A DNA stretch of 64,000 nucleotides from assembly GCF_000269805.1 (NCBI RefSeq), contig NZ_JH711482.1, positions 1 through 64,000 on the forward strand, in the 5' to 3' direction. The notes beneath the pieces are model-generated. The model searched no databases and was not told the DNA's origin. It saw nothing but the letters and a program-made list of their open reading frames with translations. Source of the stretch: Actinomyces massiliensis 4401292 (GTDB lineage: Bacteria; Actinomycetota; Actinomycetes; Actinomycetales; Actinomycetaceae). A program made the translations under genes and the position numbers. Shown one piece after another: positions 1-64,000 of the stretch; position 1 is the stretch's first letter, and each line of letters begins with the position of its first letter.

Positions 1-54
1 CGGGGAGCCCCACCACAGCGGGGAACCCCGAGGGGCGAACCACACCCCACAACA

Positions 55-83
55 GGTAAGCTCACCAACAGAGCTCACTTACC
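55..83. promoter_or_regulatory. Inverted repeat upstream of the first gene
   Basis: GGTAAG (55-60) and CTTACC (78-83) are perfect inverted arms around a 17-nt centre that also contains GAGCTC. The repeat ends about 16 nt before the start codon at 100, just ahead of the TGAGGA ribosome-binding site. It could be an operator or a leader hairpin; nothing shows which. Bases 1-54 are a C/G-rich tail of the preceding, unseen gene region. Confidence 0.35.
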
Positions 84-99
84 TTGAGGAAACACTGAC

Positions 100-1407
100 A
101 TGACCCAGGACAGGCGCAACGACCAGGGGCGCTCGCGCGGTGCCCGCTCGTATCGGTCCGGGGATCGGCATGGTTTTCGAAAGAGTGCTGATAACGACCG
201 GCGGGGTCAGCGCCGGTCTGACCGGGGCGGGGCACATGGGCATGGAAATGGCTCGCGTTTTGAAAGCCGTGATGATTACCGTCGCGGTCAACGTGGCCAG
301 CACGGCGAGCACAGTGAACACGGTGAGCGGCATCACCGCCAGAACGATCGCAAAGGACGGACGCCGGGGCGCGGGCAGCGCAATGGCGACCGGCGTGATT
401 CTCGGCCGCCGCAGCGTGCACGCGTTCACGAGCCCGTCGTGCCCGATAATGTGCAGCCGGCAGATCTCGAGGCGTCCGCGCGTCGTGAGCTGCGAGCCTT
501 GGGAAAGGTTAATGCGGAGAAGGTTTCGCGTCACCTCGTGATGACCCAGCGGTTGCTCAGCACCGATCCTGAGCTCGCTTACCAGCATGCCCGCTATGCC
601 GCCTCGCACGCGGGCAGGGTTGCCGTCGTTCGCGAGTCAGCCGGCATCGCCGCCTACCTGGCAGGTCATTACGCAGAAGCACTACGCGAGATTCGTGCTG
701 CGCGGCGCCTATCGGGCTTCGACATGCACCGTGCCATCGAAGCCGACTGCGAGCGCGCGCTGGGAAGACTCCAGCAGGCTCTCAAAGTCGCCAAGGAAGC
801 AGACCCCCATCAGCTTGACGATCTCGAAGAGGCGGAGCTGGCCATGGTCGTATCGGGCGTACGACATGAGATGGGCCAGGACGACCTCGGACTGGTTGTG
901 ATCGAAGAAGCCATCATGATGTTCCGGGGCGATCGTGAGACGCTTCGTCGCCTCCACTCAGTGCGCGCCGACAGGCTGGAGGAGCTTGGCCGACAGGAAG
1001 AGGCCGCCGCGGTTCGCGAACGCATCGGGCAAGGGCCCCGACAGGAGACCGAAGACGATCATGTCCAGGTCTACGACATTGAGGATGACTACGACCAGGA
1101 CCAGGCCGCCCAGACAGGATCCGACGCGTCTGCTCGATCCGAATCATCCAGCTCGGAGAACCTCCCGGTTTCAGATGAAGATGCTCCTGTAGGCGACCAG
1201 GGCGGCGACCTTCGTGAAGAGGTCCCGGCTGGCGCTCCTCTCGGCAGCGATCGGATCGCAACAACGGGCGACGCTGCCGCAGGTGACCGCGACGACGGTG
1301 CCGACAGCGAGGACAGCGACGAATCCTCGTCCTTCGAGGAGCGTGTAGAGGCGGAGATGGCCGAGTTACTCAGCGACGTCGACGACACCCAGGATCAGGA
1401 GGCTTGA
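100..1407 (+). CDS. Charge-segregated TPR-like protein (Rv1691 position)
   Basis: A 435-residue protein with three visible parts. Residues 1 to about 115 are disordered and very rich in Arg, Gly, His and Ser (RGG/RS-like). Residues about 120-310 are helical, with alternating Ala/Leu-rich helices resembling tetratricopeptide repeats. Residues about 315-435 are strongly acidic and Ser/Asp/Glu-rich. It has no signal peptide or membrane span. A TPR-like protein in this position, just before the HAD phosphatase and tlyA, is usual in actinobacteria, which supports orthology. The ATG at 100 has TGAGGA upstream, and the next gene starts one base after the stop, so the two are likely co-transcribed. 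The basic head suggests RNA or nucleic-acid binding, but this is inference. Function unknown. Confidence 0.8.
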   Translation: MTQDRRNDQGRSRGARSYRSGDRHGFRKSADNDRRGQRRSDRGGAHGHGNGSRFESRDDYRRGQRGQHGEHSEHGERHHRQNDRKGRTPGRGQRNGDRRDSRPPQRARVHEPVVPDNVQPADLEASARRELRALGKVNAEKVSRHLVMTQRLLSTDPELAYQHARYAASHAGRVAVVRESAGIAAYLAGHYAEALREIRAARRLSGFDMHRAIEADCERALGRLQQALKVAKEADPHQLDDLEEAELAMVVSGVRHEMGQDDLGLVVIEEAIMMFRGDRETLRRLHSVRADRLEELGRQEEAAAVRERIGQGPRQETEDDHVQVYDIEDDYDQDQAAQTGSDASARSESSSSENLPVSDEDAPVGDQGGDLREEVPAGAPLGSDRIATTGDAAAGDRDDGADSEDSDESSSFEERVEAEMAELLSDVDDTQDQEA

Positions 1408-1408
1408 G

Positions 1409-2482
1409 ATGACCGAACCGTCGCCCACCCCTGGATCCTCACTGCTCCTGGGGAGTGAGTCGCCCCTGGCGGAGACCTATGACGTCGCTCTTCTCGACCT
1501 TGATGGCGTGTGCTTCGCCGGCGACTCCTCTGTCGACCACGCTGCTGACAGCGTCAATGGCGCTCGTGCCCGCGGCATGAGGCTGTCCTTCATCACCAAC
1601 AACGCCTCCCGGGCTCCGCAATCCGTAGTCGACAAGTTGGCCGACAATGACATCAGGGCCTCCTCCGGTGAAGTCTTCTCGGCTGCCATGGACGCCGCCG
1701 CATTACTGCGCGATCACCTCGCCGAAGGGTCGCCCGTGCTCGTCGTCGGCGGTCAGGGCCTGCGCGAGGCATTGACCGCTGAGGGCTTCGCAGTCGTCGA
1801 CTCCGCCGATCGGCAGCCGGCCGCCGTCGTGCAGGGCTGGGACCCGGCTGTGGATTGGGCGATGATGTCCGAAGGCCTGTACGCCATTGCGGACGGCGCC
1901 ATCCACGTCGCCACCAACCTTGATGCCACGCTGCCCACAGAACGCGGTTTCGCCCTGGGCAACGGCAGCCTCGTCGCGGCCATCACCAACGCCTCCGGCC
2001 GTGAGCCACTAGCGGGCGGCAAGCCCTTCCCCGGGATCTACGAGCGCGCCCTCGCGCGCGCCGGCGGTTCCAAGCCGCTGGCTGTAGGAGACCGTCTCAA
2101 CACCGATCACGTCGGCGCTCGCGCCGCCGGCATCCCCGGATTGCATGTTCTGACCGGCGTCAACACGGCGCGCGACGTCGTCCTGGCTCAACCCGAAGAG
2201 CGCCCCGCCTACCTCCACACCGATCTGCGCGGGCTGCTCGAACCTCATCCGGAACCGGTGCACGAGCGCCACGGAGAAGAGAGCCTATGGACAGTGGGTG
2301 AGGCGCATTGCGGCATCCGCGGCGATTCCGTGATTCTGAACGACGAGGAGGCCCTGACCGGGCAGGAGGCCGAAATCACCCTTGATGCGTATCGGGCTCT
2401 GGCCTGCGCCGTGTGGGAGCACCTGGACACGTACGGCGCGGCATCGGCGCCGAACATCCCCGACCTTCGCGTGTGGAACTGA
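1409..2482 (+). CDS. HAD-superfamily sugar/glycerol phosphatase
   Basis: A 357-residue HAD hydrolase of the NagD/p-nitrophenyl phosphatase subfamily. Motif I DLDG with the nucleophile Asp is at residues 30-33, and motif II TNNAS is at about 63-67. The motif III Lys is in GGKPFPGIY and motif IV is GDRLNTDHVGA. The M. tuberculosis protein in this position (Rv1692) is a glycerol-3-phosphate phosphatase, so dephosphorylation of glycerol phosphate or a related polyol phosphate is the best guess. The substrate cannot be read from the sequence. The C-terminal ~80 residues are an extra domain beyond the core fold. Soluble and cytoplasmic. The AGGAGG-like site just before the ATG lies inside the end of the upstream gene. 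Confidence 0.88.
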   Translation: MTEPSPTPGSSLLLGSESPLAETYDVALLDLDGVCFAGDSSVDHAADSVNGARARGMRLSFITNNASRAPQSVVDKLADNDIRASSGEVFSAAMDAAALLRDHLAEGSPVLVVGGQGLREALTAEGFAVVDSADRQPAAVVQGWDPAVDWAMMSEGLYAIADGAIHVATNLDATLPTERGFALGNGSLVAAITNASGREPLAGGKPFPGIYERALARAGGSKPLAVGDRLNTDHVGARAAGIPGLHVLTGVNTARDVVLAQPEERPAYLHTDLRGLLEPHPEPVHERHGEESLWTVGEAHCGIRGDSVILNDEEALTGQEAEITLDAYRALACAVWEHLDTYGAASAPNIPDLRVWN

Positions 2483-2503
2483 ATCTGACAATCACTAACT
2501 ACT

Positions 2504-2719
2504 ATGGAGCACCAGAACACTTCCGACGGAACTCCTTCTGAAACGCGCCCCGTTCCGGCTCCACCGCCGGTCGAGGCGCATGCCGGTGAGTCTGACGACG
2601 TCATCCAGGTCACCGAACGTCTTCAGGAGGCCGGCGAGGCGCCATTGGAGGAGCGGGCTGCCGCTCTCGCAGCGATTCACGAGACTCTTGCCCTGGAGCT
2701 TCGCCAGGCCGAGGGCTGA
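2504..2719 (+). CDS. Small acidic hypothetical protein (Rv1693 position)
   Basis: A 71-residue acidic protein: a Pro-rich N-terminal half, then a predicted amphipathic helix of about 35 residues ending in ALELRQAEG. It has no membrane segment or metal motif. Mycobacteria also carry a tiny ORF between the HAD phosphatase and tlyA (Rv1693), so I accept it as a gene on synteny and frame. No good ribosome-binding site precedes the ATG, but it lies only 21 nt after the previous stop, so translation may depend on reinitiation. Function unknown. Confidence 0.65.
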   Translation: MEHQNTSDGTPSETRPVPAPPPVEAHAGESDDVIQVTERLQEAGEAPLEERAAALAAIHETLALELRQAEG

Positions 2720-2800
2720 CACGGTAACCTCTCGATTCCGAGAGCAGCACATCACCAGTAGAACCAGTATCCGGGAAGCTAGACAGACACCTGTTATTGC

Positions 2801-3661
2801 ATGGCACGACTCATTCGTCTCGACTCCGAACTCGTCCGGCGCGGGCTCGCCCGTTCTCGCACGCATGCTGCCCAGCTCATCGCCGATGGGCATGTCACAC
2901 TTGACGGGGTCGTCGCGGTCAAGCCGGCCCGCCAGGTCAGTCCGGCGCAGGCGCTCGAGATCGTGACGCCCCAGGGAGACGACTACGTCTCGCGCGGTGC
3001 TCATAAACTTGCCGGCGCCCTGGATGCTCTTGACTCCCGCGGCTTGGCGCCCACGATAGAAGGGCGCCGTTGCCTGGATGCCGGCGCCTCCACCGGGGGC
3101 TTTACCGATGTACTGCTTCGGCGCGGAGCCTTGCATGTGGTTGCGGTCGACGTCGGTTACGGGCAGCTCGCCTGGTCCCTCCAATCCGACAAGCGCGTCA
3201 CGGTTCTCGACCGCACCAATGTGCGTGCTCTGGATCCGCAGGCTGTGGCGCCCGCTCCGGGACTCGTTGTCGGCGATCTCTCGTTCATCTCCCTGACTCT
3301 TGTGCTGGCTCCGCTCCTGGCCGCGGCCGCCGAGGACGCCGACTTGCTGCTCATGGTCAAGCCGCAGTTCGAGGTCGGCAAGAAGCGCCTGGCACGCGGG
3401 GGAGTAGTGCGCGATCCCGAGCTGCACGTCGAGACCGTCCTGGCCGTGGCCGCCCACGCACATGAGCTCGGGGTCGGGATCAACGCTGTGGAGGCATCCC
3501 CTTTGCCCGGTCCCGCCGGCAATGTGGAGTACTTCGTCAACCTGCGCGCCGGATGCGGAGGAGCTCCGACTGACCTCGTCGGTGAGGCTCTGCTCGCCGA
3601 GACTCGTCGTGCCGTCGCCGAAGGGCCTGCCGGCTGCTCTACGGAAAGGAGACAGCCGTGA
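2801..3661 (+). CDS. tlyA: TlyA family rRNA (cytidine-2'-O)-methyltransferase
   Basis: A 286-residue protein with an S4 RNA-binding domain at about 3-60 (RLDSELVRRGLARSR onward) and an FtsJ/RrmJ-type Rossmann methyltransferase. The SAM-binding loop is LDAGASTGGFTD. The expected K-D-K-E tetrad can be traced in AHKLAGALD, VGDLSFISL, LMVKPQFEVG and the final GNVEYF strand. In mycobacteria TlyA 2'-O-methylates 16S and 23S rRNA, and its loss gives capreomycin resistance. The stop overlaps the GTG start of the NAD kinase gene (GTGA), so the genes are translationally coupled. The ATG at 2801 has no clear ribosome-binding site. Confidence 0.95.
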   Translation: MARLIRLDSELVRRGLARSRTHAAQLIADGHVTLDGVVAVKPARQVSPAQALEIVTPQGDDYVSRGAHKLAGALDALDSRGLAPTIEGRRCLDAGASTGGFTDVLLRRGALHVVAVDVGYGQLAWSLQSDKRVTVLDRTNVRALDPQAVAPAPGLVVGDLSFISLTLVLAPLLAAAAEDADLLLMVKPQFEVGKKRLARGGVVRDPELHVETVLAVAAHAHELGVGINAVEASPLPGPAGNVEYFVNLRAGCGGAPTDLVGEALLAETRRAVAEGPAGCSTERRQP

Positions 3662-4728
3662 GCGAATCCCCGTCGTCTGCGTCATCAGCGTCGCCCGCGT
3701 CGTTCACAACGTCCCGCACGCCGGTCGGCTCGGCCGGCTCAACAGGGCCGACCGAGCCGACTGAGCCGACCGAGCTTGGGCGGACCGCTCCGCCGGCGGA
3801 GCCGTCTGCGGCAGGGCGCGCGTTGAACCGCGTGATGGTGCTCGAACGGGACCGCGGTGATACGCCGGTACCGCGCCACCGCAAAGCCGCCCCGACCGCC
3901 ACCGCTGTCATGCGCGCGAAGGCGGCGCTGCGGGCTCACGGCGTCCAGGCCGTCGATCCCGCCTTCGGCGGAGACGTCGATCTCGTCCTCGTGCTGGGCG
4001 GGGACGGCACGATTCTGCGCGCCTCGGAAATAGCTCGCCAGCGCGACGTCCCCCTGGTGGGGGTCAACACGGGCCACGTCGGCTTCCTGGCGGAGGCCGA
4101 TCCCGATGCGGTCGAGGGAGTCGTCGCCGACCTCGTTGATGGTCGATACACGGTGGAGACCCGTATGACCATTGATGTTGAAGTCACCGCCCCCGATGGT
4201 GCGGTCACTCACGACTGGGCCCTGAATGAGGCGGCTCTGGAGAAGCGCGACCGCGCCCGCATGCTCGAGGTCGCCATCGGGGTCGATGGGCAGGCGGTGT
4301 CCTCCTTCGGCTGCGACGGCCTGGTGATGGCGACCCCGACCGGATCGACCGCCTACGCCTACTCCGGGGGCGGACCCGTGATCTGGCCGGAGGTCGAGGC
4401 GCTGCTGCTCGTGCCGCTGGTCGCACACGCCCTGTTCACGCGCCCGCTCGTCCTGGGGCCCAACTCCTGCTTGGAGGTGGTGATCCAGCACGCGGGACTG
4501 GGCGACGCCGAGGTCTGGTGCGATGGACGACGAAGCCTGGATGCTCCCGCGGGCTCGCGCATCCGCGTCAGGCGTGCGGACCGGCCCGTGCGTCTGGCAC
4601 GACTGAACGACGCGCCCTTCGCCACTCGCCTCGTACGCAAGTTCGACCTTCCGGTCGAGGGCTGGCGCACCCCCATCGACGACTCCGGCGACTCGGATGA
4701 CTCAGGCGACCTGGGCGACACCGCATGA
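3658..4728 (+). CDS. nadK: NAD kinase
   Basis: A 356-residue ATP- or polyphosphate-dependent NAD kinase, which makes NADP in the cytoplasm. The GGDGT motif is at residues 114-118, the NE pair (ALNEAAL) at 190-191, and the conserved glycine-rich region TPTGSTAYAYSGGGP follows. Residues 1 to about 55 are a Ser/Thr/Pro/Glu-rich extension with a PTEPTEPTE repeat, not present in typical ~300-residue orthologues. The real start could lie further in, but the GTG at 3658 overlaps the tlyA stop and no better internal site is obvious. The C-terminus has a short Asp/Ser-rich tail. It overlaps recN by ATGA. Confidence 0.94.
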   Translation: MSESPSSASSASPASFTTSRTPVGSAGSTGPTEPTEPTELGRTAPPAEPSAAGRALNRVMVLERDRGDTPVPRHRKAAPTATAVMRAKAALRAHGVQAVDPAFGGDVDLVLVLGGDGTILRASEIARQRDVPLVGVNTGHVGFLAEADPDAVEGVVADLVDGRYTVETRMTIDVEVTAPDGAVTHDWALNEAALEKRDRARMLEVAIGVDGQAVSSFGCDGLVMATPTGSTAYAYSGGGPVIWPEVEALLLVPLVAHALFTRPLVLGPNSCLEVVIQHAGLGDAEVWCDGRRSLDAPAGSRIRVRRADRPVRLARLNDAPFATRLVRKFDLPVEGWRTPIDDSGDSDDSGDLGDTA

Positions 4729-6581
4729 TCGAGTCGCTCCATATCGAGAATCTCGGCGTCATCGAGCGGGCTGAGCTTCCTCTCAGCCCCGGTCTGACCG
4801 CCTTGACGGGGGAGACCGGGGCCGGCAAGACCATGGTGCTCACCTCTCTCGGGCTCCTGCTTGGGCAACGGGCCGAGAGCACCATTGTGCGAACCGGGGC
4901 CCAGCGCGCTCTGGTCGAGGGCGCCTTCACTCTGGATCCGGCCTCTCGGGCCGCCTCTCGGGCCAGGCAGGCCGGCGCCGAGCTCGACGACGACCTGCTC
5001 ATCGCCACCCGCACGGTGCCGGCCTCGGGTCGTTCTCGTGCGCATCTGGGCGGGCGTGCGGTCCCCTCCTCCGTGCTCACCGACATCGGATCCCAGCTGG
5101 TGTCGGTACATGGACAGACTGAGCAGCTCCGATTGCGCAGCGCCGCCGCTCAGCGGGCCGCCCTGGACAGTCTGGGAGGTCCGGAGCACGCCGGACTGTG
5201 CCGCCGCTATGCCGAGGCCTATCGCGCGCGTCGCGAAGCCGCCGAAGCGCTGGACCACTGGCGCGCCGGGGCCCAGGCGCGCCAGGAGGAGGCTGAACGC
5301 CTGCGCGAGTGGCTGGAGGCGCTGGAGGCGCTGGAACCTTCTCCGGGGGAGGACCATGAACTCACCGCTGAAGCTGAGCGGCTCGACCATGCCGAGGATT
5401 TGCGTCTGGCGGCGGGCACCGCTCGTACGGCCCTGGTCGGTCAAGAGGACGTCGTTGCCCCCGGCCAGGCGGATGCGGCCGCGCTTCTCGCCGCTGCGCA
5501 GCGCGCTCTGGCCAGTGCTCCGGGAGAGGATGATCGCTTGGCCGAGCTCGCCGGGCGCACCCGCCAACTGAGCGTTCTGACCGCCGACATCGCTGCCGAC
5601 CTGGGGGAGTACCTGGTGTCCCTGGATGCTGATCCGGCCCGGCTCGCCTGGATTCAAGATCGACGCGGAGAGCTGGCACGGGCCTGCCGTGACATCGGAG
5701 GGTCGGCTACGGAGATCGACGATGTCGATGCACTCCTCGCCTGGGGGCGGCGAGCGGCAGATCGGCTGGCTGAGCTCGATGGTGCAGAAGACAGCGCCGC
5801 GTCTCTGGAGCAGGCGCTGGCCGGTGCTCACGCCGCCCTGGATGAGGCGGCCGGCCAGCTGACTGCGGCGCGTCGGGCGTTGGCCGGCAGACTCGAGGCG
5901 GCCGTGACCGCTGAGATCGACGGCCTGCAGATGAAGGGGGCGCGATTGGTCGTTGAGCTTGAGCCGCTCGACGAGCCCGGTCCCACCGGTGCCGAGGCCG
6001 TCTGCCTGATGCTGGTCTCTCATCCGGGTGCCCCTGCGCTACCGCTGGGCAAGGGCGCCTCGGGCGGTGAACTGTCCCGCATCATGCTGGCTCTGGAGGT
6101 CGTGCTGGCCGACGCCGCCGGCGTACCGCAGCCGAGTGCCGCGCCCAGCCACCAGCGGACTTTCGTCTTCGATGAGATCGACGCGGGAGTCGGAGGGCGT
6201 GCTGCGCGTGAGATCGGTCGCAGGCTCGCACGGCTGGCTCGTCGCCACCAGGTGGTGGTGGTCACCCACCTGGCGCAGGTCGCCGCCTGGGCCGACACCC
6301 AGCTCGTGGTCGTCAAGGAGACCAAAGAGACTAAGGGGACCAAAGAGAGCAAGAGGGCCAAGGGGGCTGGGCAGACTCAGGACACTGCTGCATCACTCGG
6401 TGAAAGCCAGGATGATGCTGAGACAGCAGAGACAACCCGCACCCGGGTCGTGCAGGTGGTGGGCTCCGAGCGCGTGACCGAGCTGGCCCGCATGCTCTCC
6501 GGACATGAGCGCTCCGAGGCCGCTCTGCGGCATGCCGCTGAGCTTCTGGAAGAAGCCTCCATGGGACAATCCCCGACGTGA
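4725..6581 (+). CDS. recN: DNA repair protein RecN
   Basis: A 618-residue SMC-like ATPase for double-strand break repair. Walker A GETGAGKT is near residue 28, a long Glu/Arg/Ala-rich coiled-coil region fills the middle, the ABC signature region is SGGELSRIMLALE, and Walker B is FVFDEIDAGVGG. After the conserved VTHLAQVAAWADTQLVVVKE strand there is an insertion of roughly 45 residues, rich in Lys, Thr, Glu and Gly (repeated KET/KGT units), before the C-terminal RVVQV-type strand; most RecN proteins have a short loop here. ATGA overlap upstream and GTGA overlap downstream place it in one coupled operon. Confidence 0.95.
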   Translation: MIESLHIENLGVIERAELPLSPGLTALTGETGAGKTMVLTSLGLLLGQRAESTIVRTGAQRALVEGAFTLDPASRAASRARQAGAELDDDLLIATRTVPASGRSRAHLGGRAVPSSVLTDIGSQLVSVHGQTEQLRLRSAAAQRAALDSLGGPEHAGLCRRYAEAYRARREAAEALDHWRAGAQARQEEAERLREWLEALEALEPSPGEDHELTAEAERLDHAEDLRLAAGTARTALVGQEDVVAPGQADAAALLAAAQRALASAPGEDDRLAELAGRTRQLSVLTADIAADLGEYLVSLDADPARLAWIQDRRGELARACRDIGGSATEIDDVDALLAWGRRAADRLAELDGAEDSAASLEQALAGAHAALDEAAGQLTAARRALAGRLEAAVTAEIDGLQMKGARLVVELEPLDEPGPTGAEAVCLMLVSHPGAPALPLGKGASGGELSRIMLALEVVLADAAGVPQPSAAPSHQRTFVFDEIDAGVGGRAAREIGRRLARLARRHQVVVVTHLAQVAAWADTQLVVVKETKETKGTKESKRAKGAGQTQDTAASLGESQDDAETAETTRTRVVQVVGSERVTELARMLSGHERSEAALRHAAELLEEASMGQSPT

Positions 6582-7801
6582 GGAACCCGTTTCGCAGGCA
6601 GGTGTCGTCGGACCCCGAGTATCCCAGCGGGGTGGTGCGCGTCGACGCGCGCACCAAGAAGCTGACGAAGCGTCTTCAGGCCGGCGAAATCGCCGTCATC
6701 AACCACACGGATCTCGACCGCGTGGCCGCCGAGGCGCTCGCCGAGGCGCGTCCCGCCGCGGTTCTCAACGCCGCACCGTCGGTATCCGGGCGCTACCCGA
6801 ACCTCGGTCCGGGCATTCTGGTGGACGCCGGCATTCTGCTCGTCGACGACTTGGGCACCGACGTCATGCGTCTGCGCGAGGGGCAGCGTGTCAGCATCGA
6901 GTCGGGCGACGACGGGCCCGCGAAGGTGCGTGCGGCCGGCAAGAGCGAGGAGATCATCGCCGAGGGCGTGCTGCAGACCCGGGAACGGGTTGAGGAGTCC
7001 ATGGAGGCGGCGCGTGCGGGCCTGTCGGTCCAGCTCGAGGCGTTCGCGGTCAACACGATGGAGTACATGCGCGGTGAGCGCGATCTTCTGCTCAATGGCG
7101 TGGGCATGCCCGACATCAGCACCAGGATGAGCGGCCGCCATGTCCTGATCGTTGTGCGCGGCTACTCCTACAAACAGGATCTCATGGCGCTGCGTCCCTA
7201 CATTCGCGACTACAAGCCCGTCATCATCGGGGTCGATGGCGGGGCCGATGCCGTCATGGAGGCGGGGCTCAAGCCGGATATGATCGTCGGCGACATGGAT
7301 TCCGTCTCGGACAAGGCCTTGGGAAGCGGCGCCGAGATCGTCGTTCACGCCTACCGCGATGGCCGGGCTCCCGGGCTCGCCCGTGTGGAGCGCCTCGGCG
7401 CCGAGCACAAGGTCTTCGCGGCCACCGGCACCAGCGAGGACATCGCCATGCTCATGGCCGATGGCGCCGGAGCGGAGCTCATCGTCGCGGTCGGCACGCA
7501 CGTGACGCTCCTGGAGTTCCTCGACAAGGGCCGCGAGGGGATGTCCTCGACCTTCCTGACGCGCCTCAAGGTCGGCAACCGCCTCATCGACGCCAAGGGC
7601 GTCTCGCGCTTGTACCGCACTCGTATCTCCGGCTGGCACCTGAGCTTCCTGGCTCTCGCCGGGCTCATCGCCCTGTTCGCAGCGCTGGCCTCCACGCCGG
7701 CGGGGCAGACGCTCCTGGGTCTGTCCGGCGCTGTATGGGATGACATCGTCAACTTCCTCCGTTCACTCGTGGGCCTGGCCCCGAGTACGCCCTCCGTTTG
7801 A
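6578..7801 (+). CDS. steA: SteA-like septal/cell-wall regulator
   Basis: A 407-residue protein matching the Rv1697/SteA family. The middle contains a thiamin-pyrophosphokinase-like catalytic fold (GVDGGADAVMEAGLKPDMIVGDMDS), and one membrane helix lies near the C-terminus (about 350-372). In Corynebacterium, SteA and SteB form a complex at the division site that influences cell-wall hydrolysis at cytokinesis; I transfer that role by family and synteny. No thiamine context is visible. The GTG start overlaps the recN stop, and the stop lies just before the steB start. Confidence 0.87.
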   Translation: MRNPFRRQVSSDPEYPSGVVRVDARTKKLTKRLQAGEIAVINHTDLDRVAAEALAEARPAAVLNAAPSVSGRYPNLGPGILVDAGILLVDDLGTDVMRLREGQRVSIESGDDGPAKVRAAGKSEEIIAEGVLQTRERVEESMEAARAGLSVQLEAFAVNTMEYMRGERDLLLNGVGMPDISTRMSGRHVLIVVRGYSYKQDLMALRPYIRDYKPVIIGVDGGADAVMEAGLKPDMIVGDMDSVSDKALGSGAEIVVHAYRDGRAPGLARVERLGAEHKVFAATGTSEDIAMLMADGAGAELIVAVGTHVTLLEFLDKGREGMSSTFLTRLKVGNRLIDAKGVSRLYRTRISGWHLSFLALAGLIALFAALASTPAGQTLLGLSGAVWDDIVNFLRSLVGLAPSTPSV

Positions 7802-7818
7802 GCAAGGACAGGACCTTC

Positions 7819-8745
7819 ATGATCGATTTCCGCTACCACCTGGTCTCGCTCATCTCCGTCTTCCTGGCGCTGGCCGTGGGCGTCGTCCTCGGCGCAGGCC
7901 CGCTGCAGAACTCGCTGGGCACCGCTCTGAACGACCAGGTCACCTCCCTGCGCGAGAACCGCAAGGCCACGCAGACTCAGCTCGAGCAGACCGAGGCGGC
8001 CGTCAACGACCGTGACGGCTACATCACCGCAGCCGCTGCCGCTTATCTGCCCGGGACCCTCGACGGCAAGAAAGTCGCCCTGGCGGTTCTTCCCGATACT
8101 GAGTCGGATGATGTTGAGGGCATCACCGCTCAGGTGGAAGCGGCAGGGGGGAAGATATCCGGACGCGTGAGCCTGACCACCGCTTGGGTCGATCCTTCTC
8201 GGGAGACTTTCCGCCAGACGTACTCGGGGCAGTTCGCTCCCCACCTCGGCAAGACGACCTCGACTGACGGCAATGGTGTGCTCGGAGAGGGACTGGGCAC
8301 TGCGCTCACCAGCGACTCGGAGAGCGCCAAGGCGCTGATGGACCTGCTGACCGCCACCGATAGCCCGCTGGTCTCCGTTGATGCCAAGCCCAGTGGACCC
8401 GCGGATATGGTCGTCGTCGTCGGTCCGCACAGCCCTGATGCGGCGGACCCGAAGAGCACGGAGACGGCGGATTCGCTGGCGCAGACCGCGGCCTCCTGGG
8501 CCACCGCCCTGACCGGTACGGCTGCGACCGCCACGACGGTCATCGTCGGTGCCGCCGATGCTGACAATGACGTGGTCTCCGTTCTGCGCGCTGACAAGTC
8601 CTCCGTCACCACGATCGACTCGGTCGGCCAGGTCGCCGCAGCGGTGTCCACCCCGTTGGCCCTGGCCTCGACGGCCTCGGGAACGAAGGGGCATTACGGC
8701 TTCGACAAGGGCGTGGATGCGGTTATGCCGCCGGTGTCGAGGTAG
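7819..8745 (+). CDS. steB: SteB/MctB family single-span envelope protein
   Basis: A 308-residue protein with one N-terminal membrane helix (LVSLISVFLALAVGVVLGAG), a coiled coil at about 35-65 and an extracytoplasmic Ala/Thr/Asp-rich domain. It belongs to the MctB/Rv1698 family, annotated as copper transport protein in mycobacteria and as SteB, partner of SteA, in corynebacteria. I start at ATG 7819 because family members begin with a Met just before the basic residues and helix, and AAGGA lies about 10 nt upstream. A TTG at 7798, overlapping the steA stop, would add seven residues. Adjacency to steA favours the septal role. Confidence 0.85.
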   Translation: MIDFRYHLVSLISVFLALAVGVVLGAGPLQNSLGTALNDQVTSLRENRKATQTQLEQTEAAVNDRDGYITAAAAAYLPGTLDGKKVALAVLPDTESDDVEGITAQVEAAGGKISGRVSLTTAWVDPSRETFRQTYSGQFAPHLGKTTSTDGNGVLGEGLGTALTSDSESAKALMDLLTATDSPLVSVDAKPSGPADMVVVVGPHSPDAADPKSTETADSLAQTAASWATALTGTAATATTVIVGAADADNDVVSVLRADKSSVTTIDSVGQVAAAVSTPLALASTASGTKGHYGFDKGVDAVMPPVSR

Positions 8746-8861
8746 CCGAGTAGAAGGAACAAGCGGCCGGGGCGCCGTGGTCGCCTGCATGCCGTCGGGC
8801 CCGGGCGGTGGATCGCGTCCACCACGGGCCTGCCCGGAGCAGAACTTCGATCCAGTCCCGA

Positions 8862-8867
8862 TACGCT
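8862..8867 (+). promoter_or_regulatory. -10 hexamer TACGCT, 6 nt before the start codon
   Basis: TACGCT fits TAnnnT and is separated from the ATG at 8874 by six bases, so transcription would start at the A of the start codon. No ribosome-binding site is visible. This supports both the ATG 8874 start and a separate promoter for the envelope cassette. Confidence 0.55.
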
Positions 8868-8873
8868 GCACCC

Positions 8874-9818
8874 ATGAGCCGCACACCCGGGCGCATCGGC
8901 GCCTTGAGGACCACGCCGGATCGCGCCCTGGCCTGCGCCGCACTTCAAGCGTTCGGCGTGACCCTGTCATGGTCAACGGGCCTGGGAGTCATCGGGGGAC
9001 TGCGTCCTTCTCTGGAACGGACGAACTTCCATGGGCGCGCTGTGAGCCTGCGCGGCGGTGTCGGGGCGGCAGCGGGGTCCGTGGCCGCAGGCCGCGTGGC
9101 CGGCCGTTTGATGAATCGCCCGACCACGCGCGGCTCTGAACGCGTGATGGTCGCGGCTGTCGTTCCGGTGGCAGCGGCCGGCGCCGCCGGTCTCGTCGAT
9201 GATCTGGACGCCGGAGCCCACGACGGTGATGCTCCCGCCAAGGGCCTGGCCGGTCACCTGGGCGCATTGTCCCGCGGGCGCCTGACGACCGGTGTGCTCA
9301 AGATGGCCATGATCGGTTCCGGCGCCCTCGTCTCCGGAGCGCTCATGGCGCGGCGCCGCAGCGCCATGTCCGGTGAGTCTGAATCGCTCGCCACTGCCGC
9401 TGACGCCGCCATCAGTGCGATGGCCATTGCGACGTGGACCAATGTTCACAATCTGCTTGATCTGCGGCCCGGCCGCGCTCTGAAAACCGCGGCTCTGCTG
9501 AGCGGGGCCCTGCTGGCCGATGGTCGCGAGGGCGCCGAGGCGTCCAGGGCACTGGCCGCTGGTGGGCTGGGCGTCGTCGCCGCGGCCCTGCCCGAGGACC
9601 TCATGGAGAACACCATGCTCGGTGATACGGGTGCCAATGCCGTGGGGGCCGTCGTCGGAACCGCTTTGGCGGCCCACCCCAGCCGGACGGTGCGCGGCCT
9701 CGCTGCCCTGGTCGGGACGGCTCTGGTCCTGGCCAGTGAGCGCGTCTCCTTCACCCGGGTGATCGACCGTACTCCGGTGCTGGCCGCGCTTGATGGCCTG
9801 GGGCGCCGGGTCTCATGA
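8874..9818 (+). CDS. MraY/WecA-like polyprenyl-phosphate phosphosugar transferase homologue
   Basis: A 314-residue multi-spanning membrane protein resembling the PNPT family, which transfers a sugar-1-phosphate from a UDP-sugar onto polyprenyl phosphate. Family landmarks: NFHGRAV near residue 51, the DD pair in GLVDDLD at 109-110, the NxxNLLDLRPGRALK segment at 190-204 (in place of NLTDGLDG), and LGDTGAN at 249-255. The usual C-terminal His-rich loop is absent and the NLxDG motif is altered, so it may be divergent or specialised; the sugar is unknown. ATG 8874 is chosen because of the TACGCT-N6 promoter and because upstream codons look non-coding. The stop overlaps the next start (ATGA). Other possibility: an inactive relative. 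Confidence 0.72.
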   Translation: MSRTPGRIGALRTTPDRALACAALQAFGVTLSWSTGLGVIGGLRPSLERTNFHGRAVSLRGGVGAAAGSVAAGRVAGRLMNRPTTRGSERVMVAAVVPVAAAGAAGLVDDLDAGAHDGDAPAKGLAGHLGALSRGRLTTGVLKMAMIGSGALVSGALMARRRSAMSGESESLATAADAAISAMAIATWTNVHNLLDLRPGRALKTAALLSGALLADGREGAEASRALAAGGLGVVAAALPEDLMENTMLGDTGANAVGAVVGTALAAHPSRTVRGLAALVGTALVLASERVSFTRVIDRTPVLAALDGLGRRVS

Positions 9819-11485
9819 CCGCCTCCAGCCAGTCGGGCTCTGGGGCTCCGCGTGCGAAAGGCCTGCTCGGCGCCGTTTCCGGGGTCGCCGGTTTCACCCT
9901 CGTGTCGCGTGTGCTCGGTTTCGGCCGGTGGATCGTGCAGGCGACGACGGTGGGCGCCGGTACCGTAGCCGGTGCCTACGCCACCGCGAACCAGGTGCCC
10001 AATGTTCTCTACGAGGTCGTCGTCGGCGGAGCACTGGCCGCCACTGTCGTGCCGTTGCTGGCCGCGGTCGCGGTTCCTTCGCGCAGCCGAGATGCCTCGC
10101 GGATCGCCTCTGGCCTGCTCGGCGTCGTCCTGGCTGTGCTGACTCCACTGGCGCTGCTTCTGGCGGTACTGGCCGATCCCATTGCGGGGCTTCTGCCCTC
10201 CTCGGCGGGGGCGGATCCTGGTCTTCAGGCGGATCTGGTCGCCGATTTTCTGCGCATGTTCGCCGCCCAGGTGCCCCTGTACGGCATCGGCGTGGTCCTC
10301 ACCGGGGTGCTGCAGGCCTGCGGGCGCTTCACATGGCCCGCGCTGACGCCCATCCTGTCCAGTCTCATCGTCATGGCGACTTACGCCGTCTTCGGCGCCA
10401 TGACGTCCGACTCGCCGGGGCAGGCCGGGAGCACGGCCCTGAGCGTCCTGGGATGGGGCACGACGGCTGGCGTCGCCGCGCTCAGCCTGCCGCTCCTCTA
10501 TCCGGTGATGCGCCTCGGAATTCGCCTGCGTCCCACGCTGCACGTGGACCGGGCGATCGCCTGGCGGGCTCTGCGGTTGGGCAGCGCCGGTGTGTGGACC
10601 CTGGTGGCCCAACAGGCCTCCGTTCTTGCAGTCCTGGCGCTGGCGCGCTCCGGCGGGCGTACTGGAACCGTGGCCGTCTACCAGTACACCCAGGCGGTCT
10701 ACATGCTCCCCTACGCTGTCATGGCGGTGCCCGTGGCCACTGTCGTCTACCCCCGCCTCGCTGCGGCCTTCGACGCGGGAGGCGGGCGCCCTGCCGGGCA
10801 GAGGGCGCACCGGTACCCGCCTCGGGCCGTCGAGCTGGCCGCAGCCTCGACCGCTCTGGTCACTGCTGTTGCGCTCGCCGGTTCCGGGATGCTGATGGCG
10901 GCATCCGCGGGGGCCGAGCGCTTCTTCGCTCTTCTGACCGATGTCGATGGGATGGGCGAGTCCCTGGCCGTACTCGCACCTGCCCTGGTGGGATATTCCC
11001 TGATCTACCAGGTCACCCGGATTCTCTTCGCGGCGGGTCGTGCCCGGCCCGCCGCCCAGGCCACCGCACTGGGGTGGGCGACAGTCGCCGGGGCGTCGGC
11101 CGTGGCGGTGCGCCTCATGGCGCCGGGCGGAGGCGATGGCCGGGCCACCCTTGTGGCGCTGGCCATTGGACTGACGATCGGCATGAGCGTCGCCGGTGCG
11201 GGCATGCTCCTGGCGCTGGCCCTCACCGTGGGCACCCAGGTTCTCGGGCCGACTCTGCGTGCGCTTGCGGTGGGTGCGCCGGTCGCCCTGCTGGTCGGTC
11301 TCTGCGCACGCATCCTGAGCGCACGGATCGAGGCGGTGCCGGCATCGATCGCCGTCGCCGTCGTGAGCGCGCTGGCTGCGGCCTGCCTCGTCATGGGCGC
11401 CTGCGCGGGCGCCGACCGCCGTTTGCTGAATGTCCTCAGGTCCGGCACCGCCTCGACCGATTCGATCGAGTCGCTGAGCACATAG
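9815..11485 (+). CDS. MurJ/MviN-type lipid-linked saccharide flippase
   Basis: A 556-residue polytopic membrane protein of the MOP/MviN family. The N-terminus has the hallmark SRVLGFGR and, further on, PNVLYEVVVGGALAATVVPLL, the actinobacterial form of the MurJ signature. About 13-14 hydrophobic segments can be counted. Such proteins flip lipid-linked precursors (lipid II for MurJ) across the membrane. It lies between a PNPT homologue and a glycosyltransferase, so it could move a different lipid-linked glycan, or be this genome's murJ; the usual murJ locus near parAB/trxB is outside the window. ATGA overlap upstream; GT4 gene 17 nt downstream. Confidence 0.88.
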   Translation: MTASSQSGSGAPRAKGLLGAVSGVAGFTLVSRVLGFGRWIVQATTVGAGTVAGAYATANQVPNVLYEVVVGGALAATVVPLLAAVAVPSRSRDASRIASGLLGVVLAVLTPLALLLAVLADPIAGLLPSSAGADPGLQADLVADFLRMFAAQVPLYGIGVVLTGVLQACGRFTWPALTPILSSLIVMATYAVFGAMTSDSPGQAGSTALSVLGWGTTAGVAALSLPLLYPVMRLGIRLRPTLHVDRAIAWRALRLGSAGVWTLVAQQASVLAVLALARSGGRTGTVAVYQYTQAVYMLPYAVMAVPVATVVYPRLAAAFDAGGGRPAGQRAHRYPPRAVELAAASTALVTAVALAGSGMLMAASAGAERFFALLTDVDGMGESLAVLAPALVGYSLIYQVTRILFAAGRARPAAQATALGWATVAGASAVAVRLMAPGGGDGRATLVALAIGLTIGMSVAGAGMLLALALTVGTQVLGPTLRALAVGAPVALLVGLCARILSARIEAVPASIAVAVVSALAAACLVMGACAGADRRLLNVLRSGTASTDSIESLST

Positions 11486-11502
11486 GAGAGGCAATAACAG
11501 AA

Positions 11503-12699
11503 ATGACAGATCAGACCATGAGTCCCGAGGGCCGCAGTCCGGCAGAGGAGGCTCCAGGGCCCTCGGGTACGGTGGAGGCGAGAGATTCCGGGGGACGCGG
11601 ACGCCGTCGACGCGTCCTGGAGGTCTCCGGCTCAGCGGCCGGGGGAGTGCGAGCGCATCTGGGGGACTGCGCCCGGCTGTTGGTGCGGGCCGGCCACGAT
11701 GTCATCGTCGAGGCGCCGGCTGCCGTGATCGACGGAGTCGATCTGGGCGGGGCGCGGGGGGAGCCTCTCGAGATCGGCCCCAGGCCCAGCCCCGGCGACC
11801 CCGCCGCCGTCGCCAGGCTGCGGCGTCTGGGACGGCGTGCGGACGTCGTCCATGCCCACGGCCTGCGTGCGGGCGCCCTCGCCGCTCTGGCTCTGGGGCG
11901 ACGGCGCTCTGGCCGCACCCGGTTAGTGGTGACGCTGCACAACCTCACTGTCGGTGGACGGCTGACCCGCGCGGTCGGCGAGCGTTTGGAGCGCCTCGTT
12001 GCGACACGGGCCGATCTGGTTCTGGCGGTGAGTCCGGATCTGGTGGAGCGCGCCACCCGCCGCGGTGCGAAGCGGGTTGAGATAGCTGTTATTCCCGCGC
12101 CGCCGCGTGCTCTGACCGGCCTGGCGCCCATCGCCTCCTCGGTGGAGTCGGCATGGTGGGCGGAGGGACTCCGGCTGCTCACAGTGGCCAGACTGGCGCC
12201 GCAGAAGGGCATCGGTCTGCTGTTGGATGCCGCAGCAGCGCTGCAGGTCCGTGCGGCTGACGGCGAGGTGCCCGCATTCGCGTGGGCGCTTGCGGGGGAG
12301 GGGCCGCAGACGCGGGCTGCGCGGGAGCGGGTGGGCGTTGAGAACCTGCCCGTCAGGCTTCTCGGCGGGCGTGAGGACGTTCCCGTTCTCCTCCAAGAGG
12401 CCGATATCGTCATTCAGACCAGCTTGTGGGAGGGGCAGCCGCTTATCGTCCAGGAGGCGATGCGCGCTGGTGCCGCCGTCGTGGCCACCGATGTCGGCGG
12501 CACCGCGCTGACGGCTCGCGGTGGGGCGACGCTGGTCGAACCGGCCCCGGATGCCATCGCCGATGCCGTCGCGGCACTCATGGCGGACGATTCTCTGCGC
12601 GCAGCCGCCCGCGAGCGCGCTCGTGCCGCTGCGGCGGACCTGCCCACCGCCGGCGATCTCCTGGACCAGCTCATTGGGCAGGTCCTGGGTGAGGGATGA
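11503..12699 (+). CDS. GT4 family glycosyltransferase
   Basis: A 398-residue GT-B glycosyltransferase. After a disordered ~35-residue N-terminus the first Rossmann domain opens with VLEVSGSAAGGVRAHL and contains the HAHG loop. The second domain has the donor-binding pattern LLTVARLAPQKGI, then SLWEGQPLIVQEAMRAGAAVVATDVGG, which carries the E-x7-E of GT4 enzymes. It is cytoplasmic or membrane-associated. AGGAGA lies upstream of the ATG at 11503. With the PNPT homologue and flippase before it, a role in extending a lipid-linked saccharide is likely; donor and acceptor cannot be read from the sequence. Confidence 0.88.
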   Translation: MTDQTMSPEGRSPAEEAPGPSGTVEARDSGGRGRRRRVLEVSGSAAGGVRAHLGDCARLLVRAGHDVIVEAPAAVIDGVDLGGARGEPLEIGPRPSPGDPAAVARLRRLGRRADVVHAHGLRAGALAALALGRRRSGRTRLVVTLHNLTVGGRLTRAVGERLERLVATRADLVLAVSPDLVERATRRGAKRVEIAVIPAPPRALTGLAPIASSVESAWWAEGLRLLTVARLAPQKGIGLLLDAAAALQVRAADGEVPAFAWALAGEGPQTRAARERVGVENLPVRLLGGREDVPVLLQEADIVIQTSLWEGQPLIVQEAMRAGAAVVATDVGGTALTARGGATLVEPAPDAIADAVAALMADDSLRAAARERARAAAADLPTAGDLLDQLIGQVLGEG

Positions 12700-12831
12700 T
12701 GCCGGGACCGGATGAGAGCGCGTGCACGACTGCCGCCTGTGCTCAATTTGCTCGATGCTGCGCGATGTTGCTAACTGTTGTTCGACAGCGCTTCACATTG
12801 CTCCATGTATCCGTCGTGCCGCCGGACCTGC

Positions 12832-12837
12832 TAGGTT
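12832..12837 (+). promoter_or_regulatory. Possible pyrG -10 hexamer TAGGTT
   Basis: TAGGTT lies 8 nt before the GTG start of pyrG in an otherwise gene-free, slightly AT-richer gap (12700-12845). The spacing is a little long for a strictly leaderless start. GAAGG between the two could act as a weak ribosome-binding site. Confidence 0.4.
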
Positions 12838-12845
12838 GAAGGCCC

Positions 12846-14606
12846 GTGAATTCAAACCGCGCACGCCTGAGTGGAGCCCTGCCCGACAGTCCTCGGCACA
12901 TCTTCGTCACCGGGGGCGTCGTCTCCTCGCTTGGGAAGGGGCTCACAGCATCCAGCCTGGGCCGTCTTCTGCGGGCTCGCGGGCTCGGCGTCGTGATGCA
13001 GAAGCTGGATCCGTACATCAACGTCGACCCCGGCACGATGAATCCCTTTCAACACGGTGAGGTCTTCGTTACTGAGGACGGCACGGAGGCCGATCTGGAC
13101 ATCGGTCACTACGAGCGTTTTCTGGACGTCAATCTCACCGGTGCCGCCAATGCCACCACCGGGCAGGTCTACTCCACCGTGATCGCCAAGGAGCGCCGCG
13201 GCGAGTATCTCGGAGACACGGTTCAGGTCATCCCGCACATCACCGACGAGATCAAACGGGTCATGCGGGCGCAGGCCGCTCCTGATGCCGACGGCACGAC
13301 GCCCGATGTCATCATCACCGAGATCGGCGGCACGGTGGGGGACATCGAGTCTCAACCCTTCCTCGAGGCCGCCCGCCAGGTGCGCGCCGACTTGGGGCGG
13401 GAGAACGTCGCCTTCGTGCACGTCTCGCTCATCCCCTTCCTGCCCGCAGCCGGTGAGCTCAAGACCAAGCCCACCCAGCATTCGGTGGCGACGCTGCGTT
13501 CTATCGGCATTCAGCCCGATGCGCTCGTGCTGCGCACCGACCGGTCCTTGCCCGAGGGCCTCAAGGGCAAGGTCGCCCTCATGTGCGATGTCGAGGCCTC
13601 CGCCGTCATCGAGTGCAAGGATGCCGCCAGCATCTACGAGGTGCCGCCGATCCTGCACCGCGAGGGACTCGACGCCTTCCTCGTCCAGCGCCTCGCCCTG
13701 CCCTTCCGCGATGTGGATTGGACCGAGTGGAATGGGCTGCTCGATCGTGTGCATGATCCTCGCTACCGCGTCGAGGTCGCGCTGGTGGGCAAGTACGTCG
13801 ACCTGCACGATGCCTACCTGTCGGTCTCAGAGGCCATTCGCCACGGCGGCTTCGCCAACAACGCGCGCGTCGATATCCGCTGGATCGCCTCTGACAGCTG
13901 CGAGACCCGACAGGGGGCCCAGCGCGCTCTGGCGGGCGTCGACGCCGTCGTGGTCCCCGGCGGCTTCGGGGTGCGCGGTATCGAGGGCAAGGTGGGCGCG
14001 TTGCGCTGGGCGCGCGAGCACCGAATCCCCACTCTGGGCCTGTGCCTCGGTCTGCAGTGCATGGTGATCGAGGTCGCGCGCGATCTGCTCGGCCTGACGG
14101 CCGCCTCATCGACGGAGATGGAGCCGGAGACGCCCGACCCGGTGGTGACCACCATGGATTCCCAGCGCCAGTTCGTCGCCGGCGGGGGAGACCTGGGCGG
14201 CACCATGCGGCTGGGCGCCTACCCCGCGACGCTCGTGCCCGGGTCGATAGTCGCGGATGCCTATGGCGCCACCGATGTCAGTGAGCGCCATCGTCATCGC
14301 TTCGAGGTCAACAACGCCTACCGCGAACGCCTGGCCGCCGTCGGACTGCATGTGACGGGAACATCGCCCGACGGGCATCTCACCGAATTCGTTGAGCTCG
14401 ACCGCGATCTGCATCCCTATTTCGTGGCCACTCAGGCCCATCCTGAGCTCAAGTCCCGGCCGACCCGGGCGCATCCGCTTTTCGTCGGCCTGATCAGAGC
14501 GGCCTTGAAGAACCGCCGCGATGTCTACGCCTCCCACCGGCTCGAGAAGTCGGAGTCCGCAGGTGCGGACGAGAACGATGAGAACGAGGAGAGGGCGAAC
14601 CGATGA
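12846..14606 (+). CDS. pyrG: CTP synthase
   Basis: A 586-residue CTP synthase, which aminates UTP to CTP using glutamine and ATP. The N-terminal synthetase domain starts with [20 protein letters not shown] (P-loop) and includes [20 protein letters not shown]. The C-terminal class I glutaminase has the nucleophile Cys in [10 protein letters not shown] and the His/Glu pair in [10 protein letters not shown]. Length is slightly above the usual ~550 because of a short charged tail. The GTG at 12846 is the only reasonable start before the conserved P-loop. ATGA overlap with the Nudix gene, as in mycobacteria (Rv1699-Rv1700). Confidence 0.97.
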
Positions 14607-15271
14607 GCTATGCCGATCTAGAGGACACCCGTGACGACGGTCGAGCGGTTGGCGCGTGCGAGCGGGTCTGGAGCGGTCCGATCTTCACCGTTGACGATGA
14701 GGAGGTCGTGCTGGCCGAGGGGCACGAGCCGGTGCGCAGGCAGACCGTGGCCCATCACGACGCAGTGTCCGTAGTGGCCCTGCGCGAGGGCGAGGACTCC
14801 GCCCAGGACGACGGCGCGGCAGAGATTCTCATGGTGCGCCAGTATCGCCACCCCGTGCGCGCCATGCTCTGGGAGGTGCCGGCCGGGCTGCTGGATGTGC
14901 CTGGCGAGGATCCGTTGGTCGCGGCGCAGCGCGAGCTGGCCGAGGAGACCGATCATGCGGCTGCCAGATGGGATGTCCTGGCTGATTTCTACGCCTCGCC
15001 CGGCTTCACCACGGAGGGGGCGCGCTCCTATCTCGCCCGCGATCTGCGTCTGCTGGCGCCGCAGGAGCGTGTGGAGCGCGAGGCCGAGGAGGCCGAGTTC
15101 GTGCCTACCTGGTTCCGCTTCGACGATGTGCTTGCGGCTGTCATGGCTGGGCGACTGCACAACCCCTCGACCGTCGTGGGGGTCCTCGCCGCCGCGCAGG
15201 CGCGTGCGGCCGATTGGTCGGGGCTGCGCCCGACCGATGCCGGGTGGCTGAGGAGCCCGCGGAGCCTGTAG
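14603..15271 (+). CDS. Nudix hydrolase, ADP-ribose pyrophosphatase type
   Basis: A 222-residue Nudix protein. The Nudix box runs from about residue 95 to 117 ([24 protein letters not shown]), with the REL-EET core that binds Mg2+. The surrounding [19 protein letters not shown] is typical of ADP-ribose pyrophosphatases, which hydrolyse ADP-ribose to AMP and ribose 5-phosphate. Synteny with Rv1700 agrees. It is coupled to pyrG by ATGA, and a strong hairpin 24 nt downstream ends the operon. Confidence 0.92.
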
Positions 15272-15294
15272 GCGCGGCTCGCCCGGACTCCTAC

Positions 15295-15330
15295 GGCGCC
15301 GAACCCGCATGCCGAAGCGGGTTCGGCGCC
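15295..15330 (+). terminator. Hairpin after the recN-pyrG-Nudix block
   Basis: A perfect 14-bp stem (GGCGCCGAACCCGC with its complement) around an 8-nt loop, 24 nt after the Nudix stop. No T tract follows, which is common for actinobacterial terminators. It separates the housekeeping block from the fructan locus. Confidence 0.75.
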
Positions 15331-15376
15331 GTTGCGCGCACGCTCGAGGCGATTGGGTGACGATCCCGGAACATCG

Positions 15377-15394
15377 TGATCAAACGCTTGACCA
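15377..15394. promoter_or_regulatory. LacI-type operator 1
   Basis: TGATCAAACGCTTGACCA is an imperfect palindrome centred on CG, the shape of LacI-family operators. It overlaps the candidate -35 TTGACC (15388-15393). Its half sites match those of operator 2, 42 nt downstream. The likely ligand is the LacI regulator encoded at 20164. Confidence 0.7.
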
Positions 15395-15416
15395 GGGGTG
15401 CGTCTGCGTATACCCT
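15388..15416 (+). promoter_or_regulatory. Promoter of the fructan-utilisation operon
   Basis: TTGACC (15388-15393) and TACCCT (15411-15416) are 17 bp apart. The -35 lies inside operator 1, and the start region is followed at once by operator 2. TATACC at 15409 is an alternative -10 with a 15-bp spacer. This layout suits repression by steric block or looping. Confidence 0.55.
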
Positions 15417-15418
15417 TC

Positions 15419-15436
15419 TGGTCAATCGATTGATCA
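15419..15436. promoter_or_regulatory. LacI-type operator 2
   Basis: TGGTCAATCGATTGATCA is a near-perfect palindrome centred on CG, one mismatched pair from full symmetry. It lies directly before the GAGGA ribosome-binding site of the first gene. Centre-to-centre distance to operator 1 is 42 bp, about four helical turns. Confidence 0.75.
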
Positions 15437-15448
15437 CGAGGATGTGCG

Positions 15449-16867
15449 ATGACTCAACAAGTCTTCTTCCGGCCGCGGCCCGACTGGGTCGGAGATGTCA
15501 TCCCCTACTCCGATGGGGGTGAGCTCAAGCTCTACTACCTCCACGAGTGCCGGCGAGAGCCGACGTGCGGGACCCCTTGGCACCTCGTGACGACCACCGA
15601 TCTCGTCCATTACGAGGAGCGGGGCGAAGTGCTCCCCTCGGGTGGAGACGGCGCCGAGGATTTCAATGCGTACACGGGCAGTGTCGTGCGGGACGATGAC
15701 GGCGAGTACCACCTGTACTACACGGCCAACAACCCCGGCAGACTGGCTCCCGATGGGCGCTCCCTGCAGCTCGTGGCGCACGCGACCAGCACGGACCTGG
15801 TCACCTGGGTCAAGCATCCCGAAGACACGTTCGGCGCTCCTGAAGGTTGTGACCCTGCGGATTGGCGCGATCCATTCGTCTACCGCGATCCGGACGGCGA
15901 GGGCTGGTCGCTCATCCTCGCGGCGCGGCACAGCGAAGGGGCCGAGCGCCGCCGAGGAGTCGTGGCACGGCTTGTCAGCGACGATCTGCGGACGTGGAGG
16001 CCGACCGCTCCACTGTGGGACCCGAGGCGCTTCATTACTCAGGAATGCCCGGAGCTCTTCCGGATGGGGCAGTGGTGGTACCTCGTGTACTCCGAATTCA
16101 CCGACCGCTTCGTCACCCGTTATCGCATGTCCCGTTCCCCGCAGGGGCCATGGCTCGCCCCCGAGCGCGACACCATCGACGGACGCGGGTTCTACGCCGC
16201 CAAGTCGGCTCAGTGGGACGGCAGGCGCATATTCTTCGGCTGGATCGCCTCACGACAGGATGAGCGGGACGACGGTCGCTGGCTCTGGGCGGGCACTCTG
16301 GCGGCGCTGGAAGCGGTCCAGGCCGCCGATGGGACGCTGGACTTCAGGCAGCCCCGCGAAGTGCTCGAGGCGTACTCGCAGCCCGACTACCATCTGCGGG
16401 CGCCGCTGCGGACGGGGAGTGCGGAGCGATACGAGTCGGCGGTCCTCACCGATGTGCTGCCTCGCGATGTGCGCATTGAGGCGGACCTGGAATGGGAACC
16501 GGGCACCCGTGAGATCAGCCTCCTGATCCGCACCGATTCTGAAGGCGAGAACGGCTATGTGCTCCGACTGGAGCCCGCACTGAGCCGCATGGTTCTCGAC
16601 CGCTGGCCGAGGCAGGTGCACGGCACGGAGCAGTGGCACATCTCCGGCGACGTCCCCCACTTCATCGAGCTCGAGCGCCCCATCGACCTGGCGGGGCGCA
16701 GGGCGCACATCGATGTGCTCATCAAGGACGAGCTTCTTCAGTGCTGCGTCAACCGGTCGGTATGCCTGTCCGCATCCGTATACGACCATCCCTCGGGTCG
16801 AGTGGGCCTGGCGGTCCTCGACGGCGCCGCCACCTGTACTCGACTCGACACCTTCCTGGCCTCCTGA
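15449..16867 (+). CDS. Cytoplasmic GH32-type beta-fructosidase
   Basis: A 472-residue enzyme of the five-bladed-propeller beta-fructosidase group (GH32), hydrolysing terminal beta-D-fructofuranosyl units. The likely nucleophile is Asp16 in WVGDVIPY, the transition-state stabiliser motif RDP is at 140-142, and the acid/base Glu199 is in TQECPEL. A C-terminal beta-sandwich follows from about 330. There is no signal peptide, so it acts on sugar already imported. It is first in the operon behind two LacI-type operators, 39 nt before the binding-protein gene. GAGGA is 6 nt before the ATG. Sucrose, kestose or short fructans are plausible substrates. Confidence 0.82.
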   Translation: MTQQVFFRPRPDWVGDVIPYSDGGELKLYYLHECRREPTCGTPWHLVTTTDLVHYEERGEVLPSGGDGAEDFNAYTGSVVRDDDGEYHLYYTANNPGRLAPDGRSLQLVAHATSTDLVTWVKHPEDTFGAPEGCDPADWRDPFVYRDPDGEGWSLILAARHSEGAERRRGVVARLVSDDLRTWRPTAPLWDPRRFITQECPELFRMGQWWYLVYSEFTDRFVTRYRMSRSPQGPWLAPERDTIDGRGFYAAKSAQWDGRRIFFGWIASRQDERDDGRWLWAGTLAALEAVQAADGTLDFRQPREVLEAYSQPDYHLRAPLRTGSAERYESAVLTDVLPRDVRIEADLEWEPGTREISLLIRTDSEGENGYVLRLEPALSRMVLDRWPRQVHGTEQWHISGDVPHFIELERPIDLAGRRAHIDVLIKDELLQCCVNRSVCLSASVYDHPSGRVGLAVLDGAATCTRLDTFLAS

Positions 16868-16906
16868 GCACACCGTCACAAACACACCTTTCGAAGGAGA
16901 AAGATC

Positions 16907-18253
16907 ATGCTGCTCAAGCGCTCTCAGTTCCTCGCTCTCGCCGCCGGTGCGCTCGTGACGCCGCTTGTCGCATCCTGCGGCAAGAGCGCCGCTCCGTCGG
17001 GTCCGGTGGACATCGATCCCAAGGGGGAGATCAAGCCCCGTGAGATCTCCTGGCTGCTGTCGCGTCCCGCCAACGGCGCCGTTATCGACACCATGCAGGA
17101 GATCGCCGGCGAGTACGCCGAGGAGCATGCCGGATTCCAGCTCACGCTGATCACGACTCCCGACCGCCCGTCGTACATCCAGAAGTATGAGACGCTCGCG
17201 GCCGCCAACAAACTGCCCGAACTCTTCGACACCGATGCCACGCCGTTCGCGCAGAAGCTCGCTTCGCAGAACAAGATGGTCAATATCGCCGACCTGCTCG
17301 ACCACTTCGGCATCACGGATCAGTACCGGCCCTCCGCGTTGGACTACCAGCGCTTCGACGACGGCTCCCTCTACATGATCCCTCTCGAGTACGGCATCGA
17401 GGTATTCTGGTACAACAAGGCGCTCTTCAAGCAGGCCGGCGTCGAGGTACCCGCCTCGCTGGACGACTTCCCCGCCGCGTGCAAGAAGCTCGCCGATTCC
17501 GGGGTGACGCCTATCGCCCTCGATGGCCTCGACGGCTGGACCCTGGAGCGCTACGTCGCCTACCAGCCGTTCCGGATGGAGGGCGAGGAGTACATCAAGA
17601 GCCTCAAGAAGGCCGAGAGCACGTTCGCCGACGAGCCGGGCAGGAAAATGGCCCAGTGGCTCCACGATCTCGGCAGCTCCGGGGCGTTCCAGGAGGGATT
17701 CTCCTCAGTGGGCTACGCCGACGCGCAGAGCCTGTTCACCTCTGGGAAGGCGGCGATGTACAACATCGGCACGTGGGAGCTTCCGAGCCTGGCGACGACC
17801 GAGCTCTCGCAGGATCTTCAGGACAACATCGGCTTCTTCACCCTGCCGACCACCGCGGGCTCCAAGACGGGCGCGAACGAGTATGTCGCTCCTTCCGGCA
17901 TCGGTGTGGCCGTCAATGCCAGCACCTACGATCCGCTCGTTCACGACTTCCTCAAGTTCGTGCTCGAGCGCTACCCGGAGAAGTACGCGGCCACCGGGCT
18001 GCTCGGCCCGACGACCATCGAGCCCGTGGTTCCCGACAACGCGCTGCCCATCTACAAGGAGGCCATTGCGGAGGCCGCGAACGTGAGCGGCGCCGCGCTG
18101 ATGCCTTGGGATACCCAGCTCGATCCGACGACGAACACCAAGCTGCAGCAGGAGCAGGTCCTGCTCGTTCAGGGCGACATCACAGTCGACGAATTCGTCG
18201 AGACGATGGATGCCGCGCTCACTGAGAACGCGTCGGCCTACTTCAACGAGTGA
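16907..18253 (+). CDS. ABC sugar transporter, substrate-binding lipoprotein
   Basis: A 448-residue family 1 extracellular solute-binding protein. The N-terminus is a lipoprotein signal (basic MLLKRS, hydrophobic core, lipobox VASC with Cys24), so it is anchored outside the membrane. The mature part shows a typical carbohydrate-binding fold with WYNKALFKQAG and Trp/Tyr-rich segments that stack on sugars. GAAGGAGA is 7 nt before the ATG. Placed between fructosidases and permeases it probably binds sucrose or fructo-oligosaccharides (inference). A strong hairpin follows its stop. Confidence 0.93.
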   Translation: MLLKRSQFLALAAGALVTPLVASCGKSAAPSGPVDIDPKGEIKPREISWLLSRPANGAVIDTMQEIAGEYAEEHAGFQLTLITTPDRPSYIQKYETLAAANKLPELFDTDATPFAQKLASQNKMVNIADLLDHFGITDQYRPSALDYQRFDDGSLYMIPLEYGIEVFWYNKALFKQAGVEVPASLDDFPAACKKLADSGVTPIALDGLDGWTLERYVAYQPFRMEGEEYIKSLKKAESTFADEPGRKMAQWLHDLGSSGAFQEGFSSVGYADAQSLFTSGKAAMYNIGTWELPSLATTELSQDLQDNIGFFTLPTTAGSKTGANEYVAPSGIGVAVNASTYDPLVHDFLKFVLERYPEKYAATGLLGPTTIEPVVPDNALPIYKEAIAEAANVSGAALMPWDTQLDPTTNTKLQQEQVLLVQGDITVDEFVETMDAALTENASAYFNE

Positions 18254-18258
18254 GCGTC

Positions 18259-18292
18259 GCCCGGTGGAGGACGTCAGTGTCTTCCACCGGGC
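18259..18292 (+). promoter_or_regulatory. Intra-operon hairpin between binding protein and permease genes
   Basis: GCCCGGTGGAGGAC pairs with GTCTTCCACCGGGC: a 14-bp stem with one G-U pair and a 6-nt loop, starting 5 nt after the binding-protein stop. Hairpins here in sugar ABC operons typically stabilise the upstream mRNA or stop part of the transcripts, giving more binding protein than permease. No T tract is present. Confidence 0.75.
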
Positions 18293-18331
18293 CCGCTCCT
18301 CGACCTCATCCACAGTTTCGAGAAGGCACCC

Positions 18332-19213
18332 ATGCTCCCATACAGGTCTCGGATCTCGGTCCTCATATTCCTCCTCCCTCCTGTCATCCTTTTCGGCGGC
18401 GGCGTTCTGCTCCCGATCGTGCAGTCCCTCTTCCTGAGCTTCTTCAAGTGGGACGGGATCACGAATATGCAGTTCGTCGGTTTCGACAATTACGCGCAGA
18501 TGCTCACCGCTGATCCCACGTTCTGGAAAGCATTCTTCAATCAGATCCTGTACCTGGTCATCTGCGTGACGATTCAGATGGGGGTGGGTCTGGGGATCGC
18601 CTGCCTGCTCATGACCATCACGCGTGGTCGCGAGGTTCTGAAGGTTCTCTACCTCATGCCGGCCGTGATCTCGACGACCGCCATCGCACTGCTTTTCCAG
18701 CGGATCTACTCTCTGGATCCGCCGGGTCTGATCAACAGTCTGCTGAATCTCGTCGGCCTCGGTGCTGCGGACCGCGCATGGCTCTCGGACATCCACACGG
18801 TGCTGGCCGCGGTCTCCGTGCCCGAGGGCTGGAGGTTCTTGGGGCTCTACACGATCATCCTGTACGCCGCTCTCCTGTCCGTGCCCAAGGAGCTGGAGGA
18901 GGCTGCGGCCCTTGACGGGGCCAATGCCTGGCAGATCTTCGTCAAGATACGCTTCCCCCACATTCGGCCCGTCTGGGCCACGACGATGGTCATGGTGGTC
19001 ACCTACGGGCTGAGAGGATTCGACATCCCCTATCTCCTGACGAACGGCGGTCCCGGGCAGTCCTCAGAACTCGTGACCACCTATATGTACAAGACCGCTT
19101 TCGTCAGCACGAACTACGGCTACGCATCCGCAATCTCCGTCTTCATCGTGATCGAGTGCCTGGTAGCGGTGGCGCTCATCTTCGGACTTCTGCTTCGCAA
19201 GGGGAATGACTGA
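18332..19213 (+). CDS. ABC sugar transporter permease (MalF type)
   Basis: A 293-residue membrane protein with six predicted helices, of the MalF/UgpA class of carbohydrate permeases. The cytoplasmic EAA loop is ELEEAAALDGANAWQIFVKI, which docks with the ATPase. The C-terminal region has LTNGGPGQSSELVTTYMY, typical of this permease class. The ATG at 18332 follows GAGAAGGCACCC. Only 2 nt separate it from the second permease. No ATPase gene is present in the locus. Confidence 0.93.
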   Translation: MLPYRSRISVLIFLLPPVILFGGGVLLPIVQSLFLSFFKWDGITNMQFVGFDNYAQMLTADPTFWKAFFNQILYLVICVTIQMGVGLGIACLLMTITRGREVLKVLYLMPAVISTTAIALLFQRIYSLDPPGLINSLLNLVGLGAADRAWLSDIHTVLAAVSVPEGWRFLGLYTIILYAALLSVPKELEEAAALDGANAWQIFVKIRFPHIRPVWATTMVMVVTYGLRGFDIPYLLTNGGPGQSSELVTTYMYKTAFVSTNYGYASAISVFIVIECLVAVALIFGLLLRKGND

Positions 19214-19215
19214 CC

Positions 19216-20157
19216 ATGAGCAACTCCGCCACGTCTGCTACGTCTATGAAGCCGGCCGCGCCTGTTGAAACTACGCCCGGGCCGCTTGTCGCCCCCGATC
19301 CTGCGATGCCTCCCATTCGCAGGAAGAAGCGCTTGCGTACGGCGCAGATCGTGCACAGGGCTCTTCTGGGGCTCGTCCTGCTGATCCAGGTGTATCCGTT
19401 CATATGGCTGCTCCTCACCTCGATTCGCACTCCGGAAGAATTCGCTGCGGGAAATCCCTTCGGCCTGCCGGCCTCCTTCACGCTCGACAACTTCTCCAGG
19501 GCGATCGACCAGGGGAATATCCCCACCTACATACTCAATAGCGCGATTGTGACCGTGGGGGCGTGCGCGCTCATCGCGATCTGCGGGATGATGGGCGCGT
19601 ATGCGATCCAGGTCCTCGGCTTCAAGGGGGCGAGGATCGTCAGGGCGATATTCCTCATGGGAATCGTGGTGCCTGTGCAGATCGCTCTCGTTCCCCTTTT
19701 CATCGACTATTCGACTATTGGGCTTCTGGATACCCAGCTCTCCATCATCATCCCGCTGGCGGGCTTCGCGCTGCCGATGTCGCTCTTCCTCTTCATGTCG
19801 TTCTTCAGCTATATTCCGCGGGAGATCTATGAGGCGGCGTCGATCGACGGCGCGGGACCGTACCGCATCTTCGCCCGTATTACCCTGCCGATGTCCTTGA
19901 ACACCGTGATCACCGTTGTCATGGTCAATGCCATCTTCATCTGGAACGAGTTCGTCTTCGCCAACACCTTTGTGCTGACTGAGGACCTCAAGACGATTCC
20001 TCTGGGACTGCAGAACTACATCGGCAATATGGGAAAGACCGACTGGACGGCCACGTTCGCGGCGGTTTCAGTCACGGTCACCCCTCTGCTTCTGGTATTC
20101 CTGGCCCTGAACAAGGCCATGATCTATGGTCTGGAGAGCGGCTCCACGAAGGGGTGA
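19216..20157 (+). CDS. ABC sugar transporter permease (MalG type)
   Basis: A 313-residue permease of the MalG class. A hydrophilic Pro/Ala-rich N-terminus of about 40 residues precedes six membrane helices, and the EAA loop is IYEAASIDGAGPYRIFARI. It pairs with the MalF-type permease to form the channel. The AAGGGGA site overlaps the end of the upstream gene. The LacI regulator gene starts 6 nt downstream, so regulator and transporter are probably co-transcribed. Confidence 0.93.
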   Translation: MSNSATSATSMKPAAPVETTPGPLVAPDPAMPPIRRKKRLRTAQIVHRALLGLVLLIQVYPFIWLLLTSIRTPEEFAAGNPFGLPASFTLDNFSRAIDQGNIPTYILNSAIVTVGACALIAICGMMGAYAIQVLGFKGARIVRAIFLMGIVVPVQIALVPLFIDYSTIGLLDTQLSIIIPLAGFALPMSLFLFMSFFSYIPREIYEAASIDGAGPYRIFARITLPMSLNTVITVVMVNAIFIWNEFVFANTFVLTEDLKTIPLGLQNYIGNMGKTDWTATFAAVSVTVTPLLLVFLALNKAMIYGLESGSTKG

Positions 20158-20163
20158 GACAGC

Positions 20164-21192
20164 GTGCGCATGAGTGAGGGCGACCCGCGGGTCACGATGA
20201 AGCAGGTCGCGGAGCGCGCCGGAGTGTCGGTCACGACGGTCTCGCATGTCGTCAACGAGAAGGCCGGGGCGCGGATCGGTCAGAAGGCCCGTCAGCGAGT
20301 GCTCCGGGCCGTCAACGAACTGGGATACCGCCCCAATGCCCTGGCGAAGACCCTGGTCAAGGGGACGAGCCCCTTCATCGGGCTGGTGGCCGATTCCATC
20401 GCCTCGACGCCCTTCGCCGGGCAGATCGTTCACGGTGCTCAGGAAGAGGCGTGGAAGAACGGCCATATCCTCCTCGTGACGAACACCGAGGGCAATGCGG
20501 AGGCGGAGGAGCGCGCCATCGCCATGATGCTCCAGTACAACGTCAGAGGCATCCTCTACTCCCGCTGGTACCACCGCGGAGTGACGAAGCCGAAGTCGTT
20601 GGGCGAGACTCGCAGCGTCCTGGTCAATTGCTTCGAGGAGGACGAGGACTCGGCGACGCACGCCGTCGTGCCCGACGAGTTCGCCGGCGGGAGGGCCGCC
20701 GCGCAGATGCTCCTCGATGCAGGGCACACCAGGATCGCCATGGTCAACACCACCTCCCACTCTCCGGCGCGCTCGGGCCGTTTCGCCGGGTACAAGGCGG
20801 CTCTGGAGGAGGCCGGAGTGACCTTCGACCCCGGCCTCGTCCTTGAGGCCCAGCCGGACCAGGAAGGGGGCTTCGCATGCGTTGACGCGCTTCTCGCCAC
20901 GGGCGTCACCGGGGTGTGCTGTCACAACGACCGTATGGCCATGGGCCTGTACGACGCCCTGCGGGAGCGCGATGTGAGTGTTCCCGGTGATCTGTCGGTT
21001 GTGGGCTTCGACAATCAGGAGGTCATTGCGGGCCACCTCCATCCGCCGCTGTCGACCGTCGCCCTTCCTCATTACGAGCTCGGCGCAGCAGGTGTGAGGG
21101 CGCTCCTGGGCGAGGCGGACATCCCCGACGACGGCAGGCTCGTCCTCCCGTGCCCCGCGGTGCCGCGCGCGTCCGTGGCGGCGCCGCGCTGA
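20164..21192 (+). CDS. LacI family regulator of the fructan locus
   Basis: A 342-residue LacI/GalR regulator. The helix-turn-helix is at about 12-35 (MKQVAERAGVSVTTVSHVV), with the hinge helix ending in RPNALAKTL, then a periplasmic-binding-protein-like effector domain to the end (VGFDNQEV near the C-terminus). The GTG at 20164 is used here; the ATG at 20170 is nearly as good. Its probable targets are the two matching palindromes at 15377 and 15419. It is placed inside the operon, so it would be autoregulated. The effector is likely a fructose-containing sugar (inference). Confidence 0.9.
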   Translation: MRMSEGDPRVTMKQVAERAGVSVTTVSHVVNEKAGARIGQKARQRVLRAVNELGYRPNALAKTLVKGTSPFIGLVADSIASTPFAGQIVHGAQEEAWKNGHILLVTNTEGNAEAEERAIAMMLQYNVRGILYSRWYHRGVTKPKSLGETRSVLVNCFEEDEDSATHAVVPDEFAGGRAAAQMLLDAGHTRIAMVNTTSHSPARSGRFAGYKAALEEAGVTFDPGLVLEAQPDQEGGFACVDALLATGVTGVCCHNDRMAMGLYDALRERDVSVPGDLSVVGFDNQEVIAGHLHPPLSTVALPHYELGAAGVRALLGEADIPDDGRLVLPCPAVPRASVAAPR

Positions 21193-21203
21193 GGCCGGGC
21201 CGC

Positions 21204-21231
21204 TGAATATATAAAAGTGAATATATAAAAG
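21204..21231 (+). repeat. Tandem 14-mer TGAATATATAAAAG, two perfect copies
   Basis: Two identical, directly adjacent copies of TGAATATATAAAAG fill the short gap between the LacI gene and the exported fructosidase gene. They are almost pure A/T in a G/C-rich genome. Each contains a TATA-like hexamer that could serve as a -10 element, so this may be a duplicated promoter element or a regulator site. The ribosome-binding site of the next gene begins 7 nt further on. Confidence 0.75.
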
Positions 21232-21250
21232 CATGTCGAAGGAGAATGAA

Positions 21251-22834
21251 ATGCCGGATCTGAGTGCTCCTGAAGAGCCGAAGTTCTCACGCCGATCCAT
21301 GATGGCGTTGACGGGGCTCGGCGCCGCGGCGGGGGCCATGGCGGCAGGCGGTCTTGCGCTCCCGACGGCGCGCGCCGCCGAGAGCCTCCGCGCGCGCTTC
21401 CACATGACTCCGCCGCACGGATGGCTGTGCGACGGGCAGCGCCCCATCGAATTCAACGGGAGGACGTATTTCTTCTACCTTCACTCCGATACCAATCACG
21501 GGGACGGCGGCTGGGACGTGTCCGTCACCGACGACCTCGTCGCCTTCGGCGAGAATCGAGTCGCCATCCCCTTGCGCGATAGCTTTCCGGTCTGGACCGG
21601 TTCCGCCGTCGTCGATGAGAGGAACACCGCTGGTTTCGGGGCGGGCGCGATCATTGTTCTCGCAACGCAGCCGACCGGGGGCGTGAGGCGCAAGCAGGAG
21701 CAGTACCTGTACTGGTCCCTCGATGGTGCGAGCTTCACGCAGCACCCCGATCCCGTCATCAGGAATCCGAACGGCGACAGCGCCGTCACGCCCGAGGAGA
21801 TCGACAACGCCGAATGGTTCCGCGATCCGAAGGTCGTATGGGACGAGGCCCGTTCGCAGTGGGTCTGCGTCATCGGCAGGCGGAAGTACCTGTCCATCTA
21901 CGTGTCCGGGAATCTGCGGGACTGGTCCTGGGTGTCGAATTTCGACTATCTCGAGAACGGGGCCGCGGATCTCGGGGGCATGGAATGTCCCGACTTCTTC
22001 CAGATCACCGCGGACGACGGGAGCACGCATTGGGTTTTGGCGGCGAGCATGGACGCCTATGCGTCGGGGCTGCCCATGACGTACGCCTACTGGGTCGGCG
22101 ATTGGGACGGCACCCGTTTCTCGACGAACAATCTCGTGCCGCAATGGCTCGACTGGGGGTGGGACTGGTATGCGGCCGTGACGTGGCCCAGTTCGCAGGA
22201 CCCGGATCATGTGCGCAATGCGCTCGGTTGGATGAACAATTGGAAGTACGCCGCCCGTGATGTTCCGACCGACGTCACCGACGGGTACAACGGCCAGATG
22301 TCCGTGGTGCGGCAGATCCGTCTGATGCGACAGCCGGACGGCTGGTACTCGCTGCTCAGCACGCCTGTGCCAGCGCTCCGGGACGCGCTCGGCGCGCCCG
22401 AGACGATTGCCCGACGGGAGGTCTCGGATCGCTGGGCACTTCCCTGGAAGGGGCGCGCCTATGAACTCGAGCTGGATATCGAGTGGAGCACTGCGAACAA
22501 TGTCGGCGTCTCTGTGGGCTGCACTCCCGACGACTCCCGGCACACCAATATCGGGGTCTTCGACGGCAAGGTCTACGTCGATCGCGGGCCCGCTGATCGA
22601 TCCGACTACTCCTTCCTCCCTTATCGTCAGGCGGAGGCGCCCATCGATCCGCAGGCGCGTTATGTCCACCTGCGGATCCTGGTGGATATGCAGAGCGTCG
22701 AGGTCTTCGTCAATGCCGGACACACGGTTCTGTCGCAACAGGTGTATTTCGAGGCCGACGACACCGTCATTCGTCTGTACGCCTACGACGGCTCCGCCAC
22801 ATTCTCGAATGTGACATGGAGGCCCGCCGCATGA
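21251..22834 (+). CDS. Tat-exported GH32 beta-fructosidase (levanase/inulinase type)
   Basis: A 527-residue GH32 enzyme that releases fructose from fructans or sucrose outside the cell. The N-terminus has a twin-arginine signal (SRRSMMALTGL, residues 13-23), a hydrophobic stretch and a likely cleavage after ARA near 40-42. Catalytic residues: Asp61 in GWLCDGQRPIEFNG (nucleophile), RDP at 191-193 and Glu245 in GMECPDFF. The C-terminal beta-sandwich (from about 390) ends with VEVFVNAGHTVLS, typical of exo-acting fructanases. I start at ATG 21251 because GAAGGAGA is 6 nt upstream; ATG 21233 would add six residues. A free, soluble secreted enzyme is likely, as no LPXTG anchor is seen. Confidence 0.88.
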   Translation: MPDLSAPEEPKFSRRSMMALTGLGAAAGAMAAGGLALPTARAAESLRARFHMTPPHGWLCDGQRPIEFNGRTYFFYLHSDTNHGDGGWDVSVTDDLVAFGENRVAIPLRDSFPVWTGSAVVDERNTAGFGAGAIIVLATQPTGGVRRKQEQYLYWSLDGASFTQHPDPVIRNPNGDSAVTPEEIDNAEWFRDPKVVWDEARSQWVCVIGRRKYLSIYVSGNLRDWSWVSNFDYLENGAADLGGMECPDFFQITADDGSTHWVLAASMDAYASGLPMTYAYWVGDWDGTRFSTNNLVPQWLDWGWDWYAAVTWPSSQDPDHVRNALGWMNNWKYAARDVPTDVTDGYNGQMSVVRQIRLMRQPDGWYSLLSTPVPALRDALGAPETIARREVSDRWALPWKGRAYELELDIEWSTANNVGVSVGCTPDDSRHTNIGVFDGKVYVDRGPADRSDYSFLPYRQAEAPIDPQARYVHLRILVDMQSVEVFVNAGHTVLSQQVYFEADDTVIRLYAYDGSATFSNVTWRPAA

Positions 22835-22889
22835 GGTCATCTCCGCTTCCCCGCTTCGCCCGGGGCCGGCGCCTGCGAGAGGAGTCGTC

Positions 22890-23804
22890 GTGAGTTTTCG
22901 ACTGCCGGACCACTGGGTGTGGGATCACTGGATCGTTGATGACGGGGTCATGTACCACCTGTTCTTCCTGCGCGCCTCGCGCGCATTGCACGACCCGGAG
23001 CGCCGCCACATGAATGCGTCGATGGGGCATGCGGTGTCGGCGGATGCTCGCACCTGGGAGCTGATGCCCGACGCCCTGGTGCACTCCGAGGGCCCCGCCT
23101 TCGATGACAGGGCGATCTGGACCGGCTCCACGGTGGTCAAGCCCGACGGGTCCCTGCGGGTGTTCTACACGGGAATCTCCCGGGCCGAGGCGGGGATGGT
23201 CCAGCGCATCGGGTGGGCCGACTCTGTCGATGGCGTCATCTTCGAGCGCACCGCGGGCGAGCCGGTGGTGGCTGACGGGCGCTGGTACCAGAAATGGACC
23301 CCGGGCTCCGGGTACGACGAGGCGTGGCGGGATCCGTTCGTGTTCCTCCACGACGACGGGCGGTGGCACATGCTGATCACGGCTCGAGCCAGGGGTGTGG
23401 ATGTCAGGCGGTCGGGCGTCATCGGTCATGCGGTTTCCGACGACTTGGACCACTGGGAGGTGCTGCCTCCGTTGACCGGCCCTTCCGTGTTCGGCCAGTT
23501 GGAGGTCAGTCAGTCCCGCCTGGTCGAGGGGCGCCATCTGCTGGTCTTCTCCTGCGGAGACGATATGCAGCTCGAGCCGGGGCCCGGCGGGGTCTGGGTC
23601 GCCGAGGGCGCCGGACCGCTCGGGCCCTGGGATATCGACCATGCCCGCTATGTGCGTCCCGAGCATCTTTACGCGGGCCAGGTGCTGCGCCTGCGTGATG
23701 GTCAGTGGGTCTTCTCGGGCTTCGACAACATCGTCGACGGCGCCTTCGTCGGGAGCGTGCCCGACCCGATCCCCTGGGAGAGGGTTCAGCTCCTCGAGCG
23801 ATAG
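22890..23804 (+). CDS. Compact cytoplasmic GH32/GH68-like fructosidase
   Basis: A 304-residue single-domain five-bladed propeller related to GH68/GH32/GH43 enzymes, without the C-terminal beta-sandwich of GH32. The triad is present: Asp12 in HWVWDHWIV, RDP at 147-149 and Glu205 in FGQLEVSQ. It has no signal peptide. Short proteins of this form are common in actinobacterial sugar loci and are usually annotated as GH32 or GH68 family. Substrate unknown, probably an imported fructoside. The GTG at 22890 is preceded by GAGAGGAG. It is the last gene of the locus, with a hairpin after it. Confidence 0.75.
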   Translation: MSFRLPDHWVWDHWIVDDGVMYHLFFLRASRALHDPERRHMNASMGHAVSADARTWELMPDALVHSEGPAFDDRAIWTGSTVVKPDGSLRVFYTGISRAEAGMVQRIGWADSVDGVIFERTAGEPVVADGRWYQKWTPGSGYDEAWRDPFVFLHDDGRWHMLITARARGVDVRRSGVIGHAVSDDLDHWEVLPPLTGPSVFGQLEVSQSRLVEGRHLLVFSCGDDMQLEPGPGGVWVAEGAGPLGPWDIDHARYVRPEHLYAGQVLRLRDGQWVFSGFDNIVDGAFVGSVPDPIPWERVQLLER

Positions 23805-23837
23805 GCGAGCGATAGAGGCGCTGCGGCTTCAGCGCAT

Positions 23838-23878
23838 CGGGGTCGAGTCGTCGCCGTTGGGGCGGTGACTCGACCCCG
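23838..23878 (+). terminator. Hairpin ending the fructan locus
   Basis: CGGGGTCGAGTC (23838-23849) pairs with GACTCGACCCCG (23867-23878), a perfect 12-bp stem. The 17-nt loop can form a small inner CGCC/GGCG stem. It lies about 34 nt after the last stop. A T tract is absent. Confidence 0.7.
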
Positions 23879-23932
23879 GCGTCTTGCTGTGGACGGGTCC
23901 AGAGATCGTCGTTCTCTATCGGCGAAACAATT

Positions 23933-23947
23933 GTGAATATAATTCGC
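23933..23947. promoter_or_regulatory. AT-rich dyad containing TATAAT upstream of sufR
   Basis: GTGAATATAATTCGC is a near-palindrome (GnGAAT-ATA-ATTCnC) that includes a consensus -10 TATAAT at 23938-23943, in the 306-base gap before sufR. No good -35 is visible at 16-18 bp. A second candidate -10, TAAAGT, is at 24034-24039. SufR is an Fe-S repressor of its own operon in other bacteria, so this dyad is a candidate operator, though it does not match an operator I know. The rest of the gap shows no gene. Confidence 0.4.
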
Positions 23948-24110
23948 TTTTGGGAGTCATGCGTGCTTGATCCCACGTCAAGACAGGCCGTCTTGGACTT
24001 GCCAGCGTTGAATATGGGAACAAAAATCTTGGTTAAAGTTGGGCGAAGGCACCGGCCGTCCCGGTGCTTCGACGCCGTCTGGATCTCGCGGCGTAAGGAG
24101 AGGAGCAGGC

Positions 24111-24848
24111 ATGAGTCACAGCGACGACGACTCCACGCGCGCCCGCGTCCTCGACCTCATCGTGGCCAAGGGGCCCGTCTCCGCCGCTCAGCTGGCCAAG
24201 GTGCTCTCTCTTACGCCGGCGGCTGTTCGCCGCCACATCACGGCTCTGGAGGAGACCGGCGAGATCCAGGTGCATGCGGCGGCTCCGTCGGGAAAGCGCG
24301 GACGGGGGCGTCCGGCCCGCTTTTACATCGCCACCAGCACCGCGCGCAGTACCTTCGCCGAGGGCTACTCCGACATCGCCAACCGTGCCCTGTCCTACCT
24401 GCAGCAGGTGGCGGGGGACAGGGCCCTGGACTCCTTCGCCGCCTCGCGCGGCAGGGATCTCGAGCGCCGGTATATGAGCGTGGTCGAGGCTGCGGGCAAG
24501 GATCCGTCTGAAAGAGCCCGCGCGCTGGCCGATGCTCTGACTCTCGACGGCTACGCTGCGACCATTCGCGATGTCGGAGACGGCACCTACGCCGTTCAGC
24601 TGTGTCAGGGGCATTGCCCCGTGCGAGATGTCGCCGGCAAGTTCCACGAGCTGTGCGAGGCCGAGACTCAGGCCTTCTCCCGGCTCCTGGGCGTGCCCGT
24701 GCAGCGCTTGGCCACCCTGGCCGGGGGCGAGCACGTGTGCACCACCCACATACCCATTGCCATGCCGACTCTGCGCAGGCGCGCGGTCCGGGCGGCTGCA
24801 GCAGACACGCGCGGTCGCCGGGCCGCTCGGACGGAAGGAACCCGATGA
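24111..24848 (+). CDS. sufR: SufR, Fe-S-sensing repressor of the SUF operon
   Basis: A 245-residue DeoR-type winged-helix regulator. The helix-turn-helix is at about 20-45 ([23 protein letters not shown]), with a basic wing [11 protein letters not shown]. The protein has exactly four cysteines, at 165, 169, 182 and 210 (CQGHC, LC, VC), placed as in SufR cluster-ligand regions. With a bound Fe-S cluster SufR represses the suf genes; cluster loss relieves this. ATG 24111 is preceded by AAGGAGAGGAG. The stop overlaps sufB (ATGA). Confidence 0.92.
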
Positions 24849-26284
24849 CACTACCCACGACCGATGCGCCTCGCGTGAGCGACGACGAGATCATCGATTC
24901 GATCTCGACGACGTACGACTTCGGCTGGCACGACTCCGACGAAGCCGGCGAGAACGCCAGGCGCGGCCTCGACGAGCAGGTCGTCCGGGAGATCTCCGCG
25001 CTCAAGGACGAACCGGAGTGGATGCTCGCCAAGCGGCTCAAGGCCTACGAGATCTTCGAGCGCAAGCCCATGCCCACCTGGGGGGTGGACCTGTCCGAGC
25101 TTGACATGGACGCCGTGAAGTACTACGTGAGATCCACTGACCGTCCTGCGAACTCCTGGGACGATCTGCCCGAGGACATCAAGACCACCTACGACCGCAT
25201 CGGCATCCCCGAGGCTGAGCGCGAGCGCCTCGTGGCCGGGGTTGCCGCCCAGTACGAGTCCGAGGTCGTCTACCACCAGATCCGCGGCGACCTGGAGGAG
25301 CAGGGCGTCATCTTCGTGGACACCGACACCGCCGTGCGCGAGTACCCCGAGCTGGTCAAGGAGTACTTCGGGTCCGTGATCCCCGCCGGGGACAACAAGT
25401 TCGCGGCGCTCAACACGGCCGTGTGGTCCGGCGGCTCCTTCATCTACGTGCCCAAGGGTGTCCACGTCGAAATCCCGCTGCAGGCCTACTTCCGCATCAA
25501 CACCGAGAACATGGGGCAGTTCGAGCGCACGCTCATCATCGCGGACGAGGACTCCTATGTTCATTACGTCGAGGGGTGCACCGCCCCCATCTACTCCACG
25601 GACTCACTGCATGCGGCGATCGTGGAGATCGTGGTCAAGAAGAACGCCCGCGTGCGGTACACGACCATTCAGAACTGGTCCAACAACGTCTACAACCTCG
25701 TGACCCAACGCGCCACCTGCGCCGAGGGCGCCACCATGGAGTGGGTCGACGGCAACATCGGCTCCAAGCGGAACATGAAGTACCCGGCCGTCTTCCTCAT
25801 GGGGCCTCATGCTCGCGGCGAGGCGCTGTCGATCGCCTTCGCCGGCGAGGGCCAGCACCAGGACACCGGTGCGAAGATGATCCACATGGCGCCCCACACC
25901 TCCAGCCATATCGTCTCCAAGTCGATCTCGCGCGGAGGCGGTCGCTCCGGCTACCGCGGGCTGGTGCAGATCCTGAAGAACGCCCGCCGGTCCAAGTCCA
26001 ACGTCTTGTGCGACGCACTCCTGGTCGATGAGATATCCCGCTCGGACACCTACCCCTACGTGGACGTGCGCACCGACGACGTCGAGATGGGGCATGAGGC
26101 CACCGTGTCCAAGGTGAGCGCCGACCAGCTCTTCTACCTCATGCAGCGAGGGCTCACCGAGACCGAGGCCATGGCCACCATCGTGCGCGGCTTTGTCGAG
26201 CCCATCGCCCGGGAGCTGCCCATGGAGTACGCCCTGGAGCTCAATCGCCTCATCGAACTGCAGATGGAGAACTCGGTCGGCTGA
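24845..26284 (+). CDS. sufB: SufB, Fe-S cluster scaffold subunit
   Basis: A 479-residue scaffold of the SufBCD complex, on which Fe-S clusters are assembled from SufS/SufU-supplied sulfur. Conserved family segments include [16 protein letters not shown], the region around [27 protein letters not shown] and the His/Glu-rich [14 protein letters not shown]. The length is normal for actinobacterial SufB. Its start overlaps the sufR stop, so regulator and scaffold are translationally coupled. Cytoplasmic. Confidence 0.97.
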
Positions 26285-26359
26285 CGTCTCCTGTCCCGCT
26301 CATCCGACCCATCCATGACCTCATCAGCCGCCGGGCATCGGCTCGGCAAGGAGCGCTCA

Positions 26360-27595
26360 ATGCCCGACCTTCTCACTGATCACTCGCGCGCGTCGCTGGA
26401 GGGAGCCCACTCCCACGGCAAGGCCCGTTACGTCTCCTCCCGGGCTGAACGGCCCACATCCTTCGACCCCGCCGACATCCCGGTGCCGCGCGGCCGGGAG
26501 GAGGAGTGGCGCTTCACCCCGATGAAGCGCTTCGCCCCCCTGTTCGACGTTGACGCCATTCGCTCTGCAACCGCCGAGGGCGGGGCCATTGAGCTCGTCG
26601 CAGACGTCCCCGAAGGCGTCAGCGTCGAGACCGTCACTCGCGACGACGCCCGTATCGGTTCGATCGGAGCGCCCGTGGACCGTACCGGTATTACGGCCTG
26701 GGCGGGCGCGTCCGGCGCTACTGCGCTGACGCTCAACACCGGCGTCGAGCTGGATCGTGCGGCTCGCCTCACCGTTGTCGGCGATGACCCGGAGCTGAAG
26801 CGTCCCACCGCCCAGCATCTTCACATTGCGGCGCAGTCGGGCGCCAAGGGCACCGTGTTATTGGATCACACCGGTACGGCGGCCCTGACCCAGGGGGTGG
26901 AGGTCACGGTGGCCGACGGCGCCGAGCTCACCCTGGTCACCGTCCAGGGCTGGGAGGACGCCGCCGTCCACGCCTCCAACCATCGCGTCCAGGTGCGCGG
27001 GCGCGGAGTCCTCAAGCACGTCGTGGTCTCCCTGGGCGGGGATGTGCGCATCTGCTCGGACCTCACCTTCCTGGGGGAGGGGGGGCACATCGAGGCCTTC
27101 GGCGTGTACTTCACCGATGCCGGGCAGCATCAGGAGCACCGCCCCTATGTGGCCCACACCGAGCCGCACTGCTACTCGCGCATCACCTACAAGGGCGCCC
27201 TCCAGGGCAAGAATGCTCATGCCGTATGGGTTGGTGATTGCCTCATCGGCGCCGGTGCCCGCGGCACTGACACCTACGAGCTCAACCGCAACCTCGTCCT
27301 CACCGAGGGGGCGAAGGCCGATTCCATCCCCAATCTCGAGATCGAGAACGGCAACATCGAGGGCGCCGGCCACGCCAGCGCCACCGGCCGCTTCGACGAC
27401 GAGCAGCTCTTCTACCTGCGGGCCCGGGGCATTCCCGAGATCGAGGCCCGTCGCCTGGTCGTCCTCGGCTTCTTCAACGAGGTCGTCGCCGAGATCGGTG
27501 TTCCCGAGGTCGAGGAGCGGCTCATGGCGGCCATTGAGAAGGAACTCGAGCTGACCGGCCTCATCGCCGCCCGAGAGCCTGACGATGCGACCTGA
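26360..27595 (+). CDS. sufD: SufD, Fe-S cluster assembly subunit
   Basis: A 411-residue SufD, paralogue of SufB and its partner in the SufBC2D complex. Family features are EEWRFTPMKRF near the N-terminus, a right-handed beta-helix core, and the C-terminal FDDEQLFYLRARGIPEIEARRLVVLGFFNEVV shared with SufB. I start at ATG 26360, which has AAGGAG 6 nt upstream; the frame is open back to ATG 26315 but that site has no ribosome-binding site. It lies 75 nt after sufB. Confidence 0.95.
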   Translation: MPDLLTDHSRASLEGAHSHGKARYVSSRAERPTSFDPADIPVPRGREEEWRFTPMKRFAPLFDVDAIRSATAEGGAIELVADVPEGVSVETVTRDDARIGSIGAPVDRTGITAWAGASGATALTLNTGVELDRAARLTVVGDDPELKRPTAQHLHIAAQSGAKGTVLLDHTGTAALTQGVEVTVADGAELTLVTVQGWEDAAVHASNHRVQVRGRGVLKHVVVSLGGDVRICSDLTFLGEGGHIEAFGVYFTDAGQHQEHRPYVAHTEPHCYSRITYKGALQGKNAHAVWVGDCLIGAGARGTDTYELNRNLVLTEGAKADSIPNLEIENGNIEGAGHASATGRFDDEQLFYLRARGIPEIEARRLVVLGFFNEVVAEIGVPEVEERLMAAIEKELELTGLIAAREPDDAT

Positions 27596-27685
27596 TCGCG
27601 ATCCGATAGAGCCCGACCCGGGCCGCTGCGCCCCGCCGCTGGCCGTTCCACGAAACACCGACAGACTTTCCCCGGAAGAACACAC

Positions 27686-28435
27686 ATGAGCACTCTCGAG
27701 ATCAAGAACCTCCACGTCCAGGTCGCCACCAACGACGGCCCCAAATCCATCCTGAAGGGCGTCGACCTCTCCGTCGGCTCTGGCGAGGTTCACGCCATCA
27801 TGGGCCCCAACGGATCGGGAAAGTCGACCCTGGCCTACTCCATCGCCGGCCATCCTGATTACGAGGTCACCGATGGCGAGGTCCTGCTCGACGGCGTCGA
27901 CCTGCTGGAGATGAGTGTGGACGAGCGCGCCCGGGCCGGCCTCTTCCTGGCCATGCAGTACCCCGTCGAGGTCCCCGGTGTCACCGTCGCCAACTTCCTG
28001 CGCACCGCCAAGACCGCCGTTGACGGCCACGCGCCCAAGGTCCGCCAGTGGGTCGGTCAGGTCAACGAGGCCATGAAGAACCTGCGCATGGATCCGGCCT
28101 TCTCCCAGCGCGACGTCAACACCGGATTCTCCGGAGGCGAGAAGAAGCGCTTCGAGATCCTCCAGATGGAGCTGCTTCGACCCCGCTTCGCCGTGCTGGA
28201 CGAGACCGACTCCGGTCTGGACATTGATGCCTTGCGCATCGTCTCCGAGGGCGTCAATCGCCTCCACGACGACTCCGAAGCCGGCTTCCTCCTCATCACC
28301 CACTACACGCGCATTCTGCGCTACATCAAGCCCAGCCACGTTCACGTCTTCGTGGCCGGCCACGTCGCCGAGGAGGGCGGTCCCGATCTGGCCGAGCGCC
28401 TCGAGCAGGAGGGCTATGACCGCTTTCTCTCATGA
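27686..28435 (+). CDS. sufC: SufC, Fe-S assembly ATPase
   Basis: A 249-residue ABC-type ATPase that powers SufBCD. Walker A is GPNGSGKST near residue 38, the Q-loop lies in LAMQYPVEVPGV, the signature is FSGGEKKRFEILQME, and Walker B is FAVLDETDSGLD. The SufC-specific signature and the absence of membrane partners separate it from transport ATPases. It follows sufD by 90 nt, a gap with no visible hairpin. Confidence 0.97.
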   Translation: MSTLEIKNLHVQVATNDGPKSILKGVDLSVGSGEVHAIMGPNGSGKSTLAYSIAGHPDYEVTDGEVLLDGVDLLEMSVDERARAGLFLAMQYPVEVPGVTVANFLRTAKTAVDGHAPKVRQWVGQVNEAMKNLRMDPAFSQRDVNTGFSGGEKKRFEILQMELLRPRFAVLDETDSGLDIDALRIVSEGVNRLHDDSEAGFLLITHYTRILRYIKPSHVHVFVAGHVAEEGGPDLAERLEQEGYDRFLS

Positions 28436-28525
28436 GGCGCGGCGCTCATTGTCCTCATTATCGCCATCGGTGCCGCGCCATCGGTCAGATCACGATTCCG
28501 ATTCCCGTCAGGAGGCGCATCGCCC

Positions 28526-29875
28526 ATGACATCGCACGATTCTGAACCGACGTCGGTCCGGCCGTTGACCGGGCCCGAGATCGATGCCGTCCGCGCTGAC
28601 TTCCCCTATCTGAAGAGGCCCGCGCGCAATGGGGAGCCGCTGGCCTACCTCGATTGGGCCGCCACGTCCCAGAAGCCCTCCTGCGTGATGACCAGGGAGG
28701 CTGAGTTCCTCTCCTTGAACAACGGTGCTGCTGGACGCTCCACCTACCAGATCGCGGATGAGGCCACTCAGGCGTGGGAGGACGCTCGCGAGGCCGTCGC
28801 GGGCTTCGTCGGCGCTCGGGGCGGTCAGCTCGTCTTCACCAAGAATGCGACCGAGGCGATCAACCTTGTGGCGCTGGCCATCGGGCACGCCAGCCTCGGT
28901 CGTCGCGCAGCGCGCGGGGGCCCCGGAGCCGATGCCGACGATCCGGCGAGCCGTCTGGCCATCGGGGACGGCGATGAGATCGTCGTGACGCGGGCCGAGC
29001 ACCACGCCAATCTTGTGCCCTGGCAGGAGCTCGCGGCTCGCACCGGGGCGAAGTTGCGCTGGCTGGACCTGACCGAGGACGGGCGCATCGACCCGGCCAC
29101 GACCCATGTGCTGAATGAGCGCACCCGCGTGCTCGCTCTGACCCACGCCTCGAACGTCACCGGTGCGATCACTCCGCTGGCCGACATCCTGCCGGCCGCT
29201 CGGGCGGTCGGCGCGCTCGTCGTGCTGGACACGTGCCAGTCCGCGGCGCACCTGCCGCTGGACTTCGCCGCCCTGTCGGCCGCCGGCGTCGATGCCATGG
29301 CCCTGTCGAGCCACAAGATGCTCGGCCCCACCGGCGTCGGCGCACTCGTGGCCACCGAGGAGCTGCTCGACGCCATGCCGCCGGTGCTCACCGGCGGCTC
29401 CATGATCGAGGTCGTCACCATGGAGTCCTCGACCTACATGTCCGCCCCGGCCCGCTTCGAGGCCGGCAGCCAGCCGCTGGCCCAGGCGGCGGCCTGGCGC
29501 ACGGCGGTCGAGTATCTCGCCGGCCTGGGCATGGACCGACTGCACGCGGGGGAGTGGACGCTCACCCAGCAGGTGCTTGACGGGCTCGCGGCCATCGACG
29601 GAGCACGTGTGCTCGGCCCGGCCGGCACGAGCGGACGGCTCGGGGTCGTCGCCTTCACGATCGACGGCGTTCACCCCCATGACGTCGGGCAGATCCTGGA
29701 CGCCTCCGGCGTGGCCGTGCGCACCGGTCACCACTGCGCCCAGCCGATTCACGCGCACTTCGGTGTGGCGTCCTCGTCCCGGGTATCGTTCGGGCCCACC
29801 AGTACTTCCACCGAGGTCGACCGCTTCCTCGAGGCCGTCGCCACGGTCCGCAGCTACTTCCGAAGGCGAGCATGA
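28526..29875 (+). CDS. sufS: SufS, cysteine desulfurase
   Basis: A 449-residue PLP-dependent group II cysteine desulfurase, which takes sulfur from cysteine and passes it to SufU. The PLP lysine is in ALSSHKMLGPTGVG and the persulfide Cys is in RTGHHCAQP. The N-terminal FPYLKR and YLDWAATSQKP are typical. A stretch of about 20 residues near 125-145 (RRAARGGPGADADDP) is an extra low-complexity loop. The stop overlaps sufU (ATGA). Confidence 0.96.
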   Translation: MTSHDSEPTSVRPLTGPEIDAVRADFPYLKRPARNGEPLAYLDWAATSQKPSCVMTREAEFLSLNNGAAGRSTYQIADEATQAWEDAREAVAGFVGARGGQLVFTKNATEAINLVALAIGHASLGRRAARGGPGADADDPASRLAIGDGDEIVVTRAEHHANLVPWQELAARTGAKLRWLDLTEDGRIDPATTHVLNERTRVLALTHASNVTGAITPLADILPAARAVGALVVLDTCQSAAHLPLDFAALSAAGVDAMALSSHKMLGPTGVGALVATEELLDAMPPVLTGGSMIEVVTMESSTYMSAPARFEAGSQPLAQAAAWRTAVEYLAGLGMDRLHAGEWTLTQQVLDGLAAIDGARVLGPAGTSGRLGVVAFTIDGVHPHDVGQILDASGVAVRTGHHCAQPIHAHFGVASSSRVSFGPTSTSTEVDRFLEAVATVRSYFRRRA

Positions 29876-30342
29876 ACGACCTCGACCAGCTCTATCAGCA
29901 GGTCATCCTCGACCATTCGCACGAACGACACGGGCAGGGCGCTCTGACGGATCCCGATGCGACCAGCCATCAGGTCAATCCCACCTGCGGCGATGAGGTC
30001 GAGCTGGGTGTCCGTGTCCGGGACGGCAGGGTCGTCGCCGTGGGGTGGGAGGGCGACGGCTGCTCGATCTCCCAGGCTTCCATCTCGATCATGCACGACC
30101 TCGTCGACGGAGTCGACTTGGCCACGGTCGCCCGTCTTGAGAAGGACTTCGATACCCTCATGCACTCCCGCGGCCGCGGCGTCGATGATGCGGTCCTGGA
30201 TGCACTCGAGGACGGTGCGGCCTTCGAGGGCGTCTCGAAGTACCCCAACCGCGTCAAGTGCGCTCTCCTGGGCTGGATGGCGCTCAAAGACGCTCTGGCC
30301 AAGTCCGGTGCCGTGTTGCCGACTACCGCAGAATCTGATTGA
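29872..30342 (+). CDS. sufU: SufU, zinc-dependent sulfurtransferase
   Basis: A 156-residue SufU that accepts persulfide sulfur from SufS. The zinc-ligand set is present: Cys39 and Asp41 in NPTCGDEVE, Cys64 in GDGCSISQAS, and Cys130 in RVKCALLGW. The 18-22-residue insertion that separates SufU from IscU lies between the second and third Cys. It is coupled to sufS by ATGA, as is usual for this pair. Confidence 0.96.
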   Translation: MNDLDQLYQQVILDHSHERHGQGALTDPDATSHQVNPTCGDEVELGVRVRDGRVVAVGWEGDGCSISQASISIMHDLVDGVDLATVARLEKDFDTLMHSRGRGVDDAVLDALEDGAAFEGVSKYPNRVKCALLGWMALKDALAKSGAVLPTTAESD

Positions 30343-30369
30343 TTCATCACCTAGCGTTAAGGAGGAGCC

Positions 30370-30759
30370 ATGATGAGCGAGACAGGTGCCGCCGGTGCCG
30401 TCCCAGACAACCCCATGGCCGCCCAGCACACCCCTGCCGCCGTTGGCGGTGATGCCGATGCCGCCGCTATCGAAGAGGCTCTGCGCGATGTCATTGATCC
30501 AGAGCTCGGCATCAATGTGGTCGACCTCGGCCTGCTCTACGGCGTATCCATCGAGTCCGATGGGACGGTCGTACTCGATATGACGCTGACGACGGCGGCC
30601 TGCCCCCTGACCGATGTCATTGAGGAGCAGGCCCAGCAGGCGCTCGGCCTCATCGCCGACAAGGTCCGTATCCAGTGGGTGTGGCTGCCGCCGTGGGGTC
30701 CGGACAAGATCACCCCGGAGGGCCGCGAGCAGTTGCGCGCTCTGGGCTTCAACGTCTGA
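30370..30759 (+). CDS. sufT: SufT, MIP18/DUF59 Fe-S maturation factor
   Basis: A 129-residue DUF59/MIP18-type protein that helps Fe-S cluster maturation or delivery. The core DVIDPELGINVVDLGLLYGV and the single-Cys motif TTAACPLTD are intact. An Ala/Gly-rich extension covers residues 1-35. AAGGAGGAGCC lies directly before the two adjacent ATG codons; 30370 is used. It is the last gene of the SUF operon, 27 nt after sufU. Confidence 0.94.
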   Translation: MMSETGAAGAVPDNPMAAQHTPAAVGGDADAAAIEEALRDVIDPELGINVVDLGLLYGVSIESDGTVVLDMTLTTAACPLTDVIEEQAQQALGLIADKVRIQWVWLPPWGPDKITPEGREQLRALGFNV

Positions 30760-30873
30760 GCACCCTCCGACCGGGTCCCACGGGTCGCAGTCACGATTCA
30801 GCCGGCCCGGCCGGGGGAGCGATCCCCATGATGGCCGGTCCTGCGCGTATTGCCCGCTTTCAGGCGCCCTTGC

Positions 30874-30879
30874 TAGGGT
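30874..30879 (+). promoter_or_regulatory. Candidate -10 TAGGGT for the DUF350 gene
   Basis: TAGGGT lies in the 212-base gap after sufT and would give a leader of about 86 nt for the gene at 30972. TTGCCC at 30850-30855 is a possible -35, with an 18-bp spacer. No terminator hairpin is obvious for the SUF operon in this gap. Confidence 0.35.
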
Positions 30880-30971
30880 CCCCGTGCACGTATCGCGAGT
30901 GATCGTACGGCGCGGAGCCTGCGTGGCGGCACGTGAAGAAGCGCTGAATAAGTGATGAAGGGGGAGACACC

Positions 30972-31226
30972 ATGCATCAGTTCGTGAGCATGGCCAATGA
31001 TTCGGGACTGCCGGCTGGGCTTGACGGAATGGTCCTTCTCACCACCGTGCTCTATGCGGTCCTGGGCGTCCTGCTTCTCATGCTCTTCGCCTGGCTGATC
31101 AATCTGATCTTCAAGCTGGATCTCCGCAGGGAGCTGATCGAGGATCAGAACCCGGGACTCGGCCTGGCCTTCGCGGGAACCGCTATTGCGATCGCCATCA
31201 TTATCGCGGCGACGATCATCGCCTGA
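30972..31226 (+). CDS. DUF350 small membrane protein
   Basis: An 84-residue protein with two membrane helices (about 20-47 and 62-84) joined by the charged loop KLDLRRELIEDQNPGLG. The order of hydrophobic segments and the NxGLGLAFAG motif match half of a DUF350 protein. Function unknown; DUF350 proteins often sit beside envelope or transport genes. AAGGGGGAGACACC precedes the ATG. Its last 11 bases overlap the end of the convergent gene on the other strand. Confidence 0.75.
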   Translation: MHQFVSMANDSGLPAGLDGMVLLTTVLYAVLGVLLLMLFAWLINLIFKLDLRRELIEDQNPGLGLAFAGTAIAIAIIIAATIIA

Positions 31227-31692
31227 GCCCCGCCTTGCCGGCTCGGACGGCGGCACCGAGGGCCGCCAGGGGGAGCAGCCAGGGCAGGATTCGCCATGCG
31301 GGTAAGAGGACGTAGTCGCCGTACTCGTAGGCGAGGCTCGCCATGGCGGCGATGCCGCCCCAGATGAGGACGCACACCCCCGAGGTGAGCGTCGCGCGCA
31401 CCTGCCGGCTCCGTCGGGCCTGGCGGACCGCCAGGTACATGCACGCGGCGAAGACCAGCGCGCTGACGGTCATGAAAGTCGTCAGTACCGCCGGATCGGG
31501 GACCGTGCCGAAAGGTGCGTAGTGCGCCTCGTTGTCGCGGGCAGTCCAGTGCCCGATCAGCTGGTCGATCAGGGCCGCGGCCGCCAGGCTGACGCCCGCG
31601 ATCACCGACGCCCAGGCCGGGCCGATCGACGTCGGCGCGTTCTCTTCGTTTTGCATTGATGATGTGGATGATGTGGTCGATGCGGTTGGCAT
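31216..31692 (-). CDS. Hypothetical four-helix membrane protein
   Basis: A 158-residue protein with a Thr/Ser-rich N-terminus and four predicted membrane helices (about 27-45, 67-90, 100-122, 127-148). I recognise no family. AGGAG is 5 nt before the ATG on the minus strand. It converges on the DUF350 gene with an 11-bp overlap at the 3' ends, so transcripts from both would be antisense to one another there. Probably in one unit with the flavodoxin-like gene upstream (71-nt gap). Confidence 0.7.
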   Translation of the reverse strand: MPTASTTSSTSSMQNEENAPTSIGPAWASVIAGVSLAAAALIDQLIGHWTARDNEAHYAPFGTVPDPAVLTTFMTVSALVFAACMYLAVRQARRSRQVRATLTSGVCVLIWGGIAAMASLAYEYGDYVLLPAWRILPWLLPLAALGAAVRAGKAGLRR

Positions 31693-31763
31693 GAGCGCTC
31701 CTGTGATGGATTCGGGGTGGTAAGTGGGGAGGGCGGCCGTCGGCGGCCTCGGGAAGCGGCGCG

Positions 31764-32237
31764 TCAGACGAGTCCGGCGCCCCAGGTGCGGGCCGCCCGC
31801 GCCTCGCCCTCGGCGAGAGGCCCCTGGCCGCCTGCGACGACGAAGCTGCGGGTAGCCACGTTCCTGCGCCCGAGCATCTTGGCGATCCGCTTGGCGGCGG
31901 AGCCGCTGATCCAGTTGCGCTGGGTGACCGTATCGATGGCGATCACGCGCAATCGTTCAGGGATGGTTGCGGTTTCCAGCCACTCGCCGATACCGGGCTC
32001 CTCAAGCGAGCCGCCCTTGGCCTGAGCCGAGCGTCTGGAGGACGAGGTTGGCAGGCCCCGGTTGTGGGTGGGGGCCGCCAGGATGAGGAGAGAAACATCG
32101 TCGGGGACTGCCGGTGATGCCTGGGATGCCGGGACGATGTCGGCTTGGGCGCCGCCCTCCCGAAGGCCTGCGGCAGTCTCCTCGGCGAGTGCCCGGGTGC
32201 TCCCGAAGCAGGACTCCACGATCAGCAGTGCTTTCAC
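31764..32237 (-). CDS. Flavodoxin-like protein
   Basis: A 157-residue flavodoxin-fold protein. The FMN phosphate-binding loop is ESCFGSTRALAEE at residues 8-20, followed by strands LLILAAPTHNRGLPT and SFVVAGGQGPLA that match the other FMN-contact loops. A role as electron carrier or in FMN-dependent signalling is possible; the partner is not visible. The GTG start at 32237 has AAGGAGA 7-8 nt upstream. A 15-bp inverted repeat lies just ahead of the ribosome-binding site. Confidence 0.8.
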   Translation of the reverse strand: MKALLIVESCFGSTRALAEETAAGLREGGAQADIVPASQASPAVPDDVSLLILAAPTHNRGLPTSSSRRSAQAKGGSLEEPGIGEWLETATIPERLRVIAIDTVTQRNWISGSAAKRIAKMLGRRNVATRSFVVAGGQGPLAEGEARAARTWGAGLV

Positions 32238-32541
32238 ATCTGTCTCCTTTCAATCGCGTCCGATTCTCGGACGATGGCGGTGGGAGGAATGGTCAGGGCG
32301 GCCGGCGGGACGCTGGACACGCCTTGATCGTCGACTGCGACGCTGCGTCGTAGGCAAGAGACCGGCCAGCAGGCCGCTTCCGGAGGCCGGAAGCTCGATA
32401 TCACGCTGCTCAACCCTCAAGACTCCCGCTCCCAGGCACGCGAGCGCGATGAGTATGAGCCGCGGCTCCCGCGGCCCAGGTCGCGATGGGTGGTGAGCGC
32501 CATGGCCACCCCGATCAGGACGATGCGGCCGCCGGCGGGCT
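32238..32541. other. 304-base gap with a small dyad, no gene seen
   Basis: No ORF here has a plausible start and protein-like content. The only structure is GTCCGATTCTCGGAC at 32258-32272, a 6-bp inverted repeat with a 3-nt centre, directly upstream of the flavodoxin ribosome-binding site; it could be an operator. The remainder lies between the end of the MerR gene and the flavodoxin promoter. Confidence 0.5.
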
Positions 32542-33456
32542 TCACGGGCTGTCGAGCGGGGGCTCCTCAGCTTTGCGCCAGCGGTCGATCGCCTCCATGA
32601 AGCGACGCTCGACCAGCGGTCCGATCTTGGCGTAGTGCGGGTCGACGGTCGCTATGAGGTGGAAGAACGAGCCGACGGCTGCCGTATCGACTCGACTGGC
32701 CAGTTGGTGCAGCTGGGCGGGGGAGAGTCGGCGCTCGACCCGGGCGACGATCCGGTCGGCGTGCTCCTCCAACTCGGTCTGCGAGGCGGTCATGGGGTCC
32801 CGGCCGTAGCTCGCCAGCGCCGCGGCGTCCTCGATGGCATCGGCCTCGAAGAAAAGGAAGTCGGCTTCGGGCGGCATCTGCCCGCGGTAGCAGGCCAGGT
32901 CCGTGATGTCGCGCTCGCGGCGCACGGCCGCACGCGTCCGCTCGTCGGGCGCTGCGCGCTCCATCCGGTCGAAGAACTCGGCCATGCGCGGCGACATGGG
33001 GGAGACGGCCGATCCTTCTTGGGCCTGCTCGAGCAGTTTCGCGAGCATGTCGCGCTGGCGGGTGATGTCCTCCAGGTGGTCGTCGATGGCCCGCAGCGCT
33101 GCGGTCAGGTCCGTGACCACATCCGATGCGGGGACGGCGCTCTGCCTGTCGCTGCTCTGCTCAGGGGCATGCGTCTCCGGAGCCTCGGAATCCGCCGAGC
33201 CGCCGGCCTCGTCCCCGGAGGCCGCGACGGGCTCGGCGTCCAGAACTCGTGCGATCGTCTCCAGGGGAACCCCGGCCTGAGTCAGCCAGCGGATGCGGGA
33301 GAGGCGGGCCACATGCGACAGCTCGTAGTCCCGCCATCCGCCGCGCTCCTCGGGCACGGGAAGCAGGCCCAAGGAGTGGTAGTAGCGCACAGTCCTGACG
33401 GTCGTGCCCGTCAGACGGGCGATCTGGGCGACGCGCATGGGACGAGTCTGCATCAC
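32542..33456 (-). CDS. MerR family transcriptional regulator
   Basis: A 304-residue regulator. The MerR helix-turn-helix and wing occupy the N-terminus (MRVAQIARLTGTTVRTVRYYHSLGLLPVPEE), with a coiled coil around 125-150 (IDDHLEDITRQRDMLAKLLEQ) and a long helical C-terminal domain of unknown ligand. There is no Cys set for metal sensing. Family proteins usually start at the Met of MRVAQ (position 33438); the frame is open to a GTG at 33456, used here as the outer limit. No ribosome-binding site is clear for either. Confidence 0.85.
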   Translation of the reverse strand: MMQTRPMRVAQIARLTGTTVRTVRYYHSLGLLPVPEERGGWRDYELSHVARLSRIRWLTQAGVPLETIARVLDAEPVAASGDEAGGSADSEAPETHAPEQSSDRQSAVPASDVVTDLTAALRAIDDHLEDITRQRDMLAKLLEQAQEGSAVSPMSPRMAEFFDRMERAAPDERTRAAVRRERDITDLACYRGQMPPEADFLFFEADAIEDAAALASYGRDPMTASQTELEEHADRIVARVERRLSPAQLHQLASRVDTAAVGSFFHLIATVDPHYAKIGPLVERRFMEAIDRWRKAEEPPLDSP

Positions 33457-33500
33457 GGCGGGTGGGCCCGCTCATCGCCCGGTTCGAATACCGGGGTTCG

Positions 33501-34415
33501 TCAGAGATCCGATCCGGGCACCTCGAAGGTGTCGCACTGCTGCGTCGAGCCGGACTCCATGCCGGTTGTGAACCAGCGCACCCGCTGCTCGGAGGAGCCG
33601 TGCGTCCACGAGTCGGCGTCCACGCCCCCGCCCGAGCGCTGCTGGATGTGATCATCACCCACGGACTCCGCGGCCTGGATCGCCGAGGAGATCTGCTCCT
33701 GACTCGGCTCGGTCAGGAAGGGAACGCCCGTGTCGGGATCGGGCGTCGTCGAGGCGTTGTGCACCCATATGCCCGCGTAGCAATCGGCCTGCAGCTCCAG
33801 GCGCACCGAGTCCGAGGTGGCGCCTGTTCCCGAGCGATCGGCGCGATCCATGGTGCCGAGCAGATTCTGAATGTGGTGACCGAACTCATGGGCCACGATG
33901 TACTCCTCGGCCAGGGGCGTGTCCTGGGCTCCGACGGTGCGCTCCATGTCGGAGAAGAAGTTCATGTCCAGGTAGACGGTCGAATCCCCCGGGCAGTAGA
34001 ACGGGCCGACCGAGGACGAGGCGGTGCCGCAGGCCGTGCGCACCGACGAGCCGTCCCACAGGTGGAAGTTGGGCTTGGTGTAGGCGGTGGTGGCCTGCGC
34101 GGGCAGCTGCTCGCCCCACACGGCGTCCAGCGACTCGGCTGTCGCCGCCATGCGGCACTGCGGATACTGGTTGGCGGCATCGCCATTGGCGGTGGTGCCG
34201 TCCCCGCACACGGACATGTCGATCGACGATGTCGCCGAGCTCGTCGTGCCCTGGTCCTGGCCCAGCAGCCCGGTCAGATCCACGCCGGTGAAGTGGCTGA
34301 TGAGGAGCACGGCGAGGACCGTGATGATCGACCCGCCGCCGATCGCGGCACCGCGGCCTCCGCCGCCTGTGGAGACACGGTTCGGATCGATCTTGATATC
34401 GCGGTTGAAACTCAT
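33501..34415 (-). CDS. Membrane-anchored zinc metallopeptidase (YpfJ type)
   Basis: A 304-residue protein of the neutral zinc metallopeptidase (YpfJ/KPN_00660) family. A short cytoplasmic N-terminus and one membrane helix (SIITVLAVLLISHFTGV, about 29-45) precede an extracytoplasmic domain. The zinc site HEFGHHIQN carries the catalytic Glu, and a conserved ELQADCYAGIW follows, with the third ligand. The substrate is unknown. GAGG is about 6 nt before the ATG. A candidate -10, TACGCT on the minus strand, is at 34449-34454, back-to-back with the pyrD promoter. Confidence 0.9.
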   Translation of the reverse strand: MSFNRDIKIDPNRVSTGGGGRGAAIGGGSIITVLAVLLISHFTGVDLTGLLGQDQGTTSSATSSIDMSVCGDGTTANGDAANQYPQCRMAATAESLDAVWGEQLPAQATTAYTKPNFHLWDGSSVRTACGTASSSVGPFYCPGDSTVYLDMNFFSDMERTVGAQDTPLAEEYIVAHEFGHHIQNLLGTMDRADRSGTGATSDSVRLELQADCYAGIWVHNASTTPDPDTGVPFLTEPSQEQISSAIQAAESVGDDHIQQRSGGGVDADSWTHGSSEQRVRWFTTGMESGSTQQCDTFEVPGSDL

Positions 34416-34448
34416 GATGACCTCGGGCGAAGACGACGGGCTCGCCCA

Positions 34449-34454
34449 GCGTAG
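34449..34454 (-). promoter_or_regulatory. Candidate -10 for the metallopeptidase gene
   Basis: AGCGTA on the plus strand reads TACGCT on the minus strand, 34 nt from the ATG at 34415. It is divergent from the identical pyrD hexamer only 24 bp away. Confidence 0.4.
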
Positions 34455-34477
34455 CGTCGTGCGGGCCTCCGTCCGAG

Positions 34478-34483
34478 TACGCT
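34478..34483 (+). promoter_or_regulatory. -10 hexamer TACGCT of pyrD (leaderless layout)
   Basis: TACGCT is followed by exactly six bases and the GTG start of pyrD. There is no ribosome-binding site, so a leaderless mRNA is likely. Confidence 0.55.
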
Positions 34484-34489
34484 GGCGGT

Positions 34490-35548
34490 GTGCTCTACGA
34501 CCTGCTGTACAAGACCGTCCTGACGCGTATTGATCCCGAGCTCATCCACGACGTATGCATCGAGGCGATCGAGGCCACCAGCAGGGTCCCGCTCGTGCGC
34601 GATGCGGTGCGACAGCTGTGGGGGCGCCGCCCGGTCCTCCCGGTTCCCAGCGCCAATCAGGGCGGTCCCTTCATCAGGCCCGTGCCCGGCCTGCTCGGCC
34701 TGGCCGCCGGCATGGACAAGGAGGGGCGGGCCGTCGAGGGCATGGACATGCTCGGCTTCGGCTTCATCGAGGTCGGCACCTTCACCGCCAGTGCCCAGGA
34801 CGGCAACGACAAGCCCCGCATGTGGCGTCACCCGCAGATGCGGGCGATCCGCAATCGCATGGGGTTCAACAACTCCGGTGCCGATGAGGCGGCTCGACGC
34901 CTGCGCGCCTTGCGCTCGACCGCACGTGGTCGCTCCATCATCGTGGGCGCCAACATCGGCAAGACCAAGGTCACGGCGCTGACCGACGCCGTCGAGGACT
35001 ACCGCTACTCGGCCTCGCGAGTGGCGAGATGGGCCGACTATCTGGTCGTCAATGTCTCCAGCCCCAACACGCCCGGGCTGCGAACCCTCCAGAACGTCGA
35101 TGCGCTGCGCCCCATTCTGGAGGCGGTGCGCGATGCCGGCGATGCCGCCGCGCACCGCCATGTGCCCCTCTTGGTCAAGATAGCTCCGGACCTGGTTGAT
35201 GAGGACATCGATGCCGTGGCGGACCTGGTGACCGACATGGGACTGGACGGCGTCGTCGCCACCAACACCACCATCGACCACGACCTGGGCGAGGGCGGCC
35301 TATCCGGCGCGCCCCTCCTGCCGCGCTCGCTGGAGGTCGTGCGCCGCCTGCGCGCCCGTCTGGGGGAGGGGCCGATCATTATCGGGGTGGGCGGCATCTC
35401 CTCCATCATGGACGCCGAGCTCATGCTCGACGCGGGAGCCGATCTGCTCCAGGCCTACTCCGCCTTCGTCTACAACGGCCCGGCCTGGCCCGGCCGCATC
35501 AATCGGGCCCTGGCCACCACTCCTCGACGCACTCCCCGATGGCGGTGA
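34490..35548 (+). CDS. pyrD: Dihydroorotate dehydrogenase (quinone), class 2
   Basis: A 352-residue membrane-associated FMN enzyme that oxidises dihydroorotate to orotate with quinone in pyrimidine synthesis. The N-terminal helix YDLLYKTVLTRIDPELIHD is the class 2 membrane-docking segment. Conserved sites: AAGMDKEG, the GFNNSGAD region, the catalytic Ser in NVSSPNTPGLR, KIAPD, and GVGGI plus the C-terminal AGADLLQAYSAFVYNGP for FMN phosphate. GTG 34490 agrees with the TACGCT-N6 promoter and the start of the conserved helix. Confidence 0.96.
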   Translation: MLYDLLYKTVLTRIDPELIHDVCIEAIEATSRVPLVRDAVRQLWGRRPVLPVPSANQGGPFIRPVPGLLGLAAGMDKEGRAVEGMDMLGFGFIEVGTFTASAQDGNDKPRMWRHPQMRAIRNRMGFNNSGADEAARRLRALRSTARGRSIIVGANIGKTKVTALTDAVEDYRYSASRVARWADYLVVNVSSPNTPGLRTLQNVDALRPILEAVRDAGDAAAHRHVPLLVKIAPDLVDEDIDAVADLVTDMGLDGVVATNTTIDHDLGEGGLSGAPLLPRSLEVVRRLRARLGEGPIIIGVGGISSIMDAELMLDAGADLLQAYSAFVYNGPAWPGRINRALATTPRRTPRWR

Positions 35549-35664
35549 CACGCAGCGGCCGGTGTTTGATAACCTGCGCGGCGTCGCAATAAGCGGGAGA
35601 AGAGACTGCCTGTGAGGTCGGGCCGGCAGTCCGATGCTGTCGTCCTCCCAGGTGCCTCACCGCT

Positions 35665-36939
35665 ATGAATAACCCTGTCGCGCGCTCGAGCCGCGCTGAC
35701 TCATCCGACTCATCCGCTCGCACTCTTCTGGAGGCCGCCGGGCCGGGCTTCCTCGTCTGCGCCTATCTGGGGCGCCTCCCGGCCGCCATGAATCAGCTCG
35801 GCCTGCTTCTGGTCGTCTCCTCCGCCGGGAGGAGCCTGGCGCTGGCCGGTGCCGTGGTCGCCGCCGTCGGCCTGGGAACCGCCTTCGGAGCGCCGCTGAT
35901 CGGTCGCCTGCACGATCATCTGGGCGCCTGGCGGGTGACGAGCGGCGTGCTCCTGATCCAGACGGCCGCGCTGGTTCTCGTCTGGTGCGCGGTGAGCCGT
36001 GCACTGCCCGACTGGGTCATCCTGGCTGCGGGAGCGGTCATGGGCATGGCCAACCCGCAGGCGGGATCGGTTGCGCGCGCCGTGTGGTCCTCGATCGCAC
36101 GGGCGACCGACCAGCCCGCCCGCGCCCTGAGAATCATCCGCATCGGCATGGGCTGGGAAACCGCTGCCGACGAGACGAGCTTCGTCGTCGGGCCCGTTGC
36201 GGCCGGGGGCCTTGTCAGCCTCCTGGGGGCTCAGGGGACTGTCGTCGCGCTCGCCGCGCTGACCCTGGCAGGCGAGGGGCTGTTCGTCGCATGGCTGCTG
36301 GTTCACCACGACGCCGGTCATTCTGAGACGGACCGGGGGTCGCGCGGCGAACATGCTCGGGACCGGGCGCGGCCTGCTGCACCGGGGACCGTGGTGGGCG
36401 AGATGCTCCCAGTCCTTGTGGTCATCATGGGAGTCGGTGTCGTCTTCGGCACCACGCAGACGGCCCTGACATCCGTCCACGCCGCTCACGGCACCCCGGG
36501 ACTCACCGGGCCCGTCTACGGCTCCATGGGGATCACCTCCGCCCTGGTCGGCCTGGCGAGCCCGGGGCTGCGCGTCGGGCGCCTGCGCAAGACCGCCCTT
36601 GGCGGGATCGTCATACTCCTGTGCTCACTGGCATTGATGGGCGTGCCGTCCGCCATCGCCACGGAAGCCGTCATCCTGTGCCTGGGCGCCGCGGTGGGCA
36701 TGACCCTGGTGACCTGCTATTCGCGAGTGGAGGAGCTCGCGCCCGCCGGTCGCGTCACCGGCGCCATGACCGTGGCCTCCACGGGCAATGTCCTGGGCGT
36801 CTCTCTGGGGAGCCTGGTCACCGGGGCGATCGGGGGCGACCTTCACCTCGGCAATCTGCCCGCCGCCGTGGCCGGGGCGTGCATGGTCGTGGTGGCCCTG
36901 GGCGAGGCCGGCCGGGCGGGGCTGCGGCGCCGGGGCTAG
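35665..36939 (+). CDS. Major facilitator superfamily transporter
   Basis: A 424-residue membrane protein with 12 predicted helices in two halves, joined by a charged loop near 220-245 (ETDRGSRGEHARDRARP). Gly/Ala-rich helices and the GAPLIGRLHDHLGAWR loop after helix 2 resemble the MFS motif A (GxLxDRxGRR). Related actinobacterial proteins are called putative arabinose- or drug-type efflux proteins, but nothing defines the substrate here. The ATG at 35665 is 116 nt after pyrD and has no clear ribosome-binding site. A hairpin overlaps the stop. Confidence 0.82.
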   Translation: MNNPVARSSRADSSDSSARTLLEAAGPGFLVCAYLGRLPAAMNQLGLLLVVSSAGRSLALAGAVVAAVGLGTAFGAPLIGRLHDHLGAWRVTSGVLLIQTAALVLVWCAVSRALPDWVILAAGAVMGMANPQAGSVARAVWSSIARATDQPARALRIIRIGMGWETAADETSFVVGPVAAGGLVSLLGAQGTVVALAALTLAGEGLFVAWLLVHHDAGHSETDRGSRGEHARDRARPAAPGTVVGEMLPVLVVIMGVGVVFGTTQTALTSVHAAHGTPGLTGPVYGSMGITSALVGLASPGLRVGRLRKTALGGIVILLCSLALMGVPSAIATEAVILCLGAAVGMTLVTCYSRVEELAPAGRVTGAMTVASTGNVLGVSLGSLVTGAIGGDLHLGNLPAAVAGACMVVVALGEAGRAGLRRRG

Positions 36940-36948
36940 CGGCGCCGC
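36924..36948. terminator. Hairpin between convergent MFS and aldo/keto reductase genes
   Basis: GCGGCGCC pairs with GGCGCCGC across a 9-nt loop that contains the MFS stop codon. The 8-bp all-G/C stem sits at the convergence of the two genes and could serve both strands. Confidence 0.5.
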
Positions 36949-36954
36949 CTGCGG

Positions 36955-37962
36955 TCAGGCCGGGCGCTTGTCCGGCGAGCGGGTCAGGCCCGGGTCGCGG
37001 GCGACCACCTCGCCCAGGGCAGTGTCGATCGCCTCCATGACGTCGCCGTCGAGCCTGACGCCGGAGGCCTTGACGTTCTCGACCAGCTGCTCGGGGCGGG
37101 AGGCCCCCACCAGGGCTGCGGAGACATAATCGTGCTGCAGGACCCAGGCGATCGCCAGCTGGGGCATGGTCAGCCCGGCGTCCGCGGCGATCGGCTTGAG
37201 CTTCTGAACGGCTGCGAGCACCTCGTCGCTCATCCAGCGGGCGATCATGTCCTTGCCGCCCTTGTCGTCGGTGGCGCGGGAGCCGGCCGGGGGCTGCCGG
37301 CCGGGCAGGTACTTGCCGGACAGGACGCCCTCGGCCATCGGCGACCATACGATCTGCCCCATGCCCAGCTCGGTGGAGACGGGCACGACGCGCTCCTCGA
37401 TCACGCGCCACAGCGCCGAGTACTGGGGCTGGTTGGACACCAGGCGGAACCCCATCTGGGCGGCGAGTTCCTGACCCGCCCGGATCTGGTCCGCAGTCCA
37501 CTCCGAGACCCCGATGTAGAGGGCCTTGCCGGAGCGGACGACGTCGGCGAAGGCCTGCATCGTCTCCTCCAGCGGAGTCTCGTAGTCGTAGCGATGCGCC
37601 TGGTAGAGGTCCACGTAGTCCGTGCCCAGGCGGCGCAGTGAGCCGTTGATGCCCTCCATGATGTGCTTGCGCGACAGGCCGACGTCATTGGGGCCCTTGG
37701 GGCCGATGGGCCAGTAGACCTTGGTGAAGATCTCCAGGCCCTCCCGGCGCTGCCCCGCCAGTGCTCTGCCGAGGACCTCCTCGGCCCTCGTGTTGGCGTA
37801 GACGTCGGCGGTGTCGAAGCTGGTGATACCCAGGTCGAGCGCGGTATGCACGCACTGGATGGCGGTGTCGGCCTCCACCTGGGAGCCGTGGGTGAGCCAG
37901 TTGCCGTAGGTGATCTCCGTGATCTTGAGACCGGAGCTGCCGAGATGACGGTATGCGACCAT
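36955..37962 (-). CDS. Aldo/keto reductase (Kv-beta type)
   Basis: A 335-residue NADPH-dependent oxidoreductase with a TIM-barrel fold. The tetrad is visible: Asp in FDTADVYANTRAEEVLG, Tyr in the same segment, Lys in EIFTKVYWP, and His in YQAHRYDYETP. The C-terminal GASRPEQLVENVKA binds the NADPH phosphate. It resembles the voltage-gated K+ channel beta-subunit-like group; the physiological substrate is unknown. I use ATG 37962 because TAGGCT lies six bases upstream (leaderless layout); a GTG at 37968 would add two residues. Confidence 0.93.
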   Translation of the reverse strand: MVAYRHLGSSGLKITEITYGNWLTHGSQVEADTAIQCVHTALDLGITSFDTADVYANTRAEEVLGRALAGQRREGLEIFTKVYWPIGPKGPNDVGLSRKHIMEGINGSLRRLGTDYVDLYQAHRYDYETPLEETMQAFADVVRSGKALYIGVSEWTADQIRAGQELAAQMGFRLVSNQPQYSALWRVIEERVVPVSTELGMGQIVWSPMAEGVLSGKYLPGRQPPAGSRATDDKGGKDMIARWMSDEVLAAVQKLKPIAADAGLTMPQLAIAWVLQHDYVSAALVGASRPEQLVENVKASGVRLDGDVMEAIDTALGEVVARDPGLTRSPDKRPA

Positions 37963-37968
37963 GGCCAC

Positions 37969-37974
37969 AGCCTA
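37969..37974 (-). promoter_or_regulatory. -10 hexamer TAGGCT of the aldo/keto reductase gene
   Basis: On the minus strand TAGGCT, then GTGGCC, then ATG: a 6-nt gap to the start codon and no ribosome-binding site. TTACAA is a weak -35 match 17 bp upstream. Confidence 0.55.
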
Positions 37975-38001
37975 GATGGTTGGTTCCGGGCTTGTAAGCG
38001 C

Positions 38002-38601
38002 TCAGGACGGGTACTCGCGGCGGGCGACCTGAGGTGAGGGCTGGCGCCAGCGGCGCAGATTGAAGCAGCGCGAGAAGATGTACCAGAAGATCGTCCCCTG
38101 GGCCTGTACCTTGTCCGCCCCGAACTTGGCGTGCAGCCGGCGGCGCACCAGCCACCAGCACACCACGGCGTCGATGATGGACAGGAGGAACACGGCGTAC
38201 AGGCACATCATGAGCAGCAGCCCGATCTGAGGCATCCGCGTCTGGAATCCGAACATGATGACCATGAGCAGGACGCTCAGCGGCAGGAAGGCCTCGCCCA
38301 GGCTGAAGCGGGCGTCCACGTAGTCGCGGATGTAGCGCTTGACCGGCCCCTTGTCGCGGGCCGGCAGATAGCGCTCATCGCCGGTGCGCATGGCCTCGCG
38401 CTGACGCCTCCAGGACTCGTCCTGCTCAGCGCGCGCCTTGGCCTTGGCCGCCTTGCGGTCGGTGGGCACCACCGGGTGCAGACGACGCGCCTCGGCGTCC
38501 TTGCGCTTGGGCGTGGCGCGCCCCTTCCCTGTTGACTTGGCGGAGGTTTCGACGACCGGCTCGGGCTCGAGCGCAGCGGCGCGCTTCTTGAACAGCTTCA
38601 C
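38002..38601 (-). CDS. DUF3043 membrane protein
   Basis: A 199-residue actinobacterial DUF3043 protein. A basic, disordered N-terminal ~90 residues (KLFKKRAAALEPEP, Lys/Arg-rich) is followed by RYIRDYVDARFSLGEAFLPLSV and two membrane helices (about 115-135 and 138-160), then a short basic tail. Function unknown. The GTG at 38601 is chosen because TACCCT lies six bases upstream and because family members start with the same xKLF; the open frame runs further but would overlap the divergent dipeptidase gene. Confidence 0.87.
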   Translation of the reverse strand: MKLFKKRAAALEPEPVVETSAKSTGKGRATPKRKDAEARRLHPVVPTDRKAAKAKARAEQDESWRRQREAMRTGDERYLPARDKGPVKRYIRDYVDARFSLGEAFLPLSVLLMVIMFGFQTRMPQIGLLLMMCLYAVFLLSIIDAVVCWWLVRRRLHAKFGADKVQAQGTIFWYIFSRCFNLRRWRQPSPQVARREYPS

Positions 38602-38607
38602 ATGAAC

Positions 38608-38634
38608 AGGGTAGCGGCTCACCCGCGATACCCT
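38608..38634. promoter_or_regulatory. Back-to-back leaderless promoters (DUF3043 and dipeptidase)
   Basis: AGGGTA at 38608-38613 is TACCCT on the minus strand, 6 nt from GTG 38601. TACCCT at 38629-38634 on the plus strand is 7 nt from ATG 38642. The two -10 elements are only 15 bp apart, so the -35 contact region of each polymerase covers the other promoter. The genes probably compete for transcription initiation. Confidence 0.55.
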
Positions 38635-38641
38635 GAAAACC

Positions 38642-40063
38642 ATGATCACTGCCGCCGCCCTGCGCTCCGCCGTCCATGAGTCCTTCGAGACCGTCGTCTC
38701 CGATCTGGTGGAGCTCGTCTCCATCCCCTCGGTGTCGGCCTCCAGTCATGATCAGGCCCAGGTGCGCCGCAGCGCCGAGCACGTCGCCGATCTGCTGCGC
38801 GGCGCCGGCCTGGACGCCGAGGTGCTCAGTGTCGAGGGGGCTGACGGCCTCATGGGGCGCCCGGCGGTCCTGGCCCACCGCGAGGGCGCCGCCGGGGCTC
38901 CCCGCGTGCTCCTCTACGCCCACCACGACGTCCAGCCCGTCGGCGACCCCTCCGCCTGGGCCCAGGCCGATCCCTTCGCCGCGGAGCGCCGCGGGGAGCG
39001 CCTCTTCGGCCGCGGCGCCGCCGACGACGGCGCCGGCGTCGTCACCCACGTCCACGCCCTGCGCGCGCTCGCCGCACTCGCGGATGATGGGCTCCCCTGC
39101 TCGGTGACCGTGTTCATCGAGGGGGAGGAAGAGGTCGGCTCGCCCTCTTTCGAGGCCTTCCTGGCCGCCCACCGCGACCGGCTCGCCGCAGATGTCATCG
39201 TCGTCGCGGACTCCTCCAACTGGAAGGTCGGCGTTCCGGCCCTGACCACATCCCTGCGCGGTGTCGTGCAGGTCGATGTGCGCCTGGATGTCTTGGATCA
39301 TGCTCTGCACTCCGGCCAGTACGGCGGTCCGGTCCTGGATGCCGTGACCTCCATGTGCCGCCTGGTGGCAACCCTCCATGACGAGCGCGGCGATGTCGCC
39401 GTGCCCGGCCTGGTCTCCCGGCCCCAGGCCGCGCCGGACTTCCCCGACTACCCCGAGGACGCCTTCCGCGCTGATGCGGGTCTCCTGGAGGGAGTCGAGC
39501 TGGTCGGCAGCGGTGACCTCACCGCGCGCCTGTGGACCAAGCCGACTCTGACCGTCATCGGCATGGATGTCACTCCTCTGGAACTGGCGGGCAACGTTCT
39601 GGCTCCTGCCTGCACGGCGCGCCTGTCCATGCGCATCGCGCCCGGGCAGGACCCGCAGGCCGCCCTGGAGGCGCTGCGCTCTCACCTGGAGGCCCACGCC
39701 CCCTTCGGCGCCCGCCTGACCGTGGCGCAGGGCGAGGTCGGCCCCGCCTTCGACGGCTCCTCGGACAGTCCGGCTGGGCGCGCCGCTCACTGGGCACTGA
39801 CCACCGCCTTCGGGCAGGACTGCGTCGACATCGGTCAGGGCGGCTCCATTCCCTTCATCTCCACTCTTCAGGAGACCTTCCCCGATGCTCAGGTGCTCGT
39901 CACCGGCATTGAGGACCCGGACACCCGCGCCCACAGCGAGGACGAGTCCATGCATCTGGGCGACCTCGAGCGCATCGTCATCGGTGAGGCACTGCTCCTG
40001 GCGCGTCTGGGCGGGGCGATCGACGGCCCCCAGGATGCTGAGAGCGCAGGGGCGCAGCGGTGA
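38642..40063 (+). CDS. M20 family dipeptidase/metallopeptidase
   Basis: A 473-residue zinc exopeptidase of the M20 carnosinase/ArgE group. Metal ligands are visible: His and the adjacent Asp in YAHHDVQPVG, Asp in GRGAADDGAGV, the catalytic Glu and ligand Glu in FIEGEEEVGSPS, Asp in VVADSSNW, and His in TRAHSEDESM. The insert between (about 195-330) is the dimerisation domain. Cytoplasmic, likely acting on imported dipeptides. A glycerate-kinase-like gene follows after 16 nt. Confidence 0.92.
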   Translation: MITAAALRSAVHESFETVVSDLVELVSIPSVSASSHDQAQVRRSAEHVADLLRGAGLDAEVLSVEGADGLMGRPAVLAHREGAAGAPRVLLYAHHDVQPVGDPSAWAQADPFAAERRGERLFGRGAADDGAGVVTHVHALRALAALADDGLPCSVTVFIEGEEEVGSPSFEAFLAAHRDRLAADVIVVADSSNWKVGVPALTTSLRGVVQVDVRLDVLDHALHSGQYGGPVLDAVTSMCRLVATLHDERGDVAVPGLVSRPQAAPDFPDYPEDAFRADAGLLEGVELVGSGDLTARLWTKPTLTVIGMDVTPLELAGNVLAPACTARLSMRIAPGQDPQAALEALRSHLEAHAPFGARLTVAQGEVGPAFDGSSDSPAGRAAHWALTTAFGQDCVDIGQGGSIPFISTLQETFPDAQVLVTGIEDPDTRAHSEDESMHLGDLERIVIGEALLLARLGGAIDGPQDAESAGAQR

Positions 40064-40079
40064 GCGGGGCGGCACGCCT

Positions 40080-41273
40080 ATGAGGATTCTCCTGGCCACG
40101 GGGGCCATGTACCCCGAGCCGGGCGGTGCGCCCATCGTCGCCCCGCACGCGGGACTGGCGGCCTCCGACGCGGCGGCGGCGCTCTTGGCGGGCTGGAGGG
40201 CCCGGCGCGATGACGACGTGCTGGTCGCACTGCCCATCCCCGACGGCGGTCCCGGCACCGCTCAGGCCATCGGGGCCGATCACGTGTCGGCCCGCCGCGC
40301 CCTCCAGGCCTACAGTCCGCTCGGCGAGGTTCGCGAGGTCGACCTGTTGCAGCTTCGTGGAGCATCCGGTGCCCGGGCGCGGGAGGGCGTTGGTCGCACC
40401 TGGCTGCTGGACGCGGCCAGACTGACTGCCGTTCCCGCGGATGTCGACCTGGCCGCCAGAGAGGCGCGCGAGGGCACGACCGACGGCCTGGGAGAGGCTC
40501 TCGCTCAGGCGTTGACTCTGGTGGGCGCCGGCGACACCCTCGTCGTCGGCCTGGCGCGCTCGGCGGTGCATGACGGCGGACGCGGGCTGCTTGACGGACT
40601 TGGCGGGCCAACGGCGGCGCATGCGCTCTTCGAAGGACGGGAGGTGCTGCTGGCTCTCGCCGATGGCATTGCCCTGGGCGGACTGGCGGGGGCCGGCCAG
40701 GCCTTGACGACGCTGACGGCATTGAGCCCCGCCGAGGCCCAGGAGCGGGATCGTCTGGCGTGTACTGCGGCCTCCCAGGCGATCGGCCTCATCGGCGCGC
40801 CACGTCGCGGGGCGCTGGCTATGGCGGGCAGCGCCGGCGACTCCGAGGACCGTCTGTCGATTTCGTCGTGGGGAACGGGAGCCGCCGGGGGCGGAGCGGC
40901 CGTGCTGCGGGCCCTCGGCGCCCGGGCCGTGCCCGGTGCGCGGGTGATGGCTCACCTGCTGGGCCTGGATGATGCTGTGAACGGGCAGGATCTGGTGGTC
41001 ACGAGCGCGGGGGAGGTCTACGACGTGCTTGCCGACAGTGTCATCGCCGTCGTCGGCACGGCGGCGGGCGCCCTGGCGCTGCCCACCGTGCTCGTGGCCG
41101 GACGATCCCTCGTTCCTCGTGGCGAGCTCGCCGAAGCGGGCATCGTCAGTTCCTACGCCCTGGAGGACGCGGGGGCGGGGATCGCCGTCGACTGGAACGA
41201 GGGCGGGCCCACAGCCGTTGAGGAGCGCCTGTTCACGATGGGCTCGCGGCTGGCCCGCTCCTGGTCGCGCTGA
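40080..41273 (+). CDS. Divergent glycerate-kinase-like protein
   Basis: A 397-residue protein related to GlxK-type glycerate 2-kinases. The order of motifs is kept but altered: the usual D-SFKG-L-A-EAA region is IVAPHAGLAASDAAAALLAGW, and ADGGEGT is IPDGGPGT. Later segments (VVGTAAGALALPTVLVAGR) fit the C-terminal lobe of the fold. The loss of the catalytic-loop Lys and Glu suggests changed or lost kinase activity. ATG 40080 is 16 nt after the dipeptidase stop, with only weak GGGGCGG upstream. Other possibility: a homologue with a different substrate. Confidence 0.62.
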   Translation: MRILLATGAMYPEPGGAPIVAPHAGLAASDAAAALLAGWRARRDDDVLVALPIPDGGPGTAQAIGADHVSARRALQAYSPLGEVREVDLLQLRGASGARAREGVGRTWLLDAARLTAVPADVDLAAREAREGTTDGLGEALAQALTLVGAGDTLVVGLARSAVHDGGRGLLDGLGGPTAAHALFEGREVLLALADGIALGGLAGAGQALTTLTALSPAEAQERDRLACTAASQAIGLIGAPRRGALAMAGSAGDSEDRLSISSWGTGAAGGGAAVLRALGARAVPGARVMAHLLGLDDAVNGQDLVVTSAGEVYDVLADSVIAVVGTAAGALALPTVLVAGRSLVPRGELAEAGIVSSYALEDAGAGIAVDWNEGGPTAVEERLFTMGSRLARSWSR

Positions 41274-41306
41274 TGCCGCCGGTTGTGAGCAGCGCGGCCA
41301 GTGCGA

Positions 41307-42332
41307 TCAACCGACGGTCGTCGGGTGGGGCACCTGAGCGGTCGAACCGCGCACGATGAGGTCCGGGGCGAAGAGCACTTCCCGGTCCGGGATCTCCTCG
41401 TCGGCGATGATGGACATGAGCGTGGTGACAGCGGCTCGGCAGATGGCCGCCACGGGCTGGCGCACGGTCGACAGGGGCGGGTTGGTCATGGGGATGAGCG
41501 CCGTGTCGTCGTAACCGATCACGGACAGCTCCTCTGGAATGGCCAGCCCGCGGCGACGAGCGCCGCCGATGGCGCCCAGGGCCATGATGTCCGAGCCGCA
41601 GACGATGCCCGTGCACCCCTGGTCGATGAGATTGCCGGCGGCAATGGTCCCGCCTTCATAGGAGTAGAGGGTTTCGACGATCCGCAGTGGCTGGTCGGGC
41701 AGTGCGGATCGCATGGCGTCCGCGTAGCCCGCGCGCTTGCGCTGAGCGGGGACCATGCGCAGAGGACCCGTGGCCAGTCCGATCCGGGAGTGCCCCAGGC
41801 TGGTGAGGTACTCCACCGCGATTCGAGCGGCGGCGCGGTCGTCGGTGGTGAATCCCGGCGCCTTGATCGTTGGAGCGTTTCCGTTGATCGTCACCAGGGG
41901 TACGCCCCGTTCGCGCAGCCTCTGGTAGCGGGTCACATCGCTGCTGGTGTCGGAATGCCGACCGGAGACGAAGACGATGCCGGAGACTCCCCGGTCGACG
42001 AGCATCTCGATGTACTCGTCCTCGCTCGTTCCCCCCGGTGTCTGCGTGCACAGCAGGGGAGTGTGCCCGCTGGCTGCCAGCAGTTGCTCGATCTCTTGGG
42101 CGAAAGCCGGGAAGATTGGGTTCCTCAGCTCCGGAACGACCAGGCCGACCAGTCCTCGCGAGCTCTGCCGCAAGGACTCGGGGCGCTCGTAGCCGAGCAG
42201 GTCGAGCGCGACCAGCACTTGGCGTCGGGTGACGTCGGCGACGTTCGACTTCCCATTGAGAACTCGTGAGACCGTCGCGGTGGAAACCCCTGCCTGCTCT
42301 GCGATGTCAGCCAGGGTGAGACGCTGCTGCAC
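41307..42332 (-). CDS. LacI family transcriptional regulator
   Basis: A 341-residue LacI/GalR regulator. The N-terminal helix-turn-helix is LTLADIAEQAGVSTATVSRVL, with the hinge helix near LLGYERPESLR, and an effector-binding domain with LVGLVVPELRNPIF and SVIGYDDTALIPM. I start at GTG 42332, which has AGGAG 9 nt upstream; ATG 42341 directly abuts AGGAG and would leave no spacer. Its target is not obvious: candidates are the GTTTCAT/TGAAAC repeats upstream or the GH13-like gene at 42963. Its 3' end converges on the glycerate-kinase-like gene. Confidence 0.9.
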   Translation of the reverse strand: MQQRLTLADIAEQAGVSTATVSRVLNGKSNVADVTRRQVLVALDLLGYERPESLRQSSRGLVGLVVPELRNPIFPAFAQEIEQLLAASGHTPLLCTQTPGGTSEDEYIEMLVDRGVSGIVFVSGRHSDTSSDVTRYQRLRERGVPLVTINGNAPTIKAPGFTTDDRAAARIAVEYLTSLGHSRIGLATGPLRMVPAQRKRAGYADAMRSALPDQPLRIVETLYSYEGGTIAAGNLIDQGCTGIVCGSDIMALGAIGGARRRGLAIPEELSVIGYDDTALIPMTNPPLSTVRQPVAAICRAAVTTLMSIIADEEIPDREVLFAPDLIVRGSTAQVPHPTTVG

Positions 42333-42537
42333 GGTAGTCATCTCCTAGGTGTCGATCCGGGCGTATGCGCAGCGGCGCGTCCGGCTCCGGCATGGACGAA
42401 TGGGATGGTGATCGGAATCTGGACTCCTCGGCTTCCGGCTCGTGCAGCGGTTTCATGAGTTTCATACCCGCGGCGTCCACGACGCGGGCGCGCACCACAT
42501 CGAGAACTCCCGTAGACAGACCTCCGCAATGGAGATC

Positions 42538-42560
42538 TGAAACATGACCGTACCGTTTCA
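42538..42560. promoter_or_regulatory. TGAAAC-N11-GTTTCA dyad upstream of the second lacI gene
   Basis: TGAAAC (42538-42543) and GTTTCA (42555-42560) are perfect inverted half sites. The same half site is repeated directly at 42450 and 42459, between this dyad and the lacI start. The half site TGAAAC is common in LacI-family operators, though usually with a shorter centre. Confidence 0.4.
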
Positions 42561-42853
42561 TGGGCCTTGCAGTCTAGTCCGGCATCCGTCGCCTACCGCC
42601 CGGTCGACCGGGAGGGCGGCGAGGGCGCAGGGCCTGGTGACGTTGTCGTCGTCTGCGATCTGCAGACTTGCGGGCGGTTCGGGCGGCGATGCGGGGAAGA
42701 ACGCGATGGGCGCTGTGCGGGCGTGCGTGAAGACGTGCAGGAGGGGATCCCCACTCATCCTCGAGTGTTCGGAACGGGGCGGCTGCGATAGTCGTGGTGG
42801 GGCGTGAGCAGGAGTGGCGGGAGCGGGGCAAGCGGGGGAGAAGAAGCGCTGGT

Positions 42854-42909
42854 GATTCAGCGGATTCAGTGAATTCAGCGGATTGACTGAACTCAGACTG
42901 AACTCAGTG
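42854..42909. repeat. Degenerate 9-bp tandem repeat
   Basis: About six successive units: GATTCAGCG, GATTCAGTG, AATTCAGCG, GATTGACTG, AACTCAGACTG, AACTCAGTG. Opposite-sense parts (TTCAGTGAA and CTGAACTCAG) can pair, so RNA from the GH13-like gene, which ends 54 bases away, could form alternative hairpins. It may act as a terminator region or be a small unstable repeat. Confidence 0.55.
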
Positions 42910-42962
42910 AGCCGGGGCGGCTCGGTTCGGGGCGAGAGTGGGGGTGAGGCTCAGGCGCGAGC

Positions 42963-44189
42963 TCAGGCGACGGTCGAGGCCGAGAGCCAGACCGTCGTCG
43001 TGGGCGGCACCACCAGGTGCCTGTCCTCCTGAAGCAGCGCCCCGGAGGCGAGCAGCACCTGGGCCTGCTCGGGCAGCGCCACGCCCTGCTCGGAGGTGTT
43101 GACCAGCACCAGGATGTCACGGTTCAGGAAGGTCAGGACATCCGTCGGGCACCAGTCGAGCCCGACGACGAAGGCGAAGGGCCCTGTCGCCAGGGCGTGC
43201 TCCCGCCGCACGTAGGTGGCGTGACGCACCGTGGCCAGGGGGGAGCCGAACTGGACGCCCTGCTCGCCCGAGCGCTCATCGATCAGCTCGGCGAGCTCCT
43301 GGGTACTGGTCGGCTTGTCCTTGTCCGGAAGGCTGATCTCGTCGCCCTGGCGCAGATAGACCGATCCCGGCAGGGCGAGAACGAGCGCCTGCAGCGCCAG
43401 CGAGCGGCGTCCGCGTTCCTCGTCGCCGGTCTCGAACCAGCGGCGCCCGTCGCCGGGGTCGGTTGACTCGACGAGTCGGTAGCTGGGCAGGTAGCGCCAC
43501 GCGGGCGGGGCTCCGAAACGGTCGTGCTCGTCGAGAGAGTGCGTGATGTGCCGGGTCAAGGACTCCGCGTTCCAGCGGGTGAGCATGAGCGCGTCGTCGC
43601 GCAGGTGGTGCAGCCAGTCGTCCTGCAGGTGGTGGCGCAGTGCGGAGGGGTAGTCCGCGGAGACGTCGGCTCCGATGAGGCCGTCGTCGACGTGCTCGGC
43701 CACGATGGCCTGCAGGATGGCGAAGTACTCGCTGAGCCGGTTCAGGTCGGTCTCGGCGCTGACCTCGGGGGGCACGATCGTGCCCAGGTCGACTCCGTCG
43801 GCACCCTCGGCGAGGAACGCGGCCGCGCGCTCCATGAGCCCCTCCCGACCGCGCTCCTGACCGGTGAAGATCGGGCCCGCGTCGTGGGCGTGAATCCCGG
43901 TGACGGGGCCCAGCGCCCCGGAGATCCTGGTGATGACGCGCAGGCCGAGCTCATGAGCCCGGCCTGCGAAGGAGCGGAAGGAGGACAGGTCCCCTGTGGT
44001 GGGGACCCGTGAGGGGCGCACGAGCACCACGTTGAAGCCGAGTGAGGCGACATGGTCCAGAACGCCGTGGGCCGCGTCCAGATCGGCGGCGCTGACCTCG
44101 AAGGAGTCGATCTCGTAGACGAGGCCGTCGCGCCACCACTCCAGTGGCCCGTTGTAGACGCGGTGGATGAGCGTGGTGGTGGTCGTCAC
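42963..44189 (-). CDS. GH13-like protein without catalytic residues
   Basis: A 408-residue protein with the layout of an alpha-glucosidase: WWRDGLVYEIDSFEV at the start, a TIM-barrel, LALPGSVYLRQGDEISLPD, and a C-terminal beta domain (ILVLVNTSEQGVALPE). The GH13 active site is missing: region I reads GLRVITRISGA instead of a DxVxNH motif, the nucleophile position is Gly (GADGVDLG for GVDGFRID), the acid/base Glu position is in LIGADVSAD, and there is no NHD. It is therefore probably not a glycosidase; sugar binding or regulation is possible. I start at GTG 44189 with GGGAG 8 nt upstream; an upstream ATG at 44273 gives a poorly conserved extension. Confidence 0.78.
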   Translation of the reverse strand: MTTTTTLIHRVYNGPLEWWRDGLVYEIDSFEVSAADLDAAHGVLDHVASLGFNVVLVRPSRVPTTGDLSSFRSFAGRAHELGLRVITRISGALGPVTGIHAHDAGPIFTGQERGREGLMERAAAFLAEGADGVDLGTIVPPEVSAETDLNRLSEYFAILQAIVAEHVDDGLIGADVSADYPSALRHHLQDDWLHHLRDDALMLTRWNAESLTRHITHSLDEHDRFGAPPAWRYLPSYRLVESTDPGDGRRWFETGDEERGRRSLALQALVLALPGSVYLRQGDEISLPDKDKPTSTQELAELIDERSGEQGVQFGSPLATVRHATYVRREHALATGPFAFVVGLDWCPTDVLTFLNRDILVLVNTSEQGVALPEQAQVLLASGALLQEDRHLVVPPTTTVWLSASTVA

Positions 44190-44267
44190 ACAGCGGCTCC
44201 CTTTCCTCCGGGTCCTGCCCGGCCGATCGATCGATCCGCGCGCCCGGTCGCCCACGGCTTCATGTGC

Positions 44268-44287
44268 ACACAAGATAATTACACAAG
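44268..44287. repeat. Direct repeat ACACAAG in the dgt/GH13-like divergent region
   Basis: ACACAAG occurs at 44268-44274 and 44281-44287, 13 bp apart, around the AT-rich core ATAATT. This lies between the divergent GH13-like and dgt genes. TATCTT on the minus strand (44272-44277) is a possible -10 for the GH13-like gene, so the repeats may be regulator half sites. Confidence 0.35.
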
Positions 44288-44317
44288 TTTACATCTCATA
44301 GTAGCCCCCTGCTGAGA

Positions 44318-44323
44318 TACCTT
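44318..44323 (+). promoter_or_regulatory. -10 hexamer TACCTT of dgt (leaderless layout)
   Basis: TACCTT, then six bases (GTGGCC), then ATG at 44330. The absence of a ribosome-binding site supports leaderless translation. The internal GTG at 44324 would sit upstream of the expected transcript start. Confidence 0.5.
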
Positions 44324-44329
44324 GTGGCC

Positions 44330-45667
44330 ATGTCCACCCACGGGACACCGTCCCACGATCTCATCCCCCACGACGATCATGAGTCCATCGGTGAGGAGCG
44401 GGGCGAACTCGCCGGTTACGGGACGAGCGACATCGCCCGCTTCGTGCCCGAGCCCGCGAAGAACCCCCAGCGCACACCCTTCGAGCGCGACCGGGCGCGC
44501 GTGCTCCACTCCTCCGCACTGCGCCGCCTGGGCGCCAAGACTCAGGTTCTGGGACCCTCCAGCGACGACTTCGTGCGCACTCGTCTGACGCACTCCCTGG
44601 AGGTCGCCCAGGTGGGCCGCGCGCTCGGACAGGCGCTGGGCTGCGATCCCGACGTCGTTGACGCCGCCTGCCTGTCCCACGACCTGGGCCACCCGCCCTA
44701 CGGGCACAACGGGGAGAAGGCTCTCGATGTCGTGGCCGAGTCCATCGGCGGATTCGAGGGCAACGCCCAGACCCTGCGCATCCTGACCCGCCTGGAGCCC
44801 AAGACCATGGACGCCTCCGGACGCTCGGTGGGCGTCAATCTGACTCGGGCCAGCCTCGACGCCGTGGCCAAGTACCCCTGGGCCAGGGGCGAGGGCCCGG
44901 GCGGCCCGGAGGGCAACAGTGCGCGCAAGTACTGCTGCTACGACGACGACCGCGAGATCTTCTCCTGGATGCGTGCTGGTGCCCCGGTCGGGCGCCGTTG
45001 CCTCGAGGCCCAGCTCATGGACTTCTGCGACGACGTTGGCTACTCGGTCCACGACGTTGAGGACGCCATCGCCCTGCTGCGCATGGACCCGTCCCGACTG
45101 CGCGAGGACCGCGAGGTCGACTCCGTCATAGAGGACACCTGCGCCTGGTACGGGGCCGATCTCGACCGGGCCGCGCTCGGCGCGGCCTGGGAGCGACTGG
45201 CGGGCCTGCCCAGCTGGATCACGTCCTACAGTGGGGCGCCCGCCGATGCCGCCGGGCTGAAGAACCTCACCAGCCAGCTCATCGGACGCTTCGTGTCCGC
45301 CGTCGCCGCGGCCACCCGCGATGTCTTCGGGAGCGGCCCACTGACCCGCTATGACGCCGACCTGATCGTCCCCGATGAGACCGCCGCCGAGATCTTGATC
45401 CTCAAGGGCGCCGCTGTGCGATACGTCATGGCCCCGCGCGAGCACGAGCCGGTCTACCTGCGCCAGCGCACCGAGCTGTTCGACCTGGCCGATGCCCTGC
45501 TGTCCGCCAAGGGCGAGTACCTGGAGCCCGTTTTCGCCTCCGCGTGGCGCGAGGCCGACGACGATGCGGGCCGTGTGCGTGCAGTCGTGGACCAGATCGC
45601 CTCTCTGACCGACACCTCGGCGCGCGCCTGGCACGCGCGCCTATGCGGCCTGCTCTCCGAGGTCTGA
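44330..45667 (+). CDS. dgt: Deoxyguanosinetriphosphate triphosphohydrolase-like protein
   Basis: A 445-residue HD-domain dNTP triphosphohydrolase, cleaving dNTPs to deoxynucleoside and triphosphate. The His-HD-Asp metal site is in TRLTHSLEVAQVGR and CLSHDLGHPPYGHNGE, and the conserved NAQTLRILTRLE follows. A long ~70-residue N-terminal segment with FVPEPAKNPQRTPFERDRARVLHSSALRRL is typical. ATG 44330 is preferred over GTG 44324 because of the TACCTT-N6 promoter. It precedes dnaG as in M. tuberculosis (Rv2344c-Rv2343c). Confidence 0.94.
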   Translation: MSTHGTPSHDLIPHDDHESIGEERGELAGYGTSDIARFVPEPAKNPQRTPFERDRARVLHSSALRRLGAKTQVLGPSSDDFVRTRLTHSLEVAQVGRALGQALGCDPDVVDAACLSHDLGHPPYGHNGEKALDVVAESIGGFEGNAQTLRILTRLEPKTMDASGRSVGVNLTRASLDAVAKYPWARGEGPGGPEGNSARKYCCYDDDREIFSWMRAGAPVGRRCLEAQLMDFCDDVGYSVHDVEDAIALLRMDPSRLREDREVDSVIEDTCAWYGADLDRAALGAAWERLAGLPSWITSYSGAPADAAGLKNLTSQLIGRFVSAVAAATRDVFGSGPLTRYDADLIVPDETAAEILILKGAAVRYVMAPREHEPVYLRQRTELFDLADALLSAKGEYLEPVFASAWREADDDAGRVRAVVDQIASLTDTSARAWHARLCGLLSEV

Positions 45668-45691
45668 GGCTCCTGCAAAGCGCCTCTCGCC

Positions 45692-45697
45692 TAGGAT
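45692..45697 (+). promoter_or_regulatory. -10 hexamer TAGGAT of dnaG (leaderless layout)
   Basis: TAGGAT is followed by six bases and the ATG of dnaG at 45704, only 24 nt after the dgt stop. The dnaG gene would thus have its own leaderless transcript besides any read-through from dgt. Confidence 0.5.
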
Positions 45698-45703
45698 GAC
45701 GCC

Positions 45704-47707
45704 ATGGCGGGACTCATCAAGCGCGAGGACATCGATGCGGTGCGCGAGCGCGCGAGGATCGAGGACGTCGTCGGCGAGCACGTCACCCTCAAGAGCGGGG
45801 GAGTGGGCTCGCTGAAGGGACTGTGCCCCTTTCACGATGAGCGCACCCCCTCCTTCAACGTCCGTCCCCAGCTGGGCCTGTGGCACTGCTTCGGCTGCGG
45901 CGAGGGCGGTGATGTCATCTCCTTCGTCCAGAAGATCAATAGTCTGTTCTTCGCCGAGGCCGTGGAGTACCTGGCCGGGCGGGTCGGCGTTCAGCTTCGC
46001 TACGAGGAGGGCGGCGGCCCGGTCACTCGCGGCATCGAGCCCGGCACGCGTCAGCGCCTCCTGGAGGCCAATCGCCTCGCCGAGGTGTGGTTCCGCGAGC
46101 AGCTGGCCACTCCTGCGGCGCAGCCGGGGCGCGCTTTCCTGGGAGGGCGCGCCTTCGGCCCGGAGGAGGCCGCTCATTTCGGGGTCGGCTACGCCCCCTC
46201 CGGCTGGGACGGCCTGGCCAACATGCTGCGCTCCCGGGGCTTCACCGAGCACGAACTCGTCGCCTCGGGCCTGTGCGGTCAGGGGGGCGCCGGCGGTTCG
46301 CGGATCTACGACCGCTTCCGCGATCGTCTCATGTGGCCCATACGCGATGTCACCGGCGCCACCGTCGGATTCGGCGGCAGACGCCTGTCGGAGGAGGACG
46401 CCGCTGTCCCCAAGTACCTCAACACCCCTGAGACCGCGATCTACCACAAGGGCCAGGTGCTCTACGGCCTGGATTTGGCCAAGCGCGATATCGCGCGCGA
46501 TCACCGTGTCGTCGTCGTCGAGGGCTACACGGACGTCATGGCCGCCCATCTGTCCGGGGTGACCACCGCGGTGGCCACCTGCGGCACCGCCTTCGGCGCG
46601 GATCACGTGCGCATCGTGCGCCGCCTCCTGGGGGACGCCGCCGATCCCTCCGCCGGCGTCATCGCCGGTAATCGTGCCCGCGGTGGGGAGGTCGTCTTCA
46701 CCTTCGACGGCGATGCCGCCGGGCAGAAGGCGGCTCTGCGCGCTTACGGTGAGGACCAGCACTTCGCCGCGCAGACCTTCGTGGCGGTTGATCCGCACGG
46801 ATACGATCCCTGCGATCTGCGCATGGCCGAGGGCAATGATGCGATCCCACGGCTGCTGGAACGGCGGGTGCCCCTGTTCGAGTTCGTCGTGCGCACCTGC
46901 CTGGCCGACCTCGACCTGGACACCGCCGAGGGACGGGTGCGCGGCCTGCGCTCCGCCGCGCCGATCATCGCCGGTATCCGTGACCGGGCGCTGCGGCGGG
47001 AGTACACGCGGCGTCTGGCCGGATGGCTCGGCATGCCCGACTCCGAGGCCGTGGGGGCGGTGCGCGCCGCCGAGCGCCGGGGCGCGAGCGGTCCGGGCTC
47101 GCCAGGACCCGGCCCGCAGAACGCTCCGGATGCCGGAGCCGCTCCGGCCGGACTGCCACCGGTTGGCGACCCGGTGGCCAGACTCGAACGCCAGGCCCTG
47201 GAGGTGATCGTCCAGATGCCCGTGGTCGCCGCACGGGTCGGTGCCGATGACATCAGCCCGGTGGCGTTCGCCGTGCCGGTCCACCGGGCCGTGTTCGAGG
47301 CCATTGAGGCAGCCGGCGGGGCCGCAGAGGTCCCCAGTCTCATCTCCCGGGCCGAGGACTCCGGTCTGGCCCGCGCCGACGCCGTCAACCGGGCCACCGT
47401 CCACTGGATCGAGCAGGTGCGCGCCGGGGCCATAGGGCCGGTCAGCGCCGCCATCACCGAGTTGGCGGTGGCGCCCCTGCCTCTGACCCCGCCCCGGGAG
47501 CGGGGGGCCGAGCCCGAGCCGCACGTCGTCGAGCGCTACGCGCGGGGCGTCCTGTCGGCCCTGGCCCGGACCGGGATCAACCGCGAGCTCGCCGAACTGC
47601 GCGCCAGGCACCGTCGCATGACTGCCGATGACGCGGACTACCGCGACGTCTTCGAACAGATCGTGGGCCTGGAGAACCGGCGCATGCAGATCGCTCGGGA
47701 GTCATGA
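45704..47707 (+). CDS. dnaG: DNA primase
   Basis: A 667-residue primase that makes RNA primers at the replication fork. The N-terminal CHC2 zinc-binding domain has CPFHDERTPSF and WHCFGCGEGGD. The TOPRIM catalytic core contains VVVVEGYTDVMAAH and TFDGDAAGQKAA. The C-terminal part (about 470 to the end) is the helical DnaB-interaction region, with a Pro/Gly/Ala-rich linker near 455-490. No ribosome-binding site precedes the ATG. Confidence 0.97.
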   Translation: MAGLIKREDIDAVRERARIEDVVGEHVTLKSGGVGSLKGLCPFHDERTPSFNVRPQLGLWHCFGCGEGGDVISFVQKINSLFFAEAVEYLAGRVGVQLRYEEGGGPVTRGIEPGTRQRLLEANRLAEVWFREQLATPAAQPGRAFLGGRAFGPEEAAHFGVGYAPSGWDGLANMLRSRGFTEHELVASGLCGQGGAGGSRIYDRFRDRLMWPIRDVTGATVGFGGRRLSEEDAAVPKYLNTPETAIYHKGQVLYGLDLAKRDIARDHRVVVVEGYTDVMAAHLSGVTTAVATCGTAFGADHVRIVRRLLGDAADPSAGVIAGNRARGGEVVFTFDGDAAGQKAALRAYGEDQHFAAQTFVAVDPHGYDPCDLRMAEGNDAIPRLLERRVPLFEFVVRTCLADLDLDTAEGRVRGLRSAAPIIAGIRDRALRREYTRRLAGWLGMPDSEAVGAVRAAERRGASGPGSPGPGPQNAPDAGAAPAGLPPVGDPVARLERQALEVIVQMPVVAARVGADDISPVAFAVPVHRAVFEAIEAAGGAAEVPSLISRAEDSGLARADAVNRATVHWIEQVRAGAIGPVSAAITELAVAPLPLTPPRERGAEPEPHVVERYARGVLSALARTGINRELAELRARHRRMTADDADYRDVFEQIVGLENRRMQIARES

Positions 47708-47861
47708 GGATCCCCCGGGCCCGAGCCCGGCCGAGGTGCGGATGCGGGAGCACCCTGCCGATATCGACCGGGCCTCAGTGGGCGCAGAAGCATGACGCGG
47801 AAGCACGGGGCCGCAGACCGCGCAGGCCGCGCAGACCGCAGAATCTTCCCCCACCACCATT

Positions 47862-47867
47862 TACCCT
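47862..47867 (+). promoter_or_regulatory. -10 hexamer TACCCT of degV (leaderless layout)
   Basis: TACCCT, six bases, then ATG 47874. It lies at the end of a 166-base gap after dnaG that has no other feature except a weak 6-bp GC hairpin near 47720. Confidence 0.55.
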
Positions 47868-47873
47868 AAAGCC

Positions 47874-48701
47874 ATGACCCTCGCCGTCGTCACCGATTCC
47901 GCCGCTTGTCTGCCGCCGGCGCTCGCGGACCGCTGCGGCATTGAAGTCGTGCCGCTCCATGCGATCGAGGATGGTGAGACTCCGTCCACCGCGCGGCCAA
48001 GTGTCGCTGAACTCGCGGCCGCCTACGCCTTCGCCCTGGAGCGCGCCGATGAGGTCCTCGCCATCCACATCAGCTCGGTGCTGTCGGGCACGGTGGACAA
48101 CGCCCGTCTCGCCGCCCAAGAGCTCGCCGCCGGAGGCCGCTCGGTCCTCGTCCTGGACTCCGGCGTCTCCGGCGGGGCGCTGGGCCTGGCCGCCCTGGCG
48201 GCGGGCGAGGCCGGTGATGCGCGCCGCGGCGCTGCCCGGGCCCGGGAGTCTGCGTCGCGCTCCCACACCTTCTTCCTGGTCGAGGATCTGTCTGGCCTGC
48301 GGCGCAGCGGGCGCGTGGACCGCACGACCGGTCTGATGGGCGGCGCTCTCGGGATCCGGCCCGTGCTCACCATGTCAGCGGCAGGCGTTGCCGTCGCCGA
48401 GACCGTGCGCGGTTCGGCAAGGGCGCGGCGCCATTTGATCGCCCAGGCCGTTCGTGCCGCGGGCGGCGCGCATCTGAGCGGGCCGAGGCCGCCGGTCGAG
48501 CCCGTGCGCCTGGCCGTCCATTACGGGGAGGATCCTGCCCAGGGCAGGGAGCTCGAGAACGACCTGGCCGAGGCGATGGCTCAGGCCGGGGCGGTCGTGG
48601 AGTCCATCATGCGCTCGCCGGTGGACGCCGCCCACCGCGTCCACCTGGGCCCCGGGGCGCTGGGCATCGCCATCGCCCCTTGGCTGGGGCGCGGAAGGTG
48701 A
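47874..48701 (+). CDS. DegV family fatty-acid-binding protein
   Basis: A 275-residue DegV protein. The hallmark VVTDSAACLP opens the N-terminal EDD-like domain, and HISSVLSGTVDNARLAA and VLDSGVSGGALGLAAL follow. The C-terminal domain includes LVEDLSGLRRSGRVDR and IRPVLTMSAAGVA. DegV/FakB proteins bind a single fatty acid; in Firmicutes FakB partners the FakA kinase. No fakA-like gene is adjacent, so its partner, if any, is elsewhere. Cytoplasmic. Confidence 0.93.
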   Translation: MTLAVVTDSAACLPPALADRCGIEVVPLHAIEDGETPSTARPSVAELAAAYAFALERADEVLAIHISSVLSGTVDNARLAAQELAAGGRSVLVLDSGVSGGALGLAALAAGEAGDARRGAARARESASRSHTFFLVEDLSGLRRSGRVDRTTGLMGGALGIRPVLTMSAAGVAVAETVRGSARARRHLIAQAVRAAGGAHLSGPRPPVEPVRLAVHYGEDPAQGRELENDLAEAMAQAGAVVESIMRSPVDAAHRVHLGPGALGIAIAPWLGRGR

Positions 48702-48863
48702 CCGTCACCGGGGCCGCGCGAGCCTGAGGTCCGCACGCACCGTCTGCGATCCAGCAGCACCGGAAGCGCGCACACCGGACCTGCACGGCTCCACAAGCGG
48801 GTCTCGTGCACCCTCGCGCAGCTGCTGTCCACAGGCGGTGAGCGCCCCCGATCACCGCGGTTC

Positions 48864-48869
48864 TACCGT
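48864..48869 (+). promoter_or_regulatory. -10 hexamer TACCGT of comEA (leaderless layout)
   Basis: TACCGT is seven bases before the ATG at 48877, with no ribosome-binding site. It supports this start over the earlier GTG at 48838. Confidence 0.45.
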
Positions 48870-48876
48870 CGTCGTC

Positions 48877-49674
48877 ATGAGTGGTCGACGAGCGTTACGA
48901 CGGGGCGGGCGGTCCCTCCAGAGCCTCGAGAGTCTTGTGCGCCTGGCCTGCTCCACCGACCCGGAGGAGCCGGTTCGCAGGCCCCGGCGCGCCGCCGTGG
49001 CGCCACGGGCCGCAATGATCCTGGGCGCCGCCCTCCTCGCCCTTGCACTCCTCCTTGCGCTGCGCACAGTGCTGACCTCACCTGGCTCCCGGTCTCAAGC
49101 CATCCCGGCGGCGACCACGACATCCGGAGCCGACGAGACGCCGGTGGGCGGGCGCTCCATTGATAATAATTCGGCGGGAACGGGCGCACTTCCGGGAGCG
49201 ACCAGTGCCGAGCCGAATGGAACCGGCGAGCTTCTCGTGCACGTCATCGGCGCCGTTCACACGCCGGGTGTTGTCAGACTCCCCGCGGGCTCGCGCGTCG
49301 TCGACGCCATTGATGCGGCCGGCGGAGCGTGCGAGGACGCCCAGACCGATCAGCTCAACCTCGCCAGGCCCGTGACTGACGGCGAACAGGTGCGCGTCCC
49401 GGTGACGGGCGAGGCGCTCGAAGCGGCCCCTTCTGCGGATTCGGGCTCGGCCACGCCCACCGCTGGCGCGACGAATGGCTCGGGTCTGGTGAACATCAAC
49501 ACCGCCTCCGCCGACGATCTCGAGAAACTGCCCGGGATCGGGCCCGCCCTGGCTGAGCGGATCATCAGCCATCGACAGGCCAACGGCCCCTTCGCGAGCC
49601 TCGACGATCTGACGGACGTGCCCGGCATTGGGAAGGCCAAGCTCGAGGCCCTCAAGACGGAGGCGACCGTATGA
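48877..49674 (+). CDS. ComEA family helix-hairpin-helix DNA-binding protein
   Basis: A 265-residue protein: a basic cytoplasmic N-terminus, one membrane helix (AAMILGAALLALALLLALRTVL, about 45-66), a Ser/Thr/Gly linker, an SLBB-type domain (VHVIGAVHTPGVVRLPAGS onward) and C-terminal paired helix-hairpin-helix motifs (VNINTASADDLEKLPGIGP and LDDLTDVPGIGKAKLEAL). ComEA binds incoming DNA outside the membrane in natural transformation. With comEC and holA next, this matches the M. tuberculosis Rv2415c-Rv2413c group. Whether the cell is competent is unknown. ATGA overlap with comEC. Confidence 0.9.
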   Translation: MSGRRALRRGGRSLQSLESLVRLACSTDPEEPVRRPRRAAVAPRAAMILGAALLALALLLALRTVLTSPGSRSQAIPAATTTSGADETPVGGRSIDNNSAGTGALPGATSAEPNGTGELLVHVIGAVHTPGVVRLPAGSRVVDAIDAAGGACEDAQTDQLNLARPVTDGEQVRVPVTGEALEAAPSADSGSATPTAGATNGSGLVNINTASADDLEKLPGIGPALAERIISHRQANGPFASLDDLTDVPGIGKAKLEALKTEATV

Positions 49675-51473
49675 GCCCGCCCTGTGGAGACCCTTCCTCT
49701 CAGGGAGGCCGCCTGACCGGGAAGCAGAACGCTCCAGCATCGAGTCCGGCCCTGAGTCAGGCACCGAGTCAGGCATGGGCCCCAGTCCCAGGGGACGAGC
49801 CCGTCGAACCAGGAGGTTCACGGCGTTCGAGGAGCAGGCATCCTCATCACCGAGTGCGCGAATCCGCTCCCGCCGCACTGGATGTGCGTCTGCTCCTGCC
49901 GGCCCTGGCCGCCTGGGCCAGTGCCGCCTGGGCCATCGGCCTTCCCGGTGAGCGGGCGTGGTCCCGAATCCTGATGGCGGCCCTCGTCCTGATGGTCCTC
50001 GCCCTCCCCCTGGGGATCTGCACTCATCGTTTCCGGCCTCCGCGGCACCGCTACGATCCGCGTCCCGGTGCCGGAGACCTGAAAGGATCTGCTGTTGGAT
50101 CGGTGTGCGCCGGCCTTCTGCTGAGCACGGTCGCCGCGGTGGCGGTACTCGCCGTAGCCGCCGCCGGCTCATGGAGTCGGGCCGCTGACCCCTTGAGCCG
50201 GGCGGTTGCCGACGGGCGCACCGTCACGCTCATCGGCACCGTGAAGGCCGAGCCGCGTGCAGTGCCCGGGCCCGGCCGTACCACCGTGGTGACGGAGCTC
50301 GCCGTCACCACTGTCGACAAGCGCGCTTCCCGCCTGAGCGCCCTGGTTCTGGGCGGCCAGGAGTGGTTCGACATGCCCATGGGCGCCACCGTGCGCGTGC
50401 GCGCGGTGCCCAGTCCCGGCGATCCGGGGGAGGCGAACGCCGCCGTCGTGGGCTCTGGCGCTGCTGTTCGGCTCATCGCACCGCCGGCAGGTGCTCTGGC
50501 CGTGGTCGGCTCACTGCGAGCCGGGCTCGCCGATGCTGTGCAGCATCCGCACGCGGTGTCGGGCCGATGGCGCTGGCCGGCTGGGGCGCCCGAGCTCGTC
50601 TCCGGGGTGGCGCTGGGAGACGACCATGCTCTGCCCGCCGATGTCCGCAAGGACATGCGCACCGTATCGATGACCCATCTCACAGCGGTGTCGGGAGAGC
50701 ATGTTGCCATTGTCCTGGGCCTGGTCATGAGCGGCCTCGGGGTGCTTCCCAGGCGGTGGCGGGCCCTCGTCGGCGTTTTGGTACTGGCGGCGCTGGTCGT
50801 CCTGGTGCGGCCCGGCGGCTCTGTTCTGCGGGCGGCGGCCATGGGCGGGGTTCTGCTCATGGGCGCGGCCTCCGGAAGGCGCTCGGCATCCCTGCCGGCG
50901 CTGGGCGCTGCCATCATCGTTCTGCTGCTCATCGATCCCTGGCAGGCACGCTCCTTCGGCTTCGCCCTCTCGGTTGTGGCGACGGCGGGGATCCTGCTGG
51001 GTGCGCAGCCCGCGCGGGCGGCGCTGTCCCGGAGGCTGCCCCGGTGGGCGGCCGGGGCTCTGGCTGTGCCGTTGACCGCCCAGGCCGCCTGCGCCCCGGT
51101 CCTCGTGCTCATCCAGCCCCAGGTGAGCACGTGGGCGGTGCCGGCCAACGTCCTGGCGGCACCGGTCGTGCCCGTGGCAACCGTGGCCGGGCTGCTCGCA
51201 GCACTCGTGGCGCCGTGGTGGTCCGCGCTCGCGAGCGCTGTGGTCCTGCCCGCCGCCGCCTGCTGCTCCTGGTTGGTGGTTGTCGCCGGATTCTTCGCCG
51301 ACCTGCCGGCAGCGAGCCTGGGGTGGCCCGGCGGGCGCGGCGGCGCCCTCGCTCTGGCGGCGCTCGAGGCCGTCGGAGCGGCGGTAGCCTCACGGCGGGG
51401 GCGCGCGAGTCTGCTGGCTGCCTGTGGGGCTTGTGGGTCCTGCCTGCGAGGCTCGCACCGACGCCGCCTGTGA
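49671..51473 (+). CDS. ComEC/Rec2 family membrane protein, short form
   Basis: A 600-residue polytopic protein with the ComEC 'competence' domain: GVALGDDHALPADVRKDMR, the motif MTHLTAVSGEHVAIVLG (HLxAISGxH type), and many Gly/Ala/Leu-rich helices. It is shorter than classic ComEC (about 750-800 residues) because the C-terminal metallo-beta-lactamase domain is absent; the stop is well placed before holA and no frameshift is evident. Short ComEC proteins are known in actinobacteria. A hydrophilic N-terminus of ~65 residues precedes the first helix. It would form the DNA channel. Confidence 0.88.
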   Translation: MSPPCGDPSSQGGRLTGKQNAPASSPALSQAPSQAWAPVPGDEPVEPGGSRRSRSRHPHHRVRESAPAALDVRLLLPALAAWASAAWAIGLPGERAWSRILMAALVLMVLALPLGICTHRFRPPRHRYDPRPGAGDLKGSAVGSVCAGLLLSTVAAVAVLAVAAAGSWSRAADPLSRAVADGRTVTLIGTVKAEPRAVPGPGRTTVVTELAVTTVDKRASRLSALVLGGQEWFDMPMGATVRVRAVPSPGDPGEANAAVVGSGAAVRLIAPPAGALAVVGSLRAGLADAVQHPHAVSGRWRWPAGAPELVSGVALGDDHALPADVRKDMRTVSMTHLTAVSGEHVAIVLGLVMSGLGVLPRRWRALVGVLVLAALVVLVRPGGSVLRAAAMGGVLLMGAASGRRSASLPALGAAIIVLLLIDPWQARSFGFALSVVATAGILLGAQPARAALSRRLPRWAAGALAVPLTAQAACAPVLVLIQPQVSTWAVPANVLAAPVVPVATVAGLLAALVAPWWSALASAVVLPAAACCSWLVVVAGFFADLPAASLGWPGGRGGALALAALEAVGAAVASRRGRASLLAACGACGSCLRGSHRRRL

Positions 51474-51515
51474 TCGGCCCGTGTTCGCCTCGACGGGTAT
51501 CTCGGCGCTGCGTGG

Positions 51516-51521
51516 CAGGCT
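51516..51521 (+). promoter_or_regulatory. Weak -10-like CAGGCT before holA
   Basis: CAGGCT lies six bases before the ATG at 51528. It keeps the A at position 2 and the final T of TAnnnT but not the first T. There is no ribosome-binding site. Confidence 0.3.
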
Positions 51522-51527
51522 TGCCCC

Positions 51528-52559
51528 ATGGCACCGACCCGACGCTCCTCCCGAGGCTCCCGACGCACACCGGAAGGACCCGCCTGGGATCAGGTCGACC
51601 TCGCACCGGTCGTCCTCATCCGCGCGGGCGAGGAGATCCTCGCCGACCGCGCGGTGAGCCGGCTTCTGGCTCAAGCGCGTCAGCAGGATCCCTCCACCGA
51701 GATCAGCACGATCGAGGCCGCCGCCTACGAGCCCCACCAGCTCGACACCCTCGCGTCCCCCTCTCTCTTCGGCGAGCCGAAACTCGTGCTGGTGCCCGCC
51801 CTGGAGCAGATGAACGACGCGCTGTTGACGGACCTGCTGGCCTACATCTCCGCTCCGGCCCCCGAGGTCGTCGTCCTGCTGCGCCACAACGGCGGCCAGC
51901 GCGGCAGAAAGCTCCTCAACGCCCTGGCCAAGTCGCCCTACCCCGTGGTGACCATCGAGGCCGTCAAGTCTCCCAAGGACAAGGCCGCGCTCGTGAGCTC
52001 TGATGCGCGCCGCATGGGCCGCCGTATGGAGCCCGAGGCCGTTGGCGCGCTCGTCGACGCCCTCGGCTCCGATTTGCGCGAGCTGTGCTCGGCCGTCGAT
52101 CAGCTCGTCGCCGACACGCAGGGCACCATCACCCTCCAGGCGGTCAATACCTACTACGCGGGGCGATTCGAGGCCACCGGCTTCACCGTGGCGGATGCGG
52201 CGGCGGCGGGCAACGTCGCCAAGGCCATCACCGCTCTGCGTCACGCCATCGCCACCGGCACCGATCCAGTGCCGATCGTCGCCGCCCTGGCGATGAAGAT
52301 CCGTCAGCTGGCCCGTGTAGCCGCCCTGGGGGGCAGGCGGGGCATGAGTCCCAAGGATCTGGGTATGGCGCCCTGGCAGGTCGATCGCGCTCGCCGCGAG
52401 TTGTCCGGCTGGTCTGATGACGCCCTGGCCGTTGCCATTACCGCGGTCGCCCGAGCGGATGCCGAGGTCAAGGGCGAGGCGCGCGACCCCGTTCATGCCG
52501 TCGAGCGGGCAGTGCTCACCATCTGCAACGCCCGCCGGGGGCGGCTTCCCGCCCGTTGA
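51528..52559 (+). CDS. holA: DNA polymerase III subunit delta
   Basis: A 343-residue clamp-loader subunit that opens the beta clamp. The N-terminal domain has VVLIRAGEEILADRAVSRLL and the beta-interaction helix segment AYEPHQLDTLASPSLFGEPKLVLVPALE. The middle contains LSSDARRMGR-like lid residues and ELCSAVDQL, and the C-terminal collar domain is DAVHAVERAVLTICNARRG-like. A basic Pro/Arg-rich N-terminus of ~18 residues is extra. It follows comEC, as in other actinobacteria; rpsT, usually next, is here 5 kb away. Confidence 0.94.
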   Translation: MAPTRRSSRGSRRTPEGPAWDQVDLAPVVLIRAGEEILADRAVSRLLAQARQQDPSTEISTIEAAAYEPHQLDTLASPSLFGEPKLVLVPALEQMNDALLTDLLAYISAPAPEVVVLLRHNGGQRGRKLLNALAKSPYPVVTIEAVKSPKDKAALVSSDARRMGRRMEPEAVGALVDALGSDLRELCSAVDQLVADTQGTITLQAVNTYYAGRFEATGFTVADAAAAGNVAKAITALRHAIATGTDPVPIVAALAMKIRQLARVAALGGRRGMSPKDLGMAPWQVDRARRELSGWSDDALAVAITAVARADAEVKGEARDPVHAVERAVLTICNARRGRLPAR

Positions 52560-52608
52560 CGTCGCGCCTGAACCCTGAACCTTGAGTCCTGAGCTACTGC
52601 TGGTGTCG

Positions 52609-52638
52609 GGGCGCCTGCCCGGGGGACGGGCGGCGCCC
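52609..52638. terminator. Hairpin between convergent holA and ribE
   Basis: GGGCGCC-T-GCCC pairs with GGGC-GGCGCCC (11 bp with one bulged T) across a short G/A/C loop. It lies 50 nt after holA and 81 nt after the ribE stop on the other strand, so it may serve both. The rest of the 159-base gap is featureless. Confidence 0.55.
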
Positions 52639-52718
52639 GCCCGTCTCAATCAGCCGGCCGTTGAGGCGGCATTGCTGCGTTTACTGCGCGACTGACTCCT
52701 GCATTCCTGAGTCACGCA

Positions 52719-53384
52719 TCACCGCGCCTGCTGTGCGACCGTGCCCAGGAGACGCTCGATGTACTTGGCCATGACGTCGACTTCCAGGTTGACGCTGTCA
52801 CCTGGCTGTTTGACGCCCAGGGTCGTGCGGCGCAGGGTCTCGGGGATCAGGCAGACGGTCAGCGATCCCGAGGAGCCGGTGCTCTCTGAGACCTCGACTG
52901 TTCCGGCGACCTCGGCGGCTCTGATGACATCGGCGACATCGACCACGGTCAGCGACACCCCGTCGATGGCGATAGAGCCTTTGACCGCGACGTAGCGAGT
53001 CAGGTCCTCGGGCACCGAGACGCGCAGCATGTCCCAGTGGTCCTCGTGGCGGCGCTCGAGGATCTGTGCTGTGGCGTCGACATGGCCCTGAACGATATGC
53101 CCGCCCATGCGGTCGGCGGGGCGCAGCGCCCGCTCTAGGTTGACCGGACTGCCGACGGCCAGCTCGCCCAGTCCGGTCCGCTCGAGCGTCTCGGCCATGA
53201 GATCGGCGGTGAAGGCGTCGTGGCGGGGCTCGGCGACGGTCAGGCAGCACCCGTTGACGCAGATGGAGTCACCCGGTCGAGTCCCCTCCATGGCTCGCGG
53301 GGCGTGGACCGTCAGCCTTGCCGACGCCCCCGTGCGTTCCACGCGCTCCACGCGCCCGAGCTCCTCAACGATTCCGGTGAACAT
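52719..53384 (-). CDS. ribE: Riboflavin synthase, alpha subunit
   Basis: A 221-residue enzyme that dismutates two 6,7-dimethyl-8-ribityllumazines to riboflavin. It is made of two similar barrels, each with the family signature: MFTGIVEELGRVE at the start, then CVNGCCLTVAE, GGHIVQGHVD, and SIAIDGVSLTV and CLIPETLRRTT in the second half. AGGAGGATCATC precedes the ATG. Other riboflavin genes (ribD, ribBA, ribH) are not in the window, and no FMN riboswitch is seen in the 124 bases before it. Confidence 0.95.
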   Translation of the reverse strand: MFTGIVEELGRVERVERTGASARLTVHAPRAMEGTRPGDSICVNGCCLTVAEPRHDAFTADLMAETLERTGLGELAVGSPVNLERALRPADRMGGHIVQGHVDATAQILERRHEDHWDMLRVSVPEDLTRYVAVKGSIAIDGVSLTVVDVADVIRAAEVAGTVEVSESTGSSGSLTVCLIPETLRRTTLGVKQPGDSVNLEVDVMAKYIERLLGTVAQQAR

Positions 53385-53520
53385 GATGATCCTCCTGTGC
53401 CTGCGAGATGATGATGGCCGCGCCCCCTCCCGCCCCGGGGCCTTCAGGAACTCAGGACCTCAGGAAATCGGGACACGTGGGCAACACGGGAAATCCGGCG
53501 CGGCCGGGCTCTGATGCTCG

Positions 53521-55008
53521 TCAGCGCTTGCGGTACAACGACTTGGTCGCGTACACGGGCTCGTTGGTGACCTGGATTCCGAGAGAGCGGAAGATGCCCT
53601 CGTCCACGCTTCCCAGGATCGTCGAGGTGTGCACGTCGCACCCGCGCAGGTTCTCCAGCTGCGACAGGGCGAGTGCGGCGTTGCGGTCGCCGTTGGCCGA
53701 CACGGCCAGGGCGATGAGCACCTCGTCGGTGTGCAAGCGCGGGTTGTGACTTCCCAAGTGCTGGGTCTTGAGCGTTTGGATCGGCTCGATCGAGCTCTTG
53801 GACAGCAGGTCCACGTCCCGGCCGATCCCCGCCAGACGCTTGAGCGCGTTGAGCAGCATGGCCGAGCAGCAGCCCAGCAGCGGGGAGGTCTTGCCGAGCT
53901 CGATCGTCCCGTCGGGCAGCTCGATCGCGGAGGCGGGCGCTCCGGTGGATGCCGCCAGGCGCAGTGTGGGCGGCACCACGGGACGATCCTTCTTCTCGAT
54001 ACCGAGCCTGGACATGAGCAGAGAGATGCGTGCGGATTGAACCGGGTCGGTCATGTTGCGCTTCTCGTCCACGAGCGCCTTGTAATAACGACGGATGACC
54101 TCCTGCTTGCTGGCCTCGCGGCAGACCTCGTCGTTGCTGATGCAGGAGCCCGCCATGTTGACGCCCATCTCCGTGGGGGACCGGTAGGGCGAGGCCCCCA
54201 GGATCTCCTCGAACAGGCGGGTCAGGACGGGGAAGACCTCGACATCGCGGTTGTAGTTGACGGTCTGGATGCCGTGGGCGGCCAGGTGGAAGGGATCGAT
54301 CATGTTGACGTCGTCGAGGTCTGCGGTAGCGGCCTCGTAGGCGATGTTCACCGGGTGATCCAGGGGCAGGTTCCAGATCGGGAAGGTCTCGAACTTGGCG
54401 TAGCCGGAGGACAGGCCGCGGGCATGGTCGTGGTACATCTGCGACAGGCAGGTGGCCATCTTGCCGCTGCCCGGCCCCGGAGCGGTGACGACGACGAGAT
54501 TGCGGGACGTCTCGATGTACTCATTGCGCCCATAGCCCTGCTCGGAGACGATGAGGGCGACGTCCCCGGGATATCCGGGGATCGGATAGTGGCGGTAGAC
54601 CGTGATGCCCAGCTTCTCCAGCTTGCGCTTGAAGTCCCGGGCCTGGGGGTTGTCCTCGGTCCACTGGGTGATGACGACGCTTCCCACCAGCAGGCCGTAG
54701 GAGCGGAAGGCGTCGATGTGCCGCAGAACCTCGTCCTCGTAGCCGGTGCCGAGGTCCGCGCGAACCTTGTTCCGGGCGAGATCCCTCGCATTGACGGCGA
54801 CGATGATCTCGACCTCGTCGGCGAGCTCGGCGAGCATGACGATCTTGTTGTCCGGGGTGAAGCCGGGCAGTACGCGCGAAGCGTGCATATCATCGATGAG
54901 CTTGCCCCCGAACTCAAGGTAGAGCTTGCCGCCGAACTGGGCACGGCGCTCCGCAATGCGCTCGGACTGCATGCGCAAGTACTTGTCCCGATCGAAGCCT
55001 ATGCGCAT
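53521..55008 (-). CDS. DUF1846 family protein
   Basis: A 495-residue soluble protein of the DUF1846 family, found in Gram-positive bacteria. Conserved stretches include [16 protein letters not shown] at the start, [44 protein letters not shown] (a P-loop-like GPGSGK segment) and [20 protein letters not shown]. The biological role is unknown; the glycine-rich loop suggests nucleotide binding. I start at ATG 55008 with AGGAG 5 nt upstream; the GTG at 55014 overlaps that site. ribE lies 136 nt downstream on the same strand. Confidence 0.92.
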
Positions 55009-55136
55009 GCGCACTCCTGACTGAGTTGTGAATTGACTGGGGCGAGATGAATCAGTTCGGCCAGATCGCGCCGGCCTTCAGCATCTTAACGCTGCCGGAC
55101 GTCGGTCGCCGTGAGGCGGGCGTAAGCCACGCCATC

Positions 55137-55170
55137 GTGAAGATCTCACAACATTTCTTTAAGATATAAA
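55137..55170. promoter_or_regulatory. Dyad and AT-rich promoter region of the MMPL gene
   Basis: GTGA-N5-TCAC (55137-55149) precedes an AT-rich run holding TAAGAT (55160-55165) and TATAAA (55165-55170), both possible -10 elements. The MMPL gene starts at 55192 with GAAAGG upstream. The dyad is where a repressor such as a TetR protein could bind; none is encoded nearby. It lies between divergent genes, so it could also affect DUF1846. Confidence 0.4.
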
Positions 55171-55191
55171 CACCCCTGAAAGGTTTATTTT

Positions 55192-57558
55192 ATGAACAAT
55201 GCGTCGTCCGCCGAATCCGCTGAGACCACTGATTCCGCCGATTCGGACCAATCAGCATCTACTCCATCTGCACCATCCGCACCGCCTGGATCACGCGCGT
55301 CGTCACCGTGGGTCCAGCAAGTCTCGAAATACCCGCAGTCCTCGGCATCGGGAATGAGCCGAGCGCCCAGGTGGCTGCGTGTCCTCCTGCCCGCCGTGCT
55401 CATCCTGGTATGGGTGAGCGCTGCGGGGATCGGGGGACCCTACTTCGGCCGTGTCTCCGAGGTGTCCTCCAATGACCAAACGGCCTTCCTTCCGGAGTCC
55501 GCCGACGCCACCCAGGTTCAACACGTGCTCGGTGAGTTCACCGACTCCGACGAGGTACCCGCGATCGCTGTCTTCGTCGGCGACAGCGAGCTGAGCCAGG
55601 ACCAGCTCGAGCAGATCAGTCAACAGGTCGGTGGACTCGCAGAGATCGAGGGCGTGGGCACTCCATCTCCCGCGCTGCCCTCCGAGGACGGGATGGCTGT
55701 CCAGGCCTTCGTGCCCATCGACTCCGGGACCGATATCGCCGACGTGGCGAACGCAGTTTCCGACACCCTGCGTGCCGAGGCGCCTGAAGGAGTCACTGTC
55801 CACCTCACGGGCCCGGCCGGCCTGAGCGCCGACCTCATCGGGGCCTTCGCCGGTATTGACGGCCTGCTCCTGGGAGTGGCTCTCCTGGTGGTGCTCGTCA
55901 TTCTCCTGTTCGTCTACCGCTCCGTCCTGCTGCCGGTGGCCGTGCTCTCGACCAGCCTGTTCGCCCTGTGCGCCGCCCTGCTGACGATATGGTGGCTCGC
56001 CAAGTGGGGGATCCTGCTCCTGAGCGGCCAGACCCAGGGGATCCTGTTCATCCTCGTGATCGGGGCGGCAACGGATTACTCCCTACTCCTCGTCGCCCGC
56101 TACCGCGAGGAGCTGCGGGTGACTCAGGACGCCTGGCAGGCCTGCTGGAAAGCTCTCAAGGGCTCGGTTGAGCCGATCGTGGCCTCCGGCGGGACAGTCA
56201 TCGCCGGGCTGCTCACACTGACCCTGTCCGATCTGAAGTCGAACAGCACACTGGGGCCGGTCACCGCGATCGGCATCGTCTTCGCCATGGTCTCCGCCCT
56301 GACGCTTCTGCCGGCCATCCTGGTGCTGTTCGGACGCACCGCCTTCTGGCCGAAGCGGCCGCTCTACGAACCCGAGGCGGTTGCCGCCGATCACAGTGGT
56401 GCCTCCTCCGGCCTGTGGGCCAGGATCTCCCGTCTGCTGGGGGAGCGTCCGCGCATGGTCTGGGTGGTCACCGCCGTCGTCCTGCTCGTGGGGGCCCTTG
56501 GCGTCACCCAGCTCAAGGCCGACGGCGTGCCCTCCTCGGATCTGGTCCTGGGCGCCTCTCAGGCGCGCGAGGGACAGGTCGCACTGGGCGAGCACTTCCC
56601 GGGAGGGTCCGGCAGTCCCGTGAGGGTGGTGGCAGGTGAGGAGCAGCTTCAAGCGGTTTCCGACGTGCTGCTCGCCAGCCCCGGGATCGACGGGGTGAGC
56701 GTGACCTCCGCCGACTCGCCCAGCGGTTCGGCGCCGGTCACCGAGGACGGCATCACCGCCTACGGGCCGCCCGGAACTCCCGCACCCGCGCCCACCGTTG
56801 TGGATGGCCGCGTTCTCATTCAGGGCACGCTGGTCGATGCGGCGGACTCTCAGGCCGCGGGCGATACGGTGCGCGATCTGCGCGCCGAGCTCTCCCAGGA
56901 GGCTCCGGGCGCACTGGTCGGGGGCGTGACGGCCACGGCCGTGGACACCAACAGGGCTGCGATTCATGACCGCAACCTCATCATTCCGATCATCCTCGTC
57001 GTCATCCTGCTCATCCTCATTGCGCTGCTGCGCTCCGTTGTCGCACCGGTGCTGCTCATCGCGACCACGGTGATCTCGTTCGGCACTGCCATGGGGGTCT
57101 CCGCCGTCGTGTTCAACCACCTTCTGCACTTCCCGGGCGCCGATCCCGCGGTGCCGTTGTACGGCTTCGTCTTCCTCGTCGCCCTGGGCATCGACTACAA
57201 CATCTTCCTGATGACCCGAGTGCGAGAGGAGGCGATCGAGCACGGCACTCGTGAGGGAATTCTGCGAGGGCTCACCATCACGGCGGGGGTCATCACCTCG
57301 GCGGGCATGGTGCTGGCTGCGACCTTCGCGTCCTTGGCCGTGATTCCGATCCTCTTCCTCGCTCAGCTCGCCTTCATCGTCGCCTTCGGCGTCCTGCTCG
57401 ACACCTTCGTCGTGCGTTCGCTGCTCGTGCCGGCCCTGTCCTATGACATCGGCAGGGCGATCTGGTGGCCATCCCGGCTCGTCCGGAAGGCCGACGACGC
57501 ACCCCTGCCGGTCAGGGATGACCAGGATGCTCCTGGCGGCACCGACGGCGCAAAGTAG
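55192..57558 (+). CDS. MMPL/RND family membrane transporter
   Basis: A 788-residue transporter with two homologous halves of the MMPL fold. A Ser/Ala-rich cytoplasmic N-terminus of ~60 residues is followed by helix 1 (LPAVLILVWVSAAGIGG), an outer domain (about 80-215) and five helices, with ILVIGAATDYSLLLVARYREE carrying the Asp-Tyr pair for proton coupling. The second half repeats this, with LVALGIDYNIFLMTRVREE. Lipid, glycolipid or drug export is likely; the substrate is unknown. GAAAGG is about 9 nt before the ATG. Double hairpins follow the stop. Confidence 0.93.
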   Translation: MNNASSAESAETTDSADSDQSASTPSAPSAPPGSRASSPWVQQVSKYPQSSASGMSRAPRWLRVLLPAVLILVWVSAAGIGGPYFGRVSEVSSNDQTAFLPESADATQVQHVLGEFTDSDEVPAIAVFVGDSELSQDQLEQISQQVGGLAEIEGVGTPSPALPSEDGMAVQAFVPIDSGTDIADVANAVSDTLRAEAPEGVTVHLTGPAGLSADLIGAFAGIDGLLLGVALLVVLVILLFVYRSVLLPVAVLSTSLFALCAALLTIWWLAKWGILLLSGQTQGILFILVIGAATDYSLLLVARYREELRVTQDAWQACWKALKGSVEPIVASGGTVIAGLLTLTLSDLKSNSTLGPVTAIGIVFAMVSALTLLPAILVLFGRTAFWPKRPLYEPEAVAADHSGASSGLWARISRLLGERPRMVWVVTAVVLLVGALGVTQLKADGVPSSDLVLGASQAREGQVALGEHFPGGSGSPVRVVAGEEQLQAVSDVLLASPGIDGVSVTSADSPSGSAPVTEDGITAYGPPGTPAPAPTVVDGRVLIQGTLVDAADSQAAGDTVRDLRAELSQEAPGALVGGVTATAVDTNRAAIHDRNLIIPIILVVILLILIALLRSVVAPVLLIATTVISFGTAMGVSAVVFNHLLHFPGADPAVPLYGFVFLVALGIDYNIFLMTRVREEAIEHGTREGILRGLTITAGVITSAGMVLAATFASLAVIPILFLAQLAFIVAFGVLLDTFVVRSLLVPALSYDIGRAIWWPSRLVRKADDAPLPVRDDQDAPGGTDGAK

Positions 57559-57581
57559 GTCTGCAGAGTAGGTCTACTGAC

Positions 57582-57635
57582 ACGGCTCGGAGAGCCGTCA
57601 AGGGCGCCTCCCCATAGCAGGGAGGCGCCCTTGAC
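57582..57635. terminator. Two abutting hairpins between mmpL and rpsT
   Basis: Hairpin A: ACGGCTC-GGA-GAGCCGT (57582-57598). Hairpin B: GTCAAGGGCGCCTCCC pairs perfectly over 16 bp with its complement across CATAGCA (57597-57635). They share two bases (57597-57598), so both cannot form fully at once. Hairpin B is a strong bidirectional terminator candidate for the convergent mmpL and rpsT genes. Confidence 0.8.
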
Positions 57636-57714
57636 GTAACGTCTGGCTGCGGCTGTTCGGGCCGGCCCGAGCCGGCGCCTGCGGATGCCGATCCCGATCG
57701 GCTCTCAGCCGGCC

Positions 57715-57975
57715 TCAGAGAGTGGCGACGCGCTTGGCGAGCTTGGACTTGCGGTTCGCGGCCTGGTTCTTGTGGATGACGCCCTTGGAGACGGCCTTGT
57801 CCAGCTTGCGGGAGGCCTTCCGCAGGTGCTCCTCGGCGGCGGCCTTGTCGCCGGCGTCGATGGCCTCCCGGACGCGACGCACATAGGTCTTGAGCTCGGA
57901 CTTGACGGACTGGTTGCGCAGGCGGGCCTTCTCGTTGGTCTTGATGCGCTTGATCTGGGACTTGATGTTCGCCAC
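57715..57975 (-). CDS. rpsT: 30S ribosomal protein S20
   Basis: An 86-residue, very basic helical protein that binds 16S rRNA in the small subunit. The opening [21 protein letters not shown] and the closing [18 protein letters not shown] are typical. The GTG start at 57975 (Met after initiation) gives the exact family length. It usually follows holA in actinobacteria but is separated here by ribE, the DUF1846 gene and the mmpL gene. Long leader upstream. Confidence 0.97.
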
Positions 57976-58287
57976 GGTTGGTGAGAGCTTTCTTGAATCG
58001 AGTGTGGTCAGCGGCCGGAGAGGAGGGTTCGCGCACACGGGTCCGACGAGAGCTGGTGGAAGCACGCGACGAGACCCGGTCGCCGGACCCCGCAGCCGGC
58101 CAGGCCAGAGGTCCAAGAAAGCACTTTAGCATTTGTCGCCGTGGTGGCCTCGGGGAGCTGCTCGCACGTGAACGTGAGGTTTGTCGCGGATCGCTGGACG
58201 ACTCCTCGCCTCACCTGACCGGAATCCGCGATCGAGGTTGTCTCGGTTGTCTCGCACGCGGCCGCTCGTGAGGAGGATCTTACTGCC
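57976..58287 (-). promoter_or_regulatory. rpsT leader and promoter region
   Basis: A 312-base stretch without a gene. On the minus strand TAAAGT (58123-58128) is a good -10 candidate and would give a leader of roughly 140 nt for rpsT. S20 is autoregulated through its leader in some bacteria, so a long untranslated region is reasonable. A 9-bp tandem duplication GGTTGTCTC lies at 58236-58253, near the end of the PemK-like gene. No terminator for that gene is obvious. Confidence 0.45.
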
Positions 58288-58989
58288 CTACCCCCAATGA
58301 GCGCGCAGGGCCGCGACGACTCCGTCGAAGACGCCACGGCTCATGGTGGCCCCCTCGCGACGCACCGCGGAGGGCTCGACCACCAGCAGACGGTCCAGGC
58401 GCACTTCGCTGGGCCGTCCCCGGGAGTCCCAGTCCCCAGTGCCGACATCGTGCCAGTAGCGTCCCCACCGGGCCTCCTGGGCGGCGTCGCGATCATGGTC
58501 CTTGCTCGTCATCTGCGCCACGACCAGCCGCTCACCGGACGCGGACTCAGCCTGACGGGCGAGCACGAGGACCGGTCGATCCTTGCCCTGGGACGCATCC
58601 TCTTCGTAAGGCACCCAGGTCCACACGACCTCACCGGGGTCGGGCTCGCCATCGGGATCGGGGGAGTAGGCGAAGTCGGGCAGGCCCAGGGCGCCGACGT
58701 CGTAGACGCTCGCCTCGGACGGGGCCTGAACCGACGGCGATCCATCGCCCGAGCGCGAGTCGTGCCGCCGGCCCGGGTGCTGCGATGACGATCGTGATGG
58801 CGCGGGGTGGGCGGTTCGCTCCGAGGAAGAGGCAGAACCCTGATGGCCGGTCGGCTCGACGTCCTGCGCCGCCTCCGTGACAGTGCTGCGCCGCTGCAGC
58901 TCTCCCTTGACGGCGTCGGTTACCGCGCTCTTGGCGGCGGGTCCGAAGATGCTGAAGATGCTGAGGATCCGGCTGAGGAGGGAGGCCAT
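58288..58989 (-). CDS. PemK/MazF-like protein with long N-terminal extension
   Basis: A 233-residue protein. The C-terminal ~120 residues match the PemK/MazF fold: PDPGEVVWTWVPYEEDASQGKDRPVLVLAR at the start, then VVAQMTSKDHDRD and a closing RPSEVRLDRLLVVEP segment. MazF-type toxins cut mRNA, but no antitoxin ORF lies beside it. The N-terminal ~100 residues are a short hydrophobic/amphipathic start (SLLSRILSIFSIFG) plus a Ser/Arg/His-rich disordered region, unusual for a toxin of ~110 residues. I start at ATG 58989 since TATGGT lies seven bases upstream. It may be a non-toxic housekeeping relative. Confidence 0.75.
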   Translation of the reverse strand: MASLLSRILSIFSIFGPAAKSAVTDAVKGELQRRSTVTEAAQDVEPTGHQGSASSSERTAHPAPSRSSSQHPGRRHDSRSGDGSPSVQAPSEASVYDVGALGLPDFAYSPDPDGEPDPGEVVWTWVPYEEDASQGKDRPVLVLARQAESASGERLVVAQMTSKDHDRDAAQEARWGRYWHDVGTGDWDSRGRPSEVRLDRLLVVEPSAVRREGATMSRGVFDGVVAALRAHWG

Positions 58990-58996
58990 GGCCAGC

Positions 58997-59002
58997 ACCA
59001 TA
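58997..59002 (-). promoter_or_regulatory. -10 hexamer TATGGT of the PemK-like gene
   Basis: On the minus strand TATGGT is followed by GCTGGCC and the ATG at 58989: a 7-nt gap, no ribosome-binding site, so a leaderless mRNA is likely. Confidence 0.5.
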
Positions 59003-59133
59003 GACGATCTGCCGACCTGTTGACGCCGCCGGGGCTCATCTGCACCTGGGCGGCGCTCCGCGGAGTCTTGGGGTCCTTCGGGGACCGCCGCCGAGCGCAG
59101 GGCGAGTCGGGCGGGTCGGCTACCGGCTATCGG

Positions 59134-60003
59134 CTACCGGGCCCCGCCGGTGCGCCGTGCCACGGTGATCAGCAGCCCCCAGCACACGAGCGCCGAGAGG
59201 GCCGTTCCCGCCAGCAGGGTCGCCACGCCGCCGACATCCATGGCAGCGGAGCCGCTCACGGCCGTGCTGCCCAGGGTGAGCGCCCGAGTCACCAGCGCCT
59301 GTGGCCACACGTTGGCGACCCAACTGCCGTTCATGACCAGCGCCATGCTCACCACCAGGCCGGGGACGCACACGGCCACCGGTGCCGCGAAGGATCGCAT
59401 CCGCATGCTCAGCAGGGACTGCACGGCGATCAGGGGCTGTGCCGCGAGGATACTGAGCAGGCACTCGGCCACGAAGGCCGCCGGCGGGGCGGCGCCCAGA
59501 CCGAGGCCCGCTCCGACCGCCCAGGTCAGGAGCATGACGACCATCTGCATAGCGGCTGCGGGCGCCGTCATGACCAGGGTCTTGGCGGCGGCGATAGCAA
59601 CCGGGCTGTGCTCGGTGGTGCGCATCGTGTTCCAACTCGTGCCGCGGTGCTCGGGACGCCACGACGCTGCGGCCAACAGGGCGAGGCCCAGGGAGCAGAA
59701 GAACATTCCGTAGAAGATGAAGACCTGGGAGGTCAGGCTGTCCCAGCCGTGGGACAACTGTGACCGATTCATCATGTAGTTGACCGATCCGGATACGACC
59801 GCCAGGACGGGCAGGATGAGGGCGACCACCCACACCGATGAGCGTCGCAACTTGAGAGCCTCGACCGCGATGAGCGCAGTGAAACCAGTGAAGGCAGTAT
59901 GCCGGGGTCTTCCGGCCGGTTCGGTGCGGAACCGGTGAGAATCGGGGACACGGGTCGCAGATGCAGGATTCATAGGAGCCACAGGAGTCATATCAGTAGT
60001 CAT
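59134..60003 (-). CDS. ABC-2 type permease, lantibiotic-immunity class (second subunit)
   Basis: A 289-residue membrane protein with about six helices and a hydrophilic ~45-residue N-terminus. TALIAVEALKLRRSSVWVVALILPVLAVVSG is the usual opening of LanE/LanG-like (BcrB-type) permeases. GAGGTGATTCCC precedes the ATG at 60003. It follows the first permease by 5 nt and the ATPase gene before that, forming a three-gene transporter. Such systems remove lantibiotics or bacitracin-like compounds from the membrane; here the substrate is unknown. Confidence 0.85.
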   Translation of the reverse strand: MTTDMTPVAPMNPASATRVPDSHRFRTEPAGRPRHTAFTGFTALIAVEALKLRRSSVWVVALILPVLAVVSGSVNYMMNRSQLSHGWDSLTSQVFIFYGMFFCSLGLALLAAASWRPEHRGTSWNTMRTTEHSPVAIAAAKTLVMTAPAAAMQMVVMLLTWAVGAGLGLGAAPPAAFVAECLLSILAAQPLIAVQSLLSMRMRSFAAPVAVCVPGLVVSMALVMNGSWVANVWPQALVTRALTLGSTAVSGSAAMDVGGVATLLAGTALSALVCWGLLITVARRTGGAR

Positions 60004-60008
60004 GGGAA

Positions 60009-60830
60009 TCACCTCTCGATCCGGTCGAGCCGCCGAGTTGCCGCGATGAACAGGACGGCGGCCAGGATCAGGAAGGCGACCACCCATCCCAGAGGAGGCA
60101 TGGTGTGTTGGGCGTATTGGGTGTTCGTGTCAACCCGGGCGCAGGAGATGACCGCGTAGTAGCCCCAAGGTGCCAGGCGGGCGACCCAGGCGGGCGCCAG
60201 CAGCATGTAGACGGCGACGAAAGAGCCGAGCAGACCGACTCCGACCCCGATGAGCTGGTTCTCCTTGACCGCCGCCAGCCACACGTGGAAGGCGCACAGG
60301 GCCAGGTCGACGGCGATCAGCCCAGCGGTGTACAGCGCCCACGGGCCGGGACTGAGCGGGACGGCGACTCCCGCCAGGCGCGCCGAGCCGACCAGGGCCA
60401 GGCTCTGGCAGGTGATGGCGGGCGCGATTACCAGACTCAGGGCCACCACCTTGGCCCGGCACAGCGCTCCCGGGGTGCGCCCGGCGGTGGCGAAGAGCGT
60501 CCATCCCGCCCCGGAGTGCTCGATGTCGGTCTGGCGGCTGGCGAGGACCGCGGCCAGGATCGGCCCGGTGATCGCGGACATGAGGGTGTAGTTCAGGAGC
60601 AGCTCCTCCCAGATACGGGAGTCGGGGGAGGAGAAGCCCGCGCGCGCGGATGCGGAGAACAGGTTCGCCGCCGACAGGGCGACCGTGGCGGCTGCGAGCG
60701 CCGCGGCCACCGGCACGGTGCGCAGGCGCCGCATCTTGCTCAGTTCGAGTCCGATGGAGGCGCGCCGCGGGCGGTGCCCGAGGACAGGCGCGGCGGCGTT
60801 CGTCCCGGTGCTCATTCCGATACTCATCAC
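60009..60830 (-). CDS. ABC-2 type permease, lantibiotic-immunity class (first subunit)
   Basis: A 273-residue permease with six predicted helices; ASIGLELSKMRRLRTVPVAAALAAATVAL near the start is the typical amphipathic element plus first helix. It resembles the second permease in layout, so the two probably form a heterodimeric channel. Its start overlaps the ATPase stop (60827-60830). The short Thr/Ala-rich N-terminus is not conserved-looking. Regulation is likely by the divergent two-component system. Confidence 0.85.
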   Translation of the reverse strand: MMSIGMSTGTNAAAPVLGHRPRRASIGLELSKMRRLRTVPVAAALAAATVALSAANLFSASARAGFSSPDSRIWEELLLNYTLMSAITGPILAAVLASRQTDIEHSGAGWTLFATAGRTPGALCRAKVVALSLVIAPAITCQSLALVGSARLAGVAVPLSPGPWALYTAGLIAVDLALCAFHVWLAAVKENQLIGVGVGLLGSFVAVYMLLAPAWVARLAPWGYYAVISCARVDTNTQYAQHTMPPLGWVVAFLILAAVLFIAATRRLDRIER

Positions 60831-61936
60831 AGCACTCCCGCCCCACCGGTCAGATCCATGAAGATGTCCTCCAGGCTCTGGGATTCCCGACGCACCTCAT
60901 GGACTGTTACTCCAGCGCTCACAAGGCGGCGGATGAGCTCGGCCGCGCCGTCGGGGCTCAATCCCGGCACGCGCACGCCCTGGCGGATGCGCGTGGCGGC
61001 GCCCGGTCCGCTCGCGGGCACGAGCCCTCCCAGGATCTCGATGCTCAGCACCGCCTGGGGCGTGGGGGTCACCACCAGCATGTCGGGCACGGAGCGCTCC
61101 ATGAGCTCGGCCCGCGTGCCCTGGAAGACCAGGCGTCCGGCGGACAGGATGCCGAGCATGTCGGCCATGCGGTCGATCTCGTCGAGCAGGTGGCTGGAGA
61201 CCATGACCGTCACGCCCTGGGCGGCGAGCTCGACGAGCAGGCGGCGGATCTCCTCGATACCGGCGGGGTCCAAGCCGTTGGTCGGCTCGTCCAGGACGAG
61301 CAGCTCGGGCTCCCGTGCCAGAGCCATGGCAATGCCCAGGCGCTGCTTCATCCCCAGGGAGTAGGTGCGCACGAGCCGGTCCTGGTGCTCTCTCAGACGC
61401 ACCAGGGCCAGCGCGCGGTCGACCTGCCTATCGGACAGGCCCAGCATCTTCTGCACAATCCGCATGTTCTCCGCGCCCGTGAGGTGCCCGTAGCCGGGAG
61501 GCTGCTCGATCATGGAGCCGGTGCGCGACATCAGGGCGCCACGGCTGCGGCGCTCCAGAGGGGTGCCGAACAGGGCGATGTCGCCGCTGGTGGGGGCCAG
61601 GAGGCCCAGCAGCATCTTCATGGTCGTCGATTTGCCCGAGCCGTTGGGGCCGAGGAAGCCGTAGACGGCGCCGCGGGGCACGACCAGGTTGAGCGAGTCG
61701 ACGACGGTACGGGTGCCGCGGCGGTCGCTGAAGGTCTTGGTCAGGCCGCTGGTGGTGACGATGGTGGGACCGGATACCGAGGGCGACGAGGATGAGGATG
61801 CTGTGAACGGCGCCGCTGCGTAAGTCGGGTGTGCCGGAGACGTCACGGATGGTGCGGAAGGCCCGGAGGGCACGGATGACGCGGAGGACGGGGCCTGAGG
61901 CGATGCGTGAGGTGGTTCAAGGCGGGTGGTGCTCAT
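60827..61936 (-). CDS. ABC transporter ATPase, lantibiotic-immunity/BcrA class
   Basis: A 369-residue ATPase. After ~60 disordered Ser/Pro/Ala-rich residues comes the ABC domain: Walker A GPNGSGKST, Q-loop in SMIEQPPGYG, signature YSLGMKQRLGIAMAL, Walker B LLVLDEPTNGLDP and the switch His in VSSHLLDE. The C-terminal ~90 residues are the extra domain of the BcrA/NatA class. ATG 61936 has GAGG 8 nt upstream; an open frame to 62041 is not used because it runs into the dyads and the divergent promoter. Confidence 0.92.
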   Translation of the reverse strand: MSTTRLEPPHASPQAPSSASSVPSGPSAPSVTSPAHPTYAAAPFTASSSSSPSVSGPTIVTTSGLTKTFSDRRGTRTVVDSLNLVVPRGAVYGFLGPNGSGKSTTMKMLLGLLAPTSGDIALFGTPLERRSRGALMSRTGSMIEQPPGYGHLTGAENMRIVQKMLGLSDRQVDRALALVRLREHQDRLVRTYSLGMKQRLGIAMALAREPELLVLDEPTNGLDPAGIEEIRRLLVELAAQGVTVMVSSHLLDEIDRMADMLGILSAGRLVFQGTRAELMERSVPDMLVVTPTPQAVLSIEILGGLVPASGPGAATRIRQGVRVPGLSPDGAAELIRRLVSAGVTVHEVRRESQSLEDIFMDLTGGAGVL

Positions 61937-61970
61937 GACGCAAGCCTCATCAGGATCGGGCGCCGGGGCG

Positions 61971-61986
61971 TCAGGCCGCGGCCTGA
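61971..61986. promoter_or_regulatory. Perfect 16-bp palindrome TCAGGCCGCGGCCTGA
   Basis: A fully symmetrical 16-bp site, 35 bp upstream of the ATPase start and 79 bp upstream of the kinase start. It is one of two dyads in this divergent region and may bind a regulator of either operon. A chance GC-rich palindrome is possible. Confidence 0.45.
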
Positions 61987-62013
61987 TCTCTGCACGCCCT
62001 GACGGCGCCGTCC

Positions 62014-62029
62014 TCATACCTGGGTATGA
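62014..62029. promoter_or_regulatory. Dyad TCATACC-TG-GGTATGA between transporter and two-component operons
   Basis: Two perfect 7-bp inverted arms around a TG centre. It lies 36 bp upstream of the kinase start and on the promoter side of the ABC operon. LuxR/NarL-type response regulators bind such short inverted repeats, so it is a good candidate site for the regulator encoded at 63560. Confidence 0.55.
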
Positions 62030-62052
62030 CGTACCGGCCATCCAGCCGCCGA

Positions 62053-62058
62053 TACGGT
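62053..62058 (+). promoter_or_regulatory. -10 hexamer TACGGT of the kinase gene (leaderless layout)
   Basis: TACGGT, six bases (CTGGCT), then ATG 62065. This supports the 62065 start over the ATG at 62026, which lies inside the upstream dyad. Confidence 0.5.
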
Positions 62059-62064
62059 CTGGCT

Positions 62065-63555
62065 ATGAGCAGGCCGGCCATGACACGCACCGTCGGGCGA
62101 TTCGGGCGGCTGCCCGACGGCTGGGATCGGCCCGACATGGCGGACGTCCTTCTCGCCGTCCTCTTGGGGTTCTTCTCCATGGCGAATCCGCTCGGCACGT
62201 CGAGACTCAGCGGGTTCGAAGGGGCCGACGGGTCCGCGGCAATAGTCGTCTTCTACGGCATCACCGTCGTGTGCTGCACGGCGATTGCGCTGCGGCGCCT
62301 GCATCCGCTCGCCCCCACCTACTCCGTCTGCGTCATCGGAGCGGCGCTGACCGTCCACCTGGCTGTCTTCGCCGATGCATCGGTCCTGGCGCTCGTATCC
62401 TGCCTGCTCGCCGCCGAGACTACGCAGAGCCGCATGCGCCGGCCCTGGAACCTCGTCCTGCTCGCCCTGATCTATGCCGGCCTGGTGCCGGCCGCGTGCC
62501 GTGCCGGCGAGACCATTGATCCTCAGGCGACAGGGGGTTCCGTCAACCGTCTGATCATCCCGATCGTCACCGGGTGGGCGCTGGTCTCGGTGACGGCGCT
62601 CGTCGGCGCCTCGCGGCGCCGGGCGCGCGAGCGCGTCGAGCGGGCCTTGGAACGGGCTGAGATCCTCCGGGCGCAGCAGGACACTGAGCGCCGGCTGGCC
62701 GTGGTGCAGGAGCGCCAGCGCATCGCCCGCGACGTCCACGACCTGGTGGGACACTCCCTGTCGGTCATCGGCATGCAGGCCGCCGGGGCCCGGGCGGTCC
62801 TGGCTTCCGATCCTGGCGCTGCCGACGCCGCACTCGCGGTCATCGGGGAGATCAGCCGCCGGGCTGTGGATGAGGTGCGCGCCCTGGTCGACGTCCTGCG
62901 GACCGATGAGGATCCTCCGCCCGCCGTCGAGGACACCAAGGGCATCGAGGGCATTGAGGGCATTGAGGACGTCGACAGGACGACGGTCGCGGTTCGCCCG
63001 GGCGCGATGCCGGCGGGTAGAGATGCTGAAGCGGTCCTCGCGCCTGTCGGCGAGGCCTCGCCCGGGCTGGAGGAGGTGCCCGTCCTGATCGCCCGCGCCC
63101 GACGAGCCGGCCTGCCGGTGAGCCTGTCGCTGTCGCAGACGGGCGACGTCGCCCCCGAGGTGGGTCGGGCCGTCTACCGCGGCGTGCAGGAGGCCCTGAC
63201 CAACGTCATGCGGCACGCCGCCGGCGCCCCTACCACCGTTGCGCTGACCGTGGGCGACGCTCTCGAGGCCGTTGTCACCAATGAGAAGAACGAAGAGAGC
63301 TATTCGGATGGTGCTGTTGGTGCTGTTGGTGCTGCCGATGCAGCCTCGCCCGGGGCCGGGCTTCATGGGGACGGCGAGGAGCCTGCGGACACGCACCGCG
63401 GGGGCCGCGAGGGTCGTGAAGGCACGGGCCTGGCCTCCATGGAGGAACGGCTCGCCGATGTCGGCGGGAGCTTGGAGGTCGGCCCTACGGCCAAGGGCGG
63501 ATGGCGGGTGCGCATGAGCGTGCCGGCGGCCGCTGCGAGTAGAGGGGATGCGTGA
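62065..63555 (+). CDS. NarL-type two-component sensor histidine kinase
   Basis: A 496-residue kinase of the HisKA_3 group (LiaS/DesK-like). Roughly five to six membrane helices occupy residues 25-185 with only short outer loops, so it senses something in or at the membrane. A coiled coil (RERVERALERAEILRAQQ) leads to the phosphorylation site DVHDLVGHSL with His225. The ATPase domain has the N box ALTNVMRHA and a G box GTGLASMEERL. Two low-complexity inserts are odd: GIEGIEGIED near 293-303 and an Ala/Gly/Val stretch between the N and G boxes. ATG 62065 is chosen from its promoter. The regulator gene follows at once. Confidence 0.9.
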   Translation: MSRPAMTRTVGRFGRLPDGWDRPDMADVLLAVLLGFFSMANPLGTSRLSGFEGADGSAAIVVFYGITVVCCTAIALRRLHPLAPTYSVCVIGAALTVHLAVFADASVLALVSCLLAAETTQSRMRRPWNLVLLALIYAGLVPAACRAGETIDPQATGGSVNRLIIPIVTGWALVSVTALVGASRRRARERVERALERAEILRAQQDTERRLAVVQERQRIARDVHDLVGHSLSVIGMQAAGARAVLASDPGAADAALAVIGEISRRAVDEVRALVDVLRTDEDPPPAVEDTKGIEGIEGIEDVDRTTVAVRPGAMPAGRDAEAVLAPVGEASPGLEEVPVLIARARRAGLPVSLSLSQTGDVAPEVGRAVYRGVQEALTNVMRHAAGAPTTVALTVGDALEAVVTNEKNEESYSDGAVGAVGAADAASPGAGLHGDGEEPADTHRGGREGREGTGLASMEERLADVGGSLEVGPTAKGGWRVRMSVPAAAASRGDA

Positions 63556-63559
63556 GCAT

Positions 63560-64000
63560 ATGAGCGTGATCCGCATCGGCCTGACCGATGACGAGCCGCT
63601 GCTGACCGCGGGGCTGGCCATGCTCCTGGGTGCCCAGGCCGACATGGAGGTGGTTTGGCAGGCCACCGATGGATACGAGGCCCTGCGGCGGACGCAGAGC
63701 GACCCTGTGGACGTGCTGCTCCTGGACATCCAGATGCCCGGCCTGGACGGCCTGGCCACTACGCGCCGTCTGGTTGAGGCTGGAGCTCAGGGCCGTATCG
63801 TCATCCTGACCACCTTCGACACTGACGGCTACGTACTGGGCGCTATCGAGGCCGGGGCCGCCGGTTTCCTGCTCAAGAACACCCCGCCTCCCCGACTCAT
63901 CGAGGCGGTGCGTACCGTGCACGCCGGGGATTCGGTCATCTCGCCCGGACCGACTCGCCGGCTGCTGACCGCCATGCGCTCGGGTCGCATCGGAGGGAAT
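63560..64000 (+). CDS. LuxR/NarL-type response regulator (5' part, runs off window)
   Basis: The first 147 codons of a response regulator. The receiver domain has the acidic pair DD at 10-11, the phosphoacceptor Asp56 in VLLLDIQMPG, Thr in ILTTFD and Lys in FLLKNTPP. The following VHAGDSVISPGPTRRLL is the linker that precedes a NarL/LuxR helix-turn-helix, which lies beyond the window end. ATG 63560 is 4 nt after the kinase stop. It would control the divergent ABC transporter and possibly its own operon. Confidence 0.9.
   Translation, partial: MSVIRIGLTDDEPLLTAGLAMLLGAQADMEVVWQATDGYEALRRTQSDPVDVLLLDIQMPGLDGLATTRRLVEAGAQGRIVILTTFDTDGYVLGAIEAGAAGFLLKNTPPPRLIEAVRTVHAGDSVISPGPTRRLLTAMRSGRIGGN

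Follow-up and report, generated by a model that had tools for sequence, protein, structure and literature searches.

A diverged PNPT-like gene beside steA in Actinomycetota, and a SteA pocket motif that is degraded in nearly all loci lacking the gene

Three reports describe SteAB as acting in cell separation in the Corynebacterineae (PMC6705760, PMC12338722, PMC12977500). One of them names SteA as a promising M. tuberculosis drug target (PMC12338722), and another reports stabilisation of C. glutamicum SteA by UDP or GDP, with no clear outcome for M. tuberculosis SteA, surveys SteAB across the Actinobacteria and records steA-steB fusions and clostridial pairs (PMC12977500). A term search of the main text of PMC12977500 returned neither 'MurJ' nor 'glycosyl', and no link of steAB to PNPT or MurJ was found in the titles and abstract openings of the open-licence PMC papers listed by the searches. 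As far as these searches show, a connection between the enzyme-like pocket of this division regulator and a diverged PNPT is undescribed; the parts of the module presented below belong to known superfamilies.

In the window (the whole stretch of 64,000 nucleotides that was analysed), steA and steB are followed by three such parts, as set out here:

4725..6581, + strand: recN (PF02463), flanking gene and usual upstream neighbour
6578..7801, + strand: steA, 407 aa (NF040608, 493.9 bits against an equivalog cut-off of 150), with a pyrophosphokinase-like domain
7229..7303, + strand: SteA residues 218-242, GVDGGAD...GDMDS, nucleotide/pyrophosphokinase motif
7798..8745, + strand: steB, MctB family (PF11382, 2.3e-73)
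8874..9818, + strand: PNPT-like integral membrane protein, 314 aa from its ATG, core of the module
9198..9203, + strand: PNPT D109-D110, the DD motif, from residue conservation in alignments
9450..9485, + strand: PNPT N193-K204, NLLDLRPGRALK, at the site of the NxxDGxxG uracil/Mg loop of other PNPTs, mapped by motif
9621..9626, + strand: PNPT G250-D251, with D251 assigned by motif as the Mg-ligand Asp
9815..11485, + strand: murJ2, MurJ-family flippase paralogue (PF03023, 1.2e-36)
11503..12699, + strand: GT4 glycosyltransferase (PF13692, 1.3e-23; PF13579, 1.6e-23)
12846..14606, + strand: pyrG, flanking gene and frequent downstream neighbour

All genes between positions 2801 and 15271 lie on one strand in the order tlyA-nadK-recN-steA-steB-PNPT-murJ2-GT4-pyrG-nudix (tlyA, nadK and nudix were assigned from their own sequences). 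An earlier note on this DNA had placed PNPT, MurJ-type and GT4 genes with close or overlapping ends between steB and pyrG; open reading frames and family searches agree on this, the window PNPT being without a Pfam or NCBIfam match (the PF00953 cut-off was not reached). The stop of PNPT, for which the ATG at 8874 was the best start, overlaps the start of murJ2 by 4 bases, an overlap shared by several neighbouring genes of the block, and 17 bases separate murJ2 from GT4. The GT4 sequence EGQPLIVQE is what we take to be its E-x7-E motif. A scan of positions 6400-13000 found no promoter or terminator above chance between steA and pyrG, and the RNA structure of the steB-PNPT intergenic region was no more stable than that of shuffles (z 0.26). 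The closest named kin on a tree are A. haliotis and A. naeslundii.

The structure prediction proposed for the PNPT-like protein recovered the MraY/DPAGT1 fold, the second look with VIA being decisive; 51 of 80 named PNPTs were kept by their start motif, and 47 of these plus that of the window served as input. Foldseek with this model gave no match at E ≤ 0.001 (the best was MraY, at 1.5e-3), hmmsearch against PDB sequences placed MraY on top at E 0.3, and when the PNPT profile was compared by hhalign with the MraY and the WecA-like enzyme of the genome, each as a single sequence, the probabilities of 7.3 and 2.3 were not significant. Despite this non-significance, the DD, NxxD and GD motifs fall in register in the WecA-like alignment. 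The active-site residues were mapped by motif only; thus N193 and D251 were matched to N185 and D252 of DPAGT1 by motif rather than by residue-level structure alignment. Read directly from the sequence, the protein keeps DD and LGDTGAN, has an altered NLxDG motif and lacks the C-terminal His-rich loop, all as noted earlier: the expected DG(I/L)(D/N)G reads DLRPG, so that the NxxDGxxG uracil loop is not present, and histidine is absent beyond residue 268. The substitutions are widespread (L197 in 123 and P199 in 138 of 141 PNPT rows).

The catalytic residues are conserved. D109, D110, N193, D196, D251 and H128 were found in 138-140 of 141 PNPT sequences, and the DD motif plus the Mg-binding Asn/Asp (D109, D110, N193, D251) in 139-140 of 141 rows; DD itself was invariant in two alignments and present in 139/141 in the third. 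K123, the Lys near the phosphates, was near-invariant in two alignments and present in 107/141 in the third, and is Arg in f6, a family that is probably Streptomyces-like, judging by gene order and SteA score, as f7 is probably Mycobacteriaceae. In the f6 clade, which is without SteA, D109, D110, D196, H128 and D251 were kept in 10/10 genomes and N193 in 9/10. The high divergence of the PNPT (of 24 relatives, just 3 match PF00953 at all, with a best E of 0.0011) and the inconstancy of MurJ2 and GT4 would suit a protein that scaffolds the SteAB complex in the membrane and catalyses nothing, MurJ2 and GT4 being loosely associated with it; we consider this very unlikely, since a scaffold would hardly explain the near-complete retention of these six residues, even in the SteA-less f6.

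The earlier note had asked whether murJ2 is the only MurJ of the genome. It is not: a second, canonical MurJ lies on another contig (C1:584923, 175 bits), in an open frame of 1343 codons as against 563 for murJ2. The latter passes PF03023 (126.7 bits, cut-off 27.4) and fails the lipid II flippase equivalog TIGR01695 (140.4 bits against 235.55). Two ordinary PF00953 enzymes are also encoded elsewhere, one of them between murF- and murD-like genes, and were judged to be MraY (the one in the murF/murD-like setting) and a WecA-like enzyme. Since canonical MurJ, MraY and the WecA-like enzyme lie elsewhere, PNPT, murJ2 and GT4 are additional genes. Of the genomes of the family tested, the 13 with the module each have two or more MurJ-family matches over the cut-off, and the two without it have one each. 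An MraY-like fold and a MurJ-like flippase adjoining division genes could be taken for a second, septum-specific peptidoglycan precursor route consisting of a lipid I-like step and a dedicated MurJ. This is highly improbable, given the MraY and canonical MurJ elsewhere in the genome, the altered uracil loop, the inclusion of a GT4 in the module, and the absence of the module from many SteA-bearing lineages. The genome also has four LCP-family matches, and proteins of this family could accept a lipid-linked glycan.

The joint occurrence of SteA and PNPT, and their order, were then determined in samples of mutually related genomes. Among 296 phylum genomes, PNPT was detected in 108 at E ≤ 0.001, 103 of these at E < 1e-20; SteA exceeded its cut-off in 112, and 98 genomes had both SteA and a strong PNPT match. 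All 89 pairs on the same contig share one orientation and lie within 15 kb of each other, and the other 9 pairs were on separate contigs; G285, whose SteA is in two pieces, entered this count with the smaller one, which shares its contig with PNPT. The 14 SteA-only genomes comprised 11 of f7, one of f9, G230 (whose contig ends soon after murJ2 and GT4) and G288 (with a diverged PNPT, 1e-21, beside pyrG), while the five PNPT-only genomes were all of f6. In the class sample of 216 genomes, SteA was found in 122, PNPT in 90 and both in 80 (22 families); the 42 SteA-only genomes belonged to f7 (18), f9 (14), f76 (5) and five other families (one each), and the 10 PNPT-only genomes were all of the f6 clade, which keeps PNPT and GT4. 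PNPT was scored among the best 8 (phylum) or 11 (class) first-look candidates per genome, so in these counts a PNPT elsewhere could be missed. Within the window's own family, PNPT was present in 65 of 81 genomes and SteA was kept in 14 of the 16 PNPT-negative ones, so SteA is viable without the module; SteA without a detected PNPT being common, the module is therefore not needed for the division role of SteAB. The cassette is thus, for the most part, neither absent from relatives nor scattered away from steAB, PNPT without SteA being found mainly in one clade.

In M. tuberculosis, steB (Rv1698) is presumably followed directly by pyrG, and the three genes had been described as inserted in a steA-steB-pyrG block. 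That part of the description did not hold. The order recN-steA-steB-PNPT-murJ2 was seen in 20/20 fetched loci of the family, with GT4 in 17/20. In the best 80 named loci of at least 578 confirmed matches, the block contained steA in 79, murJ2 in 79 and GT4 in 54, with recN, nadK, tlyA and nudix as further frequent neighbours. Genera carrying the module, among the matches listed, include Actinomyces, Actinoplanes, Micromonospora, Dactylosporangium, Cellulomonas, Kribbella, Brevibacterium, Brachybacterium, Janibacter and Kineosporia. MurJ2 and GT4 are less constant than PNPT and are missing from many deep-branching loci; many deep-lineage loci read recN-steA-steB-x-PNPT-pyrG. The three short genes scanned in this gap were GT2, five of ten gap-region proteins scanned had no Pfam match, and clustering of the gap ORFs was noisy.

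At loci lacking PNPT (absence being established, at fetched loci, by an HMM search of every ORF of at least 70 aa), steB was followed by pyrG or a Nudix gene in 11 of 12 family loci, the contig of the twelfth ending there. Of the 18 informative loci compared later, 13 have pyrG after steB and two stretches stop in steB. In one such locus (L202) no gene was recognised in the 3.7 kb ahead of pyrG, two others (L205, L206) still carry GT4, and in 7/7 f7 loci PNPT, murJ2 and GT4 were all missing between steA and pyrG. One locus carries a decaying PNPT. Insertion is disfavoured because the order is phylum-wide, PNPT-lacking loci mostly have steB beside pyrG or nudix, and one PNPT is decaying; loss in other lineages fits better. 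Absence of the module would thus reflect loss rather than the ancestral state, although the trees themselves cannot separate gain from loss, and the PNPT block is an old Actinomycetota module coupled to SteA. Three single loci may be recorded here: the f7 locus L190 had no steB match, G333 has PNPT upstream of steA, and L119, filed as Tissierella under a label suspected to be wrong, has the actinobacterial order and best recN matches of ~45% identity in this set.

SteA shares the fold and the DG...GDxD motif of TPK/MptE (the fold was predicted with the window SteA and 36 of the 76 named ones that were usable), ends in two predicted helices, and fails the thiamine diphosphokinase equivalog TIGR01378 (38.1 bits against 76.4). 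In C. glutamicum and M. tuberculosis SteA the motif is degraded. Across the loci compared, it was intact in 132/132 PNPT-bearing rows and degraded in 35/36 PNPT-lacking rows; a strict spelling was found in 124/132 and 0/36, respectively. The motif was chosen after the first 18 PNPT-lacking loci had been viewed, and its spelling relaxed afterwards; in the 18 later informative loci it was degraded in 17 and intact in the one with the PNPT remnant. Two further loci (L194, L204), both with intact motifs, were dropped because their contigs end before the PNPT position; with them, the PNPT-lacking rows number 35 degraded and 3 intact. Erosion was graded, DGG being kept in 7 of the 35 degraded rows and GDLDS in one (L199).

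This association recurs along the phylogeny. On the first species tree (14 of 168 rows omitted, which lacked a RecN of sufficient length) each trait changed 12 times, and of 8 supported independent pairs 7-8 were in step and none against (p 0.008-0.016); the second tree (118 of 154 rows, long branches flagged) gave 8 and 9 trait changes and 6 pairs, none against (p 0.031-0.063). The fraction of near-invariant columns kept in PNPT-lacking rows was 0.627 for SteA and 0.927 for SteB, as against 0.989 for RecN, 0.998 for NadK, 0.995 for TlyA and 0.990 for PyrG, the single f82 row of this control keeping 94% of the near-invariant SteA columns. Chance erosion of SteA, or fast-evolving genomes, is disfavoured because the control genes are far better kept than SteA. 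By the same token, it is scarcely credible that the module merely hitch-hikes in a stable recN-pyrG block and that SteA erosion is coincidental: recN, nadK, tlyA and nudix are likewise frequent neighbours, but SteA has eroded much more than RecN, NadK, TlyA, PyrG and SteB, and its erosion recurs with at least 6 supported changes of PNPT presence (8 supported pairs on the first tree). Co-occurrence, co-orientation and pocket erosion support the proposal that the module is a dedicated one with a functional link to steAB. The motif comparison further suggests that the SteA proteins studied most closely are reduced forms, the enzyme-like pocket being kept almost only beside the module. Such erosion need not imply a metabolite shared with PNPT; loss of a protein contact would do.

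Gene order, co-occurrence, the PNPT fold, the conserved catalytic residues and the degradation of the SteA motif without the module are together consistent with the idea, which we hold to be probable on balance, that this old module works with SteA to produce an intermediate that is carried on a lipid and is probably a glycan. SteA, cytoplasmic and membrane-bound and with an intact TPK/MptE-type pocket, would make, bind or turn over a phosphorylated small molecule of the pathway; the PNPT-like enzyme would load polyprenyl phosphate with a phospho-group taken from an activated donor; GT4 (in some deep lineages probably GT2 instead) would add a sugar; MurJ2, where present, would flip the product; and the status of the pathway would be relayed via SteB to cell-wall cleavage at the septum. 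In module-less lineages SteA would have retained its division role and not its ancestral chemistry. Which reactions take place, on which substrates and to which product, which way the product is flipped, and how this is coupled to SteB are inferences from these comparisons.

An ordinary secondary wall-polymer pathway, in which PNPT uses a UDP-sugar and SteA only senses its nucleotide product (UDP/UMP) or donor and reports the state of the glycan to SteB and the wall hydrolase, is possible but rather unlikely. It would accord with the stabilisation of C. glutamicum SteA by UDP/GDP (PMC12977500), with the SteA pocket residues kept alongside PNPT and with the Mg-site residues kept in PNPT, but Leu and Pro in place of the uracil-contacting Gly and Asn/Asp would be odd for a standard UDP-sugar enzyme. 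It is quite unlikely, too, that SteA was ancestrally of the pyrophosphokinase type, making a pyrophosphate-activated, nucleotide-free donor that PNPT, with R198, R201 and K204 holding it, accepts instead of a UDP-sugar; the PNPT uracil pocket would then have been lost because PNPT takes the SteA-made donor. If true, this would be a nucleotide-independent PNPT reaction giving a lipid-linked product, and in Mycobacteriales, once the pathway was lost, SteA would have been cut back to a regulator of division. A CDP-activated donor, prompted by the neighbouring pyrG, is only a thought. Should the donor differ, this PNPT subfamily would break the UDP-sugar rule. Returning to the preferred reading of a SteA-partnered lipid-linked pathway, an intact SteA pocket would accompany an undescribed pathway, and module-bearing species would therefore offer a direct route to the SteA ligand.

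In Actinomyces oris, LcpA glycosylates GspA, and the report assigns the glycan chain to 'a separate unknown pathway' (PMC6381275). Because the source of the chain is reported as unknown and the genus is shared with the window's named kin, the module is a possible candidate source of the GspA glycan chain in Actinomyces, although it is far more widespread than that genus.

Each component differs from its described relatives. Compared with the PNPT superfamily (MraY, WecA/TagO, DPAGT1; PF00953), NxxDGxxG is replaced by NxxDLRPGRxxK, Leu and Pro stand where DPAGT1/MraY have the Gly and Asn/Asp that contact uracil, the C-terminal His/Arg motif is lacking in the window protein, and the gene is tied to steA. 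MurJ2 belongs to the MurJ family, and its R32 and R38 line up with R25 and R31 of the canonical copy, yet it is a paralogue below the equivalog cut-off that adjoins PNPT in 79 of the best 80 named loci (of at least 578). Relative to MptE/HPPK and thiamine pyrophosphokinase, SteA, with a putative activity, is longer by a domain at the N-terminus and a helical tail at the C-terminus. Finally, in the SteAB of Corynebacterineae (SteA/TapA, Rv1697; SteB/MctB, Rv1698) the DGG...GDxDS motif is degraded in both solved homologues, whereas the SteA of the window keeps it, with PNPT, murJ2 and GT4 adjoining.

At locus L205, fragments of the diverged PNPT-like membrane protein (PNPT), split over two frames, were seen on the minus strand at about 6790-7010, and the adjoining SteA has an intact pocket motif (DGG...GDxDS). 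At L206, a locus of the same family (f82), no PNPT was detected and the SteA motif is spelled GDFGS. When the sequences of these two loci are set against each other, it looks as though PNPT decayed first in this family, and the SteA motif afterwards.

At three loci of deep-branching Actinomycetota, PNPT is adjoined by a large protein of 705-794 aa:

L042, 7150-9453: large protein beside PNPT
L053, 6663-9044: large protein beside PNPT
L063, 6040-8154: large protein beside PNPT

A Pfam scan of these proteins returned no match; BLAST placed them together, in a noisy cluster. That of L063 gave the impression of combining an alkaline-phosphatase-type domain with membrane segments.

Downstream of PNPT in the Allosalinactinospora locus (L137), three matches resembling murJ2 (encoding a MurJ-family flippase paralogue) and two to the glycosyltransferase gene GT4 were seen. 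The actinobacterial block is also present, with a GC content of 50.8%, in a record titled Tissierella (L119); the best matches of its recN in this set are Actinomycetota (near 45% identity), and the title is probably wrong.

The window also contains:

15449-20157: GH32-like glycosidase, then a solute-binding protein and two ABC permeases

This is a sugar uptake cluster of the ordinary type.
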